The translations under genes and the position numbers were made by a program. Below are positions 1 through 64,000 of a stretch of DNA of 64,000 nucleotides, in pieces. Each line of letters begins with the position of its first letter. Position 1 is the stretch's first letter. Where the stretch lies: positions 1 through 64,000 of the forward strand of contig NZ_JEOE01000001.1 of the NCBI RefSeq assembly GCF_000708885.1, in the 5' to 3' direction. The notes beneath the pieces were generated by a model, which saw only the letters and a list, made by a program, of their open reading frames with translations, did no database searches and was not told the origin of the DNA. The stretch comes from Cellulomonas sp. HZM. Lineage in GTDB: Bacteria; Actinomycetota; Actinomycetes; Actinomycetales; Cellulomonadaceae.

Positions 1-113
1 CCATCGGCCAACGCCACCCGCACCCGGTCCGCACCCCGAGGCGCGTCGGCGTCGACCAGCACCAGCCGGTCATCAGCGACACCCTCACGAGGCGAACCAG
101 GAACTTCGAACAT
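1..113 (-). CDS. 5' end of an unidentified gene (truncated by window edge)
   Basis: Read leftwards from an ATG at 113, the frame stays open for 37 codons to the window edge. The protein begins MFEVPGSPREGVADDRLVLV and continues through an Asp/Arg/Val-rich stretch. Codon use is GC-rich and gene-like. The ATG is preceded by a TAGGTT hexamer with a short spacer and no clear Shine-Dalgarno, so the transcript could be nearly leaderless. The start vaguely resembles the DUF222/HNH endonuclease proteins that are frequent in related actinobacteria, but 37 residues cannot decide this. Function is unknown; only the existence of a coding start is supported. Confidence 0.5.
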   Translation of the reverse strand, partial: MFEVPGSPREGVADDRLVLVDADAPRGADRVRVALAD

Positions 114-189
114 GCGTATGAACCTACCCGAACCGGACACCCCGGGTCAACCTAGAAATGGCACCTGACCAGCACAAACATCGACCGGG

Positions 190-198
190 TTATCCACA
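190..198 (+). promoter_or_regulatory. Isolated consensus DnaA-box sequence
   Basis: TTATCCACA is an exact match to the classical DnaA box, lying between the end of treZ and the gene that starts at 113. It stands alone, with no cluster of boxes nearby, so it is not an origin. It could titrate DnaA, influence the gene starting at 113, or be chance. Confidence 0.3.
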
Positions 199-226
199 AC
201 CAGATGCCTGTGGACGGCTCGACCCG

Positions 227-1990
227 TCAGTCGTCGCCCCCGTCAGCGGGCACGAGCACCACGACCGCCCCGCCCCCCAGCGCGACGCGATCGGGCTCCA
301 CGCGGTACGCCCCCCAAGCCAGGGCCACGTCGAGCGCGCCGGCATCCGAGGGCAGAGCCACGGTGACCTCGGGCCCCGCCCCGAGCCGCACCAGCACCCT
401 CGCGGCACCCCGCGAGAGCACGAGCACCCCCTCCCACGGCCCGTTGCTCGCGTCGGGGCCGGACCACGTGAGGTCGGTCGCCGCGAGGTCGCCCGAGGCG
501 AGGTCGGGCACGGCCCGCCGCAGCGCGACGAGCGACCGGTACCACTCGAGCATGCGCGCGTGAGGTCGACGGCCAGCCTCCGTGCGGTCGAGCATGCTCG
601 AGGAGAACGTCGACCGTGCCTGCGGGTCGGGCACGGTGACGGCTCCCCAGTCGTGCCCCGAGAACTCCGCGGCACGACCGGTCCGGACTGCGTCCGCCAG
701 CTCGTCGGACTCGTACGACGTGAAGAACGCCCACGGTGTGGTGGCACCCCATTCCTCTCCCATGAAGAGCATGGGCGTGAAGGGCGACAGGAGCAGCAGC
801 GCGGCGGAGGCGGCGAGCCGGTCGGGGTCGAGTGCCGCCGACGGGCGGTCGCCGGTAGCCCGGTTGCCCACCTGGTCGTGGTTCTGGTCGCTCACGACGA
901 AGCGGTGCCCGTCGGTACCCGCCGGGACCGGACGCCCCCAGTCGCTCGCCCGGAACGTCGACCATCCGCCGGTGTGCAGGAACGCACCGCGCATGACGGT
1001 CCGCAGCGCGGCCGGCGTGCCGAAGTCGACGTAGTACCCGTGCTGCTCCCCGGTGAGCAGGGCGTGCAGCGCGTGGTGCACGTCGTCGGCCCACTGCGCA
1101 CTCATGCCCCAGCCGCCGGCGGACGTCGGCGTGATGCTGACGACGTCGTTGAGGTCGGTCTCCGCGACGAGCGACAGCGGCCGGCCCGCATCCGACGAGA
1201 GGGAGGCGACAGCGTCCGAGAGCTCCGCGAGCACGTGCACCGGCGAGTCGTCGTGCAGCTCGTGCACGGCGTCGAGCCGCAGCGCGTCGACCCGGAAGTC
1301 CGAGAACCACCGCAGCGCGGACCCGATCAGCCAGCGTCGCACCTCGTCGGAGCCGGGACCGTCGAGGTTGACCGCGTCGCCCCACGGCGTGCGGTGCCGG
1401 TCGGTGAAGTACGGCCCGAACGTCGACAGGTAGTTGCCGGACGGCCCGAGGTGGTTGTGCACGACGTCGAGGCACACCCCGAGCCCGAGCCCGTGCGCGG
1501 TATCGACGAAGTGCTGCAACGCGGCCGGGCCGCCGTATGCCTGGTGCACGCCGTACGGCCCGACGCCGTCGTACCCCCACCCGCGGTCGCCGTCGAACGG
1601 TGCGAGCGGCATGAGCTCGACGACGTCGACACCGAGGTGCACGAGCTCGTCGAGCCGATCTGCCGCCGCGACGAGCGTCCCCTCCGGGGTGAACGTGCCC
1701 ACATGCAGCTCGTAGAGCACCTTCCCGAGCACGTCGATCCCGCCCCATGTCGAGCGCCACACGTGCACGTCGGGGTCGAAGACCCGGCTCGGACCGTGCA
1801 CACCGTGCGGCTGCCACGCCGAGCGCGGATCGGGCCGCGCGGGGCCCTCGTCGACACTGAACGCGTAGTCCGTGCCGTGCGTGAGCTCGGGTCCGCTCCA
1901 CCACGCCCCGTCGCGCGCCATCTGCACGTGGCTGTCCCCGAGCACGAGCGTGACGGACGACGCGTCCGGCGCCCACACGCGAGGGATCAC
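227..1990 (-). CDS. treZ: Malto-oligosyltrehalose trehalohydrolase
   Basis: This GH13 enzyme releases free trehalose from maltooligosyl-trehalose, the last step of the TreX-TreY-TreZ route. It has 587 residues, the usual length. An N-terminal beta-sandwich (about 1-90) is followed by the (beta/alpha)8 barrel. GH13 motifs are visible: region I DVVHNH near 175-180, the nucleophile D240 in ALRLD, the acid/base E277 in VAETD, and H371-D372 in NHDQVGNR. The chosen start is the GTG at 1990, whose last two bases form part of the treY stop (GTGA overlap). An upstream in-frame start at 2128 would run deep into treY and lacks family similarity. The gene is cotranscribed with treY and glgX. Confidence 0.95.
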   Translation of the reverse strand: MIPRVWAPDASSVTLVLGDSHVQMARDGAWWSGPELTHGTDYAFSVDEGPARPDPRSAWQPHGVHGPSRVFDPDVHVWRSTWGGIDVLGKVLYELHVGTFTPEGTLVAAADRLDELVHLGVDVVELMPLAPFDGDRGWGYDGVGPYGVHQAYGGPAALQHFVDTAHGLGLGVCLDVVHNHLGPSGNYLSTFGPYFTDRHRTPWGDAVNLDGPGSDEVRRWLIGSALRWFSDFRVDALRLDAVHELHDDSPVHVLAELSDAVASLSSDAGRPLSLVAETDLNDVVSITPTSAGGWGMSAQWADDVHHALHALLTGEQHGYYVDFGTPAALRTVMRGAFLHTGGWSTFRASDWGRPVPAGTDGHRFVVSDQNHDQVGNRATGDRPSAALDPDRLAASAALLLLSPFTPMLFMGEEWGATTPWAFFTSYESDELADAVRTGRAAEFSGHDWGAVTVPDPQARSTFSSSMLDRTEAGRRPHARMLEWYRSLVALRRAVPDLASGDLAATDLTWSGPDASNGPWEGVLVLSRGAARVLVRLGAGPEVTVALPSDAGALDVALAWGAYRVEPDRVALGGGAVVVLVPADGGDD

Positions 1991-4497
1991 GCGTCGCTCC
2001 GCACGAGCAGAGCGACCGGGAGCGACACGAGCACGTCGGCCGCCGGCACGACGCCTCCGAGGTGCACGTGCCCGGACAGGACGTCGTGCCAGTCGCCGTC
2101 GGGCAGCGCCACGGTGTGGTCGGCCCACCCGCCGAGCCGATCGAGCGCGGCCGCGAGCCTGGTCGCGACGACGACGACCCGCGCTTCGCCGTCCACGGTC
2201 CGCGCGTACGTGAGCGAGTGGCCCGACGAGTGGGCGAGCGGCAGGAAGCCGGCGTCCGGACCGACGAACGCCTCACGCACGTCCCGGCGCACCCGCAGCG
2301 TGCGGGACGTGACCAGCAGCTTCTCGTCGGCCAGGTCGCGCGCCCCTGCGCCGTCGTCGAGGCGCTGCAGCCGCGCGACGAGCGGCTCGAGCTCGACGGG
2401 CCGCCGGTTGTCCGGGTCGACGAGCGTCGGCGTGGGCACCTCGGTGCCCTGGTAGACGTCGGCGACCCCGGGCAGCGTGAGCTGGACGAGCTTGGTCCCG
2501 AGCGTCGCGGCACGCACCGCGGCCCTCGTCCTCAGCTCCCAGTCCGTGAGCAGCCCGACGACGACAGGGTCGGCGAGCGCCGACGTCGCCGCGCCGAGCA
2601 CGGCCAGCTCGTACGCCTCGTCGGGTGCCGTCCACGTGGTGCGCGACTTCGCCTCGCGCATCGCCTTCGTGAGGTACTCGGTGAGCCGCTCTGCCGAGAT
2701 CGGTCCGTCCGCCGTCCACGTGCCCGCGAGCGTCTGCCACAGCAGGTACTCGGTGCGCCCGTCGACGAGCCCGCTGCGGTACGGCGCGGAGGCCGCCCGC
2801 AGCTTCTCGACCAGCGCCGACCACTCGTGCGGAAGCTCGCTCACGACCCCGAGGCGGGCACGCGTGTCCTCGCTGCGCTTGGTGTCGTGCGTCGTCGACG
2901 ACGTCATGCCGAGCGGCCCTGTCGCCTGCAGCCGTGAGGCCCATGCGAGCAGCTCGGTCGGCGTGAGCGCGAACCGTTCCGGTGCGCCGCCGACCTCGCA
3001 CAGCGCAGTCAGGTGCGTCCACCGGTAGAACGCCGTGTCCTCGACGCCCTTGGCCATGACCGCGCCGCACGTCTGCTGGAACCGCACGACGAGCTCGTCG
3101 CGCCGATGACCGCGCGTGCGTCCGGCGCTGCCGACCTCACGTCCGAGCAGCAGGTCGACGACGACGTCCATCGTCTCGCCGCGCTCGGGCGCGAGCCGCT
3201 CGCGAGCGAGGTCGGCCGCGGCCGTCAGGACCTCGACCGCCTCGGGTCCGGGCGCGACCCCCGGCAGGACGTAGGCGCGGTAGCGGTCGAACGCGACGAG
3301 CAGCTCGACGAGGCAGTCCTCGAGAGCGCGCCAGGTGTGGTCGCGCAGGCGCAGGTCCTCGCGGCAGATGTCGGCGGCGAGCGCCGTGAGGCGGTGCACC
3401 TCGGCGTACAGGGCGCCGTCGACGATCTCCCGCTTGGACCGTTCGACGATCGCGGCGAGCGCGTCCGACGCGTCACCCGTCACGCGGTGCATGACACCGG
3501 CGAGCTCGGCCGCGCCCCCGGGGTCGACGAAGGTCTGCTGCACGCGCCACATCGCGTCGTAGCCGGTGCTGCCGGCGGTGTCCCAGTCGGCGGGCAGCTC
3601 CTCGTCGCCCTCGAGGATCTTCTCGACGACCACCCATGCGCCGCCGCTCGCCTCGCGCAGCCTCGCGAGGTAGCCGGCGGGGTCGGCCAGCCCGTCGGGG
3701 TGGTCGATGCGCAGGCCGTCGAGCGTCCCGTCCGCGAGCAGCTCGAGGACCAGCCGGTGCGTCGCGTCGAAGACGTCCGGGTCCTCGACCCGGATCGCGA
3801 CGAGCGTGCCGACGTCGAAGAAGCGGCGGTAGTTGAGCTCCTCGTCGGCCACCCGCCAGTAGGCGAGCCTGTAGTGCTGCCGCTCGACGAGCTCCGCGAG
3901 GCCGAGCGACTCCGTCCCCGGCCGCACCGGGAAGACGTGGTCGTGGTACCGCAGCACGGTCGTGGGACCCTCACCGGGCACGTCCACCGTGTCGAGGGCC
4001 AGCTCGCCGCGCGCCAGCACGCTGCCGATCCGGTCCCCGAGCACGGGCACGAGCAGCGAGCCGTCGCCCGCGGACCAGTCCACGTCGAACCAGTGCGCGA
4101 ACGGCGACTGCGGACCCTGCGACATCACGGACCACAGCGCACGGTTGTGCCACGCGGGCGTCGGCACCGCCATGTGGTTCGGCACGACGTCGAGCACGAG
4201 GCCGAGCCCGGCCGCGTGCGCGACCGCCGCGAGCCGTCGCAGGCCGTCGATGCCGCCGAGCACCTCCGACACCGTGTCGTGGTCGACGACGTCGTACCCG
4301 TGCGTCGAGCCCGGTGCTGCGGCCAGCACGGGGGACAGGTACAGGTGCGTCGCACCGAGGTCGGCGAGGTACGGCACGCGTGCGGCGGCGGCGTCGAACG
4401 TCAGGTCGGCGCCCAGCTGCAGGCGGTAGGTGCTGACCGGCACCGGCGCGGAGGGCGCCGGGAGCCGGTGGGAAGAGACTGCGCGGTCCTCGGCCAT
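1987..4497 (-). CDS. treY: Maltooligosyltrehalose synthase
   Basis: TreY is a GH13 enzyme that converts the reducing-end alpha-1,4 bond of a maltodextrin into alpha-1,1, giving maltooligosyl-trehalose for TreZ. The 836 residues fit the family. The N-terminal STYRLQL motif typical of TreY lies near residue 22. Region I is DVVPNH near 103-108, the nucleophile is D265 in LRIDHPDG, the acid/base is E292 in VVEKIL, and STTHDTKRSED carries the region IV His-Asp. The start is ATG at 4497, nine bases after the glgX stop; the end overlaps treZ by 4 bp. The enzyme is cytosolic, and its trehalose product commonly serves osmotic protection. Confidence 0.95.
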   Translation of the reverse strand: MAEDRAVSSHRLPAPSAPVPVSTYRLQLGADLTFDAAAARVPYLADLGATHLYLSPVLAAAPGSTHGYDVVDHDTVSEVLGGIDGLRRLAAVAHAAGLGLVLDVVPNHMAVPTPAWHNRALWSVMSQGPQSPFAHWFDVDWSAGDGSLLVPVLGDRIGSVLARGELALDTVDVPGEGPTTVLRYHDHVFPVRPGTESLGLAELVERQHYRLAYWRVADEELNYRRFFDVGTLVAIRVEDPDVFDATHRLVLELLADGTLDGLRIDHPDGLADPAGYLARLREASGGAWVVVEKILEGDEELPADWDTAGSTGYDAMWRVQQTFVDPGGAAELAGVMHRVTGDASDALAAIVERSKREIVDGALYAEVHRLTALAADICREDLRLRDHTWRALEDCLVELLVAFDRYRAYVLPGVAPGPEAVEVLTAAADLARERLAPERGETMDVVVDLLLGREVGSAGRTRGHRRDELVVRFQQTCGAVMAKGVEDTAFYRWTHLTALCEVGGAPERFALTPTELLAWASRLQATGPLGMTSSTTHDTKRSEDTRARLGVVSELPHEWSALVEKLRAASAPYRSGLVDGRTEYLLWQTLAGTWTADGPISAERLTEYLTKAMREAKSRTTWTAPDEAYELAVLGAATSALADPVVVGLLTDWELRTRAAVRAATLGTKLVQLTLPGVADVYQGTEVPTPTLVDPDNRRPVELEPLVARLQRLDDGAGARDLADEKLLVTSRTLRVRRDVREAFVGPDAGFLPLAHSSGHSLTYARTVDGEARVVVVATRLAAALDRLGGWADHTVALPDGDWHDVLSGHVHLGGVVPAADVLVSLPVALLVRSDA

Positions 4498-4506
4498 CAG
4501 CGCGGC

Positions 4507-6798
4507 TCAGCTCGTCGAGGGCTTGGGCTTGGACGACCGACGACGCGGCTTGACGAGCCCCGCCTCCTCGCGTGCCTGGGCGACCGCGTCGTCGACGTGC
4601 GGCTCGGCGTGCGCCGCCTGCGCCGCGGCGCGTGCGGACTCGCGTGCCGCCGCGGCGTACGCGCCGGACGCGTAGGCCGGGACGGGCTCGACGGGCGGCC
4701 GTGTGAGCACGACGACAGAGTTGCGCTCGAGCTCGAGCGTGGCCCCGGCGTCCCATGTCGACCCGACGCTCACGTGCGTGTCGGTGTCGAGGACGGTCGT
4801 CCACGTCGTGCCGTACTCGGCGTCCGGCAGCGTGAACGTCGCGGCCTCTGGCTGCCCGTTGAACAGCACCAGGAACGAGTCGTCGGTGATCGGCTCGCCG
4901 CGCAGGTCGGGCTCTGCGATCGCGTCGCCGTTGAGGAACACCTGCACCGCGCGGGCCTGGTCGTTGCGCCACGCGTCGTCGCCCATGTGCTCGCCGGCGG
5001 GGTTGAGCCACGCGATGTCGAGCAGGTCGGACTCGCCGCCGTGCTCGGGTGCGCCGGCGAAGAACCGGCGGCGCCGGAACACGGGGTGATCGCGGCGCAG
5101 GCGCACGACCTCGCGCGTGAAAGCGAGCAGCGACGTCTGGGCGTCGTCGAGGTCCCAGCTCATCCACGACAGCTCGTCGTCCTGGCAGTACACGTTGTTG
5201 TTGCCCTGCTGCGTGCGGCCCACCTCGTCGCCGTGCAGGAGCATCGGGATGCCCTGCGACAGCATGAGGGTGGCGAGGAAGTTGCGCTGCTGGCGTGCGC
5301 GCAGCGCGAGGACCTCCGGGTCGTCCGTCGGGCCCTCGGCGCCGCAGTTCCACGACCGGTTGAAGCTCTCGCCGTCGCGGTTGTCCTCACCGTTCGCCTC
5401 GTTGTGCTTCTCGTTGTACGAGACGAGGTCGGCGAGGGTGAAGCCGTCGTGCGCGGTGACGAAGTTGACGCTCGCGATGGGTCGGCGGCCGGTGTGCTCG
5501 TACAGGTCCGACGAGCCGGACAGCCGGCTCGCGAACTCGCCGAGCGTCGACGGCTCGCCGCGCCAGAAGTCACGCACGGTGTCGCGGTACTTGCCGTTCC
5601 ACTCCGACCACAGCGGGGGGAAACCGCCCACCTGGTACCCGCCGTCACCGATGTCCCAGGGCTCGGCGATGAGCTTGACCTGGCTGACGACCGGGTCCTG
5701 GTGCACGAGGTCGAAGAACGCCGACAGCCGGTCGACCTCGTGGAACTGCCGGGCGAGGGTCGCGGCGAGGTCGAAGCGGAAACCGTCCACGTGCATCTCG
5801 GTGACCCAGTAGCGCAGCGAGTCCATGATGAGCTGCAGCACGTGGGGCGAGCGCATGAGCAGCGAGTTGCCCGTGCCCGTGGTGTCGAAGTAGTGCGCCT
5901 GGTCGTCGTCCACCAGGCGGTAGTAGTTGGCGTTGTCGATCCCGCGGAAGCTGAGCGTCGGGCCCAGGTGGTTGCCCTCGGCGGTGTGGTTGTAGACGAC
6001 GTCGAGGATGACCTCGATGTCCGCCGCGTGCAGCTCCTTGACCATCGCCTTGAACTCCTGGACCTGCTGGCCAGGTCCCTTGAACGCAGAGTAGGCGTTG
6101 TGCGGCGCGAAGAAGCCGATCGTGTTGTAGCCCCAGTAGTTCGACAGGCCCTTGTCGCGCAGCGACGTGTCGTCGACGAACTGGTGCACGGGCATGAGCT
6201 CGATCGCGGTCACGCCGAGCGCCTTGAGGTGCGCGATGACGGCCGGGTGCGCGATGCCCGCGTACGTGCCGCGCAGCTCTTCGGGCACGGCCGGGTGCAG
6301 CTGCGTGAGCCCCTTGACGTGCGCCTCGTAGATCACCGACTCGTGGTACTCGTGCTCGGGTGCCCGGTCACGTCCCCAGTCGAAGTAGGGGTTGATGACG
6401 ACCGACGTCATGGTGTGGCCGGCCGAGTCGTCGTCGTTGCGGCCGTCCGGGTCGCCGATCGGGTACGACAGCAGGGACGGGTCGCCGTCGATCTGCCCGT
6501 CGATCGCCTTCGCGTACGGGTCGAGGAGCAGCTTGGCGGGGTTGCAGCGGTGCCCGTGCGCGGGGTCGTAGGGGCCGTGCACGCGGTAGCCGTAGCGCTG
6601 GCCCGGCTGCACCGCGGGCAGGTAGCCGTGCCACACGAACGCGTCGACCTCGGGCAGGTCGACGCGCGTCTCGGTGCCGTCGGCCTCGAGCAGGCAGAGC
6701 TCGACACGTTCGGCGACCTCGGAGAACAGGGCGAAGTTGGTGCCGCTGCCGTCGTAGGTGGCACCGAGGGGGTAGGGGCGTCCGGGCCAGATGAGCAT
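4507..6798 (-). CDS. glgX: Glycogen debranching enzyme (GlgX/TreX isoamylase type)
   Basis: This GH13 debranching enzyme hydrolyses alpha-1,6 branches of glycogen or limit dextrin to supply linear chains to TreY. Of its 763 residues, the N-terminal CBM48-like domain covers about 5-130 (PLGATYDGSGTNFALFSE). Region I is DVVYNH near 266-271, the nucleophile D343 lies in GFRFDLA, the acid/base E379 in AEPWDIG, and the region IV motif is TAHDGFTLADLVSYN. The Ala/Ser/Lys-rich C-terminal 60 residues are probably disordered. It leads the treX-treY-treZ operon. In this context treX would be an equally good name; the sequence alone does not separate the two. Confidence 0.93.
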   Translation of the reverse strand: MLIWPGRPYPLGATYDGSGTNFALFSEVAERVELCLLEADGTETRVDLPEVDAFVWHGYLPAVQPGQRYGYRVHGPYDPAHGHRCNPAKLLLDPYAKAIDGQIDGDPSLLSYPIGDPDGRNDDDSAGHTMTSVVINPYFDWGRDRAPEHEYHESVIYEAHVKGLTQLHPAVPEELRGTYAGIAHPAVIAHLKALGVTAIELMPVHQFVDDTSLRDKGLSNYWGYNTIGFFAPHNAYSAFKGPGQQVQEFKAMVKELHAADIEVILDVVYNHTAEGNHLGPTLSFRGIDNANYYRLVDDDQAHYFDTTGTGNSLLMRSPHVLQLIMDSLRYWVTEMHVDGFRFDLAATLARQFHEVDRLSAFFDLVHQDPVVSQVKLIAEPWDIGDGGYQVGGFPPLWSEWNGKYRDTVRDFWRGEPSTLGEFASRLSGSSDLYEHTGRRPIASVNFVTAHDGFTLADLVSYNEKHNEANGEDNRDGESFNRSWNCGAEGPTDDPEVLALRARQQRNFLATLMLSQGIPMLLHGDEVGRTQQGNNNVYCQDDELSWMSWDLDDAQTSLLAFTREVVRLRRDHPVFRRRRFFAGAPEHGGESDLLDIAWLNPAGEHMGDDAWRNDQARAVQVFLNGDAIAEPDLRGEPITDDSFLVLFNGQPEAATFTLPDAEYGTTWTTVLDTDTHVSVGSTWDAGATLELERNSVVVLTRPPVEPVPAYASGAYAAAARESARAAAQAAHAEPHVDDAVAQAREEAGLVKPRRRSSKPKPSTS

Positions 6799-6926
6799 GC
6801 GCCCCAGGGTGCCAGTCGGTCAGACGTCCGGCACCTGGGCCCACCCGTGACGCACGTCTCACCGGACGGACCCGTGGCCCACCGGGTTGCGGCCGCGCGG
6901 AGCTCCTGGTGCGCTCGGGGGTGGGT

Positions 6927-6946
6927 GTGCGGAGCCGGCTCCGCAC
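6927..6946. promoter_or_regulatory. Perfect 20-bp palindrome in a divergent promoter region
   Basis: GTGCGGAGCC followed directly by its reverse complement, in the 209-bp gap between the divergent glgX and the flavoprotein gene at 7008. It lies 61 bp before the flavoprotein start. Size and symmetry fit an operator for a dimeric repressor; it has no T-run, so a terminator is less likely. Confidence 0.4.
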
Positions 6947-7007
6947 GGCTGCTCGGTGATGCTGACGGGCGACGCCGATGGGCGACCGGGCCGACGAGGG
7001 AGCGGAC

Positions 7008-8237
7008 ATGGCTGGACGTGTGGTGGTCGTCGGTGGCGGGCTGGCAGGTGCCAAGGTGGTCGAACAGCTCCGCGATCGCGGCCACGACGGCCCCGTCGCC
7101 CTGCTGGGCGCCGAGACCGAGCGGCCGTACGAGCGGCCCCCGCTGTCGAAGGGCTACCTGCTGGGCACGGACGAGCGCTCGGCGGCCTTCGTGCACGACG
7201 AGGGCTGGTACGCCGAGCACGGCGTCGACCTGCGCACCGGCACACGTGCCCGAGCGATCGACCTGGGGTCGCGGGACGTCGTCGACACGTCCGGCACGCG
7301 GCACCCCTTCGACCACCTCGTCCTCGCGACCGGTTCGCGTCCGCGTCTCCTCGACGTCCCCGGCGGTGACCTCGAAGGGGTGGTGCACCTGCGCACCCTC
7401 GACGACTCCGACCGGCTGCGAGCCGCGCTCTCCTCGGCGCAGCACGTCGCGGTCGTCGGGGGCGGGTGGATCGGCCTCGAGGTCGCTGCGGCCGCGCGTG
7501 CCGCCGGGTGCGAGGTCTCGTTGCTGGTGCGTGACCGGCTGCCGCTCGTGAAGGTTCTCGGCCCCGAGCTCGCGGCGCTGTTCGCGCGACTGCACCGGGA
7601 CAACGGCGTCGACCTGCGTACGGGCGTCGCCGTGACCCGCGTCGTGCCCAGGGGGACCGGGGCGCGCGTCGGGGCGGTCGAGCTCGACGACGGCGCGCTG
7701 CTCGAGGCCGACCTCGTGGTCGCTGCCGTCGGGGCGTCGCCGCGCACCGAGCTCGCCGCACAGGCGGGCCTCACGGTCGACGACGGCGTCGTGGTCGACG
7801 CCCACCTGCGGTCGTCGGTTCCGCACGTGCTCGCCGTGGGCGACGTCGCCCGCGCCTGGCACCCGACGCTGCGCACCCACCTGCGCGTCGAGCACTGGGC
7901 CACGGCGCTGCACCAGCCCGAGACGGCCGCAGCGACGATCTGCGGGCTCGACGAGCCCTACGACGCCCTGCCGTACTTCTTCACCGACCAGTACGACCTC
8001 GGCATGGAGTACACCGGCTGGATCGGTCCGCAGGGATACGACGAGGTGGTCGTCCGCGGCGACCTCGACGGGCGTGAGCTCGTCGCGTTCTGGCTGCGCG
8101 AGGGCAGGGTGCTCGCGGGCATGAACGTGAACGTGTGGGACGTCGTCGACGACGTCACGGCACTGGTGCGCTCAGGTGCCGTCGTCGACCGCGCCCGGCT
8201 CGCCGATCCCGACGTCTCGCTGGGCGACCTCGGTTGA
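7008..8237 (+). CDS. FAD-dependent ferredoxin/rubredoxin reductase family oxidoreductase
   Basis: This two-Rossmann flavoprotein of the putidaredoxin/rubredoxin reductase type probably passes electrons from NAD(P)H to a small iron-sulfur or rubredoxin partner. The 409 residues contain an N-terminal FAD motif (VVVVGGGLAGAK), the ERPPLSKGYL segment that follows it in this family, a central NAD-binding motif (VAVVGGGWIGLE), the FAD-closing motif AVGDVA and the HWATALHQ segment, then a reductase C-terminal domain. ATG 7008 is chosen because GAGGGAG lies 5 bases before it; an in-frame ATG at 6978 has no such site. No ferredoxin or P450 partner is adjacent. Its last 66 bases overlap the end of the opposite-strand channel gene. 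Confidence 0.85.
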   Translation: MAGRVVVVGGGLAGAKVVEQLRDRGHDGPVALLGAETERPYERPPLSKGYLLGTDERSAAFVHDEGWYAEHGVDLRTGTRARAIDLGSRDVVDTSGTRHPFDHLVLATGSRPRLLDVPGGDLEGVVHLRTLDDSDRLRAALSSAQHVAVVGGGWIGLEVAAAARAAGCEVSLLVRDRLPLVKVLGPELAALFARLHRDNGVDLRTGVAVTRVVPRGTGARVGAVELDDGALLEADLVVAAVGASPRTELAAQAGLTVDDGVVVDAHLRSSVPHVLAVGDVARAWHPTLRTHLRVEHWATALHQPETAAATICGLDEPYDALPYFFTDQYDLGMEYTGWIGPQGYDEVVVRGDLDGRELVAFWLREGRVLAGMNVNVWDVVDDVTALVRSGAVVDRARLADPDVSLGDLG

Positions 8238-8891
8238 CGCCGCGGCGGCGTGCTGAGACGTCCGGTGGAACGAGGCGACCAGCCGGGCGATGAGCGTCGC
8301 GAGGAACAGCTGGCCGGCGAGCGCCTCGAGCATCGCGAGGCCGCGGCCGGCGTCGCTCGCGGCCGTCAGGTCGCCGTACCCGAGCGTGGTCAAGGTGGTG
8401 AACGAGAAGTACTGCAGCGACTGGGCGGTCGCCGCGGAGCCGTCGGCGAAGAACGGCGCCTGCAGCCAGGACACCACGCCGAACACGCGCGCGAAGAGGA
8501 CGCCCAGCAGCAGGTACGCCGAGACGGCGCCGGCGACGACGCTCCCGTTCACGTCCGGGCGCGTCAGGACGCGCGCCAGCACGACGACGATCGTGACGGC
8601 GAGGACCACGACGAGCACGGTGTCCGTGACCCCGGCGGCGTCCCGGTGCCCCAGCGCCGCGAGCGCGACGCCGATCGCCACCGCACCGACGACGGGCACG
8701 ACCCTGCCCGTGACGCGCATCCACCCGCCCGGGCGAGACGTGCGCACCGCGAGGAACAACGTCACGAGGTACAGCACCGCCACCGTGGTCTGGACGGCCG
8801 GTTCGCTGCTGAGGACGGACAGCACGTAGGCCGCGACGAGCATCGCCAGCACCACCCCGAAATGGTCGGGGGCCACCCTTGCGCGCGTCAC
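8172..8891 (-). CDS. Two-transmembrane-pore type potassium channel protein
   Basis: This membrane protein carries the potassium selectivity filter TLGYGD in the sequence FTTLTTLGYGDLTAAS. Before it come about five hydrophobic segments, and one follows it (GLAMLEALAGQLFLATLIARLV), matching the Ion_trans_2 pore layout. There is no TrkA-N/RCK domain after the pore; the short C-terminal tail is polar. The start is uncertain: GTG at 8891 is given (239 residues), with TTG at 8927 and GTG at 8876 as alternatives, none with a strong ribosome site. The stop at 8172 lies inside the reductase coding region, so the two genes overlap tail to tail by 66 bp. Confidence 0.8.
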   Translation of the reverse strand: MTRARVAPDHFGVVLAMLVAAYVLSVLSSEPAVQTTVAVLYLVTLFLAVRTSRPGGWMRVTGRVVPVVGAVAIGVALAALGHRDAAGVTDTVLVVVLAVTIVVVLARVLTRPDVNGSVVAGAVSAYLLLGVLFARVFGVVSWLQAPFFADGSAATAQSLQYFSFTTLTTLGYGDLTAASDAGRGLAMLEALAGQLFLATLIARLVASFHRTSQHAAAASTEVAQRDVGIGEPGAVDDGT

Positions 8892-8942
8892 GTCGGCAGC
8901 ATCGCGGCCGTGACGCGCGCCGCGCAAGGTCGCCGCGCCGGC

Positions 8943-9836
8943 TCAGGAGGTCAGCGCCATGACGATGAGCAGCTGGGTCACCAGGAAGCCCATCACGAGG
9001 TTGAGCCACAGGAACCGCCGCCAGCCGCGGTTCGCCAGCTCGCACTCGTCGTCCGACAGGTCGCGGAACGGTGCGACGGACCAGAGGTAGACGATCGGGA
9101 CCACCGCCGCGAGGCGGCCCGGCCACCCCGCGCCGAGCATGAGCACGGCTGAGAGCGCGTACGCACCCATCGACAGCCGGACGGTCCGGCGCGCCCCGAG
9201 CACCGTGGCGACGGACCCGATCCCCGCGCCGCGGTCGGCCGCGATGTCCTGCACCGCGCCGAACGCGTGCGACGCGGCGCCCCACAGGAAGTACGCGGCG
9301 AGCGTCGCGAGGACCGGGACCGTGAACCGGCCGTCGGCCAACGTCACCGCGAACACGGCCGGGCTGACGAAGTGCGTGCTCGATGTGAGCGAGTCGAGCA
9401 CCGGCCGTTCCTTGAACCGCAGCCGGGGCGCCGAGTAGGCGACCACCGCGGCGACGCTGACCGCGAGCACGGCGGTGGACAGCGCGTCTCCCAGCAGCAC
9501 GAGTGCCGCCAGGAACGGGACGTTCGTCAGCACCGCCGCGCGGATCGTCGTCGCGTGCCAGCGGTCGTCGAGCACGACGCCCTCGACGCCGCCCTTGCGC
9601 GGGTTGCGCACGTCCGACTCGTGGTCGAAGACGTCGTTGATCCCGTACATCGCGAGGTTGTAGGGCACGAGGAAGTACAGCGTGCCGACGACGAACGCGG
9701 CATCGACGTCGCCACCCGCCAGCAGGTACGCCGCGGCGAACGGGTAGGCGGTGTTGATCCACGACAACGGGCGCGACGAGCCGACGACCTGTGCGAGACC
9801 CGCCCGGAGGGAGCTGCGACGATGCTCAACGCGCAC
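8943..9836 (-). CDS. crtEb: UbiA-type prenyltransferase, lycopene elongase of C50 carotenoid synthesis
   Basis: This integral membrane prenyltransferase has 297 residues and about eight or nine hydrophobic segments. The first Asp-rich motif is NDVFDHESD (N-x2-D-x3-D pattern) and the second is DIAADRGAGIGS. In Corynebacterium glutamicum and Micrococcus luteus, homologues at the end of a crt operon add two dimethylallyl units to lycopene to give C50 flavuxanthin-type products. The family and position match here: last gene after crtYe-crtYf. The start GTG 9836 has a strong GGAGGT 5 bases upstream and overlaps the crtYf end by 11 bp. Homology to other UbiA enzymes alone would be ambiguous; the operon decides. 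Confidence 0.88.
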   Translation of the reverse strand: MRVEHRRSSLRAGLAQVVGSSRPLSWINTAYPFAAAYLLAGGDVDAAFVVGTLYFLVPYNLAMYGINDVFDHESDVRNPRKGGVEGVVLDDRWHATTIRAAVLTNVPFLAALVLLGDALSTAVLAVSVAAVVAYSAPRLRFKERPVLDSLTSSTHFVSPAVFAVTLADGRFTVPVLATLAAYFLWGAASHAFGAVQDIAADRGAGIGSVATVLGARRTVRLSMGAYALSAVLMLGAGWPGRLAAVVPIVYLWSVAPFRDLSDDECELANRGWRRFLWLNLVMGFLVTQLLIVMALTS

Positions 9837-10173
9837 GGGACACCTCCGGCGACTCCGTCCGGGACCCGCGCCGCCCGCCGCGAGCACGCAGCAGCCCGTC
9901 GACGGCCGGCAGCAGGAGCCCCGCCGCGACGGGCCACGCGAGGTCCTCGACGGGCGTGAGCCACACGCGCACGCCCGTGAGATCGGCGGGGGAGTAGCGG
10001 AAGAGGTCGGCGCGGACCATCAGGCTGTCGAACACGACGGTCAACGCCGCCAGCACGACGACGGTGACGGCGCTCGCGATCACGAGCCGCGTGCCTCTCG
10101 TGCGCGCCCACGCGATCGCGGCGACGGTGGCCGCGACGGCGACCAGCCCGAGCCCGAGCGCGAGGTAGCTCAC
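9826..10173 (-). CDS. crtYf: Lycopene cyclase small subunit (CrtYf/CrtYd-like)
   Basis: A 115-residue membrane protein with three hydrophobic helices (near 2-21, 30-48 and 78-90) and the typical PVEDLAWPVAAGLLL motif of heterodimeric carotenoid cyclases. With the preceding gene it would form the two-subunit lycopene cyclase that closes the rings of the C50 carotenoid. Its GTG start overlaps the crtYe stop (GTGA). Whether the rings are epsilon (decaprenoxanthin), gamma (sarcinaxanthin) or beta cannot be read from the sequence, so the name crtYf could equally be crtYh or crtYd. Confidence 0.85.
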   Translation of the reverse strand: MSYLALGLGLVAVAATVAAIAWARTRGTRLVIASAVTVVVLAALTVVFDSLMVRADLFRYSPADLTGVRVWLTPVEDLAWPVAAGLLLPAVDGLLRARGGRRGSRTESPEVSRAR

Positions 10174-10496
10174 CGCGTCCCCCTGGCGTCGAGCGCACGT
10201 GTGACCGCCCGGTGGACGATCATCGTCAGGTAGGACAGGAACGTCACGAACACGAGCTCCTCGAGCGGGAAGTGGGGCGCGAGCTCGATCCCCAGCAGCG
10301 CCGACCCCTCCCCGCGTCCGTAGTAGCCGGCGACGAGTGCGAGGACGTCCCACAGCACGAAGAACGCGACTCCGACGAGGACCACCACGACGCCCCGCCC
10401 GACCTCGCCGGCGGCGAGGAAGAGGCGGTACCGCACGTCGAGCGCGACGACCCCCGCGATCGACACGAGCTCGACGAGCAGGTACGCGCCCCTCAC
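10170..10496 (-). CDS. crtYe: Lycopene cyclase small subunit (CrtYe/CrtYc-like)
   Basis: A 108-residue, three-helix membrane protein of the lycopene cyclase domain family. Visible marks are FLAAGEV, FVLWDVLALVAGYYGRG and HFPLEELVFVTFLSYLTMI; the PLEEL acidic pair is the conserved feature of these subunits. It pairs with the following subunit to cyclise lycopene or its C50 derivative. The GTG start overlaps the crtI stop (GTGA) and the end overlaps crtYf by 4 bp, implying coupled translation and 1:1 subunits. Confidence 0.87.
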   Translation of the reverse strand: MRGAYLLVELVSIAGVVALDVRYRLFLAAGEVGRGVVVVLVGVAFFVLWDVLALVAGYYGRGEGSALLGIELAPHFPLEELVFVTFLSYLTMIVHRAVTRALDARGTR

Positions 10497-12034
10497 GCGA
10501 CCGCCTCCTGCGACGCGCCCGGCTCGGGCAGCGGCCGCGACGACGTGTCGCCCCGAAGCCGCTTGACCACGTTCTCCGCACTGATCAGGCACATCGGGAG
10601 CCCGATGCCCGGGACGGTTGTCCCTCCGGCGTAGAGCAGCCCGCGCACGCGCCGTGACACGTTCCGTCCGCGCAGCATCGCGGACTGCCGAAGCGTGTGC
10701 GCGGGCCCGAGGGCGCCGCCGGACCACGACGACAGGTCGCGTGCGAAGTCGGCCGGGCCCACGGTCCGGCGCACGACGACACGCTGCGCGAGGTCCGGGA
10801 CGCCGAGCCGCGACGCCAGCGTCGCGACCGCACGGTCCGCGACCTGCTCGACGAGCGGGCTTCCGCCGCTCCCGATCGTCGGGTCCGCCGGTACCGGGAC
10901 CAGGACGAAGAGGTTCTCGTGGCCGACCGGTGCGACGGAGGGGTCGGTGCGCGACGGCGCGCACACGTACATCGACGCCGGATCGGGGATGCGCCGGTGC
11001 GGGCCGAGCACGGCGTCGAAGTTGGCGCGCCAGTCCGACGTGAAGAACATCGAGTGGTGCGCGAGGCCGGGGAGCCGTCCGCGGACGCCGAGCATCGCGA
11101 GCACCGCGCCCGGGCCGGGGTCGCGGCGGTCCCACCAGCTCTGCGGGTAGGTCTGCAGCTCGCGCGGGAGGAGCCGCGTCTCGAGGTCGTGCAGGTCTCC
11201 TGCGCCCACCACGGCGTCGGCGTCGACCCGAGCGGTGCCGCCGCCCGCGTCGACCTCGACGCCGTCGACCTGAGCGTCCGTCCCGACGAGCACGCGTGTC
11301 ACGCGAGCGCGCGTCCGCACCCGCACACCGAGGCGGCCGCACACCCGCACGAGGGCGTCGACGACCGTGCCGAACCCGCCGCGCGGGTACAGGACACCCT
11401 GCGTGAGGTCGCAGTGGCTCATCAGGTGGTAGAGGCTCGGTGCCCTCTCGGGGGACGTCCCGAGGAACACGGCCGGGTAGCCGAGCACCTGTCGCAGCCG
11501 AGGGTCGCGGAACCGGCGGGCGACGTGCCGTTCGAGGCTCGTGGTGAGCAGGCCGGCGAGCCGCGGCAGGTGCCGGACCAGCTCCGTCGACGTCAGCGAA
11601 CCGGGGGAGAACGTCGTGTACAGGAAGCGTCGCAGCGCGAGGTCGTACGCCTGGTGTGCCGACCTGCGGTACGCGGCGAGCGCCGGCCCGGCGCCCGGCT
11701 CGATCGCCTCGAAGGCCGCGTCGGCCGCGCCCGTCACGACGTCGAGCGGCTCGTCGTACCCGTCGAACCACACCCGGTAGGCGGGGTCGAGCCGCACGAG
11801 GTCGAGCTCGTCGTCGGTGCTCGTGCCGAGCATCGCGAAGAAGTGGTCGAACACCTCGCGCATCAGGAACCACGACGGACCGGTGTCGAACGTGAACCCG
11901 TCCGAGCGCCAGGTCCCGGCGCGCCCGCCGACCTCCTGGCGCTGCTCGAGCACCTCGACGTCGTGCCCGTCCCGGGCCAGGAGCGCAGCCGTCGCGAGCC
12001 CCGCGACGCCGGCACCGATCACGACGACCCGCAT
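10493..12034 (-). CDS. crtI: Phytoene desaturase
   Basis: CrtI introduces four double bonds into phytoene to make lycopene, using FAD at the membrane. The 513 residues start with the dinucleotide-binding motif VVVIGAGVAGLATAALLARDG and the following EQRQEVGGRAG, and contain YPRGGFGTVVDALV. They end with the bacterial-type desaturase signature GLLYAGGTTVPGIGLPMCLISAENV. The ATG at 12034 shares one base with the crtB stop (TGATG). It lies in the middle of the crt operon between crtB and the cyclase pair. Confidence 0.95.
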   Translation of the reverse strand: MRVVVIGAGVAGLATAALLARDGHDVEVLEQRQEVGGRAGTWRSDGFTFDTGPSWFLMREVFDHFFAMLGTSTDDELDLVRLDPAYRVWFDGYDEPLDVVTGAADAAFEAIEPGAGPALAAYRRSAHQAYDLALRRFLYTTFSPGSLTSTELVRHLPRLAGLLTTSLERHVARRFRDPRLRQVLGYPAVFLGTSPERAPSLYHLMSHCDLTQGVLYPRGGFGTVVDALVRVCGRLGVRVRTRARVTRVLVGTDAQVDGVEVDAGGGTARVDADAVVGAGDLHDLETRLLPRELQTYPQSWWDRRDPGPGAVLAMLGVRGRLPGLAHHSMFFTSDWRANFDAVLGPHRRIPDPASMYVCAPSRTDPSVAPVGHENLFVLVPVPADPTIGSGGSPLVEQVADRAVATLASRLGVPDLAQRVVVRRTVGPADFARDLSSWSGGALGPAHTLRQSAMLRGRNVSRRVRGLLYAGGTTVPGIGLPMCLISAENVVKRLRGDTSSRPLPEPGASQEAVA

Positions 12035-12930
12035 CAGTGCGCCCCCAGCAGCGAGCGGGCGACGATGAGGGACTTCGTCGTGACGCCGACGCTCACCCGG
12101 GTGCCGGCGATCGTCGCCGCGGGGGTGCGCCGCAGCCGCGCCGAGAGGGCCGCGAACAGGTCGTGCGCGCACCGCACCGCCCGGCGGCTCGACGGCGGCA
12201 GCAGCGCTATCGCGTCGGCCGCGATCGCGAGGTCGGTGTCGATGTCGTCGAGCAGGTCGTCGCGCTGGTCGTCGGTGAGGTGGTGGGCGTCGACGCCGGG
12301 GAGGTAGTCGCGTCCGAGGTCGTCGTGGTCGGCGCCCAGGTCGCGCAGGAAGTTGACCTTCTGGAACGCGGCGCCCAGTCGGCGCGCGGCCGGGGCGAGG
12401 TCGTCGAACCGTCGTGCGGCGTCGGCCTCGTCGGCCAGGAACGCGCGCAGGCACATGAGGCCGACGACCTCGGCCGAGCCGTAGACGTAACGGTCGAGAG
12501 ACCGTGCGTCGTGCGCCGTGCGGGACAGGTCGGTGCGCATCGAGGCGAAGAACGGCCCGACGAGCTCCTCGTCGATCCCGGTGCGCACGGCCGTACGCGC
12601 GAAGGCGTGGACGACGAGGTTGGTCGAGAAGCCACGGGCCGTCGCCCGGCGGACCTCGTCCTCGAGGTCGTCGAGGAGCTCTCCGCGCGCGGAGGGCCCG
12701 AGACCGAGGTCCGGCGCGTCGACGATCTCGTCGGCCACGCGCACGAGCCCGTAGACGTTGCGCACGTGCGTGCGGACCGGCTCGTGGAGCAGGCGGCAGG
12801 CTCGCGCGAACGATGTCGAGTACTCCTCGACGACCTGCGCCGAGGCACGACTGGCGGCGGCGTCGTACAGCGTGCGCGACCCGGCCGACGCGTCTCGCCG
12901 GGCGTGACCTCGCCCGGACAGCGCGGTCAC
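12034..12930 (-). CDS. crtB: Phytoene synthase
   Basis: CrtB joins two geranylgeranyl diphosphates head to head into phytoene. The 298 residues show both Asp-rich substrate motifs of the squalene/phytoene synthase fold: RVADEIVDAP in the first half and NFLRDLGADHDDLGRDYLP near the middle, plus the YCYGSAEVVG-like segment YVYGSAEVVGLMCL. The start is GTG 12930, overlapping the crtE stop by 4 bp. Earlier in-frame codons would extend into crtE with non-homologous sequence. Confidence 0.95.
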   Translation of the reverse strand: MTALSGRGHARRDASAGSRTLYDAAASRASAQVVEEYSTSFARACRLLHEPVRTHVRNVYGLVRVADEIVDAPDLGLGPSARGELLDDLEDEVRRATARGFSTNLVVHAFARTAVRTGIDEELVGPFFASMRTDLSRTAHDARSLDRYVYGSAEVVGLMCLRAFLADEADAARRFDDLAPAARRLGAAFQKVNFLRDLGADHDDLGRDYLPGVDAHHLTDDQRDDLLDDIDTDLAIAADAIALLPPSSRRAVRCAHDLFAALSARLRRTPAATIAGTRVSVGVTTKSLIVARSLLGAH

Positions 12931-13934
12931 GCCGCCCTCCCGGGCGAGCGCCGGCCCCAGCCGGACACGCGGTCGACGACGTCGTCGAGCCCGGCCTCCT
13001 GCGCGAGCGCGCGTGCCGCGTCGAGGTGCCCGTCGACGAGGTCCTCGACGAACGCGCGTGCCCCGCACGCCTCGAGCGCGGCGCGCAGCACGTCGGCGTC
13101 CTCGCACGAGAGGTCGGGGTCGCCGAGGTGCTGCTCGATCGTCGGCCACTGCGGCGTGGAGGCGGCGTGGGCCACGAGCGCGGTCATCTTGCCCTCCCGC
13201 AGGTCCGACAGGGCCGACTTGCCGGTCACGACCTCGTCGCCGAACACGCCCGCGAGGTCGTCGCACAGCTGGAACGCGATGCCGAGCACACGTCCCAGCT
13301 CGCCGAGCAGCCCGAGCGTGTCGTCGTCGGCCCCCGCCATGACGCCGGCAGCCTGCAGCGGAAGGCAGAACGAGTACGCGGCGGTCTTGGCCTCGGCGAC
13401 GGCGATCGTCTCCGCGACGCTCGGCACGCGGGTGCCGAGCCCCAGGTGCACGTCCTGCAGCTCACCCGCGGCGCTGACGCGCACGGCGTCGTCGAGCAGA
13501 GCGAGCAGGCGCGTGCGCACGGCCGGCGAGACCGGCGCGTCGGCGACCGCCAGCACCGCGCCGACGAGCTCGAGGTCGCCGGCGAGCACGGCCGCAGCCT
13601 GCCCGTACCCCGCCGCGGCGACCGGTCCTGCGCCCGCGCGGGTGGCCCTCGCGACGAACTCGCCCGCCACGTTGTCCCGACCACGTCGCCGCAGGTCGTG
13701 GTCGATCACGTCGTCGTGGACGACGAACGCGGCGTGCAGCAGCTCGAGGGCGTCGCCGACGTGCCGCGCGGCCGACTCGTCGTCGCCCCCGAGCACGCGG
13801 TACGTCTCCTGCAGCAGCCGAGGGCGCAGCCGGCGCCCTCCGCCCGACGTCGTGGCCATCGCGGTCCACAGCGCCTGGTTCTCCGGGCCGAGGTGCGTCG
13901 TGCCGGCCGCGCCACGTGCGAGGAAGTCGTCCAC
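12927..13934 (-). CDS. crtE: Geranylgeranyl diphosphate synthase
   Basis: This trans-isoprenyl diphosphate synthase of 335 residues supplies GGPP to CrtB. The first Asp-rich motif is HDDVIDHDLRRRG (DDxxD) and the second is LCDDLAGVFGDE; both bind Mg and diphosphate. Short side chains upstream of the first motif (LLHAAFVVHDD) fit C20 chain length, although C30-C40 products cannot be excluded by eye. The GTG start at 13934 is one base after the idi stop. Its place between idi and crtB fixes the role. Confidence 0.92.
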   Translation of the reverse strand: MDDFLARGAAGTTHLGPENQALWTAMATTSGGGRRLRPRLLQETYRVLGGDDESAARHVGDALELLHAAFVVHDDVIDHDLRRRGRDNVAGEFVARATRAGAGPVAAAGYGQAAAVLAGDLELVGAVLAVADAPVSPAVRTRLLALLDDAVRVSAAGELQDVHLGLGTRVPSVAETIAVAEAKTAAYSFCLPLQAAGVMAGADDDTLGLLGELGRVLGIAFQLCDDLAGVFGDEVVTGKSALSDLREGKMTALVAHAASTPQWPTIEQHLGDPDLSCEDADVLRAALEACGARAFVEDLVDGHLDAARALAQEAGLDDVVDRVSGWGRRSPGRAA

Positions 13935-13935
13935 G

Positions 13936-14511
13936 TCAGCCCACCATCCCGACCAGGTCGGAGGGGCTCGTCGTCGTGTCGTCTTCCACCAGGTCGCCCA
14001 GCTGGAGCACCTGCTCGACCATCCACGGGCTCAACGCCCACGGTGCGGCGTCGACGGCGCGGCCGAGCTCCTGCGGCGTGACCCACCGCAGCTCGGCGAC
14101 CTCAGCGGGGTCGGGGTCGGGCGCCCGTCGGGTCGTGGCGAACCACACCGGGCACACCTCGTTCTCGACGACACCCGAGGCGTCGGTCGCGCAGTACCGG
14201 AAGCGGGGCAGCACGAGCTCGAGGTCGTCGAGCACGAGCGCGAGCTCGGAAGCCGCGTGCCGGACCACGGCCGCTCGCGGTTCCTCACCAGGACGGGGGT
14301 GGCCGCAGAAGGAGTTGGTCCAGACGCCGGGCCACGTGCGCTTGGCGAGCGAGCGTCGAGTCAGCAGCACGCGACCCTGCGAGTCGAACACGTAGCAGGA
14401 GAACGCGAGGTGGAGCGGCGTCGCGTGGTCGTGCACGTGTGCGCGGGGTGCCCGGCCGTTCGGGCGCCCCGCCGCGTCCAGGAGGACCACGTCGTCGGGC
14501 ATCATCGGCAT
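13936..14511 (-). CDS. idi: Isopentenyl-diphosphate delta-isomerase, type I
   Basis: This Nudix-fold isomerase interconverts IPP and DMAPP, priming prenyl chain growth. The 191 residues carry the type I catalytic cysteine motif TNSFCGHP and a modified Nudix box (RPGEEPRAAVVRHAASELAL), and the downstream metal-binding ENEVCPVW segment with the second catalytic Glu. The ATG at 14511 has GAGGAG 7 bases upstream. It heads the crt operon, divergent from the MarR gene. Including idi in the pigment operon gives a self-sufficient supply of starter units. Confidence 0.95.
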   Translation of the reverse strand: MPMMPDDVVLLDAAGRPNGRAPRAHVHDHATPLHLAFSCYVFDSQGRVLLTRRSLAKRTWPGVWTNSFCGHPRPGEEPRAAVVRHAASELALVLDDLELVLPRFRYCATDASGVVENEVCPVWFATTRRAPDPDPAEVAELRWVTPQELGRAVDAAPWALSPWMVEQVLQLGDLVEDDTTTSPSDLVGMVG

Positions 14512-14547
14512 GTGTGCACTCCTCTAGTACGTCCGTCAGCCGTCGTT

Positions 14548-14566
14548 TCGCTAGCCAGGCTAGCGA
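14548..14566. promoter_or_regulatory. 19-bp perfect palindrome between idi and the MarR gene (likely operator)
   Basis: TCGCTAGCC-A-GGCTAGCGA is symmetric around base 14557 with 9-bp arms. It covers the position expected for the -35 element of the MarR gene (its -10-like TAGTAT is at 14574-14579) and lies 37 bp before idi. The size suits a MarR dimer. Repression of both directions by the adjacent regulator is inferred, by analogy with CrtR of corynebacteria. Confidence 0.65.
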
Positions 14567-14585
14567 GTGCGCCTAGTATCGCCGC

Positions 14586-15101
14586 ATGAGGGCGACCCCG
14601 CACTTCTGGTACGACGACGAGTCGGTCGTGCCGGTGCTCGAGGCCCTGCGCGAGTTCCGCAGGGCCGACGCGGACATGCGACGGCGGCTCAGCGCCGGCA
14701 TGGAGATGAACCTGACGGACGTGCAGGCCGTGCGCTACGTCGTCGCCACGGAGCAGGCCGGCGCACCTCCCAGCGCGGCCGACCTCGCTCGACACCTCAG
14801 GATCTCGACGGCGTCCACCACCAAGTTGCTCGACAGGCTCGAACTATCGGGCCACGTCGTGCGGCGCCCGCACCCGACCGATGGCAGGGCCGTCGTGGTG
14901 TGCAGCACAGACCACTCGCACGCCGAGATCCGCCGCCGCCTCACCTCCATGCACGCCGCGATGGCGGATGCCGTGCGGGCCGTCCCCGAGGGGGCCCGAC
15001 CCGCGCTCGTCGACTTCCTCACCACGATGGCCCACGTGCTCGACGAGCAGGACGTCGCACCGCTCGAACCGGCAGGCGGGCCGCGTGGCGCGACAGGTTG
15101 A
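14586..15101 (+). CDS. MarR-family regulator, probable carotenoid operon repressor
   Basis: A 171-residue winged-helix regulator. The helix-turn-helix is near residues 55-80 (SAADLARHLRISTASTTKLLDRLE), followed by the wing with RRPHPTDGRAVVV, the standard MarR DR-x-D-GR-like signature. It is divergent from idi-crt with a single palindrome between them, as CrtR is in Corynebacterium glutamicum. Its transcript may be leaderless: TAGTAT ends 6 bases before the ATG and there is no Shine-Dalgarno. The ligand is unknown; in corynebacteria the inducer is GGPP-like, which is only an analogy here. Confidence 0.82.
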   Translation: MRATPHFWYDDESVVPVLEALREFRRADADMRRRLSAGMEMNLTDVQAVRYVVATEQAGAPPSAADLARHLRISTASTTKLLDRLELSGHVVRRPHPTDGRAVVVCSTDHSHAEIRRRLTSMHAAMADAVRAVPEGARPALVDFLTTMAHVLDEQDVAPLEPAGGPRGATG

Positions 15102-15181
15102 CGGCCCCGTCGAGCCGCTCCGCGTGCCGATCCCGCGCACGCCCGGTAGACACGGGTGCAGGGACGACGAACGGGAGGGTC

Positions 15182-15691
15182 ATGGACACCGTCGACCTGC
15201 TGATCGAGGGCTTCGACCGGATCTCACCGTCGCTGCGACGCGCCGTCGGGGGACTCTCCGTCGACGACCTCGCCTGGCGCCCCGACGAGCGGGCCAACTC
15301 GATCGCGTGGCTCGTGTGGCACGCGGCCCGCGGGCAGGACGCACAGGTCGCGCCCCTTGCAGGGGAGGACCAGGTGTGGACCGCGGACGGCTGGGCGCGG
15401 CGGCTCGACCTGCCGCTCGACGACTCGGCGACCGGCTACGGGCAGGGTCGGGACGAGGTGGCGGCCGTGCGTGCGGAGCCCGACCTGCTCCTGGGCTACC
15501 TCGACGCGGTGGGCGCACGTACCGGCGCGTACCTGCAGACGCTGCGCGGTGACGACCTCGAACGCGTCGTCGACGAGGGATGGGACCCGCCCGTCACCCT
15601 CGGCGTGCGGCTGGTCAGCATCCTGGCGGACGACCTGCAGCACGTGGGCCAGGCGGCCTACGTGCGCGGGCTGCTGGACCGACGCGGCTGA
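15182..15691 (+). CDS. DinB/DUF664 family protein
   Basis: A 169-residue four-helix-bundle protein of the DinB superfamily. It has the typical His ligands: WLVWHAARGQD near residue 42 and LQHVGQAAYVRGLL near the C-terminus. Actinobacterial members often use mycothiol or bind a metal ion, but the reaction here is unknown. The ATG at 15182 follows GGGAGGG by three bases. It is preceded by an 80-bp gap after the MarR gene and converges on the next gene, with 45 bp between the stops. Confidence 0.8.
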   Translation: MDTVDLLIEGFDRISPSLRRAVGGLSVDDLAWRPDERANSIAWLVWHAARGQDAQVAPLAGEDQVWTADGWARRLDLPLDDSATGYGQGRDEVAAVRAEPDLLLGYLDAVGARTGAYLQTLRGDDLERVVDEGWDPPVTLGVRLVSILADDLQHVGQAAYVRGLLDRRG

Positions 15692-15736
15692 ACGGGGCGG
15701 ACGAGGTCGGCTCGCACCAGGCCACGTCAGGTCGGA

Positions 15737-16780
15737 TCAGCTCGGCGCAGCCTCGGCCCGGTGCTGCGGCCTGCGGACCCGGGGCTGCGGCACCTGCGGT
15801 CCGCGCTGCTGCGGCACGCCCGGCTCGGGCGTCGCCGGAAGGGGGGCCGCCCGGGCGACCTCGTCGACGAGCACCTGCCAGCAGCGTGCGGCCCGCCGGA
15901 GCTCGCTCGCGACGACGTCGGGTGCCACGTGCCCGGTGACGTGCTCCCCGGCGGCGTCGTCGAGCGCGTCGAGCCCGTTGTCCACCGCCCGACGTGCGGC
16001 GCGGTAGCTCGAGCCCTCCCGGTCCGCCGGGCTCGTCACGACCTCCAGTGCGGCTGCGCCGTCGTAGAACTCGGCGCGCACGAGCTCGAGCGCGGCCGGG
16101 CGCTCGAAGAGCGTGAGCCGCTGCGCGGCGTCGGCGACCGCGTCGGCGACTGACGACGTCGCGAGGCGCTCGACCGTGCCGGCCATCGCGTCGGGATCGA
16201 CCTGGAGCCGCACGAGCAGCGCGACGGTCCGCCCTAGCACGGCCTCGCGCCGGTCGCGCTGCATCCGGCGACGGTGCTCCGCCTCGCGAGAACGCTCGCC
16301 CTCGCGCAGCGCGGCCGCCGCGGCCTCCCGCTCCCGGCGCTCCATGAGCGCGCGTACCTCGGTCGCGTGGCGCGAGACCCGGGAGATGCCGAGCAGCACC
16401 TCGCGCTCGCTCGTCTCCTGCCCCGCGTGGACCAGGTCGCGCGCGGCGACGTTGACCGGGGTCGCGAACCCCTCGTCGGTGTAGGCGAACAGCGCCACGG
16501 CGTGCCGGTCGGCCCACAGGACGGCCGTCTTGGCGAAGCCGGAGTGCGAGTAGAACACCGCGGTGCGCGCCCCGGCGACGATGCGGAGGTGCTCGAGCTG
16601 ACGGGTGTCGACGGGGGAGCGGCTGCGGTCGACGAGGCCCGCGAAGTCGAGCCCCACGAGGTCGACGTCGTCGCCCGCCACCGAGGCGTGCACGTCCACG
16701 CGGGCGAGGACCAGCCGCGCGTGGCGTTCGGCGAACCGCTGCGCCTCGCGCCACCGGGGGTCCCTGCCGACCGCGCCCAC
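15737..16780 (-). CDS. Protein with a degenerate Mrr-type restriction endonuclease-like domain
   Basis: A 347-residue soluble protein. Residues about 35-115 resemble the Mrr/PD-(D/E)xK fold: DDVDLVG matches the motif with the metal-binding Asp, and SGFAKTAVLWADRHAVALFAYTDEG matches the conserved region after the core. The expected QxK strand, however, reads GLVDRSRS, so the catalytic Gln and Lys are missing. A charged helical segment (about 140-185, ERREREAAAAALREGERSRE) follows, then an Ala-rich domain and a Pro/Gln/Arg tail. Nuclease activity is therefore unlikely; a DNA-binding or scaffolding role is a guess. The GTG start at 16780 has a purine-rich site just upstream. Confidence 0.6.
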   Translation of the reverse strand: MGAVGRDPRWREAQRFAERHARLVLARVDVHASVAGDDVDLVGLDFAGLVDRSRSPVDTRQLEHLRIVAGARTAVFYSHSGFAKTAVLWADRHAVALFAYTDEGFATPVNVAARDLVHAGQETSEREVLLGISRVSRHATEVRALMERREREAAAAALREGERSREAEHRRRMQRDRREAVLGRTVALLVRLQVDPDAMAGTVERLATSSVADAVADAAQRLTLFERPAALELVRAEFYDGAAALEVVTSPADREGSSYRAARRAVDNGLDALDDAAGEHVTGHVAPDVVASELRRAARCWQVLVDEVARAAPLPATPEPGVPQQRGPQVPQPRVRRPQHRAEAAPS

Positions 16781-16873
16781 GTCCCTCTCCCGTCGGTGCC
16801 GCGCACGCGCGTGGCCAGAGCGACGCTACGCGGGTCAGCGAGCCCGGTGCGGGGTGAATGTGCAGGTCGTGGG

Positions 16874-16901
16874 CCATCCGGGTGACCCAGAGCGGACGAA
16901 T
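16874..16901 (+). promoter_or_regulatory. SigK-type promoter candidate of the sigma operon
   Basis: CCATCC, a 16-base spacer, then ACGAAT. As I recall it, the mycobacterial SigK consensus is CCATCC-N16/17-CCGAAT; this site matches 11 of 12 positions. The start site would be near 16908, about 170 bases before the sigma gene. The 299-bp gap 16781-17079 contains no other recognised gene. Confidence 0.6.
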
Positions 16902-17079
16902 CCGGCGGTCGCGGGTGCGCCGTCTCACCCGTTGGTCGACGCGACCCACCTCTCATGGGAGCGCTTCCGCCTCGCGCCATCGGCGCGCTCAGGTCGCGCA
17001 CGGGGCGCGGCGCCCGCAGGCTGGTGCCCGACGCCGCGGGGCGTCGCACGACCCCGACGCAGGAGACCACGAGGCGAAG

Positions 17080-17631
17080 GTGCCCCAGGACGCTGACGAC
17101 GAGCTCGCACGTCGGTTCCGCGCGGGCGACGACGACGCCCTGGCCGCGGTCTACCAGCGCTGGTCCCCGCTCGTGCACACGCTGGCGCGCCAGTCGCTGG
17201 GTTCCGACGCCGACGCGGACGACGTGACGCAGCAGGTGTTCGTCGGTGCGTGGCGGGGGCGGGAACGCTTCGACCCGGCGCGTGCCCGCCTGTCCACGTG
17301 GCTCGTCGGCATCGCCCGCCACGCGATCGTCGACGTGCACCGCTCGCGCTCCGGCCGGGCGCGTCTCGCGGTCGCGGTCGCGGCCGGTGCAGGACGCGTC
17401 GTCGAGGACCGCCTCGCCGACGAGGTCGTCGACCGGGTGCTCGTGGCCGACGAGCTGGAGCGCCTCGACGAGCCCGGACGCACCGTGCTGCGCATGGCGT
17501 TCGACCGCGGTCTCACGCACACCGAGATCGCCGACGAGCTGGCGATGCCGCTCGGTACGGTCAAGAGCCACGTCCGGCGAGGACTGGCACGACTGCGACA
17601 GCGACTGGAGGTGGACGGTGCCACACCCTGA
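17080..17631 (+). CDS. ECF sigma factor, SigK-like
   Basis: A 183-residue extracytoplasmic-function sigma factor. Region 2 covers about residues 8-85 (DELARRFRAGDDDALAAVY, DVTQQVFVGAWRG, FDPARARLSTWLVGIARH) and region 4 covers about 125-180 (RTVLRMAFDRGLTHTEIADEL, GTVKSHVRRGLARLR). GTG 17080 is chosen because GAGG lies 5 bases upstream and the protein then begins like its family; upstream codons read as low-complexity Arg/Ser. The end overlaps the anti-sigma start by 14 bp. With an RskA-type anti-sigma and a fasciclin gene next to it, the closest described system is SigK-RskA. Confidence 0.88.
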   Translation: MPQDADDELARRFRAGDDDALAAVYQRWSPLVHTLARQSLGSDADADDVTQQVFVGAWRGRERFDPARARLSTWLVGIARHAIVDVHRSRSGRARLAVAVAAGAGRVVEDRLADEVVDRVLVADELERLDEPGRTVLRMAFDRGLTHTEIADELAMPLGTVKSHVRRGLARLRQRLEVDGATP

Positions 17632-18331
17632 ACCCGACGATCTCGCGCTCGCAGCGCTCGGCGAGCAGCCGTCCCCGGAGGCGGTCGCGCACCTCCAGGG
17701 GTGCGAACGCTGCCGCGACGAGCTCGCGGCGCTGCGCCGGACCGTCGCGGCGGGCCGCGCGATGGTTCCCGGCGACGCTCCCCGAGCGCCCGGAGGTCAC
17801 GTGTGGGCGGCGATCGAGGACGAGCTCGCCGCGGACGGGGCGCCCCGGGGCGCGCGGCAGGGCACGGCAGGGGCGCCGGCGCCGGCTCCCGTGCCGCCGC
17901 GGGGCGTCCGCCGCTGGGTCGTCGCCGGGGTCGCGGCGGTCGTCGCGCTCGCCGTCGGGGTCGTCGTGGGCGTGGCCTGGTCACGGCGCGACCCGGGCAC
18001 GTCCGTCGCGCGCGCGGACCTCGTCGCGCTGCCGGCATGGACGGGCGCGTCGGGGTCGGCCGACCTGCGCTCGGTGCGCGGCGTCGACCGGTTGGAGGTG
18101 CGTGTCGCCGGCGCCCCGGGCGACGACGGGTTCCGGCAGGTGTGGCTGGCCACGTCCGACCTGCGGGGCATGGTGAGCCTCGGGGTGCTCGACGGCGGCT
18201 CGGGCACGTTCGACGTGCCGAGCGGCCTCGACCTGGACGCCTACACCGTCGTCGACGTGTCGCAGGAGCCGTTCGACGGCGATCCTGCCCACTCGGACGA
18301 CTCGGTGGTGCGGGGGACCCTCGAGCGCTGA
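17618..18331 (+). CDS. Membrane-bound anti-sigma factor, RskA-like
   Basis: A 237-residue single-pass protein. The N-terminal zinc-finger anti-sigma domain has H25, C29 and C32 (HLQGCERC). A Pro/Ala linker leads to one transmembrane helix at about 101-121, then an extracytoplasmic RskA-type domain (LPAWTGASGSADLRSVRG, LEVRVAGAP, FRQVWLATSD) of about 110 residues. It should hold the upstream sigma factor at the membrane until the outer domain is cleaved; that mechanism is known for RskA and inferred here. GTG 17618 has GGAGGT upstream and overlaps the sigma gene by 14 bp. Confidence 0.87.
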   Translation: MPHPEPDDLALAALGEQPSPEAVAHLQGCERCRDELAALRRTVAAGRAMVPGDAPRAPGGHVWAAIEDELAADGAPRGARQGTAGAPAPAPVPPRGVRRWVVAGVAAVVALAVGVVVGVAWSRRDPGTSVARADLVALPAWTGASGSADLRSVRGVDRLEVRVAGAPGDDGFRQVWLATSDLRGMVSLGVLDGGSGTFDVPSGLDLDAYTVVDVSQEPFDGDPAHSDDSVVRGTLER

Positions 18332-18352
18332 GCCGGTCGCCGCCCGGCCGCT

Positions 18353-18380
18353 GCATCCGGAGGCGCCACTTCTCCCGAAC
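18353..18380 (+). promoter_or_regulatory. SigK-type promoter candidate of the fasciclin gene
   Basis: GCATCC, a 16-base spacer, then CCGAAC. The spacer length is identical to the site at 16874 and 10 of 12 positions match the recalled SigK consensus. The predicted start site near 18386 leaves a leader of about 50 bases with GGAGGA before the ATG. It implies that the sigma factor directly drives the fasciclin gene. Confidence 0.55.
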
Positions 18381-18438
18381 ACACACCTGCAGGCGTCGTC
18401 CGGCGCCGCATCGAGCAGTGTGTGGAGGAGATCCGACG

Positions 18439-19107
18439 ATGAAGCTACGCCGCACCATCACCGCAACCACGGCGGCCCTTGCCCTCACGTTCGGTCTCGG
18501 GATCGGCCTCTCGCCGGGAGCACAGGCGGCGGCGCCTGCCGTGGCACCCGCGACGGCCCATCCCGGGACGAGGAGCCTGGCCGAGGTGCTCGCCGCCGAC
18601 GGGTCCCGCTTCGACCGCCGCTGGGGGGACTTCGACATCGTCGACGCCGCCGTGCGGGCCGTCCTCGCGGCCAAGCCGACGAGCCCCGTCGCGGTGCTCG
18701 CCGACGGCACCGTCCCGCTGACGGCCTTCCTGCCGACCGACGAGGCGTTCCGGGTGCTCGCGCACGACCTGACCCACCGCTGGTACCGCTCCGAGCAGCA
18801 GGTGTTCGGCGTCGTCGCGTCGCTCGGGATCGACACCGTCGAGCAGGTCCTGCTGTACCACGTGGTGCCGGGAACGACGATCACCGCGCGTGCTGCGCTC
18901 GCCTCCGACGGGGCGTCCCTGACCACGGCACAGGGAGGCTCGATCACGGTGGACGTGCTGTTCCGACCGCTGGGCATCGCGCAGCTCGTCGACAAGGACC
19001 CCGACGCTCCGAACCCGTTCCTGATCCCGTGGAAGCTCGACCTCAACACGGGGAACCTGCAGGTCGCTCACGGCATCTCGCGCGTCCTGCGACCGGTGGA
19101 CCTCTGA
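18439..19107 (+). CDS. Secreted fasciclin (FAS1)-domain protein
   Basis: The 222-residue precursor has a Sec signal peptide (KLRR followed by a hydrophobic core, with cleavage likely after AQA near residue 30). One FAS1 domain follows: the H1 box TAFLPTDEAF and the H2-like box VLLYHVVPGTTIT are clear, and the end is GNLQVAHGISRVLRPVDL. FAS1 proteins mediate surface adhesion; mycobacterial MPT70/MPT83 are related and are controlled by SigK. The SD GGAGGA precedes ATG 18439. No lipobox or anchor is visible, so release outside the cell is likely. Confidence 0.88.
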   Translation: MKLRRTITATTAALALTFGLGIGLSPGAQAAAPAVAPATAHPGTRSLAEVLAADGSRFDRRWGDFDIVDAAVRAVLAAKPTSPVAVLADGTVPLTAFLPTDEAFRVLAHDLTHRWYRSEQQVFGVVASLGIDTVEQVLLYHVVPGTTITARAALASDGASLTTAQGGSITVDVLFRPLGIAQLVDKDPDAPNPFLIPWKLDLNTGNLQVAHGISRVLRPVDL

Positions 19108-19139
19108 CGGCATGGCCCGGGCGTCAGCGCCCGAGACCG

Positions 19140-19177
19140 ACGGAAGCCGTTCCCGATCGATCGGGAACGGCTTCCGT
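19140..19177. terminator. 38-bp perfect palindrome, bidirectional terminator
   Basis: Two 19-bp arms (ACGGAAGCCGTTCCCGATC and its complement) meet without a spacer, forming a very stable hairpin between the plus-strand fasciclin gene and the minus-strand tRNA genes that end at 19191. The T-run is weak on either side, as usual in GC-rich actinobacteria. Confidence 0.75.
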
Positions 19178-19190
19178 CCTGCTGTGATGC

Positions 19191-19265
19191 TGGTGGGCGA
19201 TACTGGGATCGAACCAGTGACCTCTTCCGTGTCAGGGAAGCGCGCTACCGCTGCGCCAATCGCCC
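19191..19265 (-). tRNA. tRNA-Val (anticodon GAC)
   Basis: Minus-strand cloverleaf with acceptor GGGCGAT/ATCGCCC, D-loop GCGCAGCGGTAGCGC, anticodon stem CTTCC-GGAAG enclosing CTGACAC (anticodon GAC) and T-loop GGTTCGATCCC. The 3' CCA is encoded. It reads GUC and GUU valine codons. It is the third of three minus-strand tRNA genes in transcription order (Gly, Cys, Val). Confidence 0.95.
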
Positions 19266-19289
19266 GGGGTACTGCTGGGTGAGCTTGCG

Positions 19290-19360
19290 AGGTGGAGATG
19301 GGATTCGAACCCACGTATACGGCTTTGCAGGCCGCTGCCTCGCCTCTCGGCCACTCCACC
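19290..19360 (-). tRNA. tRNA-Cys (anticodon GCA)
   Basis: Minus-strand cloverleaf with acceptor GGTGGAG/CTCCACC, a D-arm with GGCCGAGAGGCGAGGC, anticodon loop CTGCAAA (GCA) and T-loop GGTTCGAATCC. No CCA is encoded, unlike the neighbouring tRNA-Val. It is the second gene of the three-tRNA cluster. Confidence 0.94.
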
Positions 19361-19407
19361 CTGAGACCGCAGTCCTGCGCGGCCAGGGCCGAGAAGGAAT
19401 GTCTCCG

Positions 19408-19479
19408 AGCGGACGACGGGATTCGAACCCGCGACCCTCACCTTGGCAAGGTGATGCTCTACCACTGAGCCACGTCCGC
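19408..19479 (-). tRNA. tRNA-Gly (anticodon GCC)
   Basis: Minus-strand cloverleaf with acceptor GCGGACG/CGTCCGC, D-arm GGCTCAGTGGTAGAGC, anticodon stem CACCTT/AAGGTG around GCC, and T-loop GGTTCGAATCC. No CCA is encoded. It is first in the tRNA cluster and reads the most frequent glycine codon of a GC-rich genome. Confidence 0.95.
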
Positions 19480-19634
19480 ACGCACTTCCCGCCGTTTTTC
19501 TCACCGGCGTTCCGTGTGCGTCCCAGACTCTAACCGAGTTCTGCGGCGAGAGTCCAACCGGGCTCGCGTGCCGCACGATCACGCGGAACCGGGCACCGCG
19601 ACGCCCTCGGCGGGGCTGCGGATACGGTGGTCAC

Positions 19635-20702
19635 ATGCCTGACCAGCCACGACGTCGGACCGGCAGCGCGTGGTTCGACGGGTTCGAGCTCGACGGTGTG
19701 ACCGACGTCATCGACGTGTGCGACGAGCCCGAGCGTCTGCTCGAGCCCGGGTGGTGGGTGGTGGTCGGCGAGTTCGAGGGCCGTGTGCGTGCGTGGCGCT
19801 TCGCCCGCAGGCGCGAGTCGCCGCGTGACGCGGGGCCCGGATGGCCGGGCGTGACCGGCCCGTGGCGGTCTTCGCTGGATCGTGCGGGGTACGTCGCGGC
19901 GGTCGAGCGCACGCGTGAGCACATCCGCGAGGGAGACGTCTACCAGGCCAACGTGTGCCGCGTTCTCGAGGCCGATGTGCCCGACGAGCCGGATGCGCGT
20001 GCGCTGGGTCGCGTGCTCGCCGCGGGCAACCCGGCGCCGTTCGCCGGCGGCATCCAGGTCCCGGGCGAGGTCTGGGTCGTCTCGGCGTCGCCCGAGCTGT
20101 ACCTCGACGTCGCCGGCAGCACGGTCACGTCGGCGCCCATCAAGGGCACGGCGCGCACGCCCGACGGTCTGACGGACAAGGACCGCGCCGAGAACGTGAT
20201 GATCACCGACCTCGTGCGCAACGACCTGCACCACGTCTGCGCACCGGGGACCGTCGAGGTCAGCACGCTGCTCGGCACCGAGCTGCACCCGGGCCTCGTG
20301 CACCTCGTCTCGACCGTCCGTGGGCAGCTCGTCCCGACCGACGACCTGTGGTCCGGGCTGCTCGGGGCGACGTACCCGCCCGGTTCGGTGTCAGGTGCGC
20401 CGAAGTCCTCCGCGCTGCGCGTCATCGCGGAGGCCGAGCCGGTCGCGCGCGGTCCGTACTGCGGTGCGTTCGGCTGGGTGCACGTCGACGACGACGGACG
20501 CACGACCGCTCGCCTCGCGGTCGCGATCCGGACCTTCTGGTGGGCGGACGGCGCGCTGCGCTTCGGCACGGGTGCGGGCATCACGTGGGGGAGCGACCCG
20601 GAGACCGAGTGGACGGAGACCGAGCTCAAGGCCGCGCGGCTCGTCGCGCTGGCGTCGGGCGTGCGCGGCGCGCGGGACGGGGCGGCGACGGTGCGAGACT
20701 GA
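19635..20702 (+). CDS. pabB: Aminodeoxychorismate synthase component I
   Basis: This chorismate-binding enzyme of the TrpE/PabB family forms 4-amino-4-deoxychorismate for folate. It has 355 residues. The motif PIKGTARTP has the Lys typical of PabB, where TrpE has Ala. Other marks are ENVMITDLVRNDL, the GSVSGAPK region, GPYCGAFGW and the FGTGAGITWGSDPE end. The N-terminal region is short. A hexamer TACGGT ends 6 bases before the ATG and there is no Shine-Dalgarno, suggesting a leaderless message. It is followed after 4 bases by pabC; the glutaminase PabA is not in the window. Confidence 0.9.
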   Translation: MPDQPRRRTGSAWFDGFELDGVTDVIDVCDEPERLLEPGWWVVVGEFEGRVRAWRFARRRESPRDAGPGWPGVTGPWRSSLDRAGYVAAVERTREHIREGDVYQANVCRVLEADVPDEPDARALGRVLAAGNPAPFAGGIQVPGEVWVVSASPELYLDVAGSTVTSAPIKGTARTPDGLTDKDRAENVMITDLVRNDLHHVCAPGTVEVSTLLGTELHPGLVHLVSTVRGQLVPTDDLWSGLLGATYPPGSVSGAPKSSALRVIAEAEPVARGPYCGAFGWVHVDDDGRTTARLAVAIRTFWWADGALRFGTGAGITWGSDPETEWTETELKAARLVALASGVRGARDGAATVRD

Positions 20703-20706
20703 CCCG

Positions 20707-21558
20707 ATGAGCGTCGTGATCTGGTCCGCGGGAAGGCTGCACGCTGCCGACGACCTCGTCGTGCGAGGCGTCGACCACGGCCTCACCGTGGGCGACGGGG
20801 CCTTCGAGACGTGCGCGGTGTACGGCGGCCGGGCGTTCGCCCTGACGCGGCACCTGGCACGGCTCGGTCGCTCGGCGCGCGGGCTCGGGCTGCCGGAGCC
20901 CGACGAGGACGAGGTGCGCACGGCCGTCGACGCGGTGCTGGGCGCGCTCCCCGACGCAGGACGGCTGCGCGTCACGTACACCGGGGGACCGGGTCCGCTC
21001 GGGTCGAACCGGCTCGCGCCCGACGAGCAGCGTCCGACGGTGCTCGTGCTCGCGGGACCGGCGGTGCGCTCGGAGACGTCGCGCGCCGTCCGGGTGCCGT
21101 GGGTGCGCAACGAGCGCTCCGCGGTGGCGGGGCTCAAGACGACGTCGTACGCGGAGAACGTCGTCGCGCTCGCCCGGGCGCAGGAGCAGGGTGCCGACGA
21201 GGCCGTCCTCGCCAACACCGTCGGCCGGCTGTGCGAGGGGACCGCCTCGAACGTGCTCGTCGAGCGCGACGGTCGGCTCGTGACGCCCCCGCTCTCGAGC
21301 GGGTGCCTCGCCGGGATCACGCGCGAGCTGGTGCTCGAGTGGGGTGCGGACGCGGGCCTGCCGGTCGCCGAGGAGGACCTCGCCTACGACGTCCTCGACG
21401 AGGTCGTCGCCGGTGCCGCGCACCTCACGCTCACGGGCTCGATCCGCAACGTGTCGCCCGTGGTGCGCCTCGACGGCACCGAGGTGGCCGCCGGTGAGCT
21501 GTCCCTCGAGGTGCAGCGGCTGTTCGAGCAGCGGGCCGCGCTCGACGTCGACCCCTGA
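20707..21558 (+). CDS. pabC: Aminodeoxychorismate lyase (class IV PLP aminotransferase fold)
   Basis: A class IV aminotransferase-fold enzyme of 283 residues. Coupled to pabB, it would release p-aminobenzoate and pyruvate from aminodeoxychorismate. Visible marks are RGVDHGLTVGDGAFETCAVYGG, the PLP lysine in GLKTTSYAENV, NTVGRLCEGTASNVLVE and SGCLAGITRELVLEW. By sequence alone a D-amino-acid or branched-chain aminotransferase is possible; the pabB neighbour decides. The gene ends at a convergent terminator hairpin. Confidence 0.85.
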   Translation: MSVVIWSAGRLHAADDLVVRGVDHGLTVGDGAFETCAVYGGRAFALTRHLARLGRSARGLGLPEPDEDEVRTAVDAVLGALPDAGRLRVTYTGGPGPLGSNRLAPDEQRPTVLVLAGPAVRSETSRAVRVPWVRNERSAVAGLKTTSYAENVVALARAQEQGADEAVLANTVGRLCEGTASNVLVERDGRLVTPPLSSGCLAGITRELVLEWGADAGLPVAEEDLAYDVLDEVVAGAAHLTLTGSIRNVSPVVRLDGTEVAAGELSLEVQRLFEQRAALDVDP

Positions 21559-21590
21559 CAGCGGCGGGGGCGCCTGGTCCCGGACGTGCG

Positions 21591-21624
21591 ACGACCGGCC
21601 CCGCGCCGTTGCGGAACCGGTCGT
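21591..21624. terminator. Convergent terminator hairpin between pabC and the SsgA-like gene
   Basis: ACGACCGG pairs with CCGGTCGT, with an inner CCGC/GCGG stem. The hairpin lies in the 79-bp gap between two genes transcribed towards each other and could serve both. Confidence 0.6.
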
Positions 21625-21637
21625 GTGTGACGGTGGC

Positions 21638-22066
21638 TCAGGCGGTCAGGAGCGCCGCGATGAGTGCCGTGATCTCGGACTCCATCCGGTCGCTCTCGGT
21701 ACCCAGAGGCACGAGGGCCTCCGTCGCCGCGAGGAACCGGACGATGGGCTCGCTGGGTGCCGCGAGCAGGGCGCTGCCCTCGACGCCGCTGAGCGACACG
21801 AGAGCGTAGTCGGGGTCTTCGTCGCGCCAGACCTGCACGTCCCCCGTGCCCGCCGGGACGTCGGACGTGGCGTGCATCCCGAGGGACAGCAGCTCGCGGC
21901 CGATGAGCCAGGTCGACATCGTGTGCGGACCCGTGAAGACGGCGCGCACGGTGTAGGGGTCGCTCGTACGGAATGACAGCTCGGCACTCACCGGGACGAC
22001 GCTCGCGTCGGAGCCGATGAGCTGCATGGCGACGACCTCGACGACGTCGTACGGCTGGGGCGTCAT
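21638..22066 (-). CDS. SsgA-like sporulation/cell-division regulator family protein
   Basis: A 142-residue SsgA-like protein (SALP). Conserved marks are VPVSAELSFRTSDPYTVRAVF in the first third, STWLIGRELLSLGM in the middle, and the GDVQVW and LVSLSG strands. In Streptomyces these proteins guide septum placement and wall remodelling; SsgB recruits FtsZ. The role in a non-sporulating genus is unproven. ATG 22066 is selected because GAAGGAGGA lies 4 bases upstream; a longer frame to 22165 lacks a good site and its extra residues are not family-like. It is monocistronic. Confidence 0.85.
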   Translation of the reverse strand: MTPQPYDVVEVVAMQLIGSDASVVPVSAELSFRTSDPYTVRAVFTGPHTMSTWLIGRELLSLGMHATSDVPAGTGDVQVWRDEDPDYALVSLSGVEGSALLAAPSEPIVRFLAATEALVPLGTESDRMESEITALIAALLTA

Positions 22067-22384
22067 CGGGTCCTCCTTCGGGGGAAGAACTGCTTCGACA
22101 AGGGCTGGAGGTCCCATCATGGCAGCGAGAGGGCCGATTTGGACCGCTGTACGAGGCATGTTCACCCGTACGCGTCCGCGTGCGGCTAGGTGCTACCTCC
22201 TGGTTTCGGCACATCGAAGGTGGCACTTGAGCGTGGGGGACCGCTCTCTCGCGAGCATCGGTCCAGTTCGTCGCGTCGTCATGCTCCCGGACCAGGCCCG
22301 GTTCGGAATCTCGCCGGGATGTGGGTAGCATTCGTAGCCGTCGCCTGAGGGTGACGACCACGTGGGCGATCCGTCGCCCGCGGC
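22067..22384. other. Gene-free 318-bp region between the SsgA-like gene and tRNA-Val
   Basis: I see no convincing gene. It must hold the minus-strand promoter of the SsgA-like gene and the plus-strand tRNA promoter. Base composition is visibly less GC-rich than the surrounding genes, consistent with regulatory DNA. No obvious palindrome stands out. Confidence 0.5.
22302..22331 (+). promoter_or_regulatory. Putative promoter of tRNA-Val(CAC)
   Basis: TTCGGA, 18 bases, then TAGCAT. The -10 element fits TANNNT well; the -35 match is weak. The start site would be near 22338, leaving about 47 bases of 5' leader for RNase P to remove. Confidence 0.4.
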
Positions 22385-22459
22385 GGGCGATTGGCTCAGT
22401 GGTAGAGCGCCTCGTTCACACCGAGGAGGTCACTGGTTCGAACCCAGTATCGCCCACCA
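22385..22459 (+). tRNA. tRNA-Val (anticodon CAC)
   Basis: Cloverleaf with acceptor GGGCGAT/ATCGCCC, D-arm GGCTCAGTGGTAGAGC, anticodon stem CCTCG/CGAGG around TTCACAC (anticodon CAC) and T-loop GGTTCGAACCC; the 3' CCA is encoded. It reads GUG, a very frequent codon here. Its acceptor is identical to that of tRNA-Val(GAC) at 19191. Confidence 0.95.
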
Positions 22460-22460
22460 T

Positions 22461-22492
22461 CGAAGGCCCCGACCGTACGGTCGGGGCCTTCG
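22461..22492. terminator. 32-bp perfect palindrome ending the tRNA-Val unit
   Basis: CGAAGGCCCCGACCGT is followed directly by its reverse complement, starting one base after the encoded CCA. The position directly after a tRNA strongly suggests an intrinsic terminator. Confidence 0.8.
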
Positions 22493-22647
22493 TCGTGCTC
22501 GGCCCTGGCCTGCGCGACGGCCCGTTCGTGGGCCGATGCCCGCTCGCACGGCGAGGTATCCGCGTGAGCGGCTCGCGCGCTCGCCGGTAGCATCGACCGC
22601 GGCCCGTCGACCGCGACGGACCGACCACGAGACCGGAGGCCAGGACC

Positions 22648-24663
22648 GTGCCCGAGCAGATCGCCCTCACCGTCGACGGAACCGCGACCACGGTGGAGCA
22701 GGGCACGACGGGTACCGACCTGTTCCGCGACCGGCGCGACGTCGTCGTGGTGCGCGTCGACGGCGAGCTGCGGGACCTGCACCTGCCTATCCCGGCCGAC
22801 GCGGCAGTCGTCGAGCCCGTGAGCGTGCACGAGCCCGACGGCCTCGCGGTGCTGCGGCACTCGGCCGCGCACGTCCTCGCGCAGGCCGTGCAGGAGGTCA
22901 ACCCCACCGCGAAGCTCGGCATCGGCCCGCCCATCACCGACGGCTTCTACTACGACTTCGACGTCGAGACCCCGTTCACGCCCGAGGACCTGCGCGAGAT
23001 CGAGAAGGTCATGGGCCGCATCGTCAAGGAGGGCCAGACCTTCCGGCGCTGGGACGTCACCGAGGCGCAGGCGCGCGAGGAGCTGCGGGACGAGCCGTAC
23101 AAGCTCGAGCTGATCGGCCTCAAGGGCGATCCTGGCGCGGCGGACGGTGCGTCGGTCGAGGTGGGCCTCGGCGGGCTCTCGATCTACCAGAACGTGCGCG
23201 GTGCGGGACGCGAGAGCGAGGCGGTCGTCTGGCAGGACCTGTGCCGGGGGCCGCACCTGCCCTCGACCCGTCTGATCGGCAACGGCTTCCAGCTCATGCG
23301 CAGCGCCGCCGCGTACTGGCGGGGCAGCGAGAAGAACCCGCAGCTGCAGCGCGTGTACGGCACCGCGTGGCCGTCCAAGGACGAGATGAAGGCGTACCTC
23401 GACCGGCTGGCCGAGGCCGAGCGCCGTGACCACCGGCGTCTGGGCAGCGAGCTCGACCTGTTCTCCTTCCCGGAGGAGATCGGCTCGGGCCTCGCGGTGT
23501 TCCACCCCAAGGGCGGCCTGATCCGCATGGAGATGGAGCACTACAGCCGGCGCCGGCACGTCGAGGCGGGGTACTCGTTCGTCAACACCCCGCACATCAC
23601 CAAGGAGCAGCTGTTCCAGATCTCGGGCCACCTGGACTGGTACGCCGACGGCATGTACCCGCCCATGCAGCTCGACGAGGAGCGCGACGCCGACGGCAAC
23701 GTGCGCAAGCAGGGCCAGAACTACTACCTCAAGCCCATGAACTGCCCGATGCACAACCTCGTGTTCGCCGCGCGCGGCCGCTCCTACCGCGAGCTCCCGC
23801 TGCGGCTCTTCGAGTTCGGCACCGTGTACCGGTACGAGAAGTCGGGCGTCGTGCACGGCATGACCCGGGCGCGCGGCTTCACGCAGGACGACGCGCACAT
23901 CTACTGCACCCGTGAGCAGATGAAGGACGAGCTCGCCAGCCTCCTGACGTTCGTGCTCGACCTGCTCAAGGACTACGGGCTCGACGACTTCTACCTCGAG
24001 CTGTCGACCAAGAACCCCGAGAAGTCCGTGGGCGACGACGCGACCTGGGAGGAGGCGACCGAGACGCTCCGCGAGGTCGCGACCGCGTCGGGGCTCGAGC
24101 TGGTCCCGGACCCGGGTGGCGCGGCGTTCTACGGCCCCAAGATCTCGGTCCAGGCGAAGGACGCGATCGGCCGCACCTGGCAGATGTCGACCATCCAGCT
24201 CGACTTCAACCTCCCCGAGCGGTTCGAGCTCGAGTACACCGCGCCCGACGGGAGCCGGCAGCGCCCGGTGATGATCCACCGCGCGCTGTTCGGCTCGATC
24301 GAGCGGTTCTTCGCCGTGCTGACCGAGCACTACGCGGGTGCGTTCCCGGCGTGGCTCGCGCCCGTGCAGGTGCTCGCGGTGCCCGTCGCCGAGCCGTTCG
24401 AGCCGTACCTCGAGGACGTCGTGGCGCAGCTGCGTGCCCAGGGGATCCGGGCCGACCTGGACCGCAGCGACGACCGCTTCGGCAAGAAGATCCGCAACGC
24501 CTCGACGCAGAAGATCCCGTTCGTGCTCATCGCGGGCGGCGAGGATGCCGAGGCCGGAGCGGTGTCGTTCCGCTACCGCGACGGGCGCCAGGACAACGGC
24601 GTGCCCGTGGCCGAGGCGGTCGAGCGCATCGTCGCCGCGGTGCGCGACCGCGTGCAGGTCTGA
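22648..24663 (+). CDS. thrS: Threonyl-tRNA synthetase
   Basis: A class II synthetase of 671 residues. It has an N-terminal TGS domain (about 1-65), the editing domain with [11 protein letters not shown], and the catalytic core: motif 2 near [17 protein letters not shown] and zinc site NCPMHN. The C-terminal anticodon-binding domain begins near 570 ([13 protein letters not shown]). The GTG start has GGAGG upstream. A TAGCAT hexamer at 22588 is a likely -10 element. It opens the run thrS-HIT-pgsA-acyltransferase-pimA, the same order as in Mycobacterium tuberculosis; no T-box leader is visible. Confidence 0.97.
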
Positions 24664-24664
24664 C

Positions 24665-25246
24665 GTGCCCGACGTCCCGCTCGAGCCTGACGTCCCGGTC
24701 GAGCCCGCGGGCATGCTCGCAGGCGTGCCGGACGGGTTCGAGCGGCTGTGGACGCCGCACCGGATGGCGTACATCGGTGGCGAGAACAAGCCGTCCGACG
24801 ACCAGGCTGGACCCGGCTGCCCGTTCTGCCGCGTCGAGCACGGTTCCGACGAGGACGGCCTCGTCGTGGCGCGCGGGACGCTCGCGTTCGTCGTGCTCAA
24901 CCTGTACCCGTACAACTCCGGGCACCTCCTCGTGTGCCCGTACAGGCACGTGGCCGACTACACGGACCTGACGCCTGACGAGGCCGTCGAGGTCGCTGAG
25001 CTGACCCGCACCGCGATGCGCGTGCTGCGCGCGGTGTCGGCGCCGCACGGCTTCAACCTGGGCATGAACCAGGGGGAGGTCGCGGGCGCCGGCATCGCGG
25101 CGCACCTGCACCAGCACGTCGTGCCTCGGTGGGCCGGCGACTCCAACTTCCTGCCGGTCGTGGGGCGCAGCCGCGCGCTGCCGGAGCTGCTCGCCGACAC
25201 GCGCGCACGCCTCGCGGCGGCGTGGCCCGCCGCCGACCAGGCCTGA
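24665..25246 (+). CDS. HIT-family nucleotide phosphorylase/hydrolase
   Basis: A 193-residue histidine-triad protein with the active site HLHQHVVPRW (HxHxH) near residue 150 and a CPFC pair near residue 50. Its mycobacterial counterpart in the same position is an AP4A phosphorylase, so dinucleoside polyphosphate breakdown is likely. The start is GTG 24665, one base after the thrS stop; the Pro/Val-rich first 15 residues are doubtful and an ATG at 24712 is possible. Linkage to thrS may reflect removal of Ap4A made by synthetases. Confidence 0.88.
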   Translation: MPDVPLEPDVPVEPAGMLAGVPDGFERLWTPHRMAYIGGENKPSDDQAGPGCPFCRVEHGSDEDGLVVARGTLAFVVLNLYPYNSGHLLVCPYRHVADYTDLTPDEAVEVAELTRTAMRVLRAVSAPHGFNLGMNQGEVAGAGIAAHLHQHVVPRWAGDSNFLPVVGRSRALPELLADTRARLAAAWPAADQA

Positions 25247-25265
25247 CCCGGGGGATGATCGAGCC

Positions 25266-25877
25266 GTGCTGAACCGACTGCGTGGTGCCATGACGCGCCT
25301 GTTCACGCCCGTGGCCGACGCGCTGCTGCGCGCCGGGGTGTCGCCCGACGCGGTGACGATCACCGGGACGATCGTCGTGGTCGCGACGGCGCTGTGGGCG
25401 TTCCCCACCGGACACCTGCTCGTCGGGACGCTTGTCATCGCGGTGTTCGTGCTGACCGACTCGCTCGACGGCGTGATGGCGCGCCGTGCGGGGCGCTCGG
25501 GCCCGTGGGGCGCGTTCCTCGACTCGACGCTCGACCGGTTCGCCGACGCCGCCATCTTCGGCGGCCTCGTGCTGTGGTTCACGGGCGGGGGTGACGACCG
25601 GGTGGCGGCGGTCCTCGCGCTCGTCTGCCTGATCCTCGGGTCGATCGTCCCGTACGCGCGCGCACGCGCCGAGGGGCTGGGGATGACGGCCTCGGGCGGG
25701 ATCGCGGAGCGGGCCGACAGGTTGCTGCTCGTGCTGGTCGCGACGTTCGTCGTCGGCCTCGGCGCGTCGGACGTCGTGCTCGTCGTGGTGCTGGCCCTCC
25801 TCGCCGCGGCGTCCGCGGTCACGGTCGTCCAGCGGATGGCGATGGTGCGCCGCCAGGCCGTCGGGACGGACGGGTGA
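25266..25877 (+). CDS. pgsA: CDP-alcohol phosphatidyltransferase, phosphatidylinositol phosphate synthase
   Basis: A membrane enzyme of 203 residues with about six hydrophobic helices. It has the complete family motif: DG-x2-AR-x8-G-x3-D-x3-D, seen as DGVMARRAGRSGPWGAFLDSTLD near residues 68-88. Its position before a PIM acyltransferase and PimA indicates the actinobacterial phosphatidylinositol-phosphate synthase, which joins CDP-diacylglycerol and inositol phosphate. The end overlaps the next gene by 4 bp. The ordinary phosphatidylglycerophosphate synthase is a less likely alternative. Confidence 0.9.
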   Translation: MLNRLRGAMTRLFTPVADALLRAGVSPDAVTITGTIVVVATALWAFPTGHLLVGTLVIAVFVLTDSLDGVMARRAGRSGPWGAFLDSTLDRFADAAIFGGLVLWFTGGGDDRVAAVLALVCLILGSIVPYARARAEGLGMTASGGIAERADRLLLVLVATFVVGLGASDVVLVVVLALLAAASAVTVVQRMAMVRRQAVGTDG

Positions 25878-26818
25878 ACGCCGCGCAGGGGTACGCGCTC
25901 GCGTGGCGCGTCGCCGGGCGGCTCCCGGGCGTGCTGGTGCGGTGGGGCTTCGCGGTCGCGGCCGACGTCGCGTGGCTGCGGCACGGCTCGGGCGTGCGGC
26001 GGATGGAGGCCAACTACGCGCGGATCCGCCCTGACCTCGACTCGCGCGGCGTGCGGCGCCTGTCGCGCACCGGCATGCGCTCCTACATGCGCTACTACGC
26101 CGAGGCGTTCCGGCTCGGCTCGTACACGCGCGAGCAGGTCGACGCCCGCGTGTCGACGAGCGGTCGCGAGCACCTCGACCCGGTCCTGGAGGCGGGTGGC
26201 TCGGTCGTGCTCGCGCTCGGCCACCTCGGCAACTGGGACCTGGCGGGCGCCTGGGCGACCCGCCACCTCGCGCCGGTGACCACCGTGGCCGAGCGGCTCA
26301 AGCCCGAGGAGCTCTTCCAGGAGTTCCTGGCGTTCCGCGAGAGCATCGGCCTGCGGATCCTCGCGCTGGGCGACGGCGACGTCTTCCGCGACCTGGTGCG
26401 CACGGCTCGGACGGAGAAGGCGGTGATCCCGCTGCTCGCGGACCGTGACCTGACGAGCAAGGGAGTCGAGGTCGACCTGTGCGGCCGGCGTGCGCGCGTC
26501 GCTGCCGGGCCCGCCGCGCTCGCGATCACCTCCGGTTCGATCCTGTGCGCGACCGCGATCACCTACGAGCGGCTGCGCGGCGCACGCCGCCGGGCCGCGG
26601 GCTCGCCGTGGGGCATCCACGTGCGTTTCCACCCGCCGGTCGAGGTGCCGGACGTGCCGCGCGCCGAGCGCGTCGCGGTCATGACCCAGCGGTGGGTCGA
26701 CGACCTGTCGCAGGACATGGTCCGCGCGCCGCAGGACTGGCACATGCTGCAGAAGGTCTTCGTCGAGGACCTGGACCCCGAGCGCTACGCCGCCACGCTC
26801 GCCGCGGAGGGCGCGTGA
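25874..26818 (+). CDS. Phosphatidylinositol mannoside acyltransferase (LpxL/HtrB family)
   Basis: A 314-residue acyltransferase with the HxxxxD motif HLGNWD near 116-121, preceded by GGSVVLALG, and a downstream LLADRDLTSKGVEVDLCG region typical of the lysophospholipid acyltransferase family. In mycobacteria the homologue in this exact place (PatA) acylates the mannose of PIM1/PIM2 on the cytoplasmic face. The GTG start overlaps pgsA (GTGA) and the stop overlaps pimA (GTGA), so the three steps are translationally coupled. Confidence 0.9.
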   Translation: MNAAQGYALAWRVAGRLPGVLVRWGFAVAADVAWLRHGSGVRRMEANYARIRPDLDSRGVRRLSRTGMRSYMRYYAEAFRLGSYTREQVDARVSTSGREHLDPVLEAGGSVVLALGHLGNWDLAGAWATRHLAPVTTVAERLKPEELFQEFLAFRESIGLRILALGDGDVFRDLVRTARTEKAVIPLLADRDLTSKGVEVDLCGRRARVAAGPAALAITSGSILCATAITYERLRGARRRAAGSPWGIHVRFHPPVEVPDVPRAERVAVMTQRWVDDLSQDMVRAPQDWHMLQKVFVEDLDPERYAATLAAEGA

Positions 26819-28029
26819 GCACGGGGCGGCCCCTGCGGGTCGGGATCGTCTGCCCGTACTCGTTCGACGTGCCCGGGGGCGTGCAGTTCCACGTGCGCGA
26901 CCTCGCGGAGGCGCTCATCGGCCGAGGTCATGACGTGTCGGTGCTCGCTCCCGCGGACGAGGACACACCCGTCCCGCCCTACCTGACGGCCGCCGGACGG
27001 GCCGTCCCGGTCCGCTACAACGGGTCGGTCGCGCGCCTGACGTTCGGTCCGGTGACCGCGGCGCGCACGCGCAAGTGGCTCCAGGCCGGCCAGTTCGACG
27101 TGCTGCACCTGCACGAGCCCGTGACGCCGTCGCTGTCGATGCTGGCGCTGTGGATCGCCGACGGACCCGTGGTCGCGACCTTCCACACCTCGACCGAGCG
27201 ATCGCGCTCGATGCAGCTCGCGTTCCCCCTGGTTCGGCAGTCGCTCGAGAAGATCTCGGCGCGCATCGCGGTGTCGGAGGACGCCCGCCGCACGCTCGTC
27301 GACCACCTCGGCGGTGATGCGGTCGTGATCCCCAACGGCGTGTACGTCGACGCGTTCGCGAACGCGCAGCCGGACCCGCGGTGGACCGGCACGCCGCAGG
27401 CGCCGACGATCGCGTTCCTCGGTCGGCTCGACGAGCACCGCAAGGGTCTGCCGGTGCTGCTCGGTGCGGTCGGCGAGGTGCTCGACCACGTGCCCGGCGC
27501 GCGGTTCCTCGTCGCGGGCCGCGGCGAGAGCGGGGCGGCCCAGGCCGCCGAGGTGCTCGGCGAGCGCGCGGGTGCGGTCGAGTTCCTGGGCGGCGTGTCC
27601 GACGAGGACAAGGCGGCGCTGCTCGCCTCGGTCGACGTGTACGTCGCGCCGCAGACCGGCGGGGAGAGCTTCGGGATCGTCCTGGTCGAGGCGATGAGCG
27701 CCGGCGCGGCGGTCGTCGCGAGCGACCTCGGCGCCTTCTCGCGCGTGCTCGACGACGGCGCCGCGGGCGTCCTGTTCCGCACGGGTGACAGCGCCGACCT
27801 CGCGCGCACGCTCGTCGAGGTCCTCGCGGCGCCCGCACGCCGCGCCCAGGTGGTCGCGCACGCGAGCTCGGTGGTGCGCCGCTACGACTGGTCCGCCGTG
27901 ACCGACCAGGTGCTCGCGGTGTACGAGATGGCGGTGGCCGGCCGCGACGCACCCGTCGGCGAGGACCCCTCGTCGCTGCGTGGGGCGAGGCTGCTCGAGC
28001 TGCGACGCGGACGGGGTGAGACGCGATGA
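26815..28029 (+). CDS. pimA: Phosphatidylinositol alpha-mannosyltransferase
   Basis: A GT4 glycosyltransferase of 404 residues that transfers mannose from GDP-mannose to phosphatidylinositol. GVQFHVRDLAEAL near the N-terminus carries the GGV acceptor loop; GRLDEHRKGLPVL begins the C-terminal Rossmann domain; and ESFGIVLVEAMSAG is the E-x7-E motif. Nearly all of the family length is present. The GTG start at 26815 overlaps the acyltransferase stop; upstream in-frame codons lie inside that gene. The product is the base of lipomannan and lipoarabinomannan-like envelope lipids. Confidence 0.93.
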   Translation: MSTGRPLRVGIVCPYSFDVPGGVQFHVRDLAEALIGRGHDVSVLAPADEDTPVPPYLTAAGRAVPVRYNGSVARLTFGPVTAARTRKWLQAGQFDVLHLHEPVTPSLSMLALWIADGPVVATFHTSTERSRSMQLAFPLVRQSLEKISARIAVSEDARRTLVDHLGGDAVVIPNGVYVDAFANAQPDPRWTGTPQAPTIAFLGRLDEHRKGLPVLLGAVGEVLDHVPGARFLVAGRGESGAAQAAEVLGERAGAVEFLGGVSDEDKAALLASVDVYVAPQTGGESFGIVLVEAMSAGAAVVASDLGAFSRVLDDGAAGVLFRTGDSADLARTLVEVLAAPARRAQVVAHASSVVRRYDWSAVTDQVLAVYEMAVAGRDAPVGEDPSSLRGARLLELRRGRGETR

Positions 28030-28697
28030 GGTGGTCCGAGACCGCGGTGCTGGTCATCGCGATCGTCGCGTTCCTCGGCTGGTGGCTGTGGGTCGCGGCG
28101 AACCGCCTCGACCGCTTGCACCGCAAGGTCGGTGCGGCACGTGCCGTCGTCGACACGCAGCTGGTCCGGCGCGCGACCGTCGCGGCGGAGCTCGCGACCT
28201 CCGGGCTGCTCGACCCCGTGAGCTCGGTGCTCGTCGGGGAGGCGGCCCGCGCGGCCCTGTCGGCGGGCGGCACCGACGCGGAGACGTCGCCCGCGCTCCC
28301 GCCCGAGCTGCGATCGCTCCTGGCCGACGAGGCCCCCGGACCGGTGCAACGCTCGTCGCTCTCGGAGCGCATCGGGGAGCGCGGTCGCATCGAGACCGAG
28401 CTGTCCCAGACCTTGCGCGAGGTGCTCGACGAGCCCGACGAGGTCGCGGCGCTGCGCTGCGAGCCCGGCGGTGACGAGCTGCTCGACGACCTCGGGTCCT
28501 CCTGGTACCGCGTGCAGCTCGCGCGCAGGTTCCACAACGAGGCCGTGGCGCAGACCCTGCGTGTGCGTCGGGGACCGGTGGTACGCCTGTTCCGGCTCGC
28601 CGGGCATGCGCCGTCGCCCCGGACGCTCGAGCTCGACGACGAGTGGCCGGACGCTCTCGGCCGCCCCGGCGTGCGCTCGGCGGACGCCGGTTCCTGA
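28026..28697 (+). CDS. LemA-like membrane protein
   Basis: A 223-residue protein with one N-terminal transmembrane helix (about 6-25, [19 protein letters not shown]) followed by a helical domain. [23 protein letters not shown] matches the LemA family start, and [14 protein letters not shown] with [14 protein letters not shown] matches its end. The central part is unusually variable. Its role is unknown. The ATG overlaps the pimA stop by 4 bp, placing it in the lipid operon. No partner repeat-domain or rhomboid gene is adjacent. Confidence 0.7.
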
Positions 28698-28816
28698 CCC
28701 TCGGACGCACGTCGGAGCACCCCGGGGCCTGCGTCTACGATGACGGGGACGGCCTCGCCCGCGCGTGGCCGACCCCTTTCGCACCCTCTTCCGCACCACG
28801 ATCTGTGAGGCTCGAC

Positions 28817-29737
28817 GTGACCAGCGAGAACACCCAGCCCGCTCCCACCGCCGCAGGTGCCGTCGGCACCGCGCGGGTCAAGCGCGGCATGGCCGAGATG
28901 CTCAAGGGCGGCGTCATCATGGACGTCGTCGACGCCGAGCAGGCGAAGATCGCCGAGGACGCCGGCGCGGTCGCCGTCATGGCGCTCGAGCGGGTCCCGG
29001 CGGACATCCGCGCGCAGGGCGGCGTCGCGCGCATGAGCGACCCCGACCTCATCGACGGCATCGTCGAGGCGGTCTCGATCCCCGTCATGGCGAAGGCCCG
29101 CATCGGCCACTTCGTCGAGGCGCAGGTCCTGCAGTCGCTCGGTGTCGACTACGTCGACGAGTCCGAGGTGCTCACCCCCGCGGACTACGAGCACCACATC
29201 GACAAGTGGGCGTTCACCGTCCCCTTCGTCTGCGGAGCGACGAACCTGGGCGAGGCGCTGCGCCGCATCACCGAGGGCGCGGCGATGATCCGCTCCAAGG
29301 GCGAGGCCGGCACGGGTGACGTCTCCAACGCGACGACGCACATGCGCACGCTGCGTGACCAGATCCGCCGTCTGACGTCGCTCCCCGAGGACGAGCTGTT
29401 CGTCGCGGCCAAGGAGCTGCAGGCGCCGTACGAGCTCGTCAAGGAGGTCGCGGCCGCGGGCAAGCTCCCGGTCGTGCTGTTCACCGCGGGTGGCATCGCC
29501 ACGCCGGCGGATGCGGCGATGATGATGCAGCTCGGTGCCGAGGGCGTCTTCGTCGGCTCGGGCATCTTCAAGTCCGGCAACCCGGCGCAGCGCGCCGCCG
29601 CGATCGTCAAGGCGACGACGTTCTACGACGACCCCGACGTCATCGCGAAGGTCTCGCGCGGCCTGGGCGAGGCCATGGTCGGCATCAACGTCGAGGACGT
29701 CCCCGAGCCGCACCGGCTCGCCGAGCGGGGCTGGTGA
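28817..29737 (+). CDS. pdxS: Pyridoxal 5'-phosphate synthase, synthase subunit
   Basis: PdxS condenses ribose 5-phosphate, glyceraldehyde 3-phosphate and ammonia to PLP. It is a TIM barrel of 306 residues. Marks are [11 protein letters not shown], the Schiff-base lysine in [33 protein letters not shown] and [15 protein letters not shown]. It is highly conserved across its length. GTG 28817 follows a weak GAGG site. It overlaps the following Nudix gene by 4 bp, while its glutaminase partner pdxT is 2 kb downstream beyond a reversed gene. Confidence 0.97.
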
Positions 29738-30363
29738 CCACCACGCCGCAGCGGTCGGAGGCCGCGGACGACCCGTCCGCGGCCTCCGCCGCATCCGGGC
29801 GCCCGTCGTCGGCCGGCGGGGGACCGGTGCACGCGCTCGGACCGGAGTGGGTGCTGGGCGAGGACGGCCTGCGGTTCCGGCGCGCGGCGCGCGTGATCCT
29901 GCTCGACGAGCACGACCGCGTGCTGCTCGTTCGCGGGCACGACGCGGACCAGCCCGAGCGGTCCTGGTGGTTCCTCGTCGGCGGCGGCATCGACGCGGGC
30001 GAGGACGCCGAGCAGGCCGCGCTGCGCGAGGTGCTCGAGGAGACCGGCATCGCGTTGGCCGCGGGCGACCTCGTCGGACCGGTGCTGACGCGGTCCGCGA
30101 TCTTCGACTTCTTCTACGAGCACTGCCGCCAGGACGAGGAGGTCTTCCTCGCACGCGTGCCGGCGTCGGCCTTCGTCGAGGGGGACCGCAGCCGCTGGAC
30201 CGAGCTCGAGCGGGACCTCCTCGACGAGATGCGCTGGTGGTCGCTCGACGACCTGGGCGCGGTGGAGATCGAGGTGTTCCCCGAGGGGCTCGCGGATCTC
30301 GTGCGAGACCTCGTCGGCGGCTGGGACGGGAACGTGCGGCACCTGGGGCTGCAGCGCGACTGA
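29734..30363 (+). CDS. Nudix hydrolase
   Basis: A 209-residue hydrolase with a full Nudix box, G-x5-E-x7-REUxEExGU, seen as [23 protein letters not shown] near residues 86-108. The first 35 residues are Ala/Ser/Pro-rich and probably disordered. The substrate is unknown. The GTG start overlaps the pdxS stop (GTGA), implying coupled expression; a link to vitamin B6 metabolism is possible but not shown. Confidence 0.85.
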
Positions 30364-30381
30364 CGGGCGACGACGCGCGGC

Positions 30382-31620
30382 TCAGGTGACCGTCGACCGC
30401 GCCGCCCAGCGCTCGTCGTGCTGCTCGCCACCGGCCAGGACCGCCGCGAGCTCGAGGGCCGCCGTGAGCATCTGCGCGTGCGTCAGGTACGGCGCGGCCA
30501 CGCCCAGCCGGACGACGTCCGGTGAGCGGAAGTCGCCCACGACGCCTCGAGCGATCAGCGCCTGCGTGACGCCGTACGCGTCGGGGTGCCGCAGGGCGAC
30601 CTGGGAGCCTCGGCGGGCGTCCTCGTGCGGGGAGGCGATCTCGACGTCCGGCACGAGCGCCTCGACGCACTTGCGCAGGAACGCGGTGAGCGAGAGCGAG
30701 CGGGCGCGGACGTCCGCGACCTCGACGCCGTCGAACGCGTCGAGCGCGGCCTCGAGCGCGAGCAGCGACAGCATCGGCGTCGTCCCGACGCGGGCGCGCG
30801 AGATCCCGGTGGCCGGTCGGTAGCCGGGGCTCATCGCGAACGGGTCGGCGTGGCCCTGCCAGCCGGCGAGGACGTTCGCGAAGGACTCCTGGTGACGTCG
30901 CGCGACGTAGAGGTACGCGGGGGAGCCCGGGCCTCCGTTGAGGTACTTGTACGTGCACCCGACCGCGAGGTCGACGCCGTGCTCGTCGAGGCCCACGGGC
31001 ACCGCACCGGCCGTGTGGCACAGGTCCCAGACGGCGAGCGCACCCGCGTCGTGAGCTGCTCGGGTGATGCCCGCCATGTCCCACAGCCGGCCGACGCGGT
31101 AGTCGACGTGCGAGAGCAGCACGGCAGCGACGTCGTCCGTCCCGGCGAGGCGTCCGGGCACGTCCTGCGGGACCACGTGCTCGACGGTCCACCCCACCTG
31201 TGCTGCGACCGCGTCCACCATGTACAGGTCGGTCGGGAACGAGCCCGGGTCGGTCAGCACCGTGCGGCGTCGCGGGCGCATCGCGGCCGCCGCGTGCAGC
31301 GCCTGGTGCAGACGGACGCTCGTCGACTCGCCGACGACGACCTGCCCGGGTGCCGCACCCACGAGCCGGCCCACGCGGTCGCCCACGCGCAGCGGGGCGT
31401 CCCACCAGTCGTGCGTGTTCCACGACGCGATGAGGTCGCGGCCCCACTCGCGCTCGACGACGTCTCGCACGCGCTCCGCGACGCCGCGTGGGAGCGCGCC
31501 GAGCGAGTTGCCGTCGAGGTAGACGACCCCGTCGGGCAGGTCGAACCTGTCGCGCAGGTCGGTGGCCGCGTGCTGCTCGTCGAGGGCGGCGGCGCGGGTG
31601 CGGAGGTCGTCGGCGTTCAC
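30382..31620 (-). CDS. kynU: Kynureninase
   Basis: A PLP-dependent fold-type I enzyme that cleaves kynurenine or 3-hydroxykynurenine to anthranilate or 3-hydroxyanthranilate plus alanine. The 412 residues show [13 protein letters not shown] at the N-terminus, [13 protein letters not shown], and the PLP lysine in [16 protein letters not shown]. The start is GTG 31620. It is reversed relative to the genes on both sides and lies between pdxS and pdxT. No tryptophan dioxygenase or kynurenine formamidase is in the window. Family assignment is firm; pathway use is open. Confidence 0.9.
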
Positions 31621-31672
31621 GAGCGCGAGCCTACGACCGTGGGACCGGCCGACCCGGGACGCCCGCCCGACC

Positions 31673-31678
31673 TAGGAT
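31673..31678 (+). promoter_or_regulatory. Putative -10 element of pdxT
   Basis: TAGGAT, 8 bases before the pdxT GTG, in the 66-bp divergent gap with kynU. No Shine-Dalgarno is present, so the transcript probably begins at or near the start codon. Confidence 0.5.
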
Positions 31679-31686
31679 GGCCGACC

Positions 31687-32295
31687 GTGACAGCACCCAC
31701 GATCGGAGTCCTCGCCCTGCAGGGCGACGTGCGCGAGCACGTGCACGCGCTCACGAGCGTCGGAGCGGCCGCGGTGCCGGTCCGCCGGCGCAGCGAGCTC
31801 GACGCGGTCGACGCCCTCGTGATCCCCGGCGGCGAGTCGACCACGATCGACAAGCTGCTGCGCGCGTTCGAGCTCTTCGCTCCGCTGCAGGACCGGCTGC
31901 GCGCGGGGATGCCGGCGTACGGCTCGTGCGCGGGCATGATCCTGCTCGCGGACCGGGTGCTGGGCGGCATCGAGGGGCAGCGCACGCTCGGCGGCGTCGA
32001 CGTCACCGTGCGGCGCAACGCGTTCGGACGGCAGGTCGACTCGTTCGAGACCGACCTGACGATCGACGGCGTCGACGACGGCCCGATGCACGCCGTGTTC
32101 ATCCGTGCGCCGTGGGTCGAGGAGGTCGGTCCGGCCGCGAAGATCGTCGGCCGGGTGGAGTCCGGCCCTGCCGCCGGTAGGATCGTCGCGGTCCGCCAGG
32201 GTCCGCTCCTCGTGACGTCCTTCCATCCAGAGGTCACCGGGGACACCCGGGTGCACCGTCTGTTCGTCCAGATCGTCTCCGAGAGCCAGGGGTAG
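31687..32295 (+). CDS. pdxT: Pyridoxal 5'-phosphate synthase, glutaminase subunit
   Basis: PdxT hydrolyses glutamine and channels ammonia to PdxS. It has 202 residues: [14 protein letters not shown] at the start, the oxyanion segment IPGGESTT, the nucleophile Cys in [10 protein letters not shown], and the catalytic His-Glu in [10 protein letters not shown] 31687 gives the family length; longer frames to the left lack similarity. It is followed 9 bases later by yebC. It is separated from pdxS by the Nudix gene and the reversed kynU, and appears to have its own promoter. Confidence 0.96.
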
Positions 32296-32304
32296 GCGCA
32301 GCCG

Positions 32305-33060
32305 ATGTCGGGTCACTCCAAGTGGGCCACCACCAAGCACAAGAAGGCCGTGGTCGACGCCAAGCGAAGCAAGCTGTTCGCGAAGCTGATCAAGAACATC
32401 GAGGTGGCCGCCCGCACGGGTGGCGGTGACCTGGCGGGCAACCCCACGCTCTACGACGCGGTCCAGAAGGCGAAGAAGAGCTCGGTCCCGATCGACAACA
32501 TCAACCGTGCGGTCAAGCGTGGGTCCGGCCAGGAGGCCGGTGGCGCCGACTACACGACGATCATGTACGAGGGCTACGGCCCCGGCGGCATCGCCGTGCT
32601 CGTCGAGTGCCTCACCGACAACCGGAACCGCGCCGCGTCCGACGTGCGCGTCGCGTTCACGCGCAACGGCGGCCAGATGGCCGACCCGGGCTCGGTCTCG
32701 TACCTGTTCTCCCGCAAGGGCGTCGTCATCGTCCCCAAGGAGGGCACCGACGAGGACGCCGTCATGGAGGCCGTGCTCGAGGCCGGTGGCGAGGAGGTCA
32801 CCGACATCGGCGAGCAGTTCGAGGTGCTGAGCGAGGCGACCGACCTGGTTCCCGTCCGGACCGCGCTGCAGGAGGCCGGCATCGAGTACGACTCCGCCGA
32901 CGTGGTGTTCTGGCCCGCGACGCAGATCGAGGTCGACGCCGAGGGTGCCCGCAAGATCCTGCGCCTGATCGACGCGCTCGAGGACTCGGACGACGTGCAG
33001 AACGTCTACGCCAACTTCGACGCCTCCGACGAGGTCATGGCAGAGCTCGAGGACGACTGA
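32305..33060 (+). CDS. yebC: YebC/PmpR family translation or regulatory factor
   Basis: The 251 residues match the family throughout: [14 protein letters not shown] at the start, [43 protein letters not shown] and GSVSYLF. Members have been linked both to DNA-binding regulation and to relieving ribosome stalling on proline tracts; the sequence does not choose between these. It is the usual actinobacterial neighbour between pdxT and ruvC. A strong hairpin follows, so it likely ends the pdxT-yebC unit. Confidence 0.95.
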
Positions 33061-33094
33061 CCTCGCGCCGCCCTCGCGCCGTCAGGCGCTGTGA

Positions 33095-33135
33095 CGAGAA
33101 CGGGACCCCACGTGCGCGTGGCGGTCCCGTTCTCG
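33095..33135 (+). terminator. Strong terminator hairpin after yebC
   Basis: A 13-bp arm CGAGAACGGGACC pairs with GGTCCCGTTCTCG, and the loop itself folds as CCACG-TGCG-CGTGG. It lies 35 bp after yebC and 27 bp before ruvC. It argues that ruvC starts at 33163 rather than at an in-frame codon inside the hairpin. Confidence 0.75.
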
Positions 33136-33162
33136 CGTCCGCGTCCCGGCGACGATGGGGCG

Positions 33163-33729
33163 GTGCGCGTGCTCGGTGTCGACCCAGGCCTGACCCGCTG
33201 CGGCCTCGGCGTCGTGGACGGGCTGCCGTCGCGCCGCTCGACGATGGTCGCCGTGGGGGTCGCGCGGTCCGACCCGGCCCTGGACGTGGACCAGCGGCTG
33301 CTCGCGATCGAGGCGCAGCTCGAGGAGTGGCTCGAGCGGCACGCGCCGGACACCGTGGCGATCGAGCGGGTGTTCGCGCAGCACAACGTCCGCACGGTCA
33401 TGGGGACCGCGCAGGTCGCGGGCATCGCCATGGTCGCCGCGGCGCGTCGTCGGATCCCCGTCGCGCTGCACACGCCGTCGGAGGTCAAGGCGGCGGTCAC
33501 GGGCAACGGCCGGGCGGACAAGGCGCAGGTCGCGACGATGGTCACGCGCCTGCTCGGGCTCGACGAGGCGCCTCGGCCGGCCGACGCCGCGGACGCGCTC
33601 GCGCTCGCGATCTGCCACCTGTGGCGCCCGGCCGGTGCTCTCGGCGCCCCGCAGCGGGCACCCGGCTCCCTCACGGCCGCGCAGCGCGCGTGGGCCGCCG
33701 CGGAGCAGGCGGCGCGGTCGCCGCGGTGA
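33163..33729 (+). CDS. ruvC: Holliday junction resolvase RuvC
   Basis: A 188-residue RNase H-fold nuclease that cuts Holliday junctions. Catalytic acids are visible: the first Asp in [11 protein letters not shown], the Glu in VAIERVFAQ, and the C-terminal [15 protein letters not shown] 33163 gives a normal N-terminus. It has no Shine-Dalgarno; GACGAT ends 6 bases upstream, so it may be leaderless. It is separated from ruvAB by 103 bp containing a LexA box, unlike in mycobacteria where ruvC leads the SOS operon. Confidence 0.95.
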
Positions 33730-33755
33730 CACGCACCGGGTGCGCGGCGCGTCGT

Positions 33756-33769
33756 CGTACAGATGTTCG
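33756..33769. promoter_or_regulatory. LexA (SOS) box upstream of ruvA
   Basis: CGTACAGATGTTCG differs at one base of the half-sites from the actinobacterial SOS box CGAAC-N4-GTTCG. It lies 63 bp before ruvA and after ruvC, so ruvAB, rather than ruvC, appears to be the damage-induced unit. Confidence 0.75.
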
Positions 33770-33832
33770 TACGTGTGCGAGAGTAGGCCGCGCCGGCCGT
33801 GCGGGCCGGGTGGTTCTCCTCGGAGGTGAGCG

Positions 33833-34447
33833 GTGATCGCGTCGGTGCGCGGGACGGTGCTGGGCGTGCGGCTCGACTCGGCGGTGGTCGAGGTGGGCGG
33901 GGTCGGGATGCTCGTGCAGGCGACGCCCGCGACCCTCGCGGGCCTGCGGGCTGGGTCGACCGCGACGCTGCACACCTCGCTCGTCGTGCGCGAGGACTCG
34001 CTCACGCTGTTCGGGTTCGCCGACGACGACGAGCGCGAGGTGTTCGAGACCGTGCAGACGGTGAGCGGGGTCGGTCCGCGGCTCGCGCTCGCGATGCTCG
34101 CGGTGCACACGCCCGAGGGCCTGCGTCGCGCGGTCGCCGACGAGGACCTCAAGGCGCTCGAACGGGTGCCCGGCATCGGACGCAAGGGTGCGCAGCGCAT
34201 CGTGCTCGAGCTCAGGGACCGGCTCGGGTCACCCGCGCCGTCGTCCGCCGCGGGTGCGGCGCCGGTGCGCGCGGGGGACCGACGCGACCAGGTCGTCGAG
34301 GCGCTGGTGGGACTCGGGTGGAACGCCCGCGCCGCCGACGACGCCGTGACCACCGTCCTCGCGAGCGCGGACGCGCCCGTCGGCGACGACGAGGTGGCGG
34401 GCGTGCTGCGCGCCGCGCTGCGGACCCTGGGAGGTGGGCGTGGCTGA
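33833..34447 (+). CDS. ruvA: Holliday junction branch migration protein RuvA
   Basis: A 204-residue junction-binding protein. It has an N-terminal OB fold ([20 protein letters not shown]), two helix-hairpin-helix motifs ([13 protein letters not shown] and [18 protein letters not shown]), and a C-terminal RuvB-binding domain ([20 protein letters not shown]) after a Ser/Ala/Pro linker. The GTG start has GGAGG upstream. It overlaps ruvB by 8 bp. Confidence 0.96.
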
Positions 34448-35534
34448 CGAGCGCGCCGAGAGGGCGGACGAACGCGACACGGAGCTCGTGACCGAGCTCG
34501 TGACCGAGCGCTTCGCCGCCGAGTCGCTCGTGCGCTCCGGCGCCGACGACGTCGAGCGGGCCGCCGAGGCGGCGCTGCGGCCGCGGAGCCTGGACGAGTT
34601 CGTCGGGCAGCGCGTCGTGCGCGACCAGCTCTCGCTCGTGCTGCAGGCCGCCCGCGCGCGGGGCCGGACGCCGGACCACGTGCTGCTGTCCGGACCGCCG
34701 GGGCTGGGCAAGACGACGCTGGCCATGATCATCGCCGCCGAGCTCGGCACGTCCCTGCGCGTCACGAGCGGTCCCGCGATCCAGCACGCGGGGGACCTGG
34801 CGGCCGTGCTGTCCTCGCTCGAGGAGGGCGAGGTGCTGTTCATCGACGAGATCCACCGCCTCGCGCGACCCGCGGAGGAGCTGCTGTACGTCGCGATGGA
34901 GGACTTCCGGGTCGACGTCGTGGTGGGCAAGGGTGCGGGCGCGAGCGCGATCCCGCTCGCGCTGCCGCCGTTCACGGTCGTCGGCGCGACCACGCGCGCT
35001 GGCCTGCTGCCCGCGCCGCTGCGCGACAGGTTCGGGTTCACCGGGCACCTCGACTTCTACGCGAGCGACGAGCTCGAGCGCGTGCTCTCGCGCTCGGCGG
35101 GGTTGCTGGACGTACCGCTCGAGCACGCGGCCGCGGCCGAGATCGCCTCGCGCTCGCGCGGGACGCCGCGCATCGCCAACCGGCTGCTGCGGCGTGTGCG
35201 CGACTGGGCGGAGGTCCGCGGCGACGGCACCATGAGCCTGGCCGCGGCCCGCGCGGCGCTCGAGGTGTACGAGGTCGACGAACGCGGTCTCGACCGGCTC
35301 GACCGCTCTGTGCTCCAGGCCCTGTGCACGCGGTTCGGCGGCGGGCCCGTCGGGCTCACGACGCTCGCCGTCGCGGTGGGAGAGGAGCCGGAGACGGTGG
35401 AGACCGTCGCGGAGCCGTTCCTGGTGCGCGAGGGCCTGGTCGGGCGCACCCCACGTGGTCGCGTCGCGCTGCCCGCGGCGTGGGCTCACCTCGGCCTGGA
35501 CGCCCCCCGCGACCAGGACACGTTGTTCGCCTGA
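34440..35534 (+). CDS. ruvB: Holliday junction branch migration ATPase RuvB
   Basis: A hexameric AAA+ motor of 364 residues. Walker A is GPPGLGKTT near residues 83-91, Walker B FIDEIH, sensor 1 [18 protein letters not shown], and arginine-rich [20 protein letters not shown]; the C-terminal winged helix has GGGPVGL and TPRGR. GTG 34440 is preferred over GTG 34434 because GGAGGT lies at the right distance. An acidic extension of about 30 residues precedes the conserved [11 protein letters not shown]. Confidence 0.96.
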
Positions 35535-35590
35535 GACCCGTCCACGCCGGGCAGGTCAGGGGCGCGGGAACCGCCGCGCGTGGTCGCGCG

Positions 35591-35619
35591 TTGGAGCGGC
35601 GGGCCGCTGCGCCTAGACT
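35591..35619 (+). promoter_or_regulatory. Sigma-A-type promoter of yajC-secD-secF-apt
   Basis: TTGGAG, 17 bases, then TAGACT: a good match to the primary sigma consensus with ideal spacing. The start site near 35626 leaves a leader of about 27 bases before yajC. Confidence 0.65.
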
Positions 35620-35652
35620 TCCGCCGATACGACCGACCCGTGAGGAACCGAA

Positions 35653-36069
35653 GTGACCTTCCACGCCGACGTGACCGCCGCCGCCCAGAGCACCGGCGGT
35701 GGCGGCAGCAACCTGTCGTTCCTGCTCATCCTCGTCCTCGCGGTGGGTGCCTTCTGGCTGATGTCCCGACGCTCGCGCAAGATGCAGAAGCAGCAGGCGG
35801 AGTTCCGCAACAACCTCACGGCAGGCGACGAGGTCATGACGGGTTCCGGACTGTTCGGCACGGTCGTCGACGTCGACGACGACGTCGTGTGGCTCGAGTC
35901 CGAGCCCGGCGGCGCCCGCACGCGCTGGATCCGCGCGGCGATCGCCAAGAAGATCGAGCCGCCCGTCGAGGCAGAGAACGACCTCACCGACGACGAGTCC
36001 GAGGTCGAGGTCCCGGACGACATCTCGTCCCTCGACACCGGCGAGAACCGCAAGGACGACGACAAGTAA
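35653..36069 (+). CDS. yajC: Preprotein translocase accessory subunit YajC
   Basis: A 138-residue single-pass membrane protein. The transmembrane helix is at about 20-38 (LSFLLILVLAVGAFWLM), followed by the family signature RRSRKMQKQQAEFRNNLTAGDEVMTGSGLFGTV (visible in parts) and an acidic tail. It works with SecDF at the Sec translocon. It starts an operon with secD and secF; the gap to secD is 93 bp. Confidence 0.93.
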   Translation: MTFHADVTAAAQSTGGGGSNLSFLLILVLAVGAFWLMSRRSRKMQKQQAEFRNNLTAGDEVMTGSGLFGTVVDVDDDVVWLESEPGGARTRWIRAAIAKKIEPPVEAENDLTDDESEVEVPDDISSLDTGENRKDDDK

Positions 36070-36162
36070 TCGCACGCGACCCGCTCCTGTCCCTGGCGAG
36101 AGCGGGTCCCGACCCCACCGGCGCGCCCGCGCGCCAGTGCGCGCACGAGAGAAGAAACTCCG

Positions 36163-38121
36163 TTGGCTCCTCCTACACGCCGTAACCGGCCCGTCCGCAC
36201 GCTCGTCGTGCTGGGCGCGATCATCGCCCTGGTCTTCGGCGCCATCGCCGCGGGCGTCAAGTGGTCCGACGCGAGCTGGACGCCCAAGCTCGCGCTCGAC
36301 CTCGAGGGCGGCACGCAGATCGTGCTCCGCGCGGTCTCGGCCACCACGCCCACCTCCACGCAGATGAACCAGGCGATCGACGTCATGCGTCAGCGTGTCG
36401 ACGCCTCGGGCGTCGCCGAGGCCGAGATCACCACGCAGGGCTCCAACCTGATCGTCGTCGGCCTGCCGGGCAAGCCGAGCGAGGACACGCTCAAGCTCGT
36501 CAAGACGTCCGCGCAGATGGAGTTCCGTCCCGTGCTCGCGGAGGCGGCGCCGACGCCGACCACCGACGACGCGACGGCGAGCCCCAGCGCGACGCCGACC
36601 GCGGACGCGACCGCGGGTGCGTCGGGCGACGCGACGACGGAGCCGACCACAGAGCCGACCAGCGAGCCGACCAGCGAGCCGACCGAGTCGGCGACCGCCG
36701 AGCCGACGCCGGCCGCGACGACGTCGACCAAGGCGGCGCCGGACAACGCGAGCGACTCGGACTACTACGTGACGCCCGCGGTGCAGGAGCAGTTCGACAA
36801 GCTCGACTGCACCGACCAGAAGAACCTCACCGGTGGCGTGAACGGCGACGCGGACAAGGCGTTCGTCACGTGCCAGCAGCAGGGCCTCGCCAAGTACATC
36901 CTCGGTCCGGTCGAGGTCGAGGGGAAGCACATCGCGTCGGCCACCTCCGGCCTGAACACGCTGCAGAACGGCCAGGTCGGCAACGAGTGGATCGTGCAGC
37001 TCAAGTTCGACAAGACGGGCACGAGCCAGTTCTCCGACGTGACCGAGCGGCTGTACACCGAGGAGTCGCCGAAGAACCAGTTCGGCATCGTGCTCGACGG
37101 TCTCGTGGTGTCCGCCCCCTCCGTCAACGGGGTCATCCCGAACGGCGAGGCCGAGATCTCGGGGTCGTTCACGCGTGAGAGTGCCGCGAGCCTGGCCAAC
37201 CAGCTCAACTTCGGCTCGCTGCCCATGGCTTTCGAGGTGCAGAGCGAGGAGCAGATCTCCGCGACGCTCGGCGCCGACCAGCTCCAGAAGGGCATGCTCG
37301 CGGGCCTCATCGGCCTGATCCTCGTCGTGCTCTACTCGCTGCTGCAGTACCGGACGCTCGGCCTGCTCACGGTGGGCTCGCTCGTCGTCGCCGCGGTGCT
37401 GACGTACGGCACGATCACGCTGCTGTCGTGGGGAATGGGCTACCGACTGTCGCTGCCCGGGGTGACGGGTCTGATCGTCGCGATCGGTATCACCGCGGAC
37501 TCGTTCATCGTGTACTTCGAGCGCATCCGCGACGAGCTGCGCGAGGGCCGGACGCTCGGCACGGCCGTCGAGCGAGGGTGGTCGCGCGCCAAGCGCACGA
37601 TCCTGGCGTCGGACGCGGTCAACCTCCTCGCGGCTGCCGTGCTCTTGAAGCTGGCCGTCGGAGGCGTTAAGGGCTTCGCGTTCACGCTCGGCCTGACGAC
37701 GATCATCGACGTGCTCGTGGTGTTCATGTTCACGCACCCGATGATGGAGCTGCTCGCGCGCACGAAGTTCTTCTCGCAGGGCCACCGCCTCTCGGGTCTC
37801 GACCCGCGCCGGCTCGGGGTGCCCGGCACGCGGTACGTCGGGCGCGGCAAGGTCGTCACCGGCCCGCGCTCGTCCTCGGACGGCATGCCGGACGCACCGG
37901 GTGACGACGTCCCCGACGCGGCGCCCACGCGGACGCCGGTCCCGGCCACGGTCGGCGGCGTGAGCACGGCAGGCATGACGATCGCCGAGCGGCGTGCGGC
38001 GCAGCGCGCCGCACAGGCCGAGCAGGAGCGCGGCGCTGCCTCCGAGGCCGACGAGAGCGCGGCCGCGGACGCGGCAACGGACGACGACGCCTCCGGGCGC
38101 ACCGACGGGAGTGAGCACTGA
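36163..38121 (+). CDS. secD: Protein translocase subunit SecD
   Basis: SecD uses the proton gradient to pull proteins out of the Sec channel. It has 652 residues: a first transmembrane helix near 10-30, the periplasmic P1 region with DLEGGTQIVL, and a C-terminal five-helix RND-like bundle with GVTGLIVAIGITADSFIVYFERIRDE. Between about 127 and 200 lies a long Thr/Ser/Pro/Glu-rich insertion with EPTSEPTSEPTE-type repeats, not part of the core fold. A charged C-terminal tail of about 90 residues is also extra. The start codon is TTG with only a weak purine site. Confidence 0.95.
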   Translation: MAPPTRRNRPVRTLVVLGAIIALVFGAIAAGVKWSDASWTPKLALDLEGGTQIVLRAVSATTPTSTQMNQAIDVMRQRVDASGVAEAEITTQGSNLIVVGLPGKPSEDTLKLVKTSAQMEFRPVLAEAAPTPTTDDATASPSATPTADATAGASGDATTEPTTEPTSEPTSEPTESATAEPTPAATTSTKAAPDNASDSDYYVTPAVQEQFDKLDCTDQKNLTGGVNGDADKAFVTCQQQGLAKYILGPVEVEGKHIASATSGLNTLQNGQVGNEWIVQLKFDKTGTSQFSDVTERLYTEESPKNQFGIVLDGLVVSAPSVNGVIPNGEAEISGSFTRESAASLANQLNFGSLPMAFEVQSEEQISATLGADQLQKGMLAGLIGLILVVLYSLLQYRTLGLLTVGSLVVAAVLTYGTITLLSWGMGYRLSLPGVTGLIVAIGITADSFIVYFERIRDELREGRTLGTAVERGWSRAKRTILASDAVNLLAAAVLLKLAVGGVKGFAFTLGLTTIIDVLVVFMFTHPMMELLARTKFFSQGHRLSGLDPRRLGVPGTRYVGRGKVVTGPRSSSDGMPDAPGDDVPDAAPTRTPVPATVGGVSTAGMTIAERRAAQRAAQAEQERGAASEADESAAADAATDDDASGRTDGSEH

Positions 38122-39212
38122 TGGCCGCCGGCTTCGCCCAGTGGGGCAACGACCTCTACACGGGGCGTCGGTCGTACGACATCGTCGGCCGTCGTCGGAT
38201 CTGGTACTCGATCTCGGCGGTGCTCGTCGTGATCTCGTGCATCCTGCTCGTCAAGCCGGGCCTGAACCCGGGCATCGAGTTCAAGGGCGGCTCACAGTTC
38301 ATCGTGTCGAACATCGACACGTCGCAGCAGCAGCTCGCGATCGACACGGTGAAGTCCGTCCAGCCCGACGAGTCGCCCGAGGTGACCAAGCTCGGGAGCG
38401 ACTCGCTGCGGATCCAGACCGCCGAGCTGACCGACGACCAGGTGCAGGACGTCAAGCAGGCGCTCATGACGTCGTTCGACGTGTCGGAGGACGACGTCGC
38501 GACCGCCTTCATCGGCCCGACCTGGGGCAAGGACATCTCGCAGAAGGCGATCAAGGGCATCCTTGTCTTCCTGCTGTTCGTGACCGTGGTCATGACGATC
38601 TACTTCCGCAACTGGCGGATGGCGATCGCGGGTCTGGTCGCCCTGTTCCACGACCTGATCATCACGGTGGGCGTGTACGCGGCGGTCGGCTGGGAGGTCA
38701 CACCGGCGACGGTCATCGGGTTCCTGACGATCCTCGGGTACTCGATCTACGACACGGTCGTGGTGTTCGACAAGGTCCGTGAGAACACCGCGGACACCCT
38801 TGACCAGTCGCGGTTCACCTACGCGGAGAAGGCGAACCTCGCGGTCAACCAGACGCTGGTCCGCTCGATCAACACCTCGGTGGTGGCACTGCTGCCCGTG
38901 AGCGCGATCCTGTTCGTCGGCGCTGCGATCCTGGGCGCCGGCACGCTGCGCGACATCGCGCTCGCGCTGTTCGTCGGCATGCTCATCGGCACGTTCTCGT
39001 CGATCTTCCTGGCCACGCCGCTCGAGGTCACGCTGCGTGAGCGTGAGCCCGCGATCCGCGACCACACGCGCAAGGTGCTCGCGGCGCGCGGCGCGAGCGG
39101 TACCGAGGGCGTGGACGAGCAGGAGCTCGCCGGTGTGGTCCGCTCGGCCGGACAGCTGCGGCCGGGTGCGCACCAGGGGCAGGGTGCGCAGCCGAAGAAG
39201 CGCAAGAAGTGA
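38121..39212 (+). CDS. secF: Protein translocase subunit SecF
   Basis: The partner of SecD, 363 residues. The first helix lies near 35-53, then GIEFKGGSQFIV and the periplasmic domain. The C-terminal bundle carries TVIGFLTILGYSIYDTVVVFDKVREN and the NQTLVRSINTSVVALLP motif. The basic C-terminus ends KKRKK. The ATG shares a base with the secD stop (TGATG), and the end overlaps apt by 4 bp. Confidence 0.96.
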   Translation: MAAGFAQWGNDLYTGRRSYDIVGRRRIWYSISAVLVVISCILLVKPGLNPGIEFKGGSQFIVSNIDTSQQQLAIDTVKSVQPDESPEVTKLGSDSLRIQTAELTDDQVQDVKQALMTSFDVSEDDVATAFIGPTWGKDISQKAIKGILVFLLFVTVVMTIYFRNWRMAIAGLVALFHDLIITVGVYAAVGWEVTPATVIGFLTILGYSIYDTVVVFDKVRENTADTLDQSRFTYAEKANLAVNQTLVRSINTSVVALLPVSAILFVGAAILGAGTLRDIALALFVGMLIGTFSSIFLATPLEVTLREREPAIRDHTRKVLAARGASGTEGVDEQELAGVVRSAGQLRPGAHQGQGAQPKKRKK

Positions 39213-39754
39213 GCGGCAGGACCCCCGAGCCCGCGCTCGCGGCGCAGCGCGTCGACGAGCTGGTCCGGCTGGTGCCGGACTACCCCGAGCCGGGGGTCCT
39301 GTTCCGCGACATCACGCCGCTGCTCGCCGACGCGGACGCCCTCGCGGACGTCGTCGCGGCGATGGCTCGGGCGGCCGGCCCGGTCGACCTCGTCGCCGGG
39401 ATGGAGGCGCGCGGGTTCCTGCTCGCGGCACCCATCGCGGTGGCGCTGGGCGCCGGGCTGGTGCCCGTGCGCAAGGCGGGCAAGCTCCCGGGGCCGGTGC
39501 TGGCCGAGAGCTACGCGCTCGAGTACGGCTCGGCGACCGTCGAGATCCACCCCGCGACCGTGCGGGCCGGCGCGCGCGTGCTCGTCGTCGACGACGTGCT
39601 CGCGACCGGCGGGACCGCCGCGGCGACGGTGCGGCTGCTCGAACGCTGCGGCGCGAGCGTCGTCGCGCTCTCGTTCCTCGTCGAGATCGAGGCCCTGGGC
39701 GGGCGCGGCCGGCTCGAGGGCCACGACGTGAGCGCCATCGTCACCGTCCCCTGA
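39209..39754 (+). CDS. apt: Adenine phosphoribosyltransferase
   Basis: Apt salvages adenine to AMP using PRPP. It has 181 residues: DYPEPGVLFRDITPLL near the N-terminus, GMEARGFLLAAPIA, the RKAGKLPGPV loop, and the PRPP-binding motif VLVVDDVLATGGTA. The GTG start overlaps the secF stop (GTGA). The secF-apt-rel order is common in actinobacteria and links purine salvage with (p)ppGpp metabolism by position only. Confidence 0.95.
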   Translation: MSGRTPEPALAAQRVDELVRLVPDYPEPGVLFRDITPLLADADALADVVAAMARAAGPVDLVAGMEARGFLLAAPIAVALGAGLVPVRKAGKLPGPVLAESYALEYGSATVEIHPATVRAGARVLVVDDVLATGGTAAATVRLLERCGASVVALSFLVEIEALGGRGRLEGHDVSAIVTVP

Positions 39755-39824
39755 GACCCGGATCATGCGGGTGCCCGACGAGGGTGCGTGGTGGTCACGG
39801 CGCAGGCACCTGCGGCGACGGCCG

Positions 39825-39830
39825 TAGACT
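39825..39830 (+). promoter_or_regulatory. Putative -10 element of rel
   Basis: TAGACT, 57 bases before the chosen rel start and identical to the yajC -10 element. No convincing -35 is seen. Its position makes the upstream GTG codon at 39788 an unlikely start for rel. Confidence 0.45.
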
Positions 39831-39886
39831 CGGGAGAACGGTTCCCCCGCCGGCCGGCCGGGGACCATCTCGAGACGGGGGTGGGC

Positions 39887-42214
39887 TTGAGCGACGACGT
39901 CGTCTCGACCGATACGGGCTCGCTGGTCACGGGTGACGGCAGCACGGGCCGCGTGCGCTCGCGCCTGTCGCGGTTCGCGGGGCGGGGGAGCAGCGGCCCC
40001 GCGTTCCCTGCGCTGGAGCCGGTGCTCCAGGCAGCGCGGACCAACCACCCCAAGGCCGACCTGACCGCGGTCGAGCAGGCCTACGTCGTCGCCGAGCGCG
40101 CGCACCGAGGTCAGCTGCGCAAGAGCGGTGACCCGTACATCACGCACCCGGTCGCGGTGGCGACGATCCTCGCCGAGCTCGGCATGACGCCGTCCACGCT
40201 CGTCGCCGCCCTCCTGCACGACACGGTCGAGGACACCGACTACTCGCTCGACCAGCTGCGCCGCGAGTTCGGGCCCGAGGTCGCGATGCTCGTCGACGGC
40301 GTCACCAAGCTGGACAAGGTCACCTACGGCGACGCGGCCCAGGCCGAGACCGTGCGCAAGATGGTCGTCGCGATGTCGCGCGACATCCGGGTGCTGGTCA
40401 TCAAGCTCGCGGACCGGCTGCACAACGCGCGGACGTGGAAGTTCGTCGCGGCCTCGTCGGCCGAGAAGAAGGCGCGCGAGACGCTCGAGATCTACGCGCC
40501 GCTCGCGCACCGGCTCGGCATGAACACCATCAAGTGGGAGCTCGAGGACCTGTCGTTCGCGACGCTCTACCCCAAGGTGTACGAGGAGATCGTGCACCTC
40601 GTGGCCGAGCGCGCCCCGGCCCGCGAGGAGTACCTGACGGTGGTGCGCGAACAGGTCGGCGCCGACCTGCGCCAGGCGAAGATCAAGGCGACGGTCACGG
40701 GCCGGCCCAAGCACTACTACTCGATCTACCAGAAGATGATCGTGCGCGGACGCGACTTCGCGGACATCTACGACCTCGTCGGCGTGCGGGTCCTGGTCGA
40801 CTCGGTGCGGGACTGCTATGCGGCGCTCGGCGCGCTGCACGCGCGGTGGAACCCGGTCCCGGGCCGTTTCAAGGACTACATCGCGATGCCGAAGTTCAAC
40901 CTCTACCAGTCGCTGCACACCACGGTCATCGGGCCTGGGGGCAAGCCGGTCGAGATCCAGATCCGCACGCACGACATGCACCGGCGCGCGGAGTACGGCG
41001 TCGCGGCGCACTGGAAGTACAAGGAGACCGCGAAGAACCAGAACGGGCAGGGCACGGACACCGCCGGGAACGACATGGCGTGGCTGCGCCAGCTGGTCGA
41101 CTGGCAGAAGGAGACCGCGGACCCCAGCGAGTTCCTCGACTCCTTGCGGTTCGAGATCGCCGGCTCCGAGGTGTACGTGTTCACGCCCAAGGGCGACGTC
41201 ATCGCGCTGCCGTCGGGCTCGACGCCCGTCGACTTCGCGTACGCCGTCCACACCGAGGTGGGGCACCGCACGATGGGCGCGCGCGTCAACGGCCGCCTCG
41301 TGCCCCTCGACTCGACGCTCGAGAACGGCGACGTGGTCGACGTCTTCACGTCGAAGTCGGAGACAGCCGGCCCGTCGCGCGACTGGCTCGGGTTCGTCAA
41401 GAGCCCCCGCGCGCGCAACAAGATCCGCCAGTGGTTCTCCAAGGAGCGCCGCGAGGAGGCCATCGAGCACGGCAAGGACGCGATCGCGAAGGCAATGCGC
41501 AAGCAGAACCTGCCGATCCAGCGGCTGCTGTCGCACGAGGCGCTCGTCGCGCTCGCCAACGAGATGCGCTACGCCGACGTCTCCGCGCTCTACGCAGCGG
41601 TCGGCGAGGGTCAGGTGTCGGCGTCGACCGTCGTGCAGCGCCTGGTCCACTCCCTGGGGGGCGAGCCCGCTGCGGAGGAGGACATCGCCGAGACGGCGCG
41701 GCCCGGTCAGTCCGCGCGGCGCGTGCGCACCGGCGACCCCGGCGTCGTGGTCAAGGGCGTCGACGACATCTGGGTCAAGCTCGCCAAGTGCTGCACGCCC
41801 GTGCCGGGCGACGACATCGTCGGCTTCATCACGCGTGGCGCCGGCGTGAGCGTGCACCGCAGCGACTGCATCAACGTGGAGCAGCTGCGCGCACAGCCCG
41901 AGCGCATGGTCGACGTCTCGTGGAGTCACACCTCGTCGTCGCTGTTCCTCGTGCAGATCCAGGTCGAGGCGCTCGATCGCTCTCGGCTGCTGTCCGACGT
42001 CACGCGCGTCCTGTCGGACCACCACGTGAACATCCTGTCTGCGTCGGTCTCGACGTCTCGCGACCGGGTCGCGCTCTCGCGGTTCGTGTTCGAGATGGCG
42101 GAGCCGTCGCACCTCGCGTCGGTGCTCTCGGCCGTGCGCAAGGTCGAGGGCGTCTTCGACGTCTACCGGATCACAGGCGCCAAGGGTGCCGAGGAGCCGT
42201 CGATCCGCGCCTGA
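39887..42214 (+). CDS. rel: Bifunctional (p)ppGpp synthetase/hydrolase Rel
   Basis: The long RelA/SpoT homologue, 775 residues. The HD hydrolase domain has [12 protein letters not shown]. The synthetase domain has [11 protein letters not shown] and [20 protein letters not shown]; the RFKD motif marks the bifunctional class rather than the EFDD-type RelA. Then come TGS ([16 protein letters not shown]), a zinc-finger-like region ([18 protein letters not shown]) and a C-terminal ACT domain. TTG 39887 is chosen for GGGGG 5 bases upstream; GTG 39881 is an alternative. Its stop codon sits in the first unit of a 14-bp tandem repeat. Confidence 0.95.
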
Positions 42215-42249
42215 CGACGATCGCCTGACGACGTTCGCCTGACGACGGC
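42208..42249. repeat. Three tandem 14-bp repeats across the rel stop codon
   Basis: CGCCTGACGACG plus AT, TT and GC in three successive units, starting in the last rel codons and ending 5 bp before the convergent gene's stop. Each unit contains TGA, at 42212, 42226 and 42240. It looks like a slippage expansion of the gene end. Confidence 0.8.
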
Positions 42250-42253
42250 CGGG

Positions 42254-42814
42254 TCACAGGTGCGCGAGGACGTGCCTGGCGCGCAGCACGTGACGGTGCC
42301 CGCTCAGCGTGGCGAGCGCGCGGTCGGCGGCCGACACCTCGAAGCCGTGGTCGACGAGCACCCTCAGCAGGTCGGTCGACTCGTCGGGCTCGAGCCACCG
42401 CGCCACGTCGAGGCCGGTGCGCTGGACCGTCGTGACGCGCGTGCGGCCGACCAGCTGGACGTCGTGGCGGTCCAGGGCGGCCTCGTGCACGACGCGCTCC
42501 GGTGCGGGCTCCGCGCGACGCGTGCCTGCGGGGAGGACGATCTCCACCCTGCCCGGTCCGCCCGCACCGGTGTGCACCCACACCGCGGTGCGCCGCGCCA
42601 GCGCACCTCGCGCCGGGACGGCGGCTGCGACTGCCGCGGCGCGCTCGTCCGGGCGCAGGCGCGTCCCGGCCGGAGCCACCGCACCGCCGTGCAGCACGAC
42701 GAGCACGCCGTCGCGCAGGAGAGCGGCGCGGTCGGCCGTCGTGAGGTCCTGGGGGCCGAGCCACCGCGGCGGGGTCGCAGGGCGCGGAGGGCGGAAGCGT
42801 GCGAGCTCGTGCAT
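42254..42814 (-). CDS. AbiEi-antitoxin-like hypothetical protein
   Basis: A 186-residue protein resembling the AbiEi-type antitoxin/regulator family common in actinobacteria. A short N-terminal helical part (TTADRAALLRDGVLVVLHGGAVAPAG) is followed by an Ala-rich helix with ERAAAVAAAVPA and a C-terminal region VGRTRVTTVQRTGLDVARWL typical of these orphan genes. No AbiEii nucleotidyltransferase toxin is adjacent, so a working toxin-antitoxin pair is not shown. ATG 42814 is chosen; ATG 42826 adds four residues. It converges on rel and lies 104 bp after the DUF349 gene. Confidence 0.5.
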   Translation of the reverse strand: MHELARFRPPRPATPPRWLGPQDLTTADRAALLRDGVLVVLHGGAVAPAGTRLRPDERAAAVAAAVPARGALARRTAVWVHTGAGGPGRVEIVLPAGTRRAEPAPERVVHEAALDRHDVQLVGRTRVTTVQRTGLDVARWLEPDESTDLLRVLVDHGFEVSAADRALATLSGHRHVLRARHVLAHL

Positions 42815-42918
42815 ACGACCGAGCATGCCGCGCGGAGGCGTGCCTCGGCTCGGGCCTTGTGGACGACGACGGCCCGCACCGACCGGTGTGGTCGAGGCGG
42901 GCCGTCGGGTCGAACAGA

Positions 42919-44649
42919 TCAGCCGCGTGCGTCCTGCGCCGCCCGCTGCACCTGCTCGAGCCACGCACGTCGCGCGTCCAGCGCGGCCTGCGCCTCGGCG
43001 ATCCGGCGCGCGTCCTTCTTGGCCTTGGCGGCATCGAGGTCCGCCTCGAGGCCGGCGATGGCGGCCTCGAGCTGCGCCGCGGCGCCCTCGGCACGTGCCC
43101 GCGTCTCGGGGTTGGAGCGCGTCCACTGCGCCTGCTCGGCGTCGCGGATCGCGCTCTCGACGGCGCGCAGGCGTCCCTCGACGCGCTGGACGTCACCGCG
43201 CGGGACCTTGCCCGCGGCCTCCCAGCGGTCCTGGATGCCACGGATCGCCTGCTTCGCGGCGGAGAGGTCGGTCACCGGCACGAGCGTCTCGGCCTCGACG
43301 AGCAGCGCCTCCTTGACGACGAGGTTCGCGCGGAACTCCTCGTCGGTCGCGGCGTTCTGCGCGTCGCGGGCGGCGAAGAACGCGTCCTGCGCACCGCGGA
43401 AGCGGGCCCACAGCGCGTCGTCGTCGGCACGGCTCGCACGGCCGGCCGCCTTCCACTGCGTCATCAGGTCGCGGAACGCCCCCGCGGTGGCACCCCAGTC
43501 GGTGCTGCTCTGCAGCCGCTCGGCCTCGACGACCAGCTTCTCCTTGACCGCCTTCGCACCGGCGTTGCGCTGCTCGAGCTCGGCGAAGAAGTGCCGCCGC
43601 TCGCGGTCGAACGTCGTACGTGCGTGGCTGAAGCGCTTCCACAGCGCCTCCTCGGTGGCACGGTCGAGGCGCGGTCCAGAGCGCTGGGCCTGCTTCCACT
43701 CGTCGAGCAGGGTGCGCAGCTGCTCGCCCGCGGGCCGCCACTGGACCCGGCTCGGCTCCGTTCCGGCGATCTTCTCGGCCTGCTCGACGATCGACGTGCG
43801 CTGCTCCACCGCCACCTGCCGGGCAGCGGCACGCTCGGCGTCCGCCACGGCGCGGCGCTCAGCCGCGGTGCCGCGCAGTGCGTCGAGGCGGGAACGGAGC
43901 CCGTCGAGGTCGCCGACCGCCGCCGGCTCCTCGAGCTCGGACGTCAGCTTCGCGAGCGTCTGGTCGATCTCCTTGACCGAGAGGTCGGCCGCCGACAGGC
44001 GGGCCTCGAAGAGCGTGACCTTCGCCTGCAGGTCGAGGAAGCGGCGGACGTAGAGCCCGATCGCCTCCTCGGCGCTCGCGCCCGGGAACTGGCCGACGAC
44101 GCGGTCGCCGGCGGCCTCACGGACGGTGACGTTGCCCTCGTCGTCGACACTGCCAAACGTCGCGGCGTGCGCGGCCTCGGCGGCATCGGCCGGGGGAGCG
44201 ACCGGTGCGGCGGCGGGTGCTGCGGCAGGGGCCGCGGGCGGGTGCGGGACCGCGGTCGCGGCCGGCGGGCGGGGCCGGATCGCCGAGGGCGACGGCGCGG
44301 CCGGGCGAGGCGCAGCGGGCGTCGGGCCGGCGGGCGCGTCGACGGGGGTGTCCGTCGTCGCCGCGTCGTCGACAGGTGCCTCGGCCGGCGCGTCGGCTGT
44401 GGCGTCAGCCGTCGCGGCTGCAGCGTCGGCAGGCGCGTCGTCCGCGGGCTCGTCGACCTGCTCGCGCGTGGGGGAGGCGTCGTCGGCCGGCGCGTCGTCG
44501 GTGCTCGGGTCCTGCACTTCCGCGGTGGGCTGCACCTGCACCTGCACCTGCTCGGGCTCCTGCGCAGCGACGTCGGTGGTCACGTCGGTGACGGTGGCCT
44601 GGGCCTCGTCGGCGCCCTGGTCGGGCTGCTGGTCCGGGGTCTGCGTCAC
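42919..44649 (-). CDS. DUF349-repeat protein
   Basis: A 576-residue protein. The first 165 residues are Ala/Pro/Asp-rich and probably disordered. The rest is long helical repeats, each with a buried Trp pattern such as LLDEWKQAQRSGP, LMTQWKAAGRASR and IQDRWEAAGKVPR near residues 300-500, characteristic of DUF349. The C-terminus is coiled-coil. The function is unknown; it is a conserved actinobacterial neighbour of the cyclophilin gene. The GTG start overlaps the cyclophilin stop (GTGA), with AAGGT upstream. Confidence 0.85.
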   Translation of the reverse strand: MTQTPDQQPDQGADEAQATVTDVTTDVAAQEPEQVQVQVQPTAEVQDPSTDDAPADDASPTREQVDEPADDAPADAAAATADATADAPAEAPVDDAATTDTPVDAPAGPTPAAPRPAAPSPSAIRPRPPAATAVPHPPAAPAAAPAAAPVAPPADAAEAAHAATFGSVDDEGNVTVREAAGDRVVGQFPGASAEEAIGLYVRRFLDLQAKVTLFEARLSAADLSVKEIDQTLAKLTSELEEPAAVGDLDGLRSRLDALRGTAAERRAVADAERAAARQVAVEQRTSIVEQAEKIAGTEPSRVQWRPAGEQLRTLLDEWKQAQRSGPRLDRATEEALWKRFSHARTTFDRERRHFFAELEQRNAGAKAVKEKLVVEAERLQSSTDWGATAGAFRDLMTQWKAAGRASRADDDALWARFRGAQDAFFAARDAQNAATDEEFRANLVVKEALLVEAETLVPVTDLSAAKQAIRGIQDRWEAAGKVPRGDVQRVEGRLRAVESAIRDAEQAQWTRSNPETRARAEGAAAQLEAAIAGLEADLDAAKAKKDARRIAEAQAALDARRAWLEQVQRAAQDARG

Positions 44650-45443
44650 TTGACCTTCACTCCCTTGATGATGACGTCGTTCACCGGCGCGCCGTCGCTC
44701 GCCTTGTCCTTGGTGCCCGCGTCTGCGATGGCGGTGACCACGTCCAGGCCGGACGTGACCTTGCCGAACACCGTGTACCCGCCCGCGCTGTCCGCGCCGA
44801 TGGTGCTGTCCTTGTACACGATGAAGAACTGGCTCCCCATCGAGGAGCCGTCCCCGCCGACGCGCGCCATGGCGATCGTCCCGGCGGGGTACACGTTGTC
44901 CGCGGGCGCGTTCTCGATCGGCCCCCAGGTGTACCCGGGGCCGCCGTTGCCCGTGCCCTCGGGATCGCCGCACTGCAGCACGTAGATCCCCTCGGTGGTG
45001 AGGCGGTGGCACTTCGTGCCGTCGAAGAAGCCCTTGTCGGCGAGCGTCACGAAGTTCGCGACGGCCTGGGGCGCCTTCGCGCCGTCGAGCGTGATCCCGA
45101 GGTCGCCCTGGCTGAGCGTGAGGTCACCGGTCCAGGTGCGGTTCTCCGCGAGCGCGGGCGCGGGCACCTCGGACAAGTTCGTGGCGGCGTCGCTCGGGCC
45201 GGCCGCTGCGTCCGTCGTGGACGACGTCGAGTAGGCCGTCGGCGTCTCGACCGCGGCGGACGGCGAGTCGTCCTTCGTCGCCCCGACCACCCCGACGATC
45301 GCGATCACGAGGACGAGCGCCCCCACGACCGAGATCGCGACGACCTGCCGACGCCGGCGCTGCGCGGCGTGCGCTGCCTGGCGCTGCTGCCACTTTTCGT
45401 AGCGCCGCTGCTGGTACTCACGCTCACGCTTGCTGCTGGACAC
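44646..45443 (-). CDS. Membrane-anchored cyclophilin-type peptidyl-prolyl isomerase
   Basis: A 265-residue protein. The basic N-terminus (REREYQQRRYEKWQQRQ) leads to one transmembrane helix near 36-56, a Ser/Thr/Ala linker, and an extracytoplasmic cyclophilin domain from about 110. Core motifs are KCHRLTTEG (the HR of the active site), GSQFFIVYKD and YTVFGKVTSGLDVV. It probably assists folding of exported proteins. GTG 45443 is selected for GAGGA six bases upstream; GTG 45449 is close. The 194-bp gap to the divergent gene at 45638 must hold both promoters. Confidence 0.9.
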   Translation of the reverse strand: MSSSKREREYQQRRYEKWQQRQAAHAAQRRRRQVVAISVVGALVLVIAIVGVVGATKDDSPSAAVETPTAYSTSSTTDAAAGPSDAATNLSEVPAPALAENRTWTGDLTLSQGDLGITLDGAKAPQAVANFVTLADKGFFDGTKCHRLTTEGIYVLQCGDPEGTGNGGPGYTWGPIENAPADNVYPAGTIAMARVGGDGSSMGSQFFIVYKDSTIGADSAGGYTVFGKVTSGLDVVTAIADAGTKDKASDGAPVNDVIIKGVKVK

Positions 45444-45637
45444 GCACACTCCTCGCGTCGGTCGACGGTGCTGCCGGCACGGGTCCGGCGGCACGGCACA
45501 GGGGAACCCCGGACAGTCTAGGCAGGCGCGGGCGTCCCGCCGCCAGGGAAGCGGCCCCGCAGGTCACGGGCAGGTCACAGTTCGGTCCACGACCGCGACG
45601 TCACCGTGCGCGGTGACCACGGCGGTACGGTCGCCGG

Positions 45638-46363
45638 GTGGAGGTCTTCTCGGTCGTCTCGCAGGTGTTCGGCGCGCGCAGCACGGTGGTGGTGGCCGAC
45701 GACTCGTCGTGCGTCGTCGTCGACGCAGGTGTCGGGGTCAGCACGGAGGTGGTCGCGCACGTCGAGGCGCGCGGGCTCAGGCCCGTCGCGGTGCTCGCGA
45801 CGCACGGCCACGTCGACCACACGTGGGACGCAGCCGAGCTCACGCGCAGGCTCGACGTCCCGCTGCACGTGCACGCGGCCGACGAGCACCGCCTGCACGA
45901 CCCGTTCGGGACGCTCGGCTCGATCGGCGGTCCCGCGTCGCACGACGTCGGCGGCCCGTTGGCCCAGGCGATCGCCGCGAGCGGCGTGGACCCGCGCGCG
46001 TACGAGCTGCCGGCCCGGGTCGAGACCTTCGGGACCGTGCAGGGGCGTGATGCCGACGTGGTGCTCGAGCTCGGCGGGCTCGTCGTCGTCGCACGGCATG
46101 CTCCCGGCCACACCGAGGGCTCCACGCTCTACCTCGTCGAGATCGACGGCGACCCGGTGGCCTTCACGGGCGACGTGCTGTTCGCGGGGACCATCGGGCG
46201 CACCGACCTGCCGGGCGGGGACGACGAGGTCATGGCCCGCACGCTCGACGAGGTCGTCGCGGCGCTCGACCCCGCGACCCTCGTCGTGCCCGGGCACGGT
46301 CCGACGAGCGACATGGCGACCGAGCTGCGCCGCAACCCCTACCTGGCGCACAGGCCGCGCTGA
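45638..46363 (+). CDS. Metallo-beta-lactamase-fold hydrolase (glyoxalase II-like)
   Basis: A 241-residue zinc hydrolase. The metal motif THGHVDHTWD (HxHxDH) lies near 54-63, with APGHTEGST, FTGDVLFAGTIGRTDLPGG and VPGHGPTSD completing the glyoxalase II-like set. The substrate is unproven; actinobacterial homologues are often annotated as hydroxyacylglutathione hydrolase-like although these cells use mycothiol. A TACGGT hexamer ends 6 bases before the GTG with no Shine-Dalgarno, suggesting leaderless transcription. It is followed by hisS after 66 bp. Confidence 0.88.
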   Translation: MEVFSVVSQVFGARSTVVVADDSSCVVVDAGVGVSTEVVAHVEARGLRPVAVLATHGHVDHTWDAAELTRRLDVPLHVHAADEHRLHDPFGTLGSIGGPASHDVGGPLAQAIAASGVDPRAYELPARVETFGTVQGRDADVVLELGGLVVVARHAPGHTEGSTLYLVEIDGDPVAFTGDVLFAGTIGRTDLPGGDDEVMARTLDEVVAALDPATLVVPGHGPTSDMATELRRNPYLAHRPR

Positions 46364-46429
46364 GTCGCGCCGACCGCCGCGCTGAGACGCGACGGCGGGG
46401 GAGCGCCGCGCGTCTGGGAGGATCGGCCC

Positions 46430-47788
46430 ATGGCGCGACCGACCCCCCTGTCCGGATTTCCCGAGTGGCTGCCCGACGGGCGCATCGTCGAGCTGCACGT
46501 GCTCGACGTCCTGCGGCGGACGTTCGAGCTGCACGGCTTCGCCGGCATCGAGACCCGTGCGGTCGAGCCGCTCGACCAGCTGCTGCGCAAGGGGGAGACC
46601 TCGAAGGAGGTCTACGTGCTTCGCAGGCTCCAGGAGGACCCCGAGGCGGCGCCGGAGCGCGGAGGTCAGCTCGGACTGCACTTCGACCTGACCGTGCCGT
46701 TCGCGCGGTACGTGCTTGAGAACGCGGGTCACCTCGCCTTCCCGTTCCGCCGCTACCAGGTGCAGAAGGTGTGGCGGGGCGAGCGGCCCCAGGACGGGCG
46801 CTTCCGCGAGTTCGTGCAGGCCGACATCGACGTCGTCGGCGCGGGCGATCTCCCGTACCACTACGAGGTCGAGCTCCCGCTCGTCATCGCGGCCGCGCTG
46901 GGCGAGCTGCGGTCGATCGGGCTGCCGCCCGTGCGGATCCTGGTGAACAACCGCAAGGTCGCCGAGGGGTTCTACCGCGGCGTCGGGCTGGACGACGTCG
47001 AGGCCGTGCTGCGCAGCATCGACAAGCTCGACAAGATCGGCCCTGACGCGGTGGCGACGCTGCTGGTCGCCGAGGCCGGGGCGACCGACGAGCAGGCGCG
47101 GGCGTGCCTCGAGCTCGCCGCGATCAGCGGTGACGACGAGACGGTCGTGGACCGGGTGCGTGCCCTGGCGGACCGGCACGGCGCGCAGACCGAGCTGCTG
47201 GACGAGGGTCTGACCGAGCTGGGCGCGCTCGTGCGCGCCGCGGCCGTGCGCTCGCCCGGTGTGGTCGTCGCGGACCTGAAGATCGCGCGCGGGCTGGACT
47301 ACTACACGGGCTCGGTCTACGAGACCGTGCTCGTGGGGCACGAGCAGCTCGGCTCGATCTGCTCCGGGGGTCGCTACGACACGCTCGCGTCCGACGGTGC
47401 GACCACCTACCCGGGGGTCGGGCTCTCGATCGGCGTCTCGCGGCTCGTGTCCCGACTGCTGTCCGCGGGACTCGTGCGCGCGACGAGGTCGGTGCCGACC
47501 GCGGTGCTGGTCGCGGTCAACGACGAGGAGGGGCGCGATCGGTCCGACGACGTCGCAGCGCGGCTGCGTGCCCGGGGGATCCCGGTCGAGGTGGCGCCGG
47601 CGGCGGCCCGGTTCGGCAAGCAGATCCGGCACGCCGACCGCAGGGGTATCCCGTTCGTGTGGTTCGTCGGCGCCGAGGGCGCTCCTGACCAGGTCAAGGA
47701 CATCCGCTCGGGCGACCAGGTCGACGCCGACCCGGCGGTCTGGACGCCTCCGGCCGACGACCTGTGGCCGCGCGTCGTCGAGGCGTGA
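46430..47788 (+). CDS. hisS: Histidyl-tRNA synthetase
   Basis: A class II synthetase of 452 residues. It has FEL HGF-type motif 1 (LRRTFELHGFAGIETRAVEP), GLHFDLTVPFARYV, motif 2 in FRRYQVQKVWRGERPQDGRFREF, KIARGLDYYTGSVYE (histidine A), ICSGGRYDTL (histidine B), and the anticodon-binding domain from about 350 with ARFGKQIRHADRRG. ATG 46430 is well placed: GGGAGG lies about 9 bases upstream, and a GAGGAT hexamer ends 6 bases upstream, so leadered and leaderless models both fit. Confidence 0.96.
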   Translation: MARPTPLSGFPEWLPDGRIVELHVLDVLRRTFELHGFAGIETRAVEPLDQLLRKGETSKEVYVLRRLQEDPEAAPERGGQLGLHFDLTVPFARYVLENAGHLAFPFRRYQVQKVWRGERPQDGRFREFVQADIDVVGAGDLPYHYEVELPLVIAAALGELRSIGLPPVRILVNNRKVAEGFYRGVGLDDVEAVLRSIDKLDKIGPDAVATLLVAEAGATDEQARACLELAAISGDDETVVDRVRALADRHGAQTELLDEGLTELGALVRAAAVRSPGVVVADLKIARGLDYYTGSVYETVLVGHEQLGSICSGGRYDTLASDGATTYPGVGLSIGVSRLVSRLLSAGLVRATRSVPTAVLVAVNDEEGRDRSDDVAARLRARGIPVEVAPAAARFGKQIRHADRRGIPFVWFVGAEGAPDQVKDIRSGDQVDADPAVWTPPADDLWPRVVEA

Positions 47789-47860
47789 GAGCCGCTCAGC
47801 CGATCGGGTGAAGCGTGCTCCGGGCGACGGACACGGCACGCGCGTCCGATTGGTCCTGCT

Positions 47861-47866
47861 TATAGT
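47861..47866 (+). promoter_or_regulatory. Putative -10 element of the Tad operon
   Basis: TATAGT, one mismatch from TATAAT and the most AT-rich hexamer in the 134-bp gap between hisS and the SAF gene. No matching -35 is seen at 16-18 bp, so an activator or alternative sigma factor may be involved. Confidence 0.4.
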
Positions 47867-47922
47867 GCCTCCCGACCGGACGTCTCCGAACCTGGGGACG
47901 CGTGCACCACGACGGGGGAACG

Positions 47923-48642
47923 ATGACGACGAGCACCGGACCGGCAGTCCAGGACGGCGCCACCGACCGACGGCGCGCCCGTGAGGCGCGAGGTCTCGCC
48001 CCGGCGGGGAGCGCCCCGGCGGGCGACCGCCTCCCGCGCGCACCGCGTGAGCGCCGGCCGCTGCTCGCGGTCCTGGCGGTGCTGCTGATCGTCGGCGGCG
48101 CGGCAGTGGCCGGGCTCGTCGCGTTGCGGCAGGACTCCCGCGTTCCCGTGCTGGCCCTGGCGCACGACGTTGCCGCGGGGGCACAGATCACGGCGGGCGA
48201 CCTCACGACGACGCAGGTCGCCTCGGAGGGGACGCGCCTCGTGCTGGCGTCCCAGCAGGGACAGGTGGTCGGCAGCTACGCCCGTGTGCAGCTGAGCTCG
48301 GGCCAGCTGCTCGACACCACGATGCTCACCACGTCGGGGCTGCTCACGCCGGGCAAGGTCGCCGTGGGTGCGTCGCTCGGCGCCGGGCGGATGCCCGCGA
48401 GCGGTCTGCAGGCGGGTGACGTCGTGCAGCTGGTCAAGGTCGCCGACGGCACGGGCACGGTCCTGGTCCCGCAGGCACGCGTGAGCTCGGTCGGCGGTTC
48501 GGACTCTGGCTCGACGTCGTCCGGGACGGTCGTGACGCTCATCGTCGACGCGGCCCAGGCCCCGACGGTGGCGGCGGTGGCCGCGGACGGCTCGCTCGCC
48601 GTCACGCTCGTCTCGCGTGGCACCGCGACGGACAAGGACTGA
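47923..48642 (+). CDS. SAF-domain protein, CpaB/RcpC-like Tad pilus component
   Basis: A 239-residue single-pass protein. A basic, disordered N-terminus leads to a transmembrane helix near 42-65 (PLLAVLAVLLIVGGAAVAGLVAL) and then a SAF domain (VPVLALAHDVAAGAQITAGDL, VGSYARVQLSSGQLL). The C-terminal half is a CpaB/RcpC-like sheet region ending before LVSRGTATDKD. In Tad systems CpaB is an envelope-spanning assembly component. ATG 47923 follows GGGGGAA. It is the first gene of the Tad operon, 3 bp before tadZ. Confidence 0.82.
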   Translation: MTTSTGPAVQDGATDRRRAREARGLAPAGSAPAGDRLPRAPRERRPLLAVLAVLLIVGGAAVAGLVALRQDSRVPVLALAHDVAAGAQITAGDLTTTQVASEGTRLVLASQQGQVVGSYARVQLSSGQLLDTTMLTTSGLLTPGKVAVGASLGAGRMPASGLQAGDVVQLVKVADGTGTVLVPQARVSSVGGSDSGSTSSGTVVTLIVDAAQAPTVAAVAADGSLAVTLVSRGTATDKD

Positions 48643-48645
48643 GCC

Positions 48646-49419
48646 GTGCTCGTCACCCTCGCCTCCGCCAAGGGCTCGCCCGGCGTCACGACGACGGCAC
48701 GCGTGATCGCGTCGGTGTGGCCCGGGCCCAGCGTGCTCGTCGACGCCGACCCGGCGGGCGGCGACCTCTCGTTGTGGTCGTCGGCCCCGGACGGCACGCC
48801 CCTCGACCCCGACACCGGCCTGCTCACGCTCGCGGTCGAGGCGCGCCGCGGTGCGGTGCAGCTCGAGCAGCACGTGCAGCGGATCGACGGCGGGCTGGAC
48901 GTGCTGTGCGGCGTCCAGTCGCCGGGCCAGGTGGCGTCGATGGGGCCCGTCTGGCCCACGCTCGGAGGTGTGCTGCGCGCGCACCCGGGAACGGTCGTCG
49001 CCGACGTCGGTCGCCTCGGACCGGACAGCCCGGCGATGCCGCTCGCGCTCGACTCCGACGTGCTCGTGCTCGTCGTCCGTCCGACGATCGAGGGCTTCTC
49101 GCACCTGCGTGAGCGGCTGCGCTGGCTCACGTCGATCGACTCGGGGATGCGAGCCCTGCCCGCGCTCGGGATCGTCGCGGTCGCGGAGGCGCGGGACGCC
49201 GGTACCGTGCGCGACCTCGAGCAGCTGCTGGCGCACGAGGGTCTGCGCGTCCCGGTCCTCGGCACGGTCGCGGTCGACCAGCGCTCCGCCGACGTCGTCG
49301 CGGGCCGGATCCAGCGCGGGATCGACCGCTCGCTGCTCGTGCGCTCGGCGCGCCAGCTCGTCGAGCCCGTCGCGCGCCTGGCCGGGACGCGGCGCTACGC
49401 GCAGGGGGGTGTCGCGTGA
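48646..49419 (+). CDS. tadZ: TadZ/CpaE-like ParA-type ATPase
   Basis: A 257-residue MinD/ParA-fold protein. The deviant Walker A reads AKGSPGVTTTA: the first signature Lys is kept but the second Lys of GKTT is replaced by Val, as in non-hydrolysing TadZ proteins. VLVDADPAGGDLSLW follows as the second conserved Asp motif, and VVADVGRLGPDSP is Walker B-like. TadZ proteins mark the cell pole or site for pilus assembly. The stop overlaps the next gene by 4 bp. Confidence 0.83.
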   Translation: MLVTLASAKGSPGVTTTARVIASVWPGPSVLVDADPAGGDLSLWSSAPDGTPLDPDTGLLTLAVEARRGAVQLEQHVQRIDGGLDVLCGVQSPGQVASMGPVWPTLGGVLRAHPGTVVADVGRLGPDSPAMPLALDSDVLVLVVRPTIEGFSHLRERLRWLTSIDSGMRALPALGIVAVAEARDAGTVRDLEQLLAHEGLRVPVLGTVAVDQRSADVVAGRIQRGIDRSLLVRSARQLVEPVARLAGTRRYAQGGVA

Positions 49420-50729
49420 GTCTCGACCAGGCACTGGTCCGCCGGTTGCGTGAAGAGGTCGCCGACGTCCTGGCCCGGCAGCGGCGCGACGACGCAGCCT
49501 CGGGCCTCCCGCCCATGTCGGCCGAGGACGAGCGACAGTTCGCGCGCGCGGTCATCGGCCGCGTGCTCGACGCGCACGCCCGTGCGGAGATGGCGTCCGG
49601 CCGGACGCCGCCGTCGCCGCACGACGAGGAGGAGATCTCCGCAGGGATCCACGCGGCGCTCTACGGCGTCGGCCGGCTGCAGCCGCTCCTGGACGACCCG
49701 GACGTCGAGAACGTCGACATCAACGGCTGCGACAACGTGTTCGTGCAGTTCGCCGACGGACGCGAGGAGCGCTGGGCGCCGGTCGCCGAGTCCGACGACG
49801 AGCTCGTGGAGCTCGTGCAGATCCTGGGCGCCTACTCCGGCCTCACGAGCCGCCCGTTCGACTCCGCGAACCCGCAGCTCGACCTTCGCCTGCCCGACGG
49901 CTCGCGCCTGTCTGCCGTCATGGACGTGTGCTCGCGGCCGTCGATCTCGATCCGACGCGCACGCCTGTCCCGTGTCCACCTGGACGACCTGGTCCGCTAC
50001 GGCTCCGTCACCCCGGACGTCGCGGCCTTCCTCTCGGCCGCGGTCGCGGCCCGCAAGAACATCATGATCGCCGGCGCCACCAACGCCGGGAAGACGACGA
50101 TGCTCCGCGCGCTGGCCAACGAGATCGACCCGACCGAGCGGCTCATCACGGTCGAGCGCGCGCTCGAGCTGGGGCTCGGCGAGTTCCCCGAGCTGCACCC
50201 GAACGTGGTCGCGTTCGAGGAACGGCTGCCCAACTCCGAGGGCAACGGCGGCATCCCGATGTCCGAGCTCGTGCGGCGCAGCCTGCGCATGAACCCCAGC
50301 CGGGTCATCGTCGGCGAGGTGCTGGGCGACGAGATCGTCACGATGCTCAACGCCATGAGCCAGGGCAACGACGGCTCGCTGTCGACGATCCACGCGAACA
50401 GCTCGATCGAGGTGTTCAACCGCATCTCGACGTACGCGATCCAGTCGGTCGAGCGGCTGCCCGTCGAGGCCACCATGATGCTCATCGCGGGCGCGATCGA
50501 CTTCGTGGTGTTCGTCCAGAAGCACAACGAGTACGCCGCCGGCGGTCGGCTGCGGCGCTACGTCGCGTCGATCCGTGAGGTCAACGGCGTCGACGGCCGC
50601 GTGCTCTCGAGCGAGGTGTTCGCGGCCGGGGCCGACGGCGTCGCACAGGCCGCAGCACCCATCGCGTGCCTCGACGACCTCGTGGCGGTCGGATACCAGC
50701 CGTCGTACGCGCTGCGGGGGGCCATGTGA
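49416..50729 (+). CDS. tadA: Tad pilus assembly ATPase TadA/CpaF
   Basis: A secretion ATPase of the VirB11/PilT family, 437 residues. The N-terminal domain ends near 170 with LDLRLPDGSRLSAV. Walker A is GATNAGKTT near residues 219-227; the Asp box follows as ITVERALELGL; Walker B is RVIVGEVLGDE; and the His box is STIHANSS. It powers pilin assembly with TadB and TadC in the membrane. The GTG start overlaps tadZ and the stop overlaps tadB (GTGA). Confidence 0.95.
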   Translation: MSLDQALVRRLREEVADVLARQRRDDAASGLPPMSAEDERQFARAVIGRVLDAHARAEMASGRTPPSPHDEEEISAGIHAALYGVGRLQPLLDDPDVENVDINGCDNVFVQFADGREERWAPVAESDDELVELVQILGAYSGLTSRPFDSANPQLDLRLPDGSRLSAVMDVCSRPSISIRRARLSRVHLDDLVRYGSVTPDVAAFLSAAVAARKNIMIAGATNAGKTTMLRALANEIDPTERLITVERALELGLGEFPELHPNVVAFEERLPNSEGNGGIPMSELVRRSLRMNPSRVIVGEVLGDEIVTMLNAMSQGNDGSLSTIHANSSIEVFNRISTYAIQSVERLPVEATMMLIAGAIDFVVFVQKHNEYAAGGRLRRYVASIREVNGVDGRVLSSEVFAAGADGVAQAAAPIACLDDLVAVGYQPSYALRGAM

Positions 50730-51577
50730 TCCCGCTCAGCACTCTCGTCGTGGTCCTCGCCGGCGCCGTCGTCGGCGCGGGGGTGCTGCTCCTCGTGCTT
50801 GCTGTCATGGGCACGGAGCAGCGGCCGCCCCGGGTCCGTCGCGGGACCATCAGGCGGGACCGCGTCCAGCGGCGCGTGGTGATCGCGGCGGTCGTCGCGT
50901 TCGTCGTGCTGCTGGTCACCCGCTGGCCGGTGGCGGCCGCAGCGGCCGCGGCCTTCGCGCTCGCAGCGCCGTCCCTCCTCGGCGGGGCGAAGGCCGAGCG
51001 TCAGCAGACCGCACGCCTCGAGGGGCTCGCGTCCTGGACCGAGTCGCTCCGGGACACGATCGCGGGTGCCGTGGGCCTCGAGCAGGCGATCCCGGCGACG
51101 GTCTACGCGGCGTCGCCGGCCATCCAGCCCCAGCTGCGGCTCATGGTCGACCGCCTGCGCGTGCGTGTCCCGCTGCCCGTCGCGCTGCGCGGGCTCGCCG
51201 ACGACCTCGACGACCCGAGCGCCGACCTCGTGGTGGCGGCGCTCATCCTCAACGCGCGGCTACGCGGTCCCGGCCTCCGGCAGGTGCTGACCTCCCTGTC
51301 GGAGGCCGCCCGTGCCGAGCTCGACATGCGTCAGAGGGTCACCGCGGAACGGTCGTCGACCCGACGCTCGGCCCAGATCGTGACCGTGTTCTCGCTCGTC
51401 GTGATGGTGGGACTGACGCTCGCCAACCCGGCGTACGTCGCGCCGTACGGCACGTTCCAGGGGCAGCTCGTGCTCGTGCTCGTCGCACTCCTGTTCGCGG
51501 CCGGCTTCTGGTGGATGAAGCGGCTGTCGGGGGTCGACATGCCCGCGCGCTTCCTCGTGGCCGAGGAGGACCGATGA
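50726..51577 (+). CDS. tadB: Tad inner-membrane platform protein TadB
   Basis: A 283-residue type II secretion F-domain protein. Two hydrophobic helices near the N-terminus (7-28, 51-85), the cytoplasmic F domain with SLRDTIAGAVGLEQAIPATV and LRQVLTSLSEAARAEL, and two C-terminal helices near 222-265. It forms the membrane platform with TadC for the TadA motor. GTG 50726 overlaps the tadA stop by 4 bp. Confidence 0.9.
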   Translation: MIPLSTLVVVLAGAVVGAGVLLLVLAVMGTEQRPPRVRRGTIRRDRVQRRVVIAAVVAFVVLLVTRWPVAAAAAAAFALAAPSLLGGAKAERQQTARLEGLASWTESLRDTIAGAVGLEQAIPATVYAASPAIQPQLRLMVDRLRVRVPLPVALRGLADDLDDPSADLVVAALILNARLRGPGLRQVLTSLSEAARAELDMRQRVTAERSSTRRSAQIVTVFSLVVMVGLTLANPAYVAPYGTFQGQLVLVLVALLFAAGFWWMKRLSGVDMPARFLVAEEDR

Positions 51578-52494
51578 CCATCGCTCTCCTCGCCGGGGCC
51601 GCGGCCGGCCTGGGCGTGCTCCTGCTCGTCCTGGTCCTCGCGCCGCCGCGGACGCAGCCCGGCAGCGCGCTCGTGCGTCTCGACGTCCGCCGCGCAGAGC
51701 TCCGGTCGCGGGTCCAGGCGGTCGAGGCCAACCCGGACCGCGCGACCGAGTCCGTCCTGGCGCGTCGCGTCGGACGGTCGACGGCCGACGTGCTGACGAA
51801 CATCGGCGTGGACCTCGGGGGACTTCGCTCGAACCTCGCGGTCCTCGGCAGGACGCTCGAGCAGCACCTCGCCACGTCGGTGGTCGCCGGTGTGGTCGGC
51901 TTCCTCGTGCCCGTGGTGCTGTCGGCCGTCGCGGCGGTGGCAGGCGTGTCGGTGTCGTTGGGTGCGCCGCTGCTCGTCAGCGTGTTCGCGGCGCTGATCG
52001 GAGCCGCGTTGCCGACCGTCGTCGTGCGGTCGCAGGCCGCTGACCGGCGACGCGACTTCCGGCACGTCGTCGGATCCTTCCTCGACCTCGTCGCGATGAG
52101 CCTGTCCGGCGGTCGCGGTGTCCCCGAGGCGTTGCAGAGCGCGTCGGAGCTCAGCGACGGGTGGGGCATGGTCCGCATCCGCAACGCGCTCGGGTCGGCG
52201 CGCCTGCACGGCCGCACGCCGTGGTCCGCGCTCGGCCAGCTGGGCGAGGAGCTGCGGATCGACGAGCTGCGCGACCTCGCGGCGGCGCTCGCTCTCGTCG
52301 CGGAGGACGGCGCCAAGGTCCGTGACTCGCTCGCGGCGCGTGCCGGGTCGCTGCGGCGGCGCGAGCTCGCCGAGTCCGAGGGGAAGGCCGGCGAGGGCTC
52401 GCAGACGATGCTCGTCGCACAGCTCGTGCTGTGCGTGGGCTTCCTCGTGTTCCTGCTCTACCCCGCGGTGGTGAACGTCATGGGCTCGCTGTAA
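51574..52494 (+). CDS. tadC: Tad inner-membrane platform protein TadC
   Basis: A second T2SF-domain protein of 306 residues. Helices lie near 5-22, 105-125, 128-150 and 280-302. The F domain contains FLDLVAMSLSGGRGVPEALQSA and LRDLAAALALVAEDGAKVRDSL; the signature Gly-rich loop is intact. The ATG overlaps the tadB stop (ATGA). A 63-bp gap separates it from the pilin gene, enough for separate control of pilin expression. Confidence 0.9.
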   Translation: MTIALLAGAAAGLGVLLLVLVLAPPRTQPGSALVRLDVRRAELRSRVQAVEANPDRATESVLARRVGRSTADVLTNIGVDLGGLRSNLAVLGRTLEQHLATSVVAGVVGFLVPVVLSAVAAVAGVSVSLGAPLLVSVFAALIGAALPTVVVRSQAADRRRDFRHVVGSFLDLVAMSLSGGRGVPEALQSASELSDGWGMVRIRNALGSARLHGRTPWSALGQLGEELRIDELRDLAAALALVAEDGAKVRDSLAARAGSLRRRELAESEGKAGEGSQTMLVAQLVLCVGFLVFLLYPAVVNVMGSL

Positions 52495-52557
52495 GGTCCC
52501 GCCACGACACCACCTGAACCGAACGACCTACCACGAACCAGACGAAGGGTGTGCACC

Positions 52558-52800
52558 GTGTTTCTCTCGTTCTCCCCGCTGACGCCGCAGGGTTTCCTGC
52601 TGATGGAGCTGCGCCGCAGGTACTCGAGGGCGCGGTCCAGCGCGGACCTCGGTGCCTCCGCGATCGAGTGGGTCATCATCACGGCGATCCTCGTCGCGCT
52701 GGCCGCAGGCGTCGGCGTGATCATCGTGCGGATCGTCAACCAGAAGGCGGGCGAGCTGAAGAACCCGGACACCCCGCAGGTCGGCGGCGGCAACCCGTGA
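52558..52800 (+). CDS. Flp-like pilin
   Basis: An 80-residue small protein with one hydrophobic helix. A leader of about 32 residues ends at a prepilin-type site: LG then ASAIEW, i.e. G before the cut and Glu at +5 followed by an aromatic, here Trp where Flp pilins have Tyr. The hydrophobic stretch is WVIITAILVALAAGVGVIIVRIV, with a short polar tail. GTG 52558 has GAAGGG 8 bases upstream; GTG 52549 and ATG 52603 are alternatives. No prepilin peptidase is present in the window. Confidence 0.75.
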   Translation: MFLSFSPLTPQGFLLMELRRRYSRARSSADLGASAIEWVIITAILVALAAGVGVIIVRIVNQKAGELKNPDTPQVGGGNP

Positions 52801-53213
52801 CCCGCCTGCACCGGGCTCTGCGCCGCCGGGGCGAAGAGACCGGTGCGAGCGCGATCGAGCTGGTCGTCTACGCGCCCATCCTCATGGTCGTGACGTTCCT
52901 GGTCGTGCAGTTCGCGCTGTGCTGGTACGGCAGCGAGGTCGCCGGCGCCACCGCCCGGGAGTCGGCGCGTGTCGCACGCGTCGGTCAGGGCACCGACGAG
53001 GCGATCGCGCAGGCGAAGGCGCGCGGGTTGACGTACGCGAAGCAGGTGGGCGGCCAGGGCCTCGACGAGGTGCAGGTCACGGTGCGCCGTGTGGGCAACG
53101 ACAAGGTCCGCGCGACCGTCACCGGCCGGGCGATCGAGATCGTGCCGGGCTTCGCGCCGCGCATCTCGCAGAGCGTCGAGGGACCCGTCGAGCAGTTCAG
53201 GCCGGACCTGTGA
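52797..53213 (+). CDS. TadE-like pseudopilin
   Basis: A 138-residue protein of the TadE family. The N-terminal basic leader is followed by TG then ASAIELVVYAPILMVV, a prepilin-like cleavage site with Glu at +5, and one hydrophobic helix. The exported part contains ARESARVARVGQGTD. TadE proteins are minor pilins needed for Flp maturation or adhesion. The GTG overlaps the pilin stop and its own stop overlaps the next gene (GTGA both times). Confidence 0.85.
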   Translation: MTRLHRALRRRGEETGASAIELVVYAPILMVVTFLVVQFALCWYGSEVAGATARESARVARVGQGTDEAIAQAKARGLTYAKQVGGQGLDEVQVTVRRVGNDKVRATVTGRAIEIVPGFAPRISQSVEGPVEQFRPDL

Positions 53214-53653
53214 CGCGGGGAGTCGGCGTGCGCCGCCGGGGCAGCGCGCGGCTGCGCGACGAGCGGGGCTCGATGGCCGTCGAGATCGTCGTGCTCGTAC
53301 CCGCGCTGCTGCTCGTCATGTCGCTCGTCGTGGCGCTCGGCCGGTTCACCTCGACGCAGGGCCAGGTGCGGGCGGCGGCGCGCGACGCGGTGCGTGCCGC
53401 GACGCTCGAGCGCGATGCCGGATCGGCCCTGTCCGCAGCCCGCAGCGCGGCCACCGCCACGATGCCTGACGGCGTCACGTGCGACCCGGCCCGGCTCGAC
53501 GGCCCGTTCGTCGCGGGCGGGACGCTCACGGTGACGCTGCGGTGCGAGGTCTCGTGGGCGGGGCTCGCGCCGATCGGCCTCCACGGCTCGACGACGGTGA
53601 CCGAGCAGAGCTCGGCCCCGCTCGACCGCTACCGCCGGGTCGGTGGTGCGTGA
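53210..53653 (+). CDS. TadE/TadF-like pseudopilin
   Basis: A 147-residue protein of the same build: basic start (GVRRRGSARLRDERG), prepilin-like site RG then SMAVEIV with Glu at +5, and a hydrophobic helix VVLVPALLLVMSLVVALG. Two cysteines (in VTCDP and LRCEV) could form a disulfide outside the cell. Its order second after the pilin suggests TadF. It overlaps its neighbours by 4 and 1 bases. Confidence 0.8.
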   Translation: MTRGVGVRRRGSARLRDERGSMAVEIVVLVPALLLVMSLVVALGRFTSTQGQVRAAARDAVRAATLERDAGSALSAARSAATATMPDGVTCDPARLDGPFVAGGTLTVTLRCEVSWAGLAPIGLHGSTTVTEQSSAPLDRYRRVGGA

Positions 53654-54108
53654 TGCGCGCGCTGCGTGAGCGAGCGCGCGTCTCGGGAGACCGGGGTGCG
53701 GCGTCGGTCTTCGTGATCGGGCTGATCTTCGCGCTCATGGTCCTGGCGGGGCTCGTCGTGGACGGCGGTCGCGCGGTCAACGGCAGGGCCGCGGCGCTCG
53801 ACGACGCCGAGCAGGCCGCCCGCGCTGGCGCCAACGAGATCGACGAGGGACTGCTGCGCAGCACCGGCCAGGTGCGGATCGACACCGCGGACGCCGAGCG
53901 GTCGGCGCGTGCGTTCGTCGTCGCCCGGGGCTACGCGGCCGACGACGTGCACGTGACGGCGAACGACCGCACGGTCACCGTGCGCGTTCAGGACGAGGTG
54001 CCCACGGCACTGCTCAGCCTCATCGGCGTGAACAGCTTCAACGTGACGGGTACGGCGACGGCGCGAGCCGCCGTCGGGATCGTGAACGAGATCGGGGGTG
54101 CGCCGTGA
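53653..54108 (+). CDS. TadG-like pilus-associated protein
   Basis: A 151-residue protein with an N-terminal RG then AASVFVIGLIFALMVLAGLVVDGG segment, resembling the conserved start of TadG proteins, including the VVDGGRAVNGRAAALDDAEQAARAGA region. It lacks the large von Willebrand domain of Gram-negative TadG, as is usual in actinobacteria. It is probably an exported minor component. The ATG shares a base with the previous stop, and its stop overlaps the next start. Confidence 0.78.
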   Translation: MRALRERARVSGDRGAASVFVIGLIFALMVLAGLVVDGGRAVNGRAAALDDAEQAARAGANEIDEGLLRSTGQVRIDTADAERSARAFVVARGYAADDVHVTANDRTVTVRVQDEVPTALLSLIGVNSFNVTGTATARAAVGIVNEIGGAP

Positions 54109-56966
54109 GCGCGCAGACGGACAAGAAGGCGAACAGCCAGGAACCCGAGCGCGGGCCGCAACGCTTCCAGCAGACGGTCGACGACCTCGAGGTCACCCGT
54201 TCACGGTGGGGCGGCATCGGGGCCCTGCTGGCGCTCGTCGTGCTGCTCGTCGGCGTCCCCGTCGGCCTCGTGGCGCTCGGTGGCGTCCCGCACCTGCCGA
54301 CCTCGTTCCCGACGCGTGAGCAGCTCACGGGCGCGATCGGTGTCGAGCAGGTCGTCACCGTCCTGGTGTGGGTCGTGTGGCTCGCGTGGCTGCAGTTCGC
54401 GGTCTGCGTCGCGGTCGAGCTGCGTTCGGCCGTGCGCGGCATCGGTCTGCCGACGCGGGTCCCGCTCGCCGGGCCGAGCCAGCGTGCCGCGCGAACACTG
54501 GTCGCGGCCGTGCTGCTGCTCGTGACCGCGGCCGGGCAGGCGAACGCCGTGACACACGCCGTCGTCGACCACGCGCCCGCGGCGCAGGTCGCAGCGGTGG
54601 CGTCGGTGACGCCCGGGCAGTCGGCCCAGGAGGAGGCGCCGGCGCACGCCGCCCCGACGGCCGAGCACGAGGTCCACCGCACCTACCACCTCGGTGACCT
54701 GACCCTGGACGACGACGAGGGCCGCGAGCTCGTCGGCAAGCGCGTCATCGTCGTCCAGCCGCCCGACGGCCGCTACCACGACAACCTCTGGGACATCGCG
54801 GAGCGCAACCTCGGCGAAGGGCGCCGGTACCACGACATCTACGAGCTCAACAAGGGTCGGGACCAGCCCGACGGGCAGGAGCTCACCCTGGCGCGGCTGA
54901 TCCAGCCCGGGTGGTTGCTCGTGATGCCGGAGGACGCGACCGACGTGAGCCGCGTGACCGTGACCGAGCACGTCGTCACGGACGGCGCCGGCGCGGCCGA
55001 CGAAGCCACCTCGGACGCTGCCGCGAGCACGCCGGTGGCACAGGCCCCGGCGCTCGAGGACGCGGGCAGCGGGGTCACGGGCGGCGACGTCGTGGCGACG
55101 GCGTCCGAGCAGGGCTCGAGCACCCACGACCTGGCCGGAGCGGGCCTGCTCGCGGCGGGCCTGCTGGCCGCCGTGGTCGCCGTCCGCCGCCGCCGTCGGA
55201 CCCCCGAGCCGGGTGACGACGCGGTCGAGATGGAGGTCGCGCTGCGCGTCGGCGCGGATCCCGTGCGGGCCCGACGCCTCGACACCGGGCTGCGCCAGCT
55301 CTCGGCCGCGCGTGCGACCGCCGGGCTCGAGCTGCCGCCGGTCTACGCCGCGAGCATCGACGACGCCGTGCTGACGGTGTTCCTCGCACCGGGTGACACC
55401 AAGCCGCCCGCGCCGTGGACGGCGAGCGACGACGGCCGCCAGTGGCACCTCGCCGCCGACGCCTCCCTGCCACCCGTGCGCGGCGTCGCGGCGCCGTACC
55501 CCGGCCTCGTGTCCCTCGGGCGCAGCCCCGCGGAGGCGGACGTGCTGGTGGACCTCGAGGCCGCGCAGGGTCCCGTCTCGATCGTGGGCGACGAGGCGGC
55601 CGCACGCGAGCTGGCCACGGCCGTGGCCGCGGAGCTCGTCACGAACGGCTGGTCCGACGTGCTGCGGGTCACGGGAGTCGGGCTCCCGGCCGCGCTCGAG
55701 GACATCGGCGGCGAGCGCTACCGCGCCGTCCAGGAGGCCGCGGACGTGCTGCCCGAGCTGTCCGCGCAGCGGGCCGACGTGCTCGGGTCGGACGTGCTCG
55801 CGGGACGTCTGCGCGGGCGGGGTGCGGCCGCGGTGCCCGAGTACCTCGTGTCCGGCACGCCGCTCGCGCCGGACGTCGCGCAGCGCCTCGCCGAGCTGTC
55901 GGCCGACGGTGCGCGTGCCGCGTGGGGGGCCGTCGTCGTGGGCGACGTCCCCGGTGCACGGTGGCGCATCGAGGTGGACGCCGACGGCGCGCTGTCGATC
56001 GGCCCGCTCGGTGTGCTGGTCACGGCCAACCGGCTCTCGGCGGCCGGCGTCGCCGCTATCGGAGAGCTCGTGGCGCCTGACGAGCTGCCCGACGAGCCCG
56101 TCGGCGGGGTCGAGGTCGAGGGGCACCTCGAGCGACCCGACCTCCCGCCTGCGGACCGGGCGCTGGGCAACGCCGACCTGTGGGCCGCGCCCGTGCGCGT
56201 CCTGGTGCTCGGCGAGCCGCGTGTCGAGGCCGCGGGTCCGATCGAGGACGAGCGGCGCGACCTGTGCACCGAGCTGGTGGTGCACCTCGCGCTGCACCCC
56301 GAGGGCGTGCACCCGACCGTGCTCGGTGCGGCGGTGTGGCCGCGTGGCGTCACGACCGCGGTCGTCAACGCCACGGTGGCGCGTGCGCGCGAGTGGCTCG
56401 GGAAGGACGCCCACGGCACGCCCCACCTACGGCACACGATCGACGGGGACCTCGTCCTCGGCGCGCGTGCCGTGCTCGACTGGGACGTCTTCCGCTCGCT
56501 GCTGGCCACGTCCCGCGAGGCCAGGAGCCGCGCCGACGAGGCCGCCGCGCTGCGCGAGGCGCTCGGCCTGGTGCGCGGCGAGGCGGTCCAGGACGTGCCG
56601 CCCGGCAGGTACTCGTGGCTGGCGCGCGCCCGGCTCGAGCGCGACGCGCGCACGCTCGTCGTCGACGCGGCGCACCGGCTCGCGGTCCTGGAGCTCGACG
56701 GGAACGACCCCGAGGGCGCACGCCGCGCGGTCGCCGCGGGTCTGGGCGCCGCGCCGACCGAGGAGCTGCTCTGGCGGGACCTGCTGCGAGCGGTGTCGGC
56801 GGAGCAGGGTCCGCAGGGCGTACGGGCCGCGGCCGACGAGATGGCACGCGAGCTGCGCGACGCCGGGGTGCGCGAGGTCTCGGCGCCCACGGCCGCCCTC
56901 GTCGAGGAGCTGGCGCCCGGGGTGTGGAGCCCCGACGCACCGCCCTCCCAACAGCTGTCCGGTTGA
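54105..56966 (+). CDS. Large membrane protein with LysM-like and BTAD domains
   Basis: A 953-residue multi-domain protein. Hydrophobic helices lie near 38-60, 80-100 and 125-147; a LysM-like segment is at about 212-265 (NLWDIAERNLGEGRRYHDIYELN, IQPGWLLVMP); a further membrane helix lies near 345-362 followed by an RRRRR stop. The cytoplasmic C-terminal half ends with an OmpR/BTAD-type regulator-like domain from about 700 (VLGEPRVEAAGPIEDERRDL, HPEGVHPTVLGAAVWP, ALREALGLVRGEAVQDVP). Such proteins accompany Tad operons in Streptomyces and relatives. The role is unknown; sensing of the wall or pilus and signalling inward is my inference. Confidence 0.78.
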   Translation: MSAQTDKKANSQEPERGPQRFQQTVDDLEVTRSRWGGIGALLALVVLLVGVPVGLVALGGVPHLPTSFPTREQLTGAIGVEQVVTVLVWVVWLAWLQFAVCVAVELRSAVRGIGLPTRVPLAGPSQRAARTLVAAVLLLVTAAGQANAVTHAVVDHAPAAQVAAVASVTPGQSAQEEAPAHAAPTAEHEVHRTYHLGDLTLDDDEGRELVGKRVIVVQPPDGRYHDNLWDIAERNLGEGRRYHDIYELNKGRDQPDGQELTLARLIQPGWLLVMPEDATDVSRVTVTEHVVTDGAGAADEATSDAAASTPVAQAPALEDAGSGVTGGDVVATASEQGSSTHDLAGAGLLAAGLLAAVVAVRRRRRTPEPGDDAVEMEVALRVGADPVRARRLDTGLRQLSAARATAGLELPPVYAASIDDAVLTVFLAPGDTKPPAPWTASDDGRQWHLAADASLPPVRGVAAPYPGLVSLGRSPAEADVLVDLEAAQGPVSIVGDEAAARELATAVAAELVTNGWSDVLRVTGVGLPAALEDIGGERYRAVQEAADVLPELSAQRADVLGSDVLAGRLRGRGAAAVPEYLVSGTPLAPDVAQRLAELSADGARAAWGAVVVGDVPGARWRIEVDADGALSIGPLGVLVTANRLSAAGVAAIGELVAPDELPDEPVGGVEVEGHLERPDLPPADRALGNADLWAAPVRVLVLGEPRVEAAGPIEDERRDLCTELVVHLALHPEGVHPTVLGAAVWPRGVTTAVVNATVARAREWLGKDAHGTPHLRHTIDGDLVLGARAVLDWDVFRSLLATSREARSRADEAAALREALGLVRGEAVQDVPPGRYSWLARARLERDARTLVVDAAHRLAVLELDGNDPEGARRAVAAGLGAAPTEELLWRDLLRAVSAEQGPQGVRAAADEMARELRDAGVREVSAPTAALVEELAPGVWSPDAPPSQQLSG

Positions 56967-57034
56967 CCCGGACGGGTCCGATCTGTGGGAACCGCCTGCC
57001 GACGGACGAAACGGACGATAGCGTCAGACGATCG

Positions 57035-57060
57035 GTACGACGTCAGCAAGGGCGTCGTAC
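57035..57060 (+). promoter_or_regulatory. Inverted repeat in the leader of the WXG100 gene
   Basis: GTACGACG and CGTCGTAC are separated by 10 bases, placed just before the ribosome site AAAGGAG at 57066. A possible -10 element TAGCGT lies at 57019. The repeat could be an operator overlapping the transcription start or a leader hairpin that stabilises the message. Confidence 0.4.
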
Positions 57061-57078
57061 AGGACAAAGGAGAACTCC

Positions 57079-57351
57079 GTGGCAGTCGGTGCAGAGCTCA
57101 GTACCCTTCAGTCGCTCCACAAGACCTTCGTCGCGAAGGCGCAGGAGGCGCACGACATCAAGACCAAGGTCGACCAGGCTCTCGAGAGCGCGGTGTGGAC
57201 CGGCAAGTACTCCGAGGACTTCCGCACCGCGTGGCAGGACTACCGCGCGAACCTCGACAAGCTCCACGACGCGCTCGACGGTGCGGCCAAGGACGTCAAG
57301 ACGAACCACAACAACATCGCCGCGGCCACGGGCGAGAGCGACCGCATCTGA
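57079..57351 (+). CDS. WXG100 family protein (EsxA-like)
   Basis: A 90-residue helical-hairpin protein, the size of ESX substrates. The turn has WTG (W-x-G) at about residue 41, flanked by two amphipathic helices (LHKTFVAKAQEAHDIKTKVDQAL and FRTAWQDYRANLDKLHDAL, quoted in part). The C-terminus is short and lacks the mycobacterial YxxxD/E secretion motif. It has a strong AAAGGAG site. It is followed by a terminator-like hairpin and then the type VII ATPase gene, which argues for secretion by that system. Confidence 0.88.
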   Translation: MAVGAELSTLQSLHKTFVAKAQEAHDIKTKVDQALESAVWTGKYSEDFRTAWQDYRANLDKLHDALDGAAKDVKTNHNNIAAATGESDRI

Positions 57352-57374
57352 TCGTGATGTGATCGTTGCGGTCG

Positions 57375-57402
57375 GCGGCCCGCCCCGGTCGGGGCGGGCC
57401 GC
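57375..57402 (+). terminator. GC-rich hairpin between the WXG100 gene and the type VII ATPase gene
   Basis: GCGGCCCGCCCC, loop GGTC, GGGGCGGGCCGC: a 12-bp perfect stem 23 bp after the WXG100 stop and 39 bp before the ATPase start. It probably terminates most transcripts, giving far more of the small protein than of the 1,539-residue ATPase. Confidence 0.7.
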
Positions 57403-57441
57403 TGCCCGTTGTCCGTCCCTCGACCCCCGCAGGAGGAACCA

Positions 57442-60400
57442 GTGCGGCTGATCGTCAGCGTCGTCGTCCCCGGGCAGCCGGGTGCGCTCGACGTCGTGAC
57501 GGACTGTGCGCCGGGGGCTCGCGTGGGCGACCTGGCGGCGGCGCTCGCGGGCGCTCTCGGCGTCGAGCACCACAGCGTCGTGCCGCGCGGTTCGGGGCAC
57601 CTGGGCGTCGTGGAGGTGACACGCGCCGCGGCGGGCGGACCCGTCCCGCTGTGGTGGCGCGGCCGTGAGCTGGACCCCGGGCTCACGCTCGAGACGAGCC
57701 CGTTGCGGCACGGCCACGTCGTGGGCCTCGGGGCGGACCCGGGCGACGAGTGGTCCGAGCCGACCGGCGTGTGCGAGGTACGTGTGGTGTCGGGGCGCGG
57801 CGCGGGCCGCGTGTACCGCCTCGCTCCCGGACGGCACGAGGTCGGGACGGGCGCTGCGTGCTCCATCCGCGTCGCGGACGGCCCGGCGGCGGGCGCAGCC
57901 CTGGACGTCGGCATCGACGGGACCGTCACGGTCACCGTGCCTGCGGACGTCGCGGCGCTCACGGTCCCCGCGCCGGTCCGCGCGCACCCGCTCGACGGCC
58001 CGGTGGTGGTGCGCGAGGGGGAGACCGAGGAGGGCCCGGTCGCCTCGCGCGGGCGGCGTGGTCGGGGGTACGGGGCGCTGCTCGAGCGTGCGCGCGGGAC
58101 GACCGCGGGGATCGACGAGCTCGATCCCGAGTCGGACAGGCCGCTGGTGCACCTGGGCCGCCGTGCGGTGAGGGAGCCGCGCTCGTGGCGCACGGGAGAG
58201 CCGCTCGTCGTCGGAGACACGCTGCTCGAGCTCTCGGAGCACGAGCCGGCCGACGCCTCGCTGTCCCCGAGCCCGGAGGGCGCGACGCTGGACTTCAACC
58301 GTCCGCCGCGCCTGCTGCCCCCGGTCCGGAGCACCGAGTTCCGCCTCCCGGCCGAACCTCGCACGCCCGAGCGGCAGCGGTTCCCCGTCGCGATGATCGT
58401 GCTTCCCGTCCTCATGGGCGGAGCGATGTACTACTTCTCGCACTCCCCGTACTCGCTGATCATCATGGCGCTCTCGCCGGCGATGGCGATCTCCAACTGG
58501 GTGTCGTCGCGGCGGTCCCGGCGCGGCCAGCACGTCGAGGCGGTGCGGACGTTCGCGGAGCGGACGGCCCGGGTGCAGACGGACGCGTACGCCGCGCTGA
58601 CGAGCGAGAGCGCCGCGCGCCGTCGCGAGCTGCCCGACCCGGCGACGGTGCTGCTGTTCGCCACCGGACCACGCTCGCGGCTGTGGGAGCGTCGCCGCAC
58701 CGACCCGGACTGGATGCTGGCCCGCATCGGCACGGCGGACGTGCCGAGCGAGGTGTCGCTGCGTGACCCGGCGCGCGACGACCACGAGCGCGTGCAGCAC
58801 TGGACGGCCGCCGACGTCCCGGTCGCGGTGCCGCTCGCGCGCACCGGGGTCACGGGTGTCGCAGGTCCCGACGACGAGCGACGCAGGCTGGCCGGCTGGA
58901 TGGTCGCTCAGGTCGCCGCGTCGCACTCACCGGCCGACGTGAGCGTGGTGCTGCTGGCCGAGCCGAGCTCGGACGAGTGGCGCTGGGTGCGCTGGCTCCC
59001 GCACACGCGCCGCGACGCCGGGCCGCTCGTCTCGGTCGGCAACGACGACGAGACGACGGCCCGGCGCGTCGCGGAGCTGCTCGACCTGGTCGAGCGTCGC
59101 AAGGCGGCGTCGCGCGGCGAGCAGGGATTCTCGCGTGCGTCCGAGCTGCTGCCGCCGCCGGTGCTCGTCGTGCTCGACGGGGCACGCAGGATCCGGCTCC
59201 TGCCCGGTCTGGTGACGCTGCTGCGCGAGGGGCCCGCTGTCGGCGTGCTCTTCCTGTGCCTCGACGAGCAGGAGCGCCAGCTGCCCGAGGAGTGCCGTGC
59301 CGTGGTGACCCTGGACGGTGCGACCGCGACGGTGACCGTCGCGGGGCACGACCCCGTCGAGGGCGTGCGCGCAGACCTCGTCGACCCCGCGTGGCTCGAA
59401 CGCCTGGGCCGCGCGCTCGCCCCGGTGCGCGACATCAGCTCGGAGGACCTGTCGTCCACGCTCCCGACGAGCTCGCGGCTGCTCGACGTGCTCGAGCTGG
59501 ACCCGCCGCGCCCCGAGGCCGTCGCGCAGCGCTGGTCCGGCGGCGGACGGACGACGAGTGCCGTCATCGGCGAGACCGGCGACGGTCTGTTCACCGTCGA
59601 CGTGAGCGCCGACGGTCCGCACGGCCTGGTGGCCGGCACGACGGGCTCGGGCAAGTCGGAGCTCCTGCAGACGCTCATCGCGTCCCTCGCGGTCGGCAAC
59701 CGGCCCGACGAGATGACGTTCGTGCTCGTCGACTACAAGGGTGGCGCGGCGTTCAAGGACTGTAAGAACCTGCCGCACACGGTCGGCATGGTGACGGACC
59801 TCGACACCCACCTGACCACGCGAGCGCTCGAGAGCCTCGCGGCCGAGCTGCGCCGGCGCGAGCACCAGCTCGCGGGTGCCGGCGCCAAGGACATCGTGGA
59901 CTACCTGGCCGCACGCGGCCCGCACGACGAGCCGATGCCCCGCCTGCTCATCGTGATCGACGAGTTCGCCGCTCTCGTCGCCGAGCTGCCGGACTTCGTC
60001 ACGGGCCTCGTCGACATCGCGCGCCGGGGGCGCTCGCTCGGCGTCCACCTGCTGCTGGCGACCCAGCGGCCCGCGGGCGTGGTGAGCGCGGAGATCAAGT
60101 CCAACACCAACCTGCGGATCGCCCTGCGGGTCACCGACCGCAACGACAGCCAGGACGTCATCGAGGGGCCCGAGTCGGCCGAGATCCCGCAGAACCTGCC
60201 GGGCCGGGCATACGCGCGGCTCGGGCACTCGAGCCTCGTCGCGTTCCAGGCGTCGCGCGTCGGGGGACGCCCTCCCGCCGCGACCACGGGCGGCTCGGTC
60301 AGCGTCGCGCCGCTGAGCTGGCCGGCGCTCGGCCGGCCGGTGCCCACGCAGCGCGGCTCGCAGGAGGACGAGGTCGACACGCCGACCGACCTGGCGGCGC

Positions 60401-62061
60401 TCGTGGAGGCCGTGCGTGGTGCCGCGGACAGCACGCACGTCGCGGCCCCGCCACCGCCGTGGCTTCCCGCCCTGCCCGACGTGGTCACGCTCGACGATCT
60501 CGTGGCGGAGTCGGGGACCGAGCTCCCGGCGTCGCCGTTCGCGCTGCCGTACGGCCTGGTCGACCTGCCGTCGCAGCAGAGCCGCGACATCGCGGTGCAC
60601 GACGTCGCGCGGGGCGGTCACCTCGCGGTCATCGGGGCGTCGCGCTCGGGACGGTCGACGGTGCTGCGCACGCTCGCCGCGGCGGTCGGTGAGCGCGTGT
60701 CGCCGCGCGACGTGCACCTGTACGGCGTGGACTGCGGCAACAACGCGCTGCTCCCGCTCGTGGGGCTGCCGCACACGGGTGCGGTCGTGAGCCGCGACCA
60801 GCCCGAGCGGCTGGCGCGCCTGACCAGGCGGCTGCGCGCCGAGATCTCGCGCCGGCAGCGGCTGCTCGCGGAGCAGTCGTTCGCGGACGTCACCGAGCAG
60901 CGCGCGGGTGTCCCGGCCGACGAGCGGCTGCCCTACGTGGTGGTCCTGCTCGACCGCTGGGAAGGTTTCATCCAGGCGTTCGAGGACTACGACCAGGGCG
61001 TGCTCGTCGACCTGTGGACGCAGATCCTGCAGGAGGGTCCGGGGGCCGGCGTGAAGGTCGTGCTCAGCGGCGACCGGAGCCTGCTCGTCGGCCGCATCTC
61101 GACGCTGACCGAGGACCGACTCATGCTGCGCATGCCCGAGGCGGGGGACTACTCGGCCGTCGGCATGAACGTGCGTGACGTGCCGGGGGACGTCCGCGAC
61201 GGCCGTGCGTTCCGGTCGCAGGGGTCGCAGGAGGTCCAGGTCGCGGTGCTGGACCCCGAGGTCGGCGGTGCGGAGCAGGTCGCCGCGCTCCAGCGGATCG
61301 CGCGGCGGGCGACCGAGCGCGCCGAGAGCGAGCCGCGGGGGAGCGCTGCGCAGGTGCCGTTCCGCGTCGACGACCTGCCGACGAGGATCACGCTCGCCCA
61401 GGCGCGAGAGCTGGGTCCGCGAGACCTCTCGCGCACGGCTGTCCCGGCCGGCGTGGGCGGGGACAGCCTCGAGCTGTTCGGGTTCGAGGCAGAGGAGCAC
61501 GGCCCCGGCCTGCTCGTCGTCGGCCCCCGGCGCTCCGGCCGTAGCACCGCGCTCGTGACGATGGCGACCTCCGCGCTGGACCGTGGCTGGGCCGTCGCGA
61601 CCGTGACACCGCGGCGCAGCCCCTTGCGCGACCTGCAGGGTGCCGACCGGCTCGTGGGTGAGCTGACGCTCGAGTCGACGCGCGACGAGGTCAAGGAGGT
61701 CCTGGCGCGGCTCGTGCCGACGGCCGACCGGCCGACGATGCTGCTGGTCGACGACCTCGAGCTGCTCGGAACCGACGGCACGTTGGCCGACGCCGTCGTC
61801 GAGCACCTCGGAGAGCTCCGCGACCGGCCGGGCCTCGTCGTCGGCGCGGGCACCACGGACGAGTTGTCCGGGTCGTACCGTGGTCCGGCGCCGGCGCTGA
61901 AGAAGTCCCGTTCCGGGTTGCTGCTGTCGCCGTCGTCACCCAACGACGGCGACGTGTTCGGCCTGCGGATGCCGCGCTCGGTGATCGGCGGCTCGACCCC
62001 AGGACGAGGCATCCTGTCGCTCGGCGGGCAGTGGCAGTCGGTGCAGGTGCCGCTGCCGTGA
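57442..62061 (+). CDS. Type VII secretion FtsK/SpoIIIE ATPase (EssC/EccC-like)
   Basis: A 1,539-residue membrane ATPase. Residues 1-90 resemble a ubiquitin/YukD-like fold; about 110-280 look like degenerate FHA sequence; two membrane helices lie near 315-350 (FPVAMIVLPVLMGGAMYYF, SLIIMALSPAMAISNWV). Three ATPase modules follow. Module 1 has GTTGSGKSE near 732 and LLIVIDEFAAL; module 2 has GASRSGRST near 1065; module 3 has GPRRSGRST near 1361, so the Walker lysine is Arg in modules 2 and 3. The single-chain layout is closer to firmicute EssC than to split mycobacterial EccCa/EccCb. The start GTG has AGGAGG 5 bases upstream. Confidence 0.9.
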   Translation: MRLIVSVVVPGQPGALDVVTDCAPGARVGDLAAALAGALGVEHHSVVPRGSGHLGVVEVTRAAAGGPVPLWWRGRELDPGLTLETSPLRHGHVVGLGADPGDEWSEPTGVCEVRVVSGRGAGRVYRLAPGRHEVGTGAACSIRVADGPAAGAALDVGIDGTVTVTVPADVAALTVPAPVRAHPLDGPVVVREGETEEGPVASRGRRGRGYGALLERARGTTAGIDELDPESDRPLVHLGRRAVREPRSWRTGEPLVVGDTLLELSEHEPADASLSPSPEGATLDFNRPPRLLPPVRSTEFRLPAEPRTPERQRFPVAMIVLPVLMGGAMYYFSHSPYSLIIMALSPAMAISNWVSSRRSRRGQHVEAVRTFAERTARVQTDAYAALTSESAARRRELPDPATVLLFATGPRSRLWERRRTDPDWMLARIGTADVPSEVSLRDPARDDHERVQHWTAADVPVAVPLARTGVTGVAGPDDERRRLAGWMVAQVAASHSPADVSVVLLAEPSSDEWRWVRWLPHTRRDAGPLVSVGNDDETTARRVAELLDLVERRKAASRGEQGFSRASELLPPPVLVVLDGARRIRLLPGLVTLLREGPAVGVLFLCLDEQERQLPEECRAVVTLDGATATVTVAGHDPVEGVRADLVDPAWLERLGRALAPVRDISSEDLSSTLPTSSRLLDVLELDPPRPEAVAQRWSGGGRTTSAVIGETGDGLFTVDVSADGPHGLVAGTTGSGKSELLQTLIASLAVGNRPDEMTFVLVDYKGGAAFKDCKNLPHTVGMVTDLDTHLTTRALESLAAELRRREHQLAGAGAKDIVDYLAARGPHDEPMPRLLIVIDEFAALVAELPDFVTGLVDIARRGRSLGVHLLLATQRPAGVVSAEIKSNTNLRIALRVTDRNDSQDVIEGPESAEIPQNLPGRAYARLGHSSLVAFQASRVGGRPPAATTGGSVSVAPLSWPALGRPVPTQRGSQEDEVDTPTDLAALVEAVRGAADSTHVAAPPPPWLPALPDVVTLDDLVAESGTELPASPFALPYGLVDLPSQQSRDIAVHDVARGGHLAVIGASRSGRSTVLRTLAAAVGERVSPRDVHLYGVDCGNNALLPLVGLPHTGAVVSRDQPERLARLTRRLRAEISRRQRLLAEQSFADVTEQRAGVPADERLPYVVVLLDRWEGFIQAFEDYDQGVLVDLWTQILQEGPGAGVKVVLSGDRSLLVGRISTLTEDRLMLRMPEAGDYSAVGMNVRDVPGDVRDGRAFRSQGSQEVQVAVLDPEVGGAEQVAALQRIARRATERAESEPRGSAAQVPFRVDDLPTRITLAQARELGPRDLSRTAVPAGVGGDSLELFGFEAEEHGPGLLVVGPRRSGRSTALVTMATSALDRGWAVATVTPRRSPLRDLQGADRLVGELTLESTRDEVKEVLARLVPTADRPTMLLVDDLELLGTDGTLADAVVEHLGELRDRPGLVVGAGTTDELSGSYRGPAPALKKSRSGLLLSPSSPNDGDVFGLRMPRSVIGGSTPGRGILSLGGQWQSVQVPLP

Positions 62062-62125
62062 CCCGGTCCGACGACGCGAACGTGGAGCCCCACGGTGGGC
62101 GCAGACCCCGAGAAGAGGAGACGGC

Positions 62126-62416
62126 GTGACCGACGACGACAAGGTCGAGAACCGTTACCGGACGGCGCTGAGCGGTGCGACGCCCGGGGCCCGGACGCAG
62201 GCGTCGGCGGCGGGCTCCGCGTTCGCCACGACCCTGAGCGCGCTCGCCAACGACGCCTGGGTGAGCACGACGGCGGACGCGTTCTCCTCGACGTGCACGT
62301 CGAAGCAGTCGTCGGCGGGCGACGCGGCGCAGGACTGCGTCGACGAGATGACGTCGCGGCACTCGCGCGAACCCGCCAAGGTCGACAAGACCGACTACCG
62401 GGCCAGATGGCACTGA
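62126..62416 (+). CDS. Small WXG-like protein of the type VII locus
   Basis: A 96-residue protein, mostly helical, with an Ala/Ser/Thr-rich first half and AWVSTTADAF near residue 44, where a W-x-x turn would sit in a WXG-type hairpin; the Gly is missing. Two cysteines (STCTS and QDCVD) lie in the second helix. The C-terminus is basic and aromatic (YRARWH). AGAGGAG precedes the GTG. Its position between the ATPase and a large protein suggests a partner or chaperone; it is not a clear member of a named family. Confidence 0.6.
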   Translation: MTDDDKVENRYRTALSGATPGARTQASAAGSAFATTLSALANDAWVSTTADAFSSTCTSKQSSAGDAAQDCVDEMTSRHSREPAKVDKTDYRARWH

Positions 62417-62428
62417 GAGGCGGAGCAG

Positions 62429-64000
62429 ATGGCTGTCGCAAAGATCGACGTCCTGGGGATGGGCCGCGTGGTCAGCGGGCTCGAGAGCGGTATCGAGGCG
62501 CTCGACGGCGCGCGCACGTCGCTGCAGTCCACCTTGTCGCACTACAACCTGGACACGTCCCGCAGCGCCGCGCTGAAGGGGCCTGCGGACTGGGCGCGTG
62601 ACGAGCTCCCGACCGCGCGGCGCCGGCTCGCGCTCGCGCAGGCGCTCGAGGGGTCGAAGCCGTCGTGGGAGAAGGGCAAGGTCGAGCTCGACGACGTCAC
62701 GGACATCACGTCGATGGACCCGGACAAGGCCGAGCAGGCGGGCAAGGAGGCTGCGCAGGCCCTGCGCGACGGCGGCAAGCCGGACGACGACCTCGTCGCG
62801 CAGGTCGTCGAGATGCAGAACGACCCCTACTTCGCCGCGGGTTTCGCCAAGGCACTGACCGCCGACGAGCTCGCCGACGTCGTGGCCAAGCTCTCGTACA
62901 ACCGCACGCACCAGGACGGCAACCGCACGCAGGAGGAGCTCGACAAGGCGAACGCCTGGTACGGCAAGCTCCTGAACGGTATGTCGGGCACGATGGCCAC
63001 GGCGACCCGCGCCACGGGCGACCTCGCGCTGCCGTCCGGGTACGCGCAGAGCTGGCTCGACACGATCGAGGCCGAGGTCCCGTCGTCGCCCTACTACGAG
63101 GGCGGCGACGGTCGTCAGGACCGGGCGAACGCGCTGACGGTCCTGCTGAACAGCGGCCGGTACGGCGACTCGTTCCTGAGCACGATCGCGAGCGGCGTCT
63201 ACGACTACGAGCGCAAGGTGGGCGACGAGCGCGGGAAGGTGTGGGACCCGAAGGGGTCCGACGTGTCGAGCGAGTACGGCGTGTACGACGCCGAGGGCCG
63301 CCGGTTCCGTGACCCGATGAGCGGCGTCATGAACGCGCTGGGGCACAACCCGCAGGTGGCGCAGAGCTTCTTCTCGGGCGGCGACCAGCGGAAGGTCACG
63401 CTCGACGGCAAGGACGTGAGCGTCAACGAGCGGCTGGCGTACCTGGTGCTCGATCGCCGCTGGGACATCGACCCGACGAACGGGGGTGCCCTCGGCTCTG
63501 CGCTCGAGGCCGCGACCACCAAGCTCCGCGACAGCGGCTACGAGGGCCGCGTCTCGGCCGAGATCGCGTCGCAGACGTTCGCCCTCATCGGCAACAAGAC
63601 GGGCGAGGGGCAGTCGGACGGGTGGCTGTTCTTCGGGCAGCACGAGGGCTGGAAGATGTGGGACGGTCTGCGCCCGCACATCTCCCAGATGCTCGGGTCC
63701 TACGCGGCCGACGTGTACCGCATGGGTCAGCACGACGGAGACGACCTCGACGAGCTCGGCAACGGCTGGTCGATGAACGGCAGCGGCGACCTGTTCGACG
63801 ACGACATGCCGTACGGGGCGGTCATGGACAAGGCGCTGCTCACGAAGCTCATCGGCACGCTGGGGGAGAACCAGGGCGACGTCACGCCGTTGCTGACCGG
63901 GCTCTTCCAGGCGCAGAACATGGCTGCCACGAAGGGCCTGACCACCGCGCTGAAGAACCAGCCCAACGCCGCGGCGAACTTCATCACGGGCGGGACGATG
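62429..64000 (+). CDS. Large type VII locus protein, truncated by the window end
   Basis: From ATG 62429 the frame is open to the last base, 524 codons. No signal peptide or membrane helix is visible. The first 75 residues are helical (VVSGLESGIEALDGARTSLQ, WARDELPTARRRLALAQAL), like an LXG/WXG-type targeting domain. The rest is a soluble, mainly helical region with Trp/Tyr/Gly-rich turns such as NAWYGKLLNG, WDIDPTNGGALG and GWLFFGQHEGWKMWDG. I recall similar proteins of unknown function in actinobacterial type VII loci (DUF6571-like), but the match is not certain. A secreted effector or a structural component are both possible. A GGAG site lies just upstream. Confidence 0.7.
   Translation, partial: MAVAKIDVLGMGRVVSGLESGIEALDGARTSLQSTLSHYNLDTSRSAALKGPADWARDELPTARRRLALAQALEGSKPSWEKGKVELDDVTDITSMDPDKAEQAGKEAAQALRDGGKPDDDLVAQVVEMQNDPYFAAGFAKALTADELADVVAKLSYNRTHQDGNRTQEELDKANAWYGKLLNGMSGTMATATRATGDLALPSGYAQSWLDTIEAEVPSSPYYEGGDGRQDRANALTVLLNSGRYGDSFLSTIASGVYDYERKVGDERGKVWDPKGSDVSSEYGVYDAEGRRFRDPMSGVMNALGHNPQVAQSFFSGGDQRKVTLDGKDVSVNERLAYLVLDRRWDIDPTNGGALGSALEAATTKLRDSGYEGRVSAEIASQTFALIGNKTGEGQSDGWLFFGQHEGWKMWDGLRPHISQMLGSYAADVYRMGQHDGDDLDELGNGWSMNGSGDLFDDDMPYGAVMDKALLTKLIGTLGENQGDVTPLLTGLFQAQNMAATKGLTTALKNQPNAAANFITGGTM

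Follow-up and report, generated by a model that had tools for sequence, protein, structure and literature searches.

A sigma factor–anti-sigma–fasciclin locus in Cellulomonas sp. HZM appears to form a second switch separate from SigK

Gene content of the locus

The window analysed here is a stretch of 64,000 nt from Cellulomonas sp. HZM (contig C1 of a 3.56 Mb genome in 77 contigs). Three genes lie in a row on its plus strand: an ECF sigma factor gene (17080..17631, GTG start chosen here) with Pfam Sigma70_r2 and r4 domains, an RskA-like anti-sigma gene (17618..18331) that overlaps the sigma 3' end, and a gene for a 222-aa FAS1 (fasciclin) protein (18439..19107). The anti-sigma protein scored above the cut-off for PF10099 (RskA_C; 54.1 vs 29.4 bits), as expected from its original description as RskA-like, and below that for NCBIfam NF052375 (65 vs 100 bits). 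Its N-terminus carries an HxxxCxxC motif (HLQGCERC), and one hydrophobic segment, recognised by eye, precedes RskA_C. The FAS1 protein scored above the Pfam Fasciclin cut-off (PF02469; 31.4 vs 22 bits) and has a signal-peptide-like N-terminus by eye, in line with the secreted fasciclin protein originally predicted. Its predicted model matched FAS1 structures in Foldseek, indicating a FAS1 fold, and a PHROGs search with the protein gave zero matches.

Two promoter-like sites on the plus strand were found exactly where the original prediction had placed them (16874-16901 and 18353-18380), each with a 16-base spacer as claimed. The candidate sigma-operon promoter, CCATCC-N16-ACGAAT (16874..16901), lies in the divergent intergenic region, with 178 nt from its end to the sigma start. 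The FAS1 promoter, TGCATCC-N16-CCGAAC (18352..18380 when the leading T is included), ends 58 nt before the ATG. Simple scans of 16700-19300 detected no sigma-70-like promoters and no terminators.

Divergent from the sigma gene, the minus strand at 15740-16780 encodes a 347-aa protein without a match in Pfam (E<=0.001) or NCBIfam (E<=0.1). A perfect 36-nt inverted repeat, identified by eye, occupies 19141-19176, between the FAS1 gene and three minus-strand tRNA genes (Val, Cys, Gly). The repeat is perhaps a terminator common to the FAS1 and tRNA genes, for which the simple terminator scan was negative.

The FAS1 promoter belongs to a class conserved in relatives

Of 58 genomes, the window's own among them, 19 contain FAS1 relatives, and 50 named FAS1 loci, some from the same species or strain, were used for comparison. 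The element (T/C)GCATC(C/T)-N16-xxGAAx was located upstream in 39 of the 50, including one CGCATCC and two CATCT variants. A dyad count without any preset pattern, based on 40 deduplicated FAS1 upstream regions, ranked GCATC-N19-GAAG at the top (26/40), which is the same element as the TGCATCC-N16 class; the best dyad among 100 shuffled sets reached 7 at most. The spacing was strict, as TGCATCC-xSGAA(G/C) with N16 gave 43 sites in 37 of the 50 loci and 0-2 sites apiece at the other spacings between 12 and 20. The consensus of the class is TGCATCC-N16-(C/G)(C/G)GAA(G/C).

We also scanned 81 genomes of the genus for the strict element TGCATCC-N16-VSGAAG, and obtained 100 matches in 51 genomes vs 8 matches for the reversed control. 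Among the 59 genomes with the sigma factor (E<=1e-25), 47 had a strict match, as did 4 of the 22 without it; these counts come from related genomes and are thus not independent observations. The 12 sigma-bearing genomes without a strict match include those of the window and C. alba, whose -10 ends in C. The four genomes with a match despite no sigma match were G013, G034, G060 and G099; the first two are fragmented and have the anti-sigma gene. Among 36 same-genus genomes (own included), the seven without the anti-sigma all lacked both FAS1 and the strict motif, and FAS1 was found in 16 of the 29 anti-sigma-bearing genomes (13 without).

Within the 64 kb window, SCATCC-N16-MCGAAY occurs exactly twice in a search of both strands (shuffle mean 0.05; two reached in 0 of 100 shuffles). 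This test is post hoc because the pattern was derived from the same two sites, and the evidence was therefore built from relatives without the window. An independent matrix, trained on 42 distinct sites of relatives with none from the window and with two GCAACC sites excluded, was scored at 127,944 window positions. The FAS1 site ranked first of all of them with a score of 17.1, against 11.5 for the runner-up and 18.2 for the lowest-scoring training site. For the site upstream of the sigma gene, the rank was 11 when core positions were used and 29 with all positions, in a matrix that is too strict for variants because its training sites were collected with a fixed TGCATC...GAA. Judged by these comparisons, the assignment of the site at 18352-18380 as a promoter of the conserved class is well supported.

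Genome-wide (3.56 Mb), SCATCC-N16-MSGAA gave five matches vs two for the reversed control; two of the five are the window sites, and two are one sequence present twice on contig C4. A search of the genome with up to two mismatches was uninformative (36 matches vs 94 for the control, without enrichment), and an N17 version of the pattern gave 12 matches vs 2 for the control, zero of them at this locus. Contigs C4, C14 and C54 showed identical pattern matches in pairs, one member on each strand, with a single pair on each of the latter two. The two pairs on C4 have coordinates that sum to 184,029 each, a relation that an inverted self-duplication of the contig, probably an assembly artefact, would produce.

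Organization of the sigma operon in relatives

Of 58 genomes including the window's own, 37 had the anti-sigma; a first contig search with it had returned zero relatives. We took 28 sigma loci from relatives as longer stretches and read the gene order in seven of them. A DUF4397 gene was detected in 27 of the 28 stretches and a sortase gene in all 28, both identities being assigned by Pfam on one example of each. In 21 of the 28 loci, TGCATCC-N16-xxGAAx was found ahead of the sigma gene, at a distance of 1.71-2.03 kb. In five of the other seven, inspection by eye showed TGC(A/G)TCC-N16 and then either CGGAAG or xxGTAG, and in the remaining two (L142 and L149) the stretch begins 0.9-1.1 kb before the sigma gene. 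The predicted autoregulation of the sigma operon in relatives is thus well supported at the level of promoter sequence.

In the Cellulomonas relatives, the operons with DUF4397, sortase, ECF sigma and anti-sigma resemble the window locus in having a related sigma factor and the same promoter class, to which the FAS1 promoter also belongs, and their sigma factors, other than that of C. alba, share 52-62% identity with the window sigma. In contrast, the window and C. alba loci are without DUF4397 or sortase, and a DUF4397 search of the window's own genome was empty (run without a positive control). The three-gene form in the window looks like a reduced version of the DUF4397–sortase–sigma–anti-sigma operon.

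In four Cellulomonas genomes (loci L144, L145, L150 and L151), the operon -10 has GTAG for GAAG, with TGCATCC-N16 kept. No FAS1 was found in the GTAG genomes G001, G015, G027 and G009.

The site upstream of the sigma gene

The closest relative found, C. alba MW4, has a sigma factor 78% identical to that of the window, the same three-gene order, and a FAS1 promoter with identical hexamers and spacer (GCATCC-N16-CCGAAC). The site at 16874 is absent in C. alba, and a relaxed scan of the ~740 nt before its sigma gene revealed neither promoter class; a different block nearer the sigma gene is common to the window and C. alba (by eye). Given this absence in the closest relative, we consider autoregulation of the window sigma gene through 16874-16901 plausible, at slightly less than an even chance.

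The site may instead be a chance match, with the sigma operon under another promoter and only the FAS1 site functional, a reading that overlaps with our preferred explanation of the locus and that we hold to be a serious possibility, somewhat short of an even chance. The low matrix ranks, the conservation in C. alba of the other block in place of the site, and the long 5' leader (~170 nt) that would result all fit with chance, whereas the rarity of the pattern genome-wide, the intergenic position and correct orientation of the site, and the same promoter class at the head of the relatives' operon argue for function.

The site is also mixed in character, with the -35 CCATCC of SigK and the N16 spacer of the other class. 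In genome G051, an identical CCATCC-N16-ACGAAT was found ~2.7 kb from sigK and just before a gene that resembles (by eye) a molybdopterin oxidoreductase gene detected in another relative (L146), so SigK could still control the 16874 site.

The window sigma is a paralogue apart from SigK

A genuine SigK is encoded on contig C3 of the same genome (NCBIfam SigK model NF007228, 255.8 bits), in a SigK-RskA-MPT70-like-DipZ-like cassette (L293; G000:C3:132655-135105). The RskA of this cassette scored 88.3 bits for RskA_C and 175.1 bits for NF052375, its FAS1 protein matches MPT70 at 6.5e-65, and the DipZ-like gene encodes DsbD_TM and thioredoxin-like domains. CCATCC-N15-CCGAAC sites precede both sigK and the DipZ-like gene; no such site was seen directly before the MPT70-like gene.

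The spacer of 15 is general among SigK loci. We collected 42 stretches (30 of the best NF007228 matches and 12 longer ones, with 7 repeats, giving 35 distinct loci), in which C(C/A)ATCC-xCGAA(T/C) at N15 had 31 sites in 24 stretches, corresponding to 25 sites in 20 distinct loci. The same element was detected once each at N16 and N19 and zero times at the other spacings from 12 to 20. In the window's own genome, CMATCC-N15-VCGAAY gave six matches vs 0 for the control, none at the window genes. Two belong to the C3 cassette, one precedes a secreted-looking protein on C11 with a sub-threshold CHRD match (21.8 bits vs a cut-off of 24.1), one precedes a DUF4383 protein on C17, one precedes an unnamed gene, and one looks like chance.

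The SigK promoter consensus in mycobacteria is CCATCC-N16/17-CCGAAT. Veyrier 2008 is reportedly its source. This consensus, which both window sites had been predicted to fit, has 0 matches in the window and 0 in a scan of the 3.56 Mb genome. The two sites are real, yet their fit to SigK is inexact given these zero counts and the SigK spacer of 15; with N16, both fall outside the SigK form C(C/A)ATCC-N15-xCGAA(T/C).

The sigma proteins also differ in their profiles. The window sigma scored 108.9 bits against NF007228, with a cut-off of 226, and SigK was its second-best NCBIfam model. In a tree of 35 rows, which has no other ECF groups in it, 15 SigK rows are placed across a 100/99 branch from the window sigma, which is paired with that of C. 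alba at 98/95. Both of these sigma factors have 0 cysteines. The excerpted text of PMC7509140 gives Cys133/183 as the conserved cysteine pair of SigK; one of the 15 SigK tree rows is likewise without cysteine, so the pair is not strictly defining for SigK. For the FAS1 protein, no sequence match to MPT70 (PDB 1nyo) was obtained up to E=1, and MPT70 was a weak Foldseek match of the model (E 1.6e-3, rank 23); the protein is not of the MPT70/83 type. Based on the 108.9-bit score, the true SigK on C3 and the N15 vs N16 spacers, the window sigma is, as far as its sequence indicates, a cysteine-free paralogue apart from SigK.

A sigma cascade, in which SigK reads the 16874 site and the second sigma factor so produced transcribes FAS1, seems unlikely to us. 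The -35 of the 16874 site is that of SigK and the G051 site near sigK is identical, but the SigK-type sites of the own genome (searched at N15) and the SigK loci use N15, N16 occurs only once in SigK loci and at that very G051 site, and the 16874 site was not found in C. alba. The original reading of the sigma factor as SigK itself, with both sites as SigK promoters of a minimal SigK-RskA-fasciclin circuit, shares the architecture, the RskA_C domain, the second-best model and the mpt83-sigK-rskA cassette described as conserved (PMC7509140, in excerpt), but it is highly improbable and was rejected because it is contradicted by the separate true SigK cassette on C3, the SigK spacer of 15 rather than 16, and the tree split at the 100/99 branch.

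A probable circuit parallel to SigK-RskA-MPT83

The locus probably encodes an ECF sigma/membrane anti-sigma/FAS1 circuit that runs parallel to SigK-RskA-MPT83, with a paralogous sigma factor that has its own promoter code. It thus appears that this Cellulomonas-type bacterium has a second sigma–fasciclin switch, separate from the well-known SigK switch. The sigma, anti-sigma and FAS1 genes in a row, as originally described, hold, and the FAS1 site is in a conserved class that also heads the sigma operon in relatives; what changes is that neither the sigma factor nor the promoter class is that of SigK.

Gene order, domains, the conserved promoter class and its strict spacer are what can be read at the sequence level. 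As in other members of its family, the N-terminal cytoplasmic domain of the anti-sigma (with HxxxCxxC) would hold the sigma factor at the membrane until an outside signal leads to loss of the anti-sigma, and the freed sigma would then start transcription. Comparison with relatives suggests that this sigma class reads TGCATCC-N16-(C/G)(C/G)GAA(G/C), with the FAS1 gene as a target, and that in relatives this element also lies in front of the operon of the sigma factor itself (DUF4397–sortase–sigma–anti-sigma), which in the window and C. alba would be reduced to sigma–anti-sigma beside FAS1.

The SigK-RskA-MPT83/MPT70 system of mycobacteria, Rhodococcus and Yersinia is alike in its ECF sigma and co-encoded RskA_C anti-sigma, in a FAS1 target under a common -35/-10 element, and in a small regulon (as described in excerpts of PMC7509140 and PMC10540498). 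It differs from the window in several respects: the window has a cysteine-free paralogous sigma, an HxxxCxxC anti-sigma, a FAS1 protein without a match to MPT70, and a TGCATCC-N16 promoter where SigK has C(C/A)ATCC-N15, and a true SigK cassette coexists with it. For RskA, the N-terminal part inhibits, and a dual activator-inhibitor role is reported (PMC7509140, in excerpt).

By eye, the anti-sigma stretch HPEPDDLALAALGEQPSPEAVAHL resembles the AS19-2 motifs HLDPDQLALLA and GEPLDADERAHL of the ECF19 family, and is closer to AS19-2 than to AS19-1, the type of M. tuberculosis RskA, as far as these are given in the excerpted PMC7406223. M. tuberculosis SigK is placed in ECF18 in the excerpt of PMC7509140, and its anti-sigma is treated as AS19-1 in that of PMC7406223. 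Searches of the open-licence literature found no paper linking ECF19 or a Cellulomonas anti-sigma with fasciclin, and none joining DUF4397 with sortase, or ECF sigma, sortase and fasciclin; a search for SigK with CCATCC returned only papers unrelated by title.

Interest in SigK-RskA stems from its FAS1 targets, which are well-known antigens of mycobacteria; its inducing stimuli are called obscure in PMC9861118 (in excerpt). The presence of two parallel sets of sigma, RskA and FAS1 in one genome of the Cellulomonas type would make the circuit signal testable outside pathogens, as well as how paralogous sigma factors with near-identical promoters escape cross-talk.

Candidate further targets, possible rewiring of FAS1 genes and a possible pigment link

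The same element was found before several other genes in relatives. In four loci (L136-L139), it lies before a gene for polyprenyl synthase, with crtB and crtI matches behind that gene; a fifth such locus (L140) had no crt protein match. It also precedes secreted-looking lipocalins in L147 and L148, and is located ~150 nt upstream of the molybdopterin oxidoreductase gene in L146.

The promoter type of related FAS1 genes varies between genera, some having SigK-type sites and others the second code. Among the 11 named FAS1 loci without TGCATC-N16-GAA, five have a SigK-type CAATC(C/T)-N15-xCGAA (L203, L210, L214, L226 and L228), two have TGCATCC-N16-CGGAGAAG by eye (L224 and L225), two have FAS1 directly behind an anti-sigma gene (L221 and L229), and two have no recognised element (L223 and L231). 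The FAS1 gene of G051 likewise has a SigK-type site. In G039 and G057, a different sigma factor (37-39% identical) faces FAS1, and both divergent promoters are GCAACC-N16-xCGAAG. Given the SigK-type sites at some FAS1 loci and the GCAACC covariation in G039 and G057, related FAS1 genes appear, from their sequences, to have passed from one paralogous sigma factor to another and to have changed promoter as they did so.

The top Foldseek match of the window FAS1 model was AstaP-pink1 (E 1.8e-7), with other FAS1 folds close behind. In the excerpted PMC10147662, an AstaP homologue from a cyanobacterium is described as failing to bind carotenoid, and carotenoid binding by the modelled window FAS1 is speculative. 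Light induces mpk83/mpk70 in M. kansasii (PMC9861118, in excerpt), which, together with the crt link in relatives, weakly suggests photo-oxidative stress as the signal. The broadest reading would combine two insulated circuits (CCATCC-N15 vs TGCATCC-N16, differing by one spacer base and the -35 edge), one rewired FAS1 lineage, and a second regulon (in relatives: the carotenoid operon, lipocalin, DUF4397-sortase, molybdopterin oxidoreductase and FAS1) acting as a photo-oxidative or envelope-oxidation response, in which FAS1 would bind carotenoid or another lipid like algal AstaP; taken as a whole, we regard this as quite unlikely.

The window itself has a carotenoid cluster on the minus strand (10493-14511), ~2.5 kb from the sigma gene, with a crtI-like gene (Amino_oxidase), phytoene synthase, polyprenyl synthase and a NUDIX protein that we take to be idi. 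No promoter of the class was seen by eye in 14500-14640. In the four relatives with crt matches (L136-L139), a CTCAGTAxxCTGAG-type palindrome (in one case the variant CTCAGTAGGCTGAG) lies after the sigma-type promoter of the crtE-like gene, which suggests a second regulator on that promoter. A divergent MarR-type gene (14586-15101) is located beside the window cluster, and the gap between them contains the palindrome CGCTAGCCTGGCTAGCG, which could be the MarR operator.
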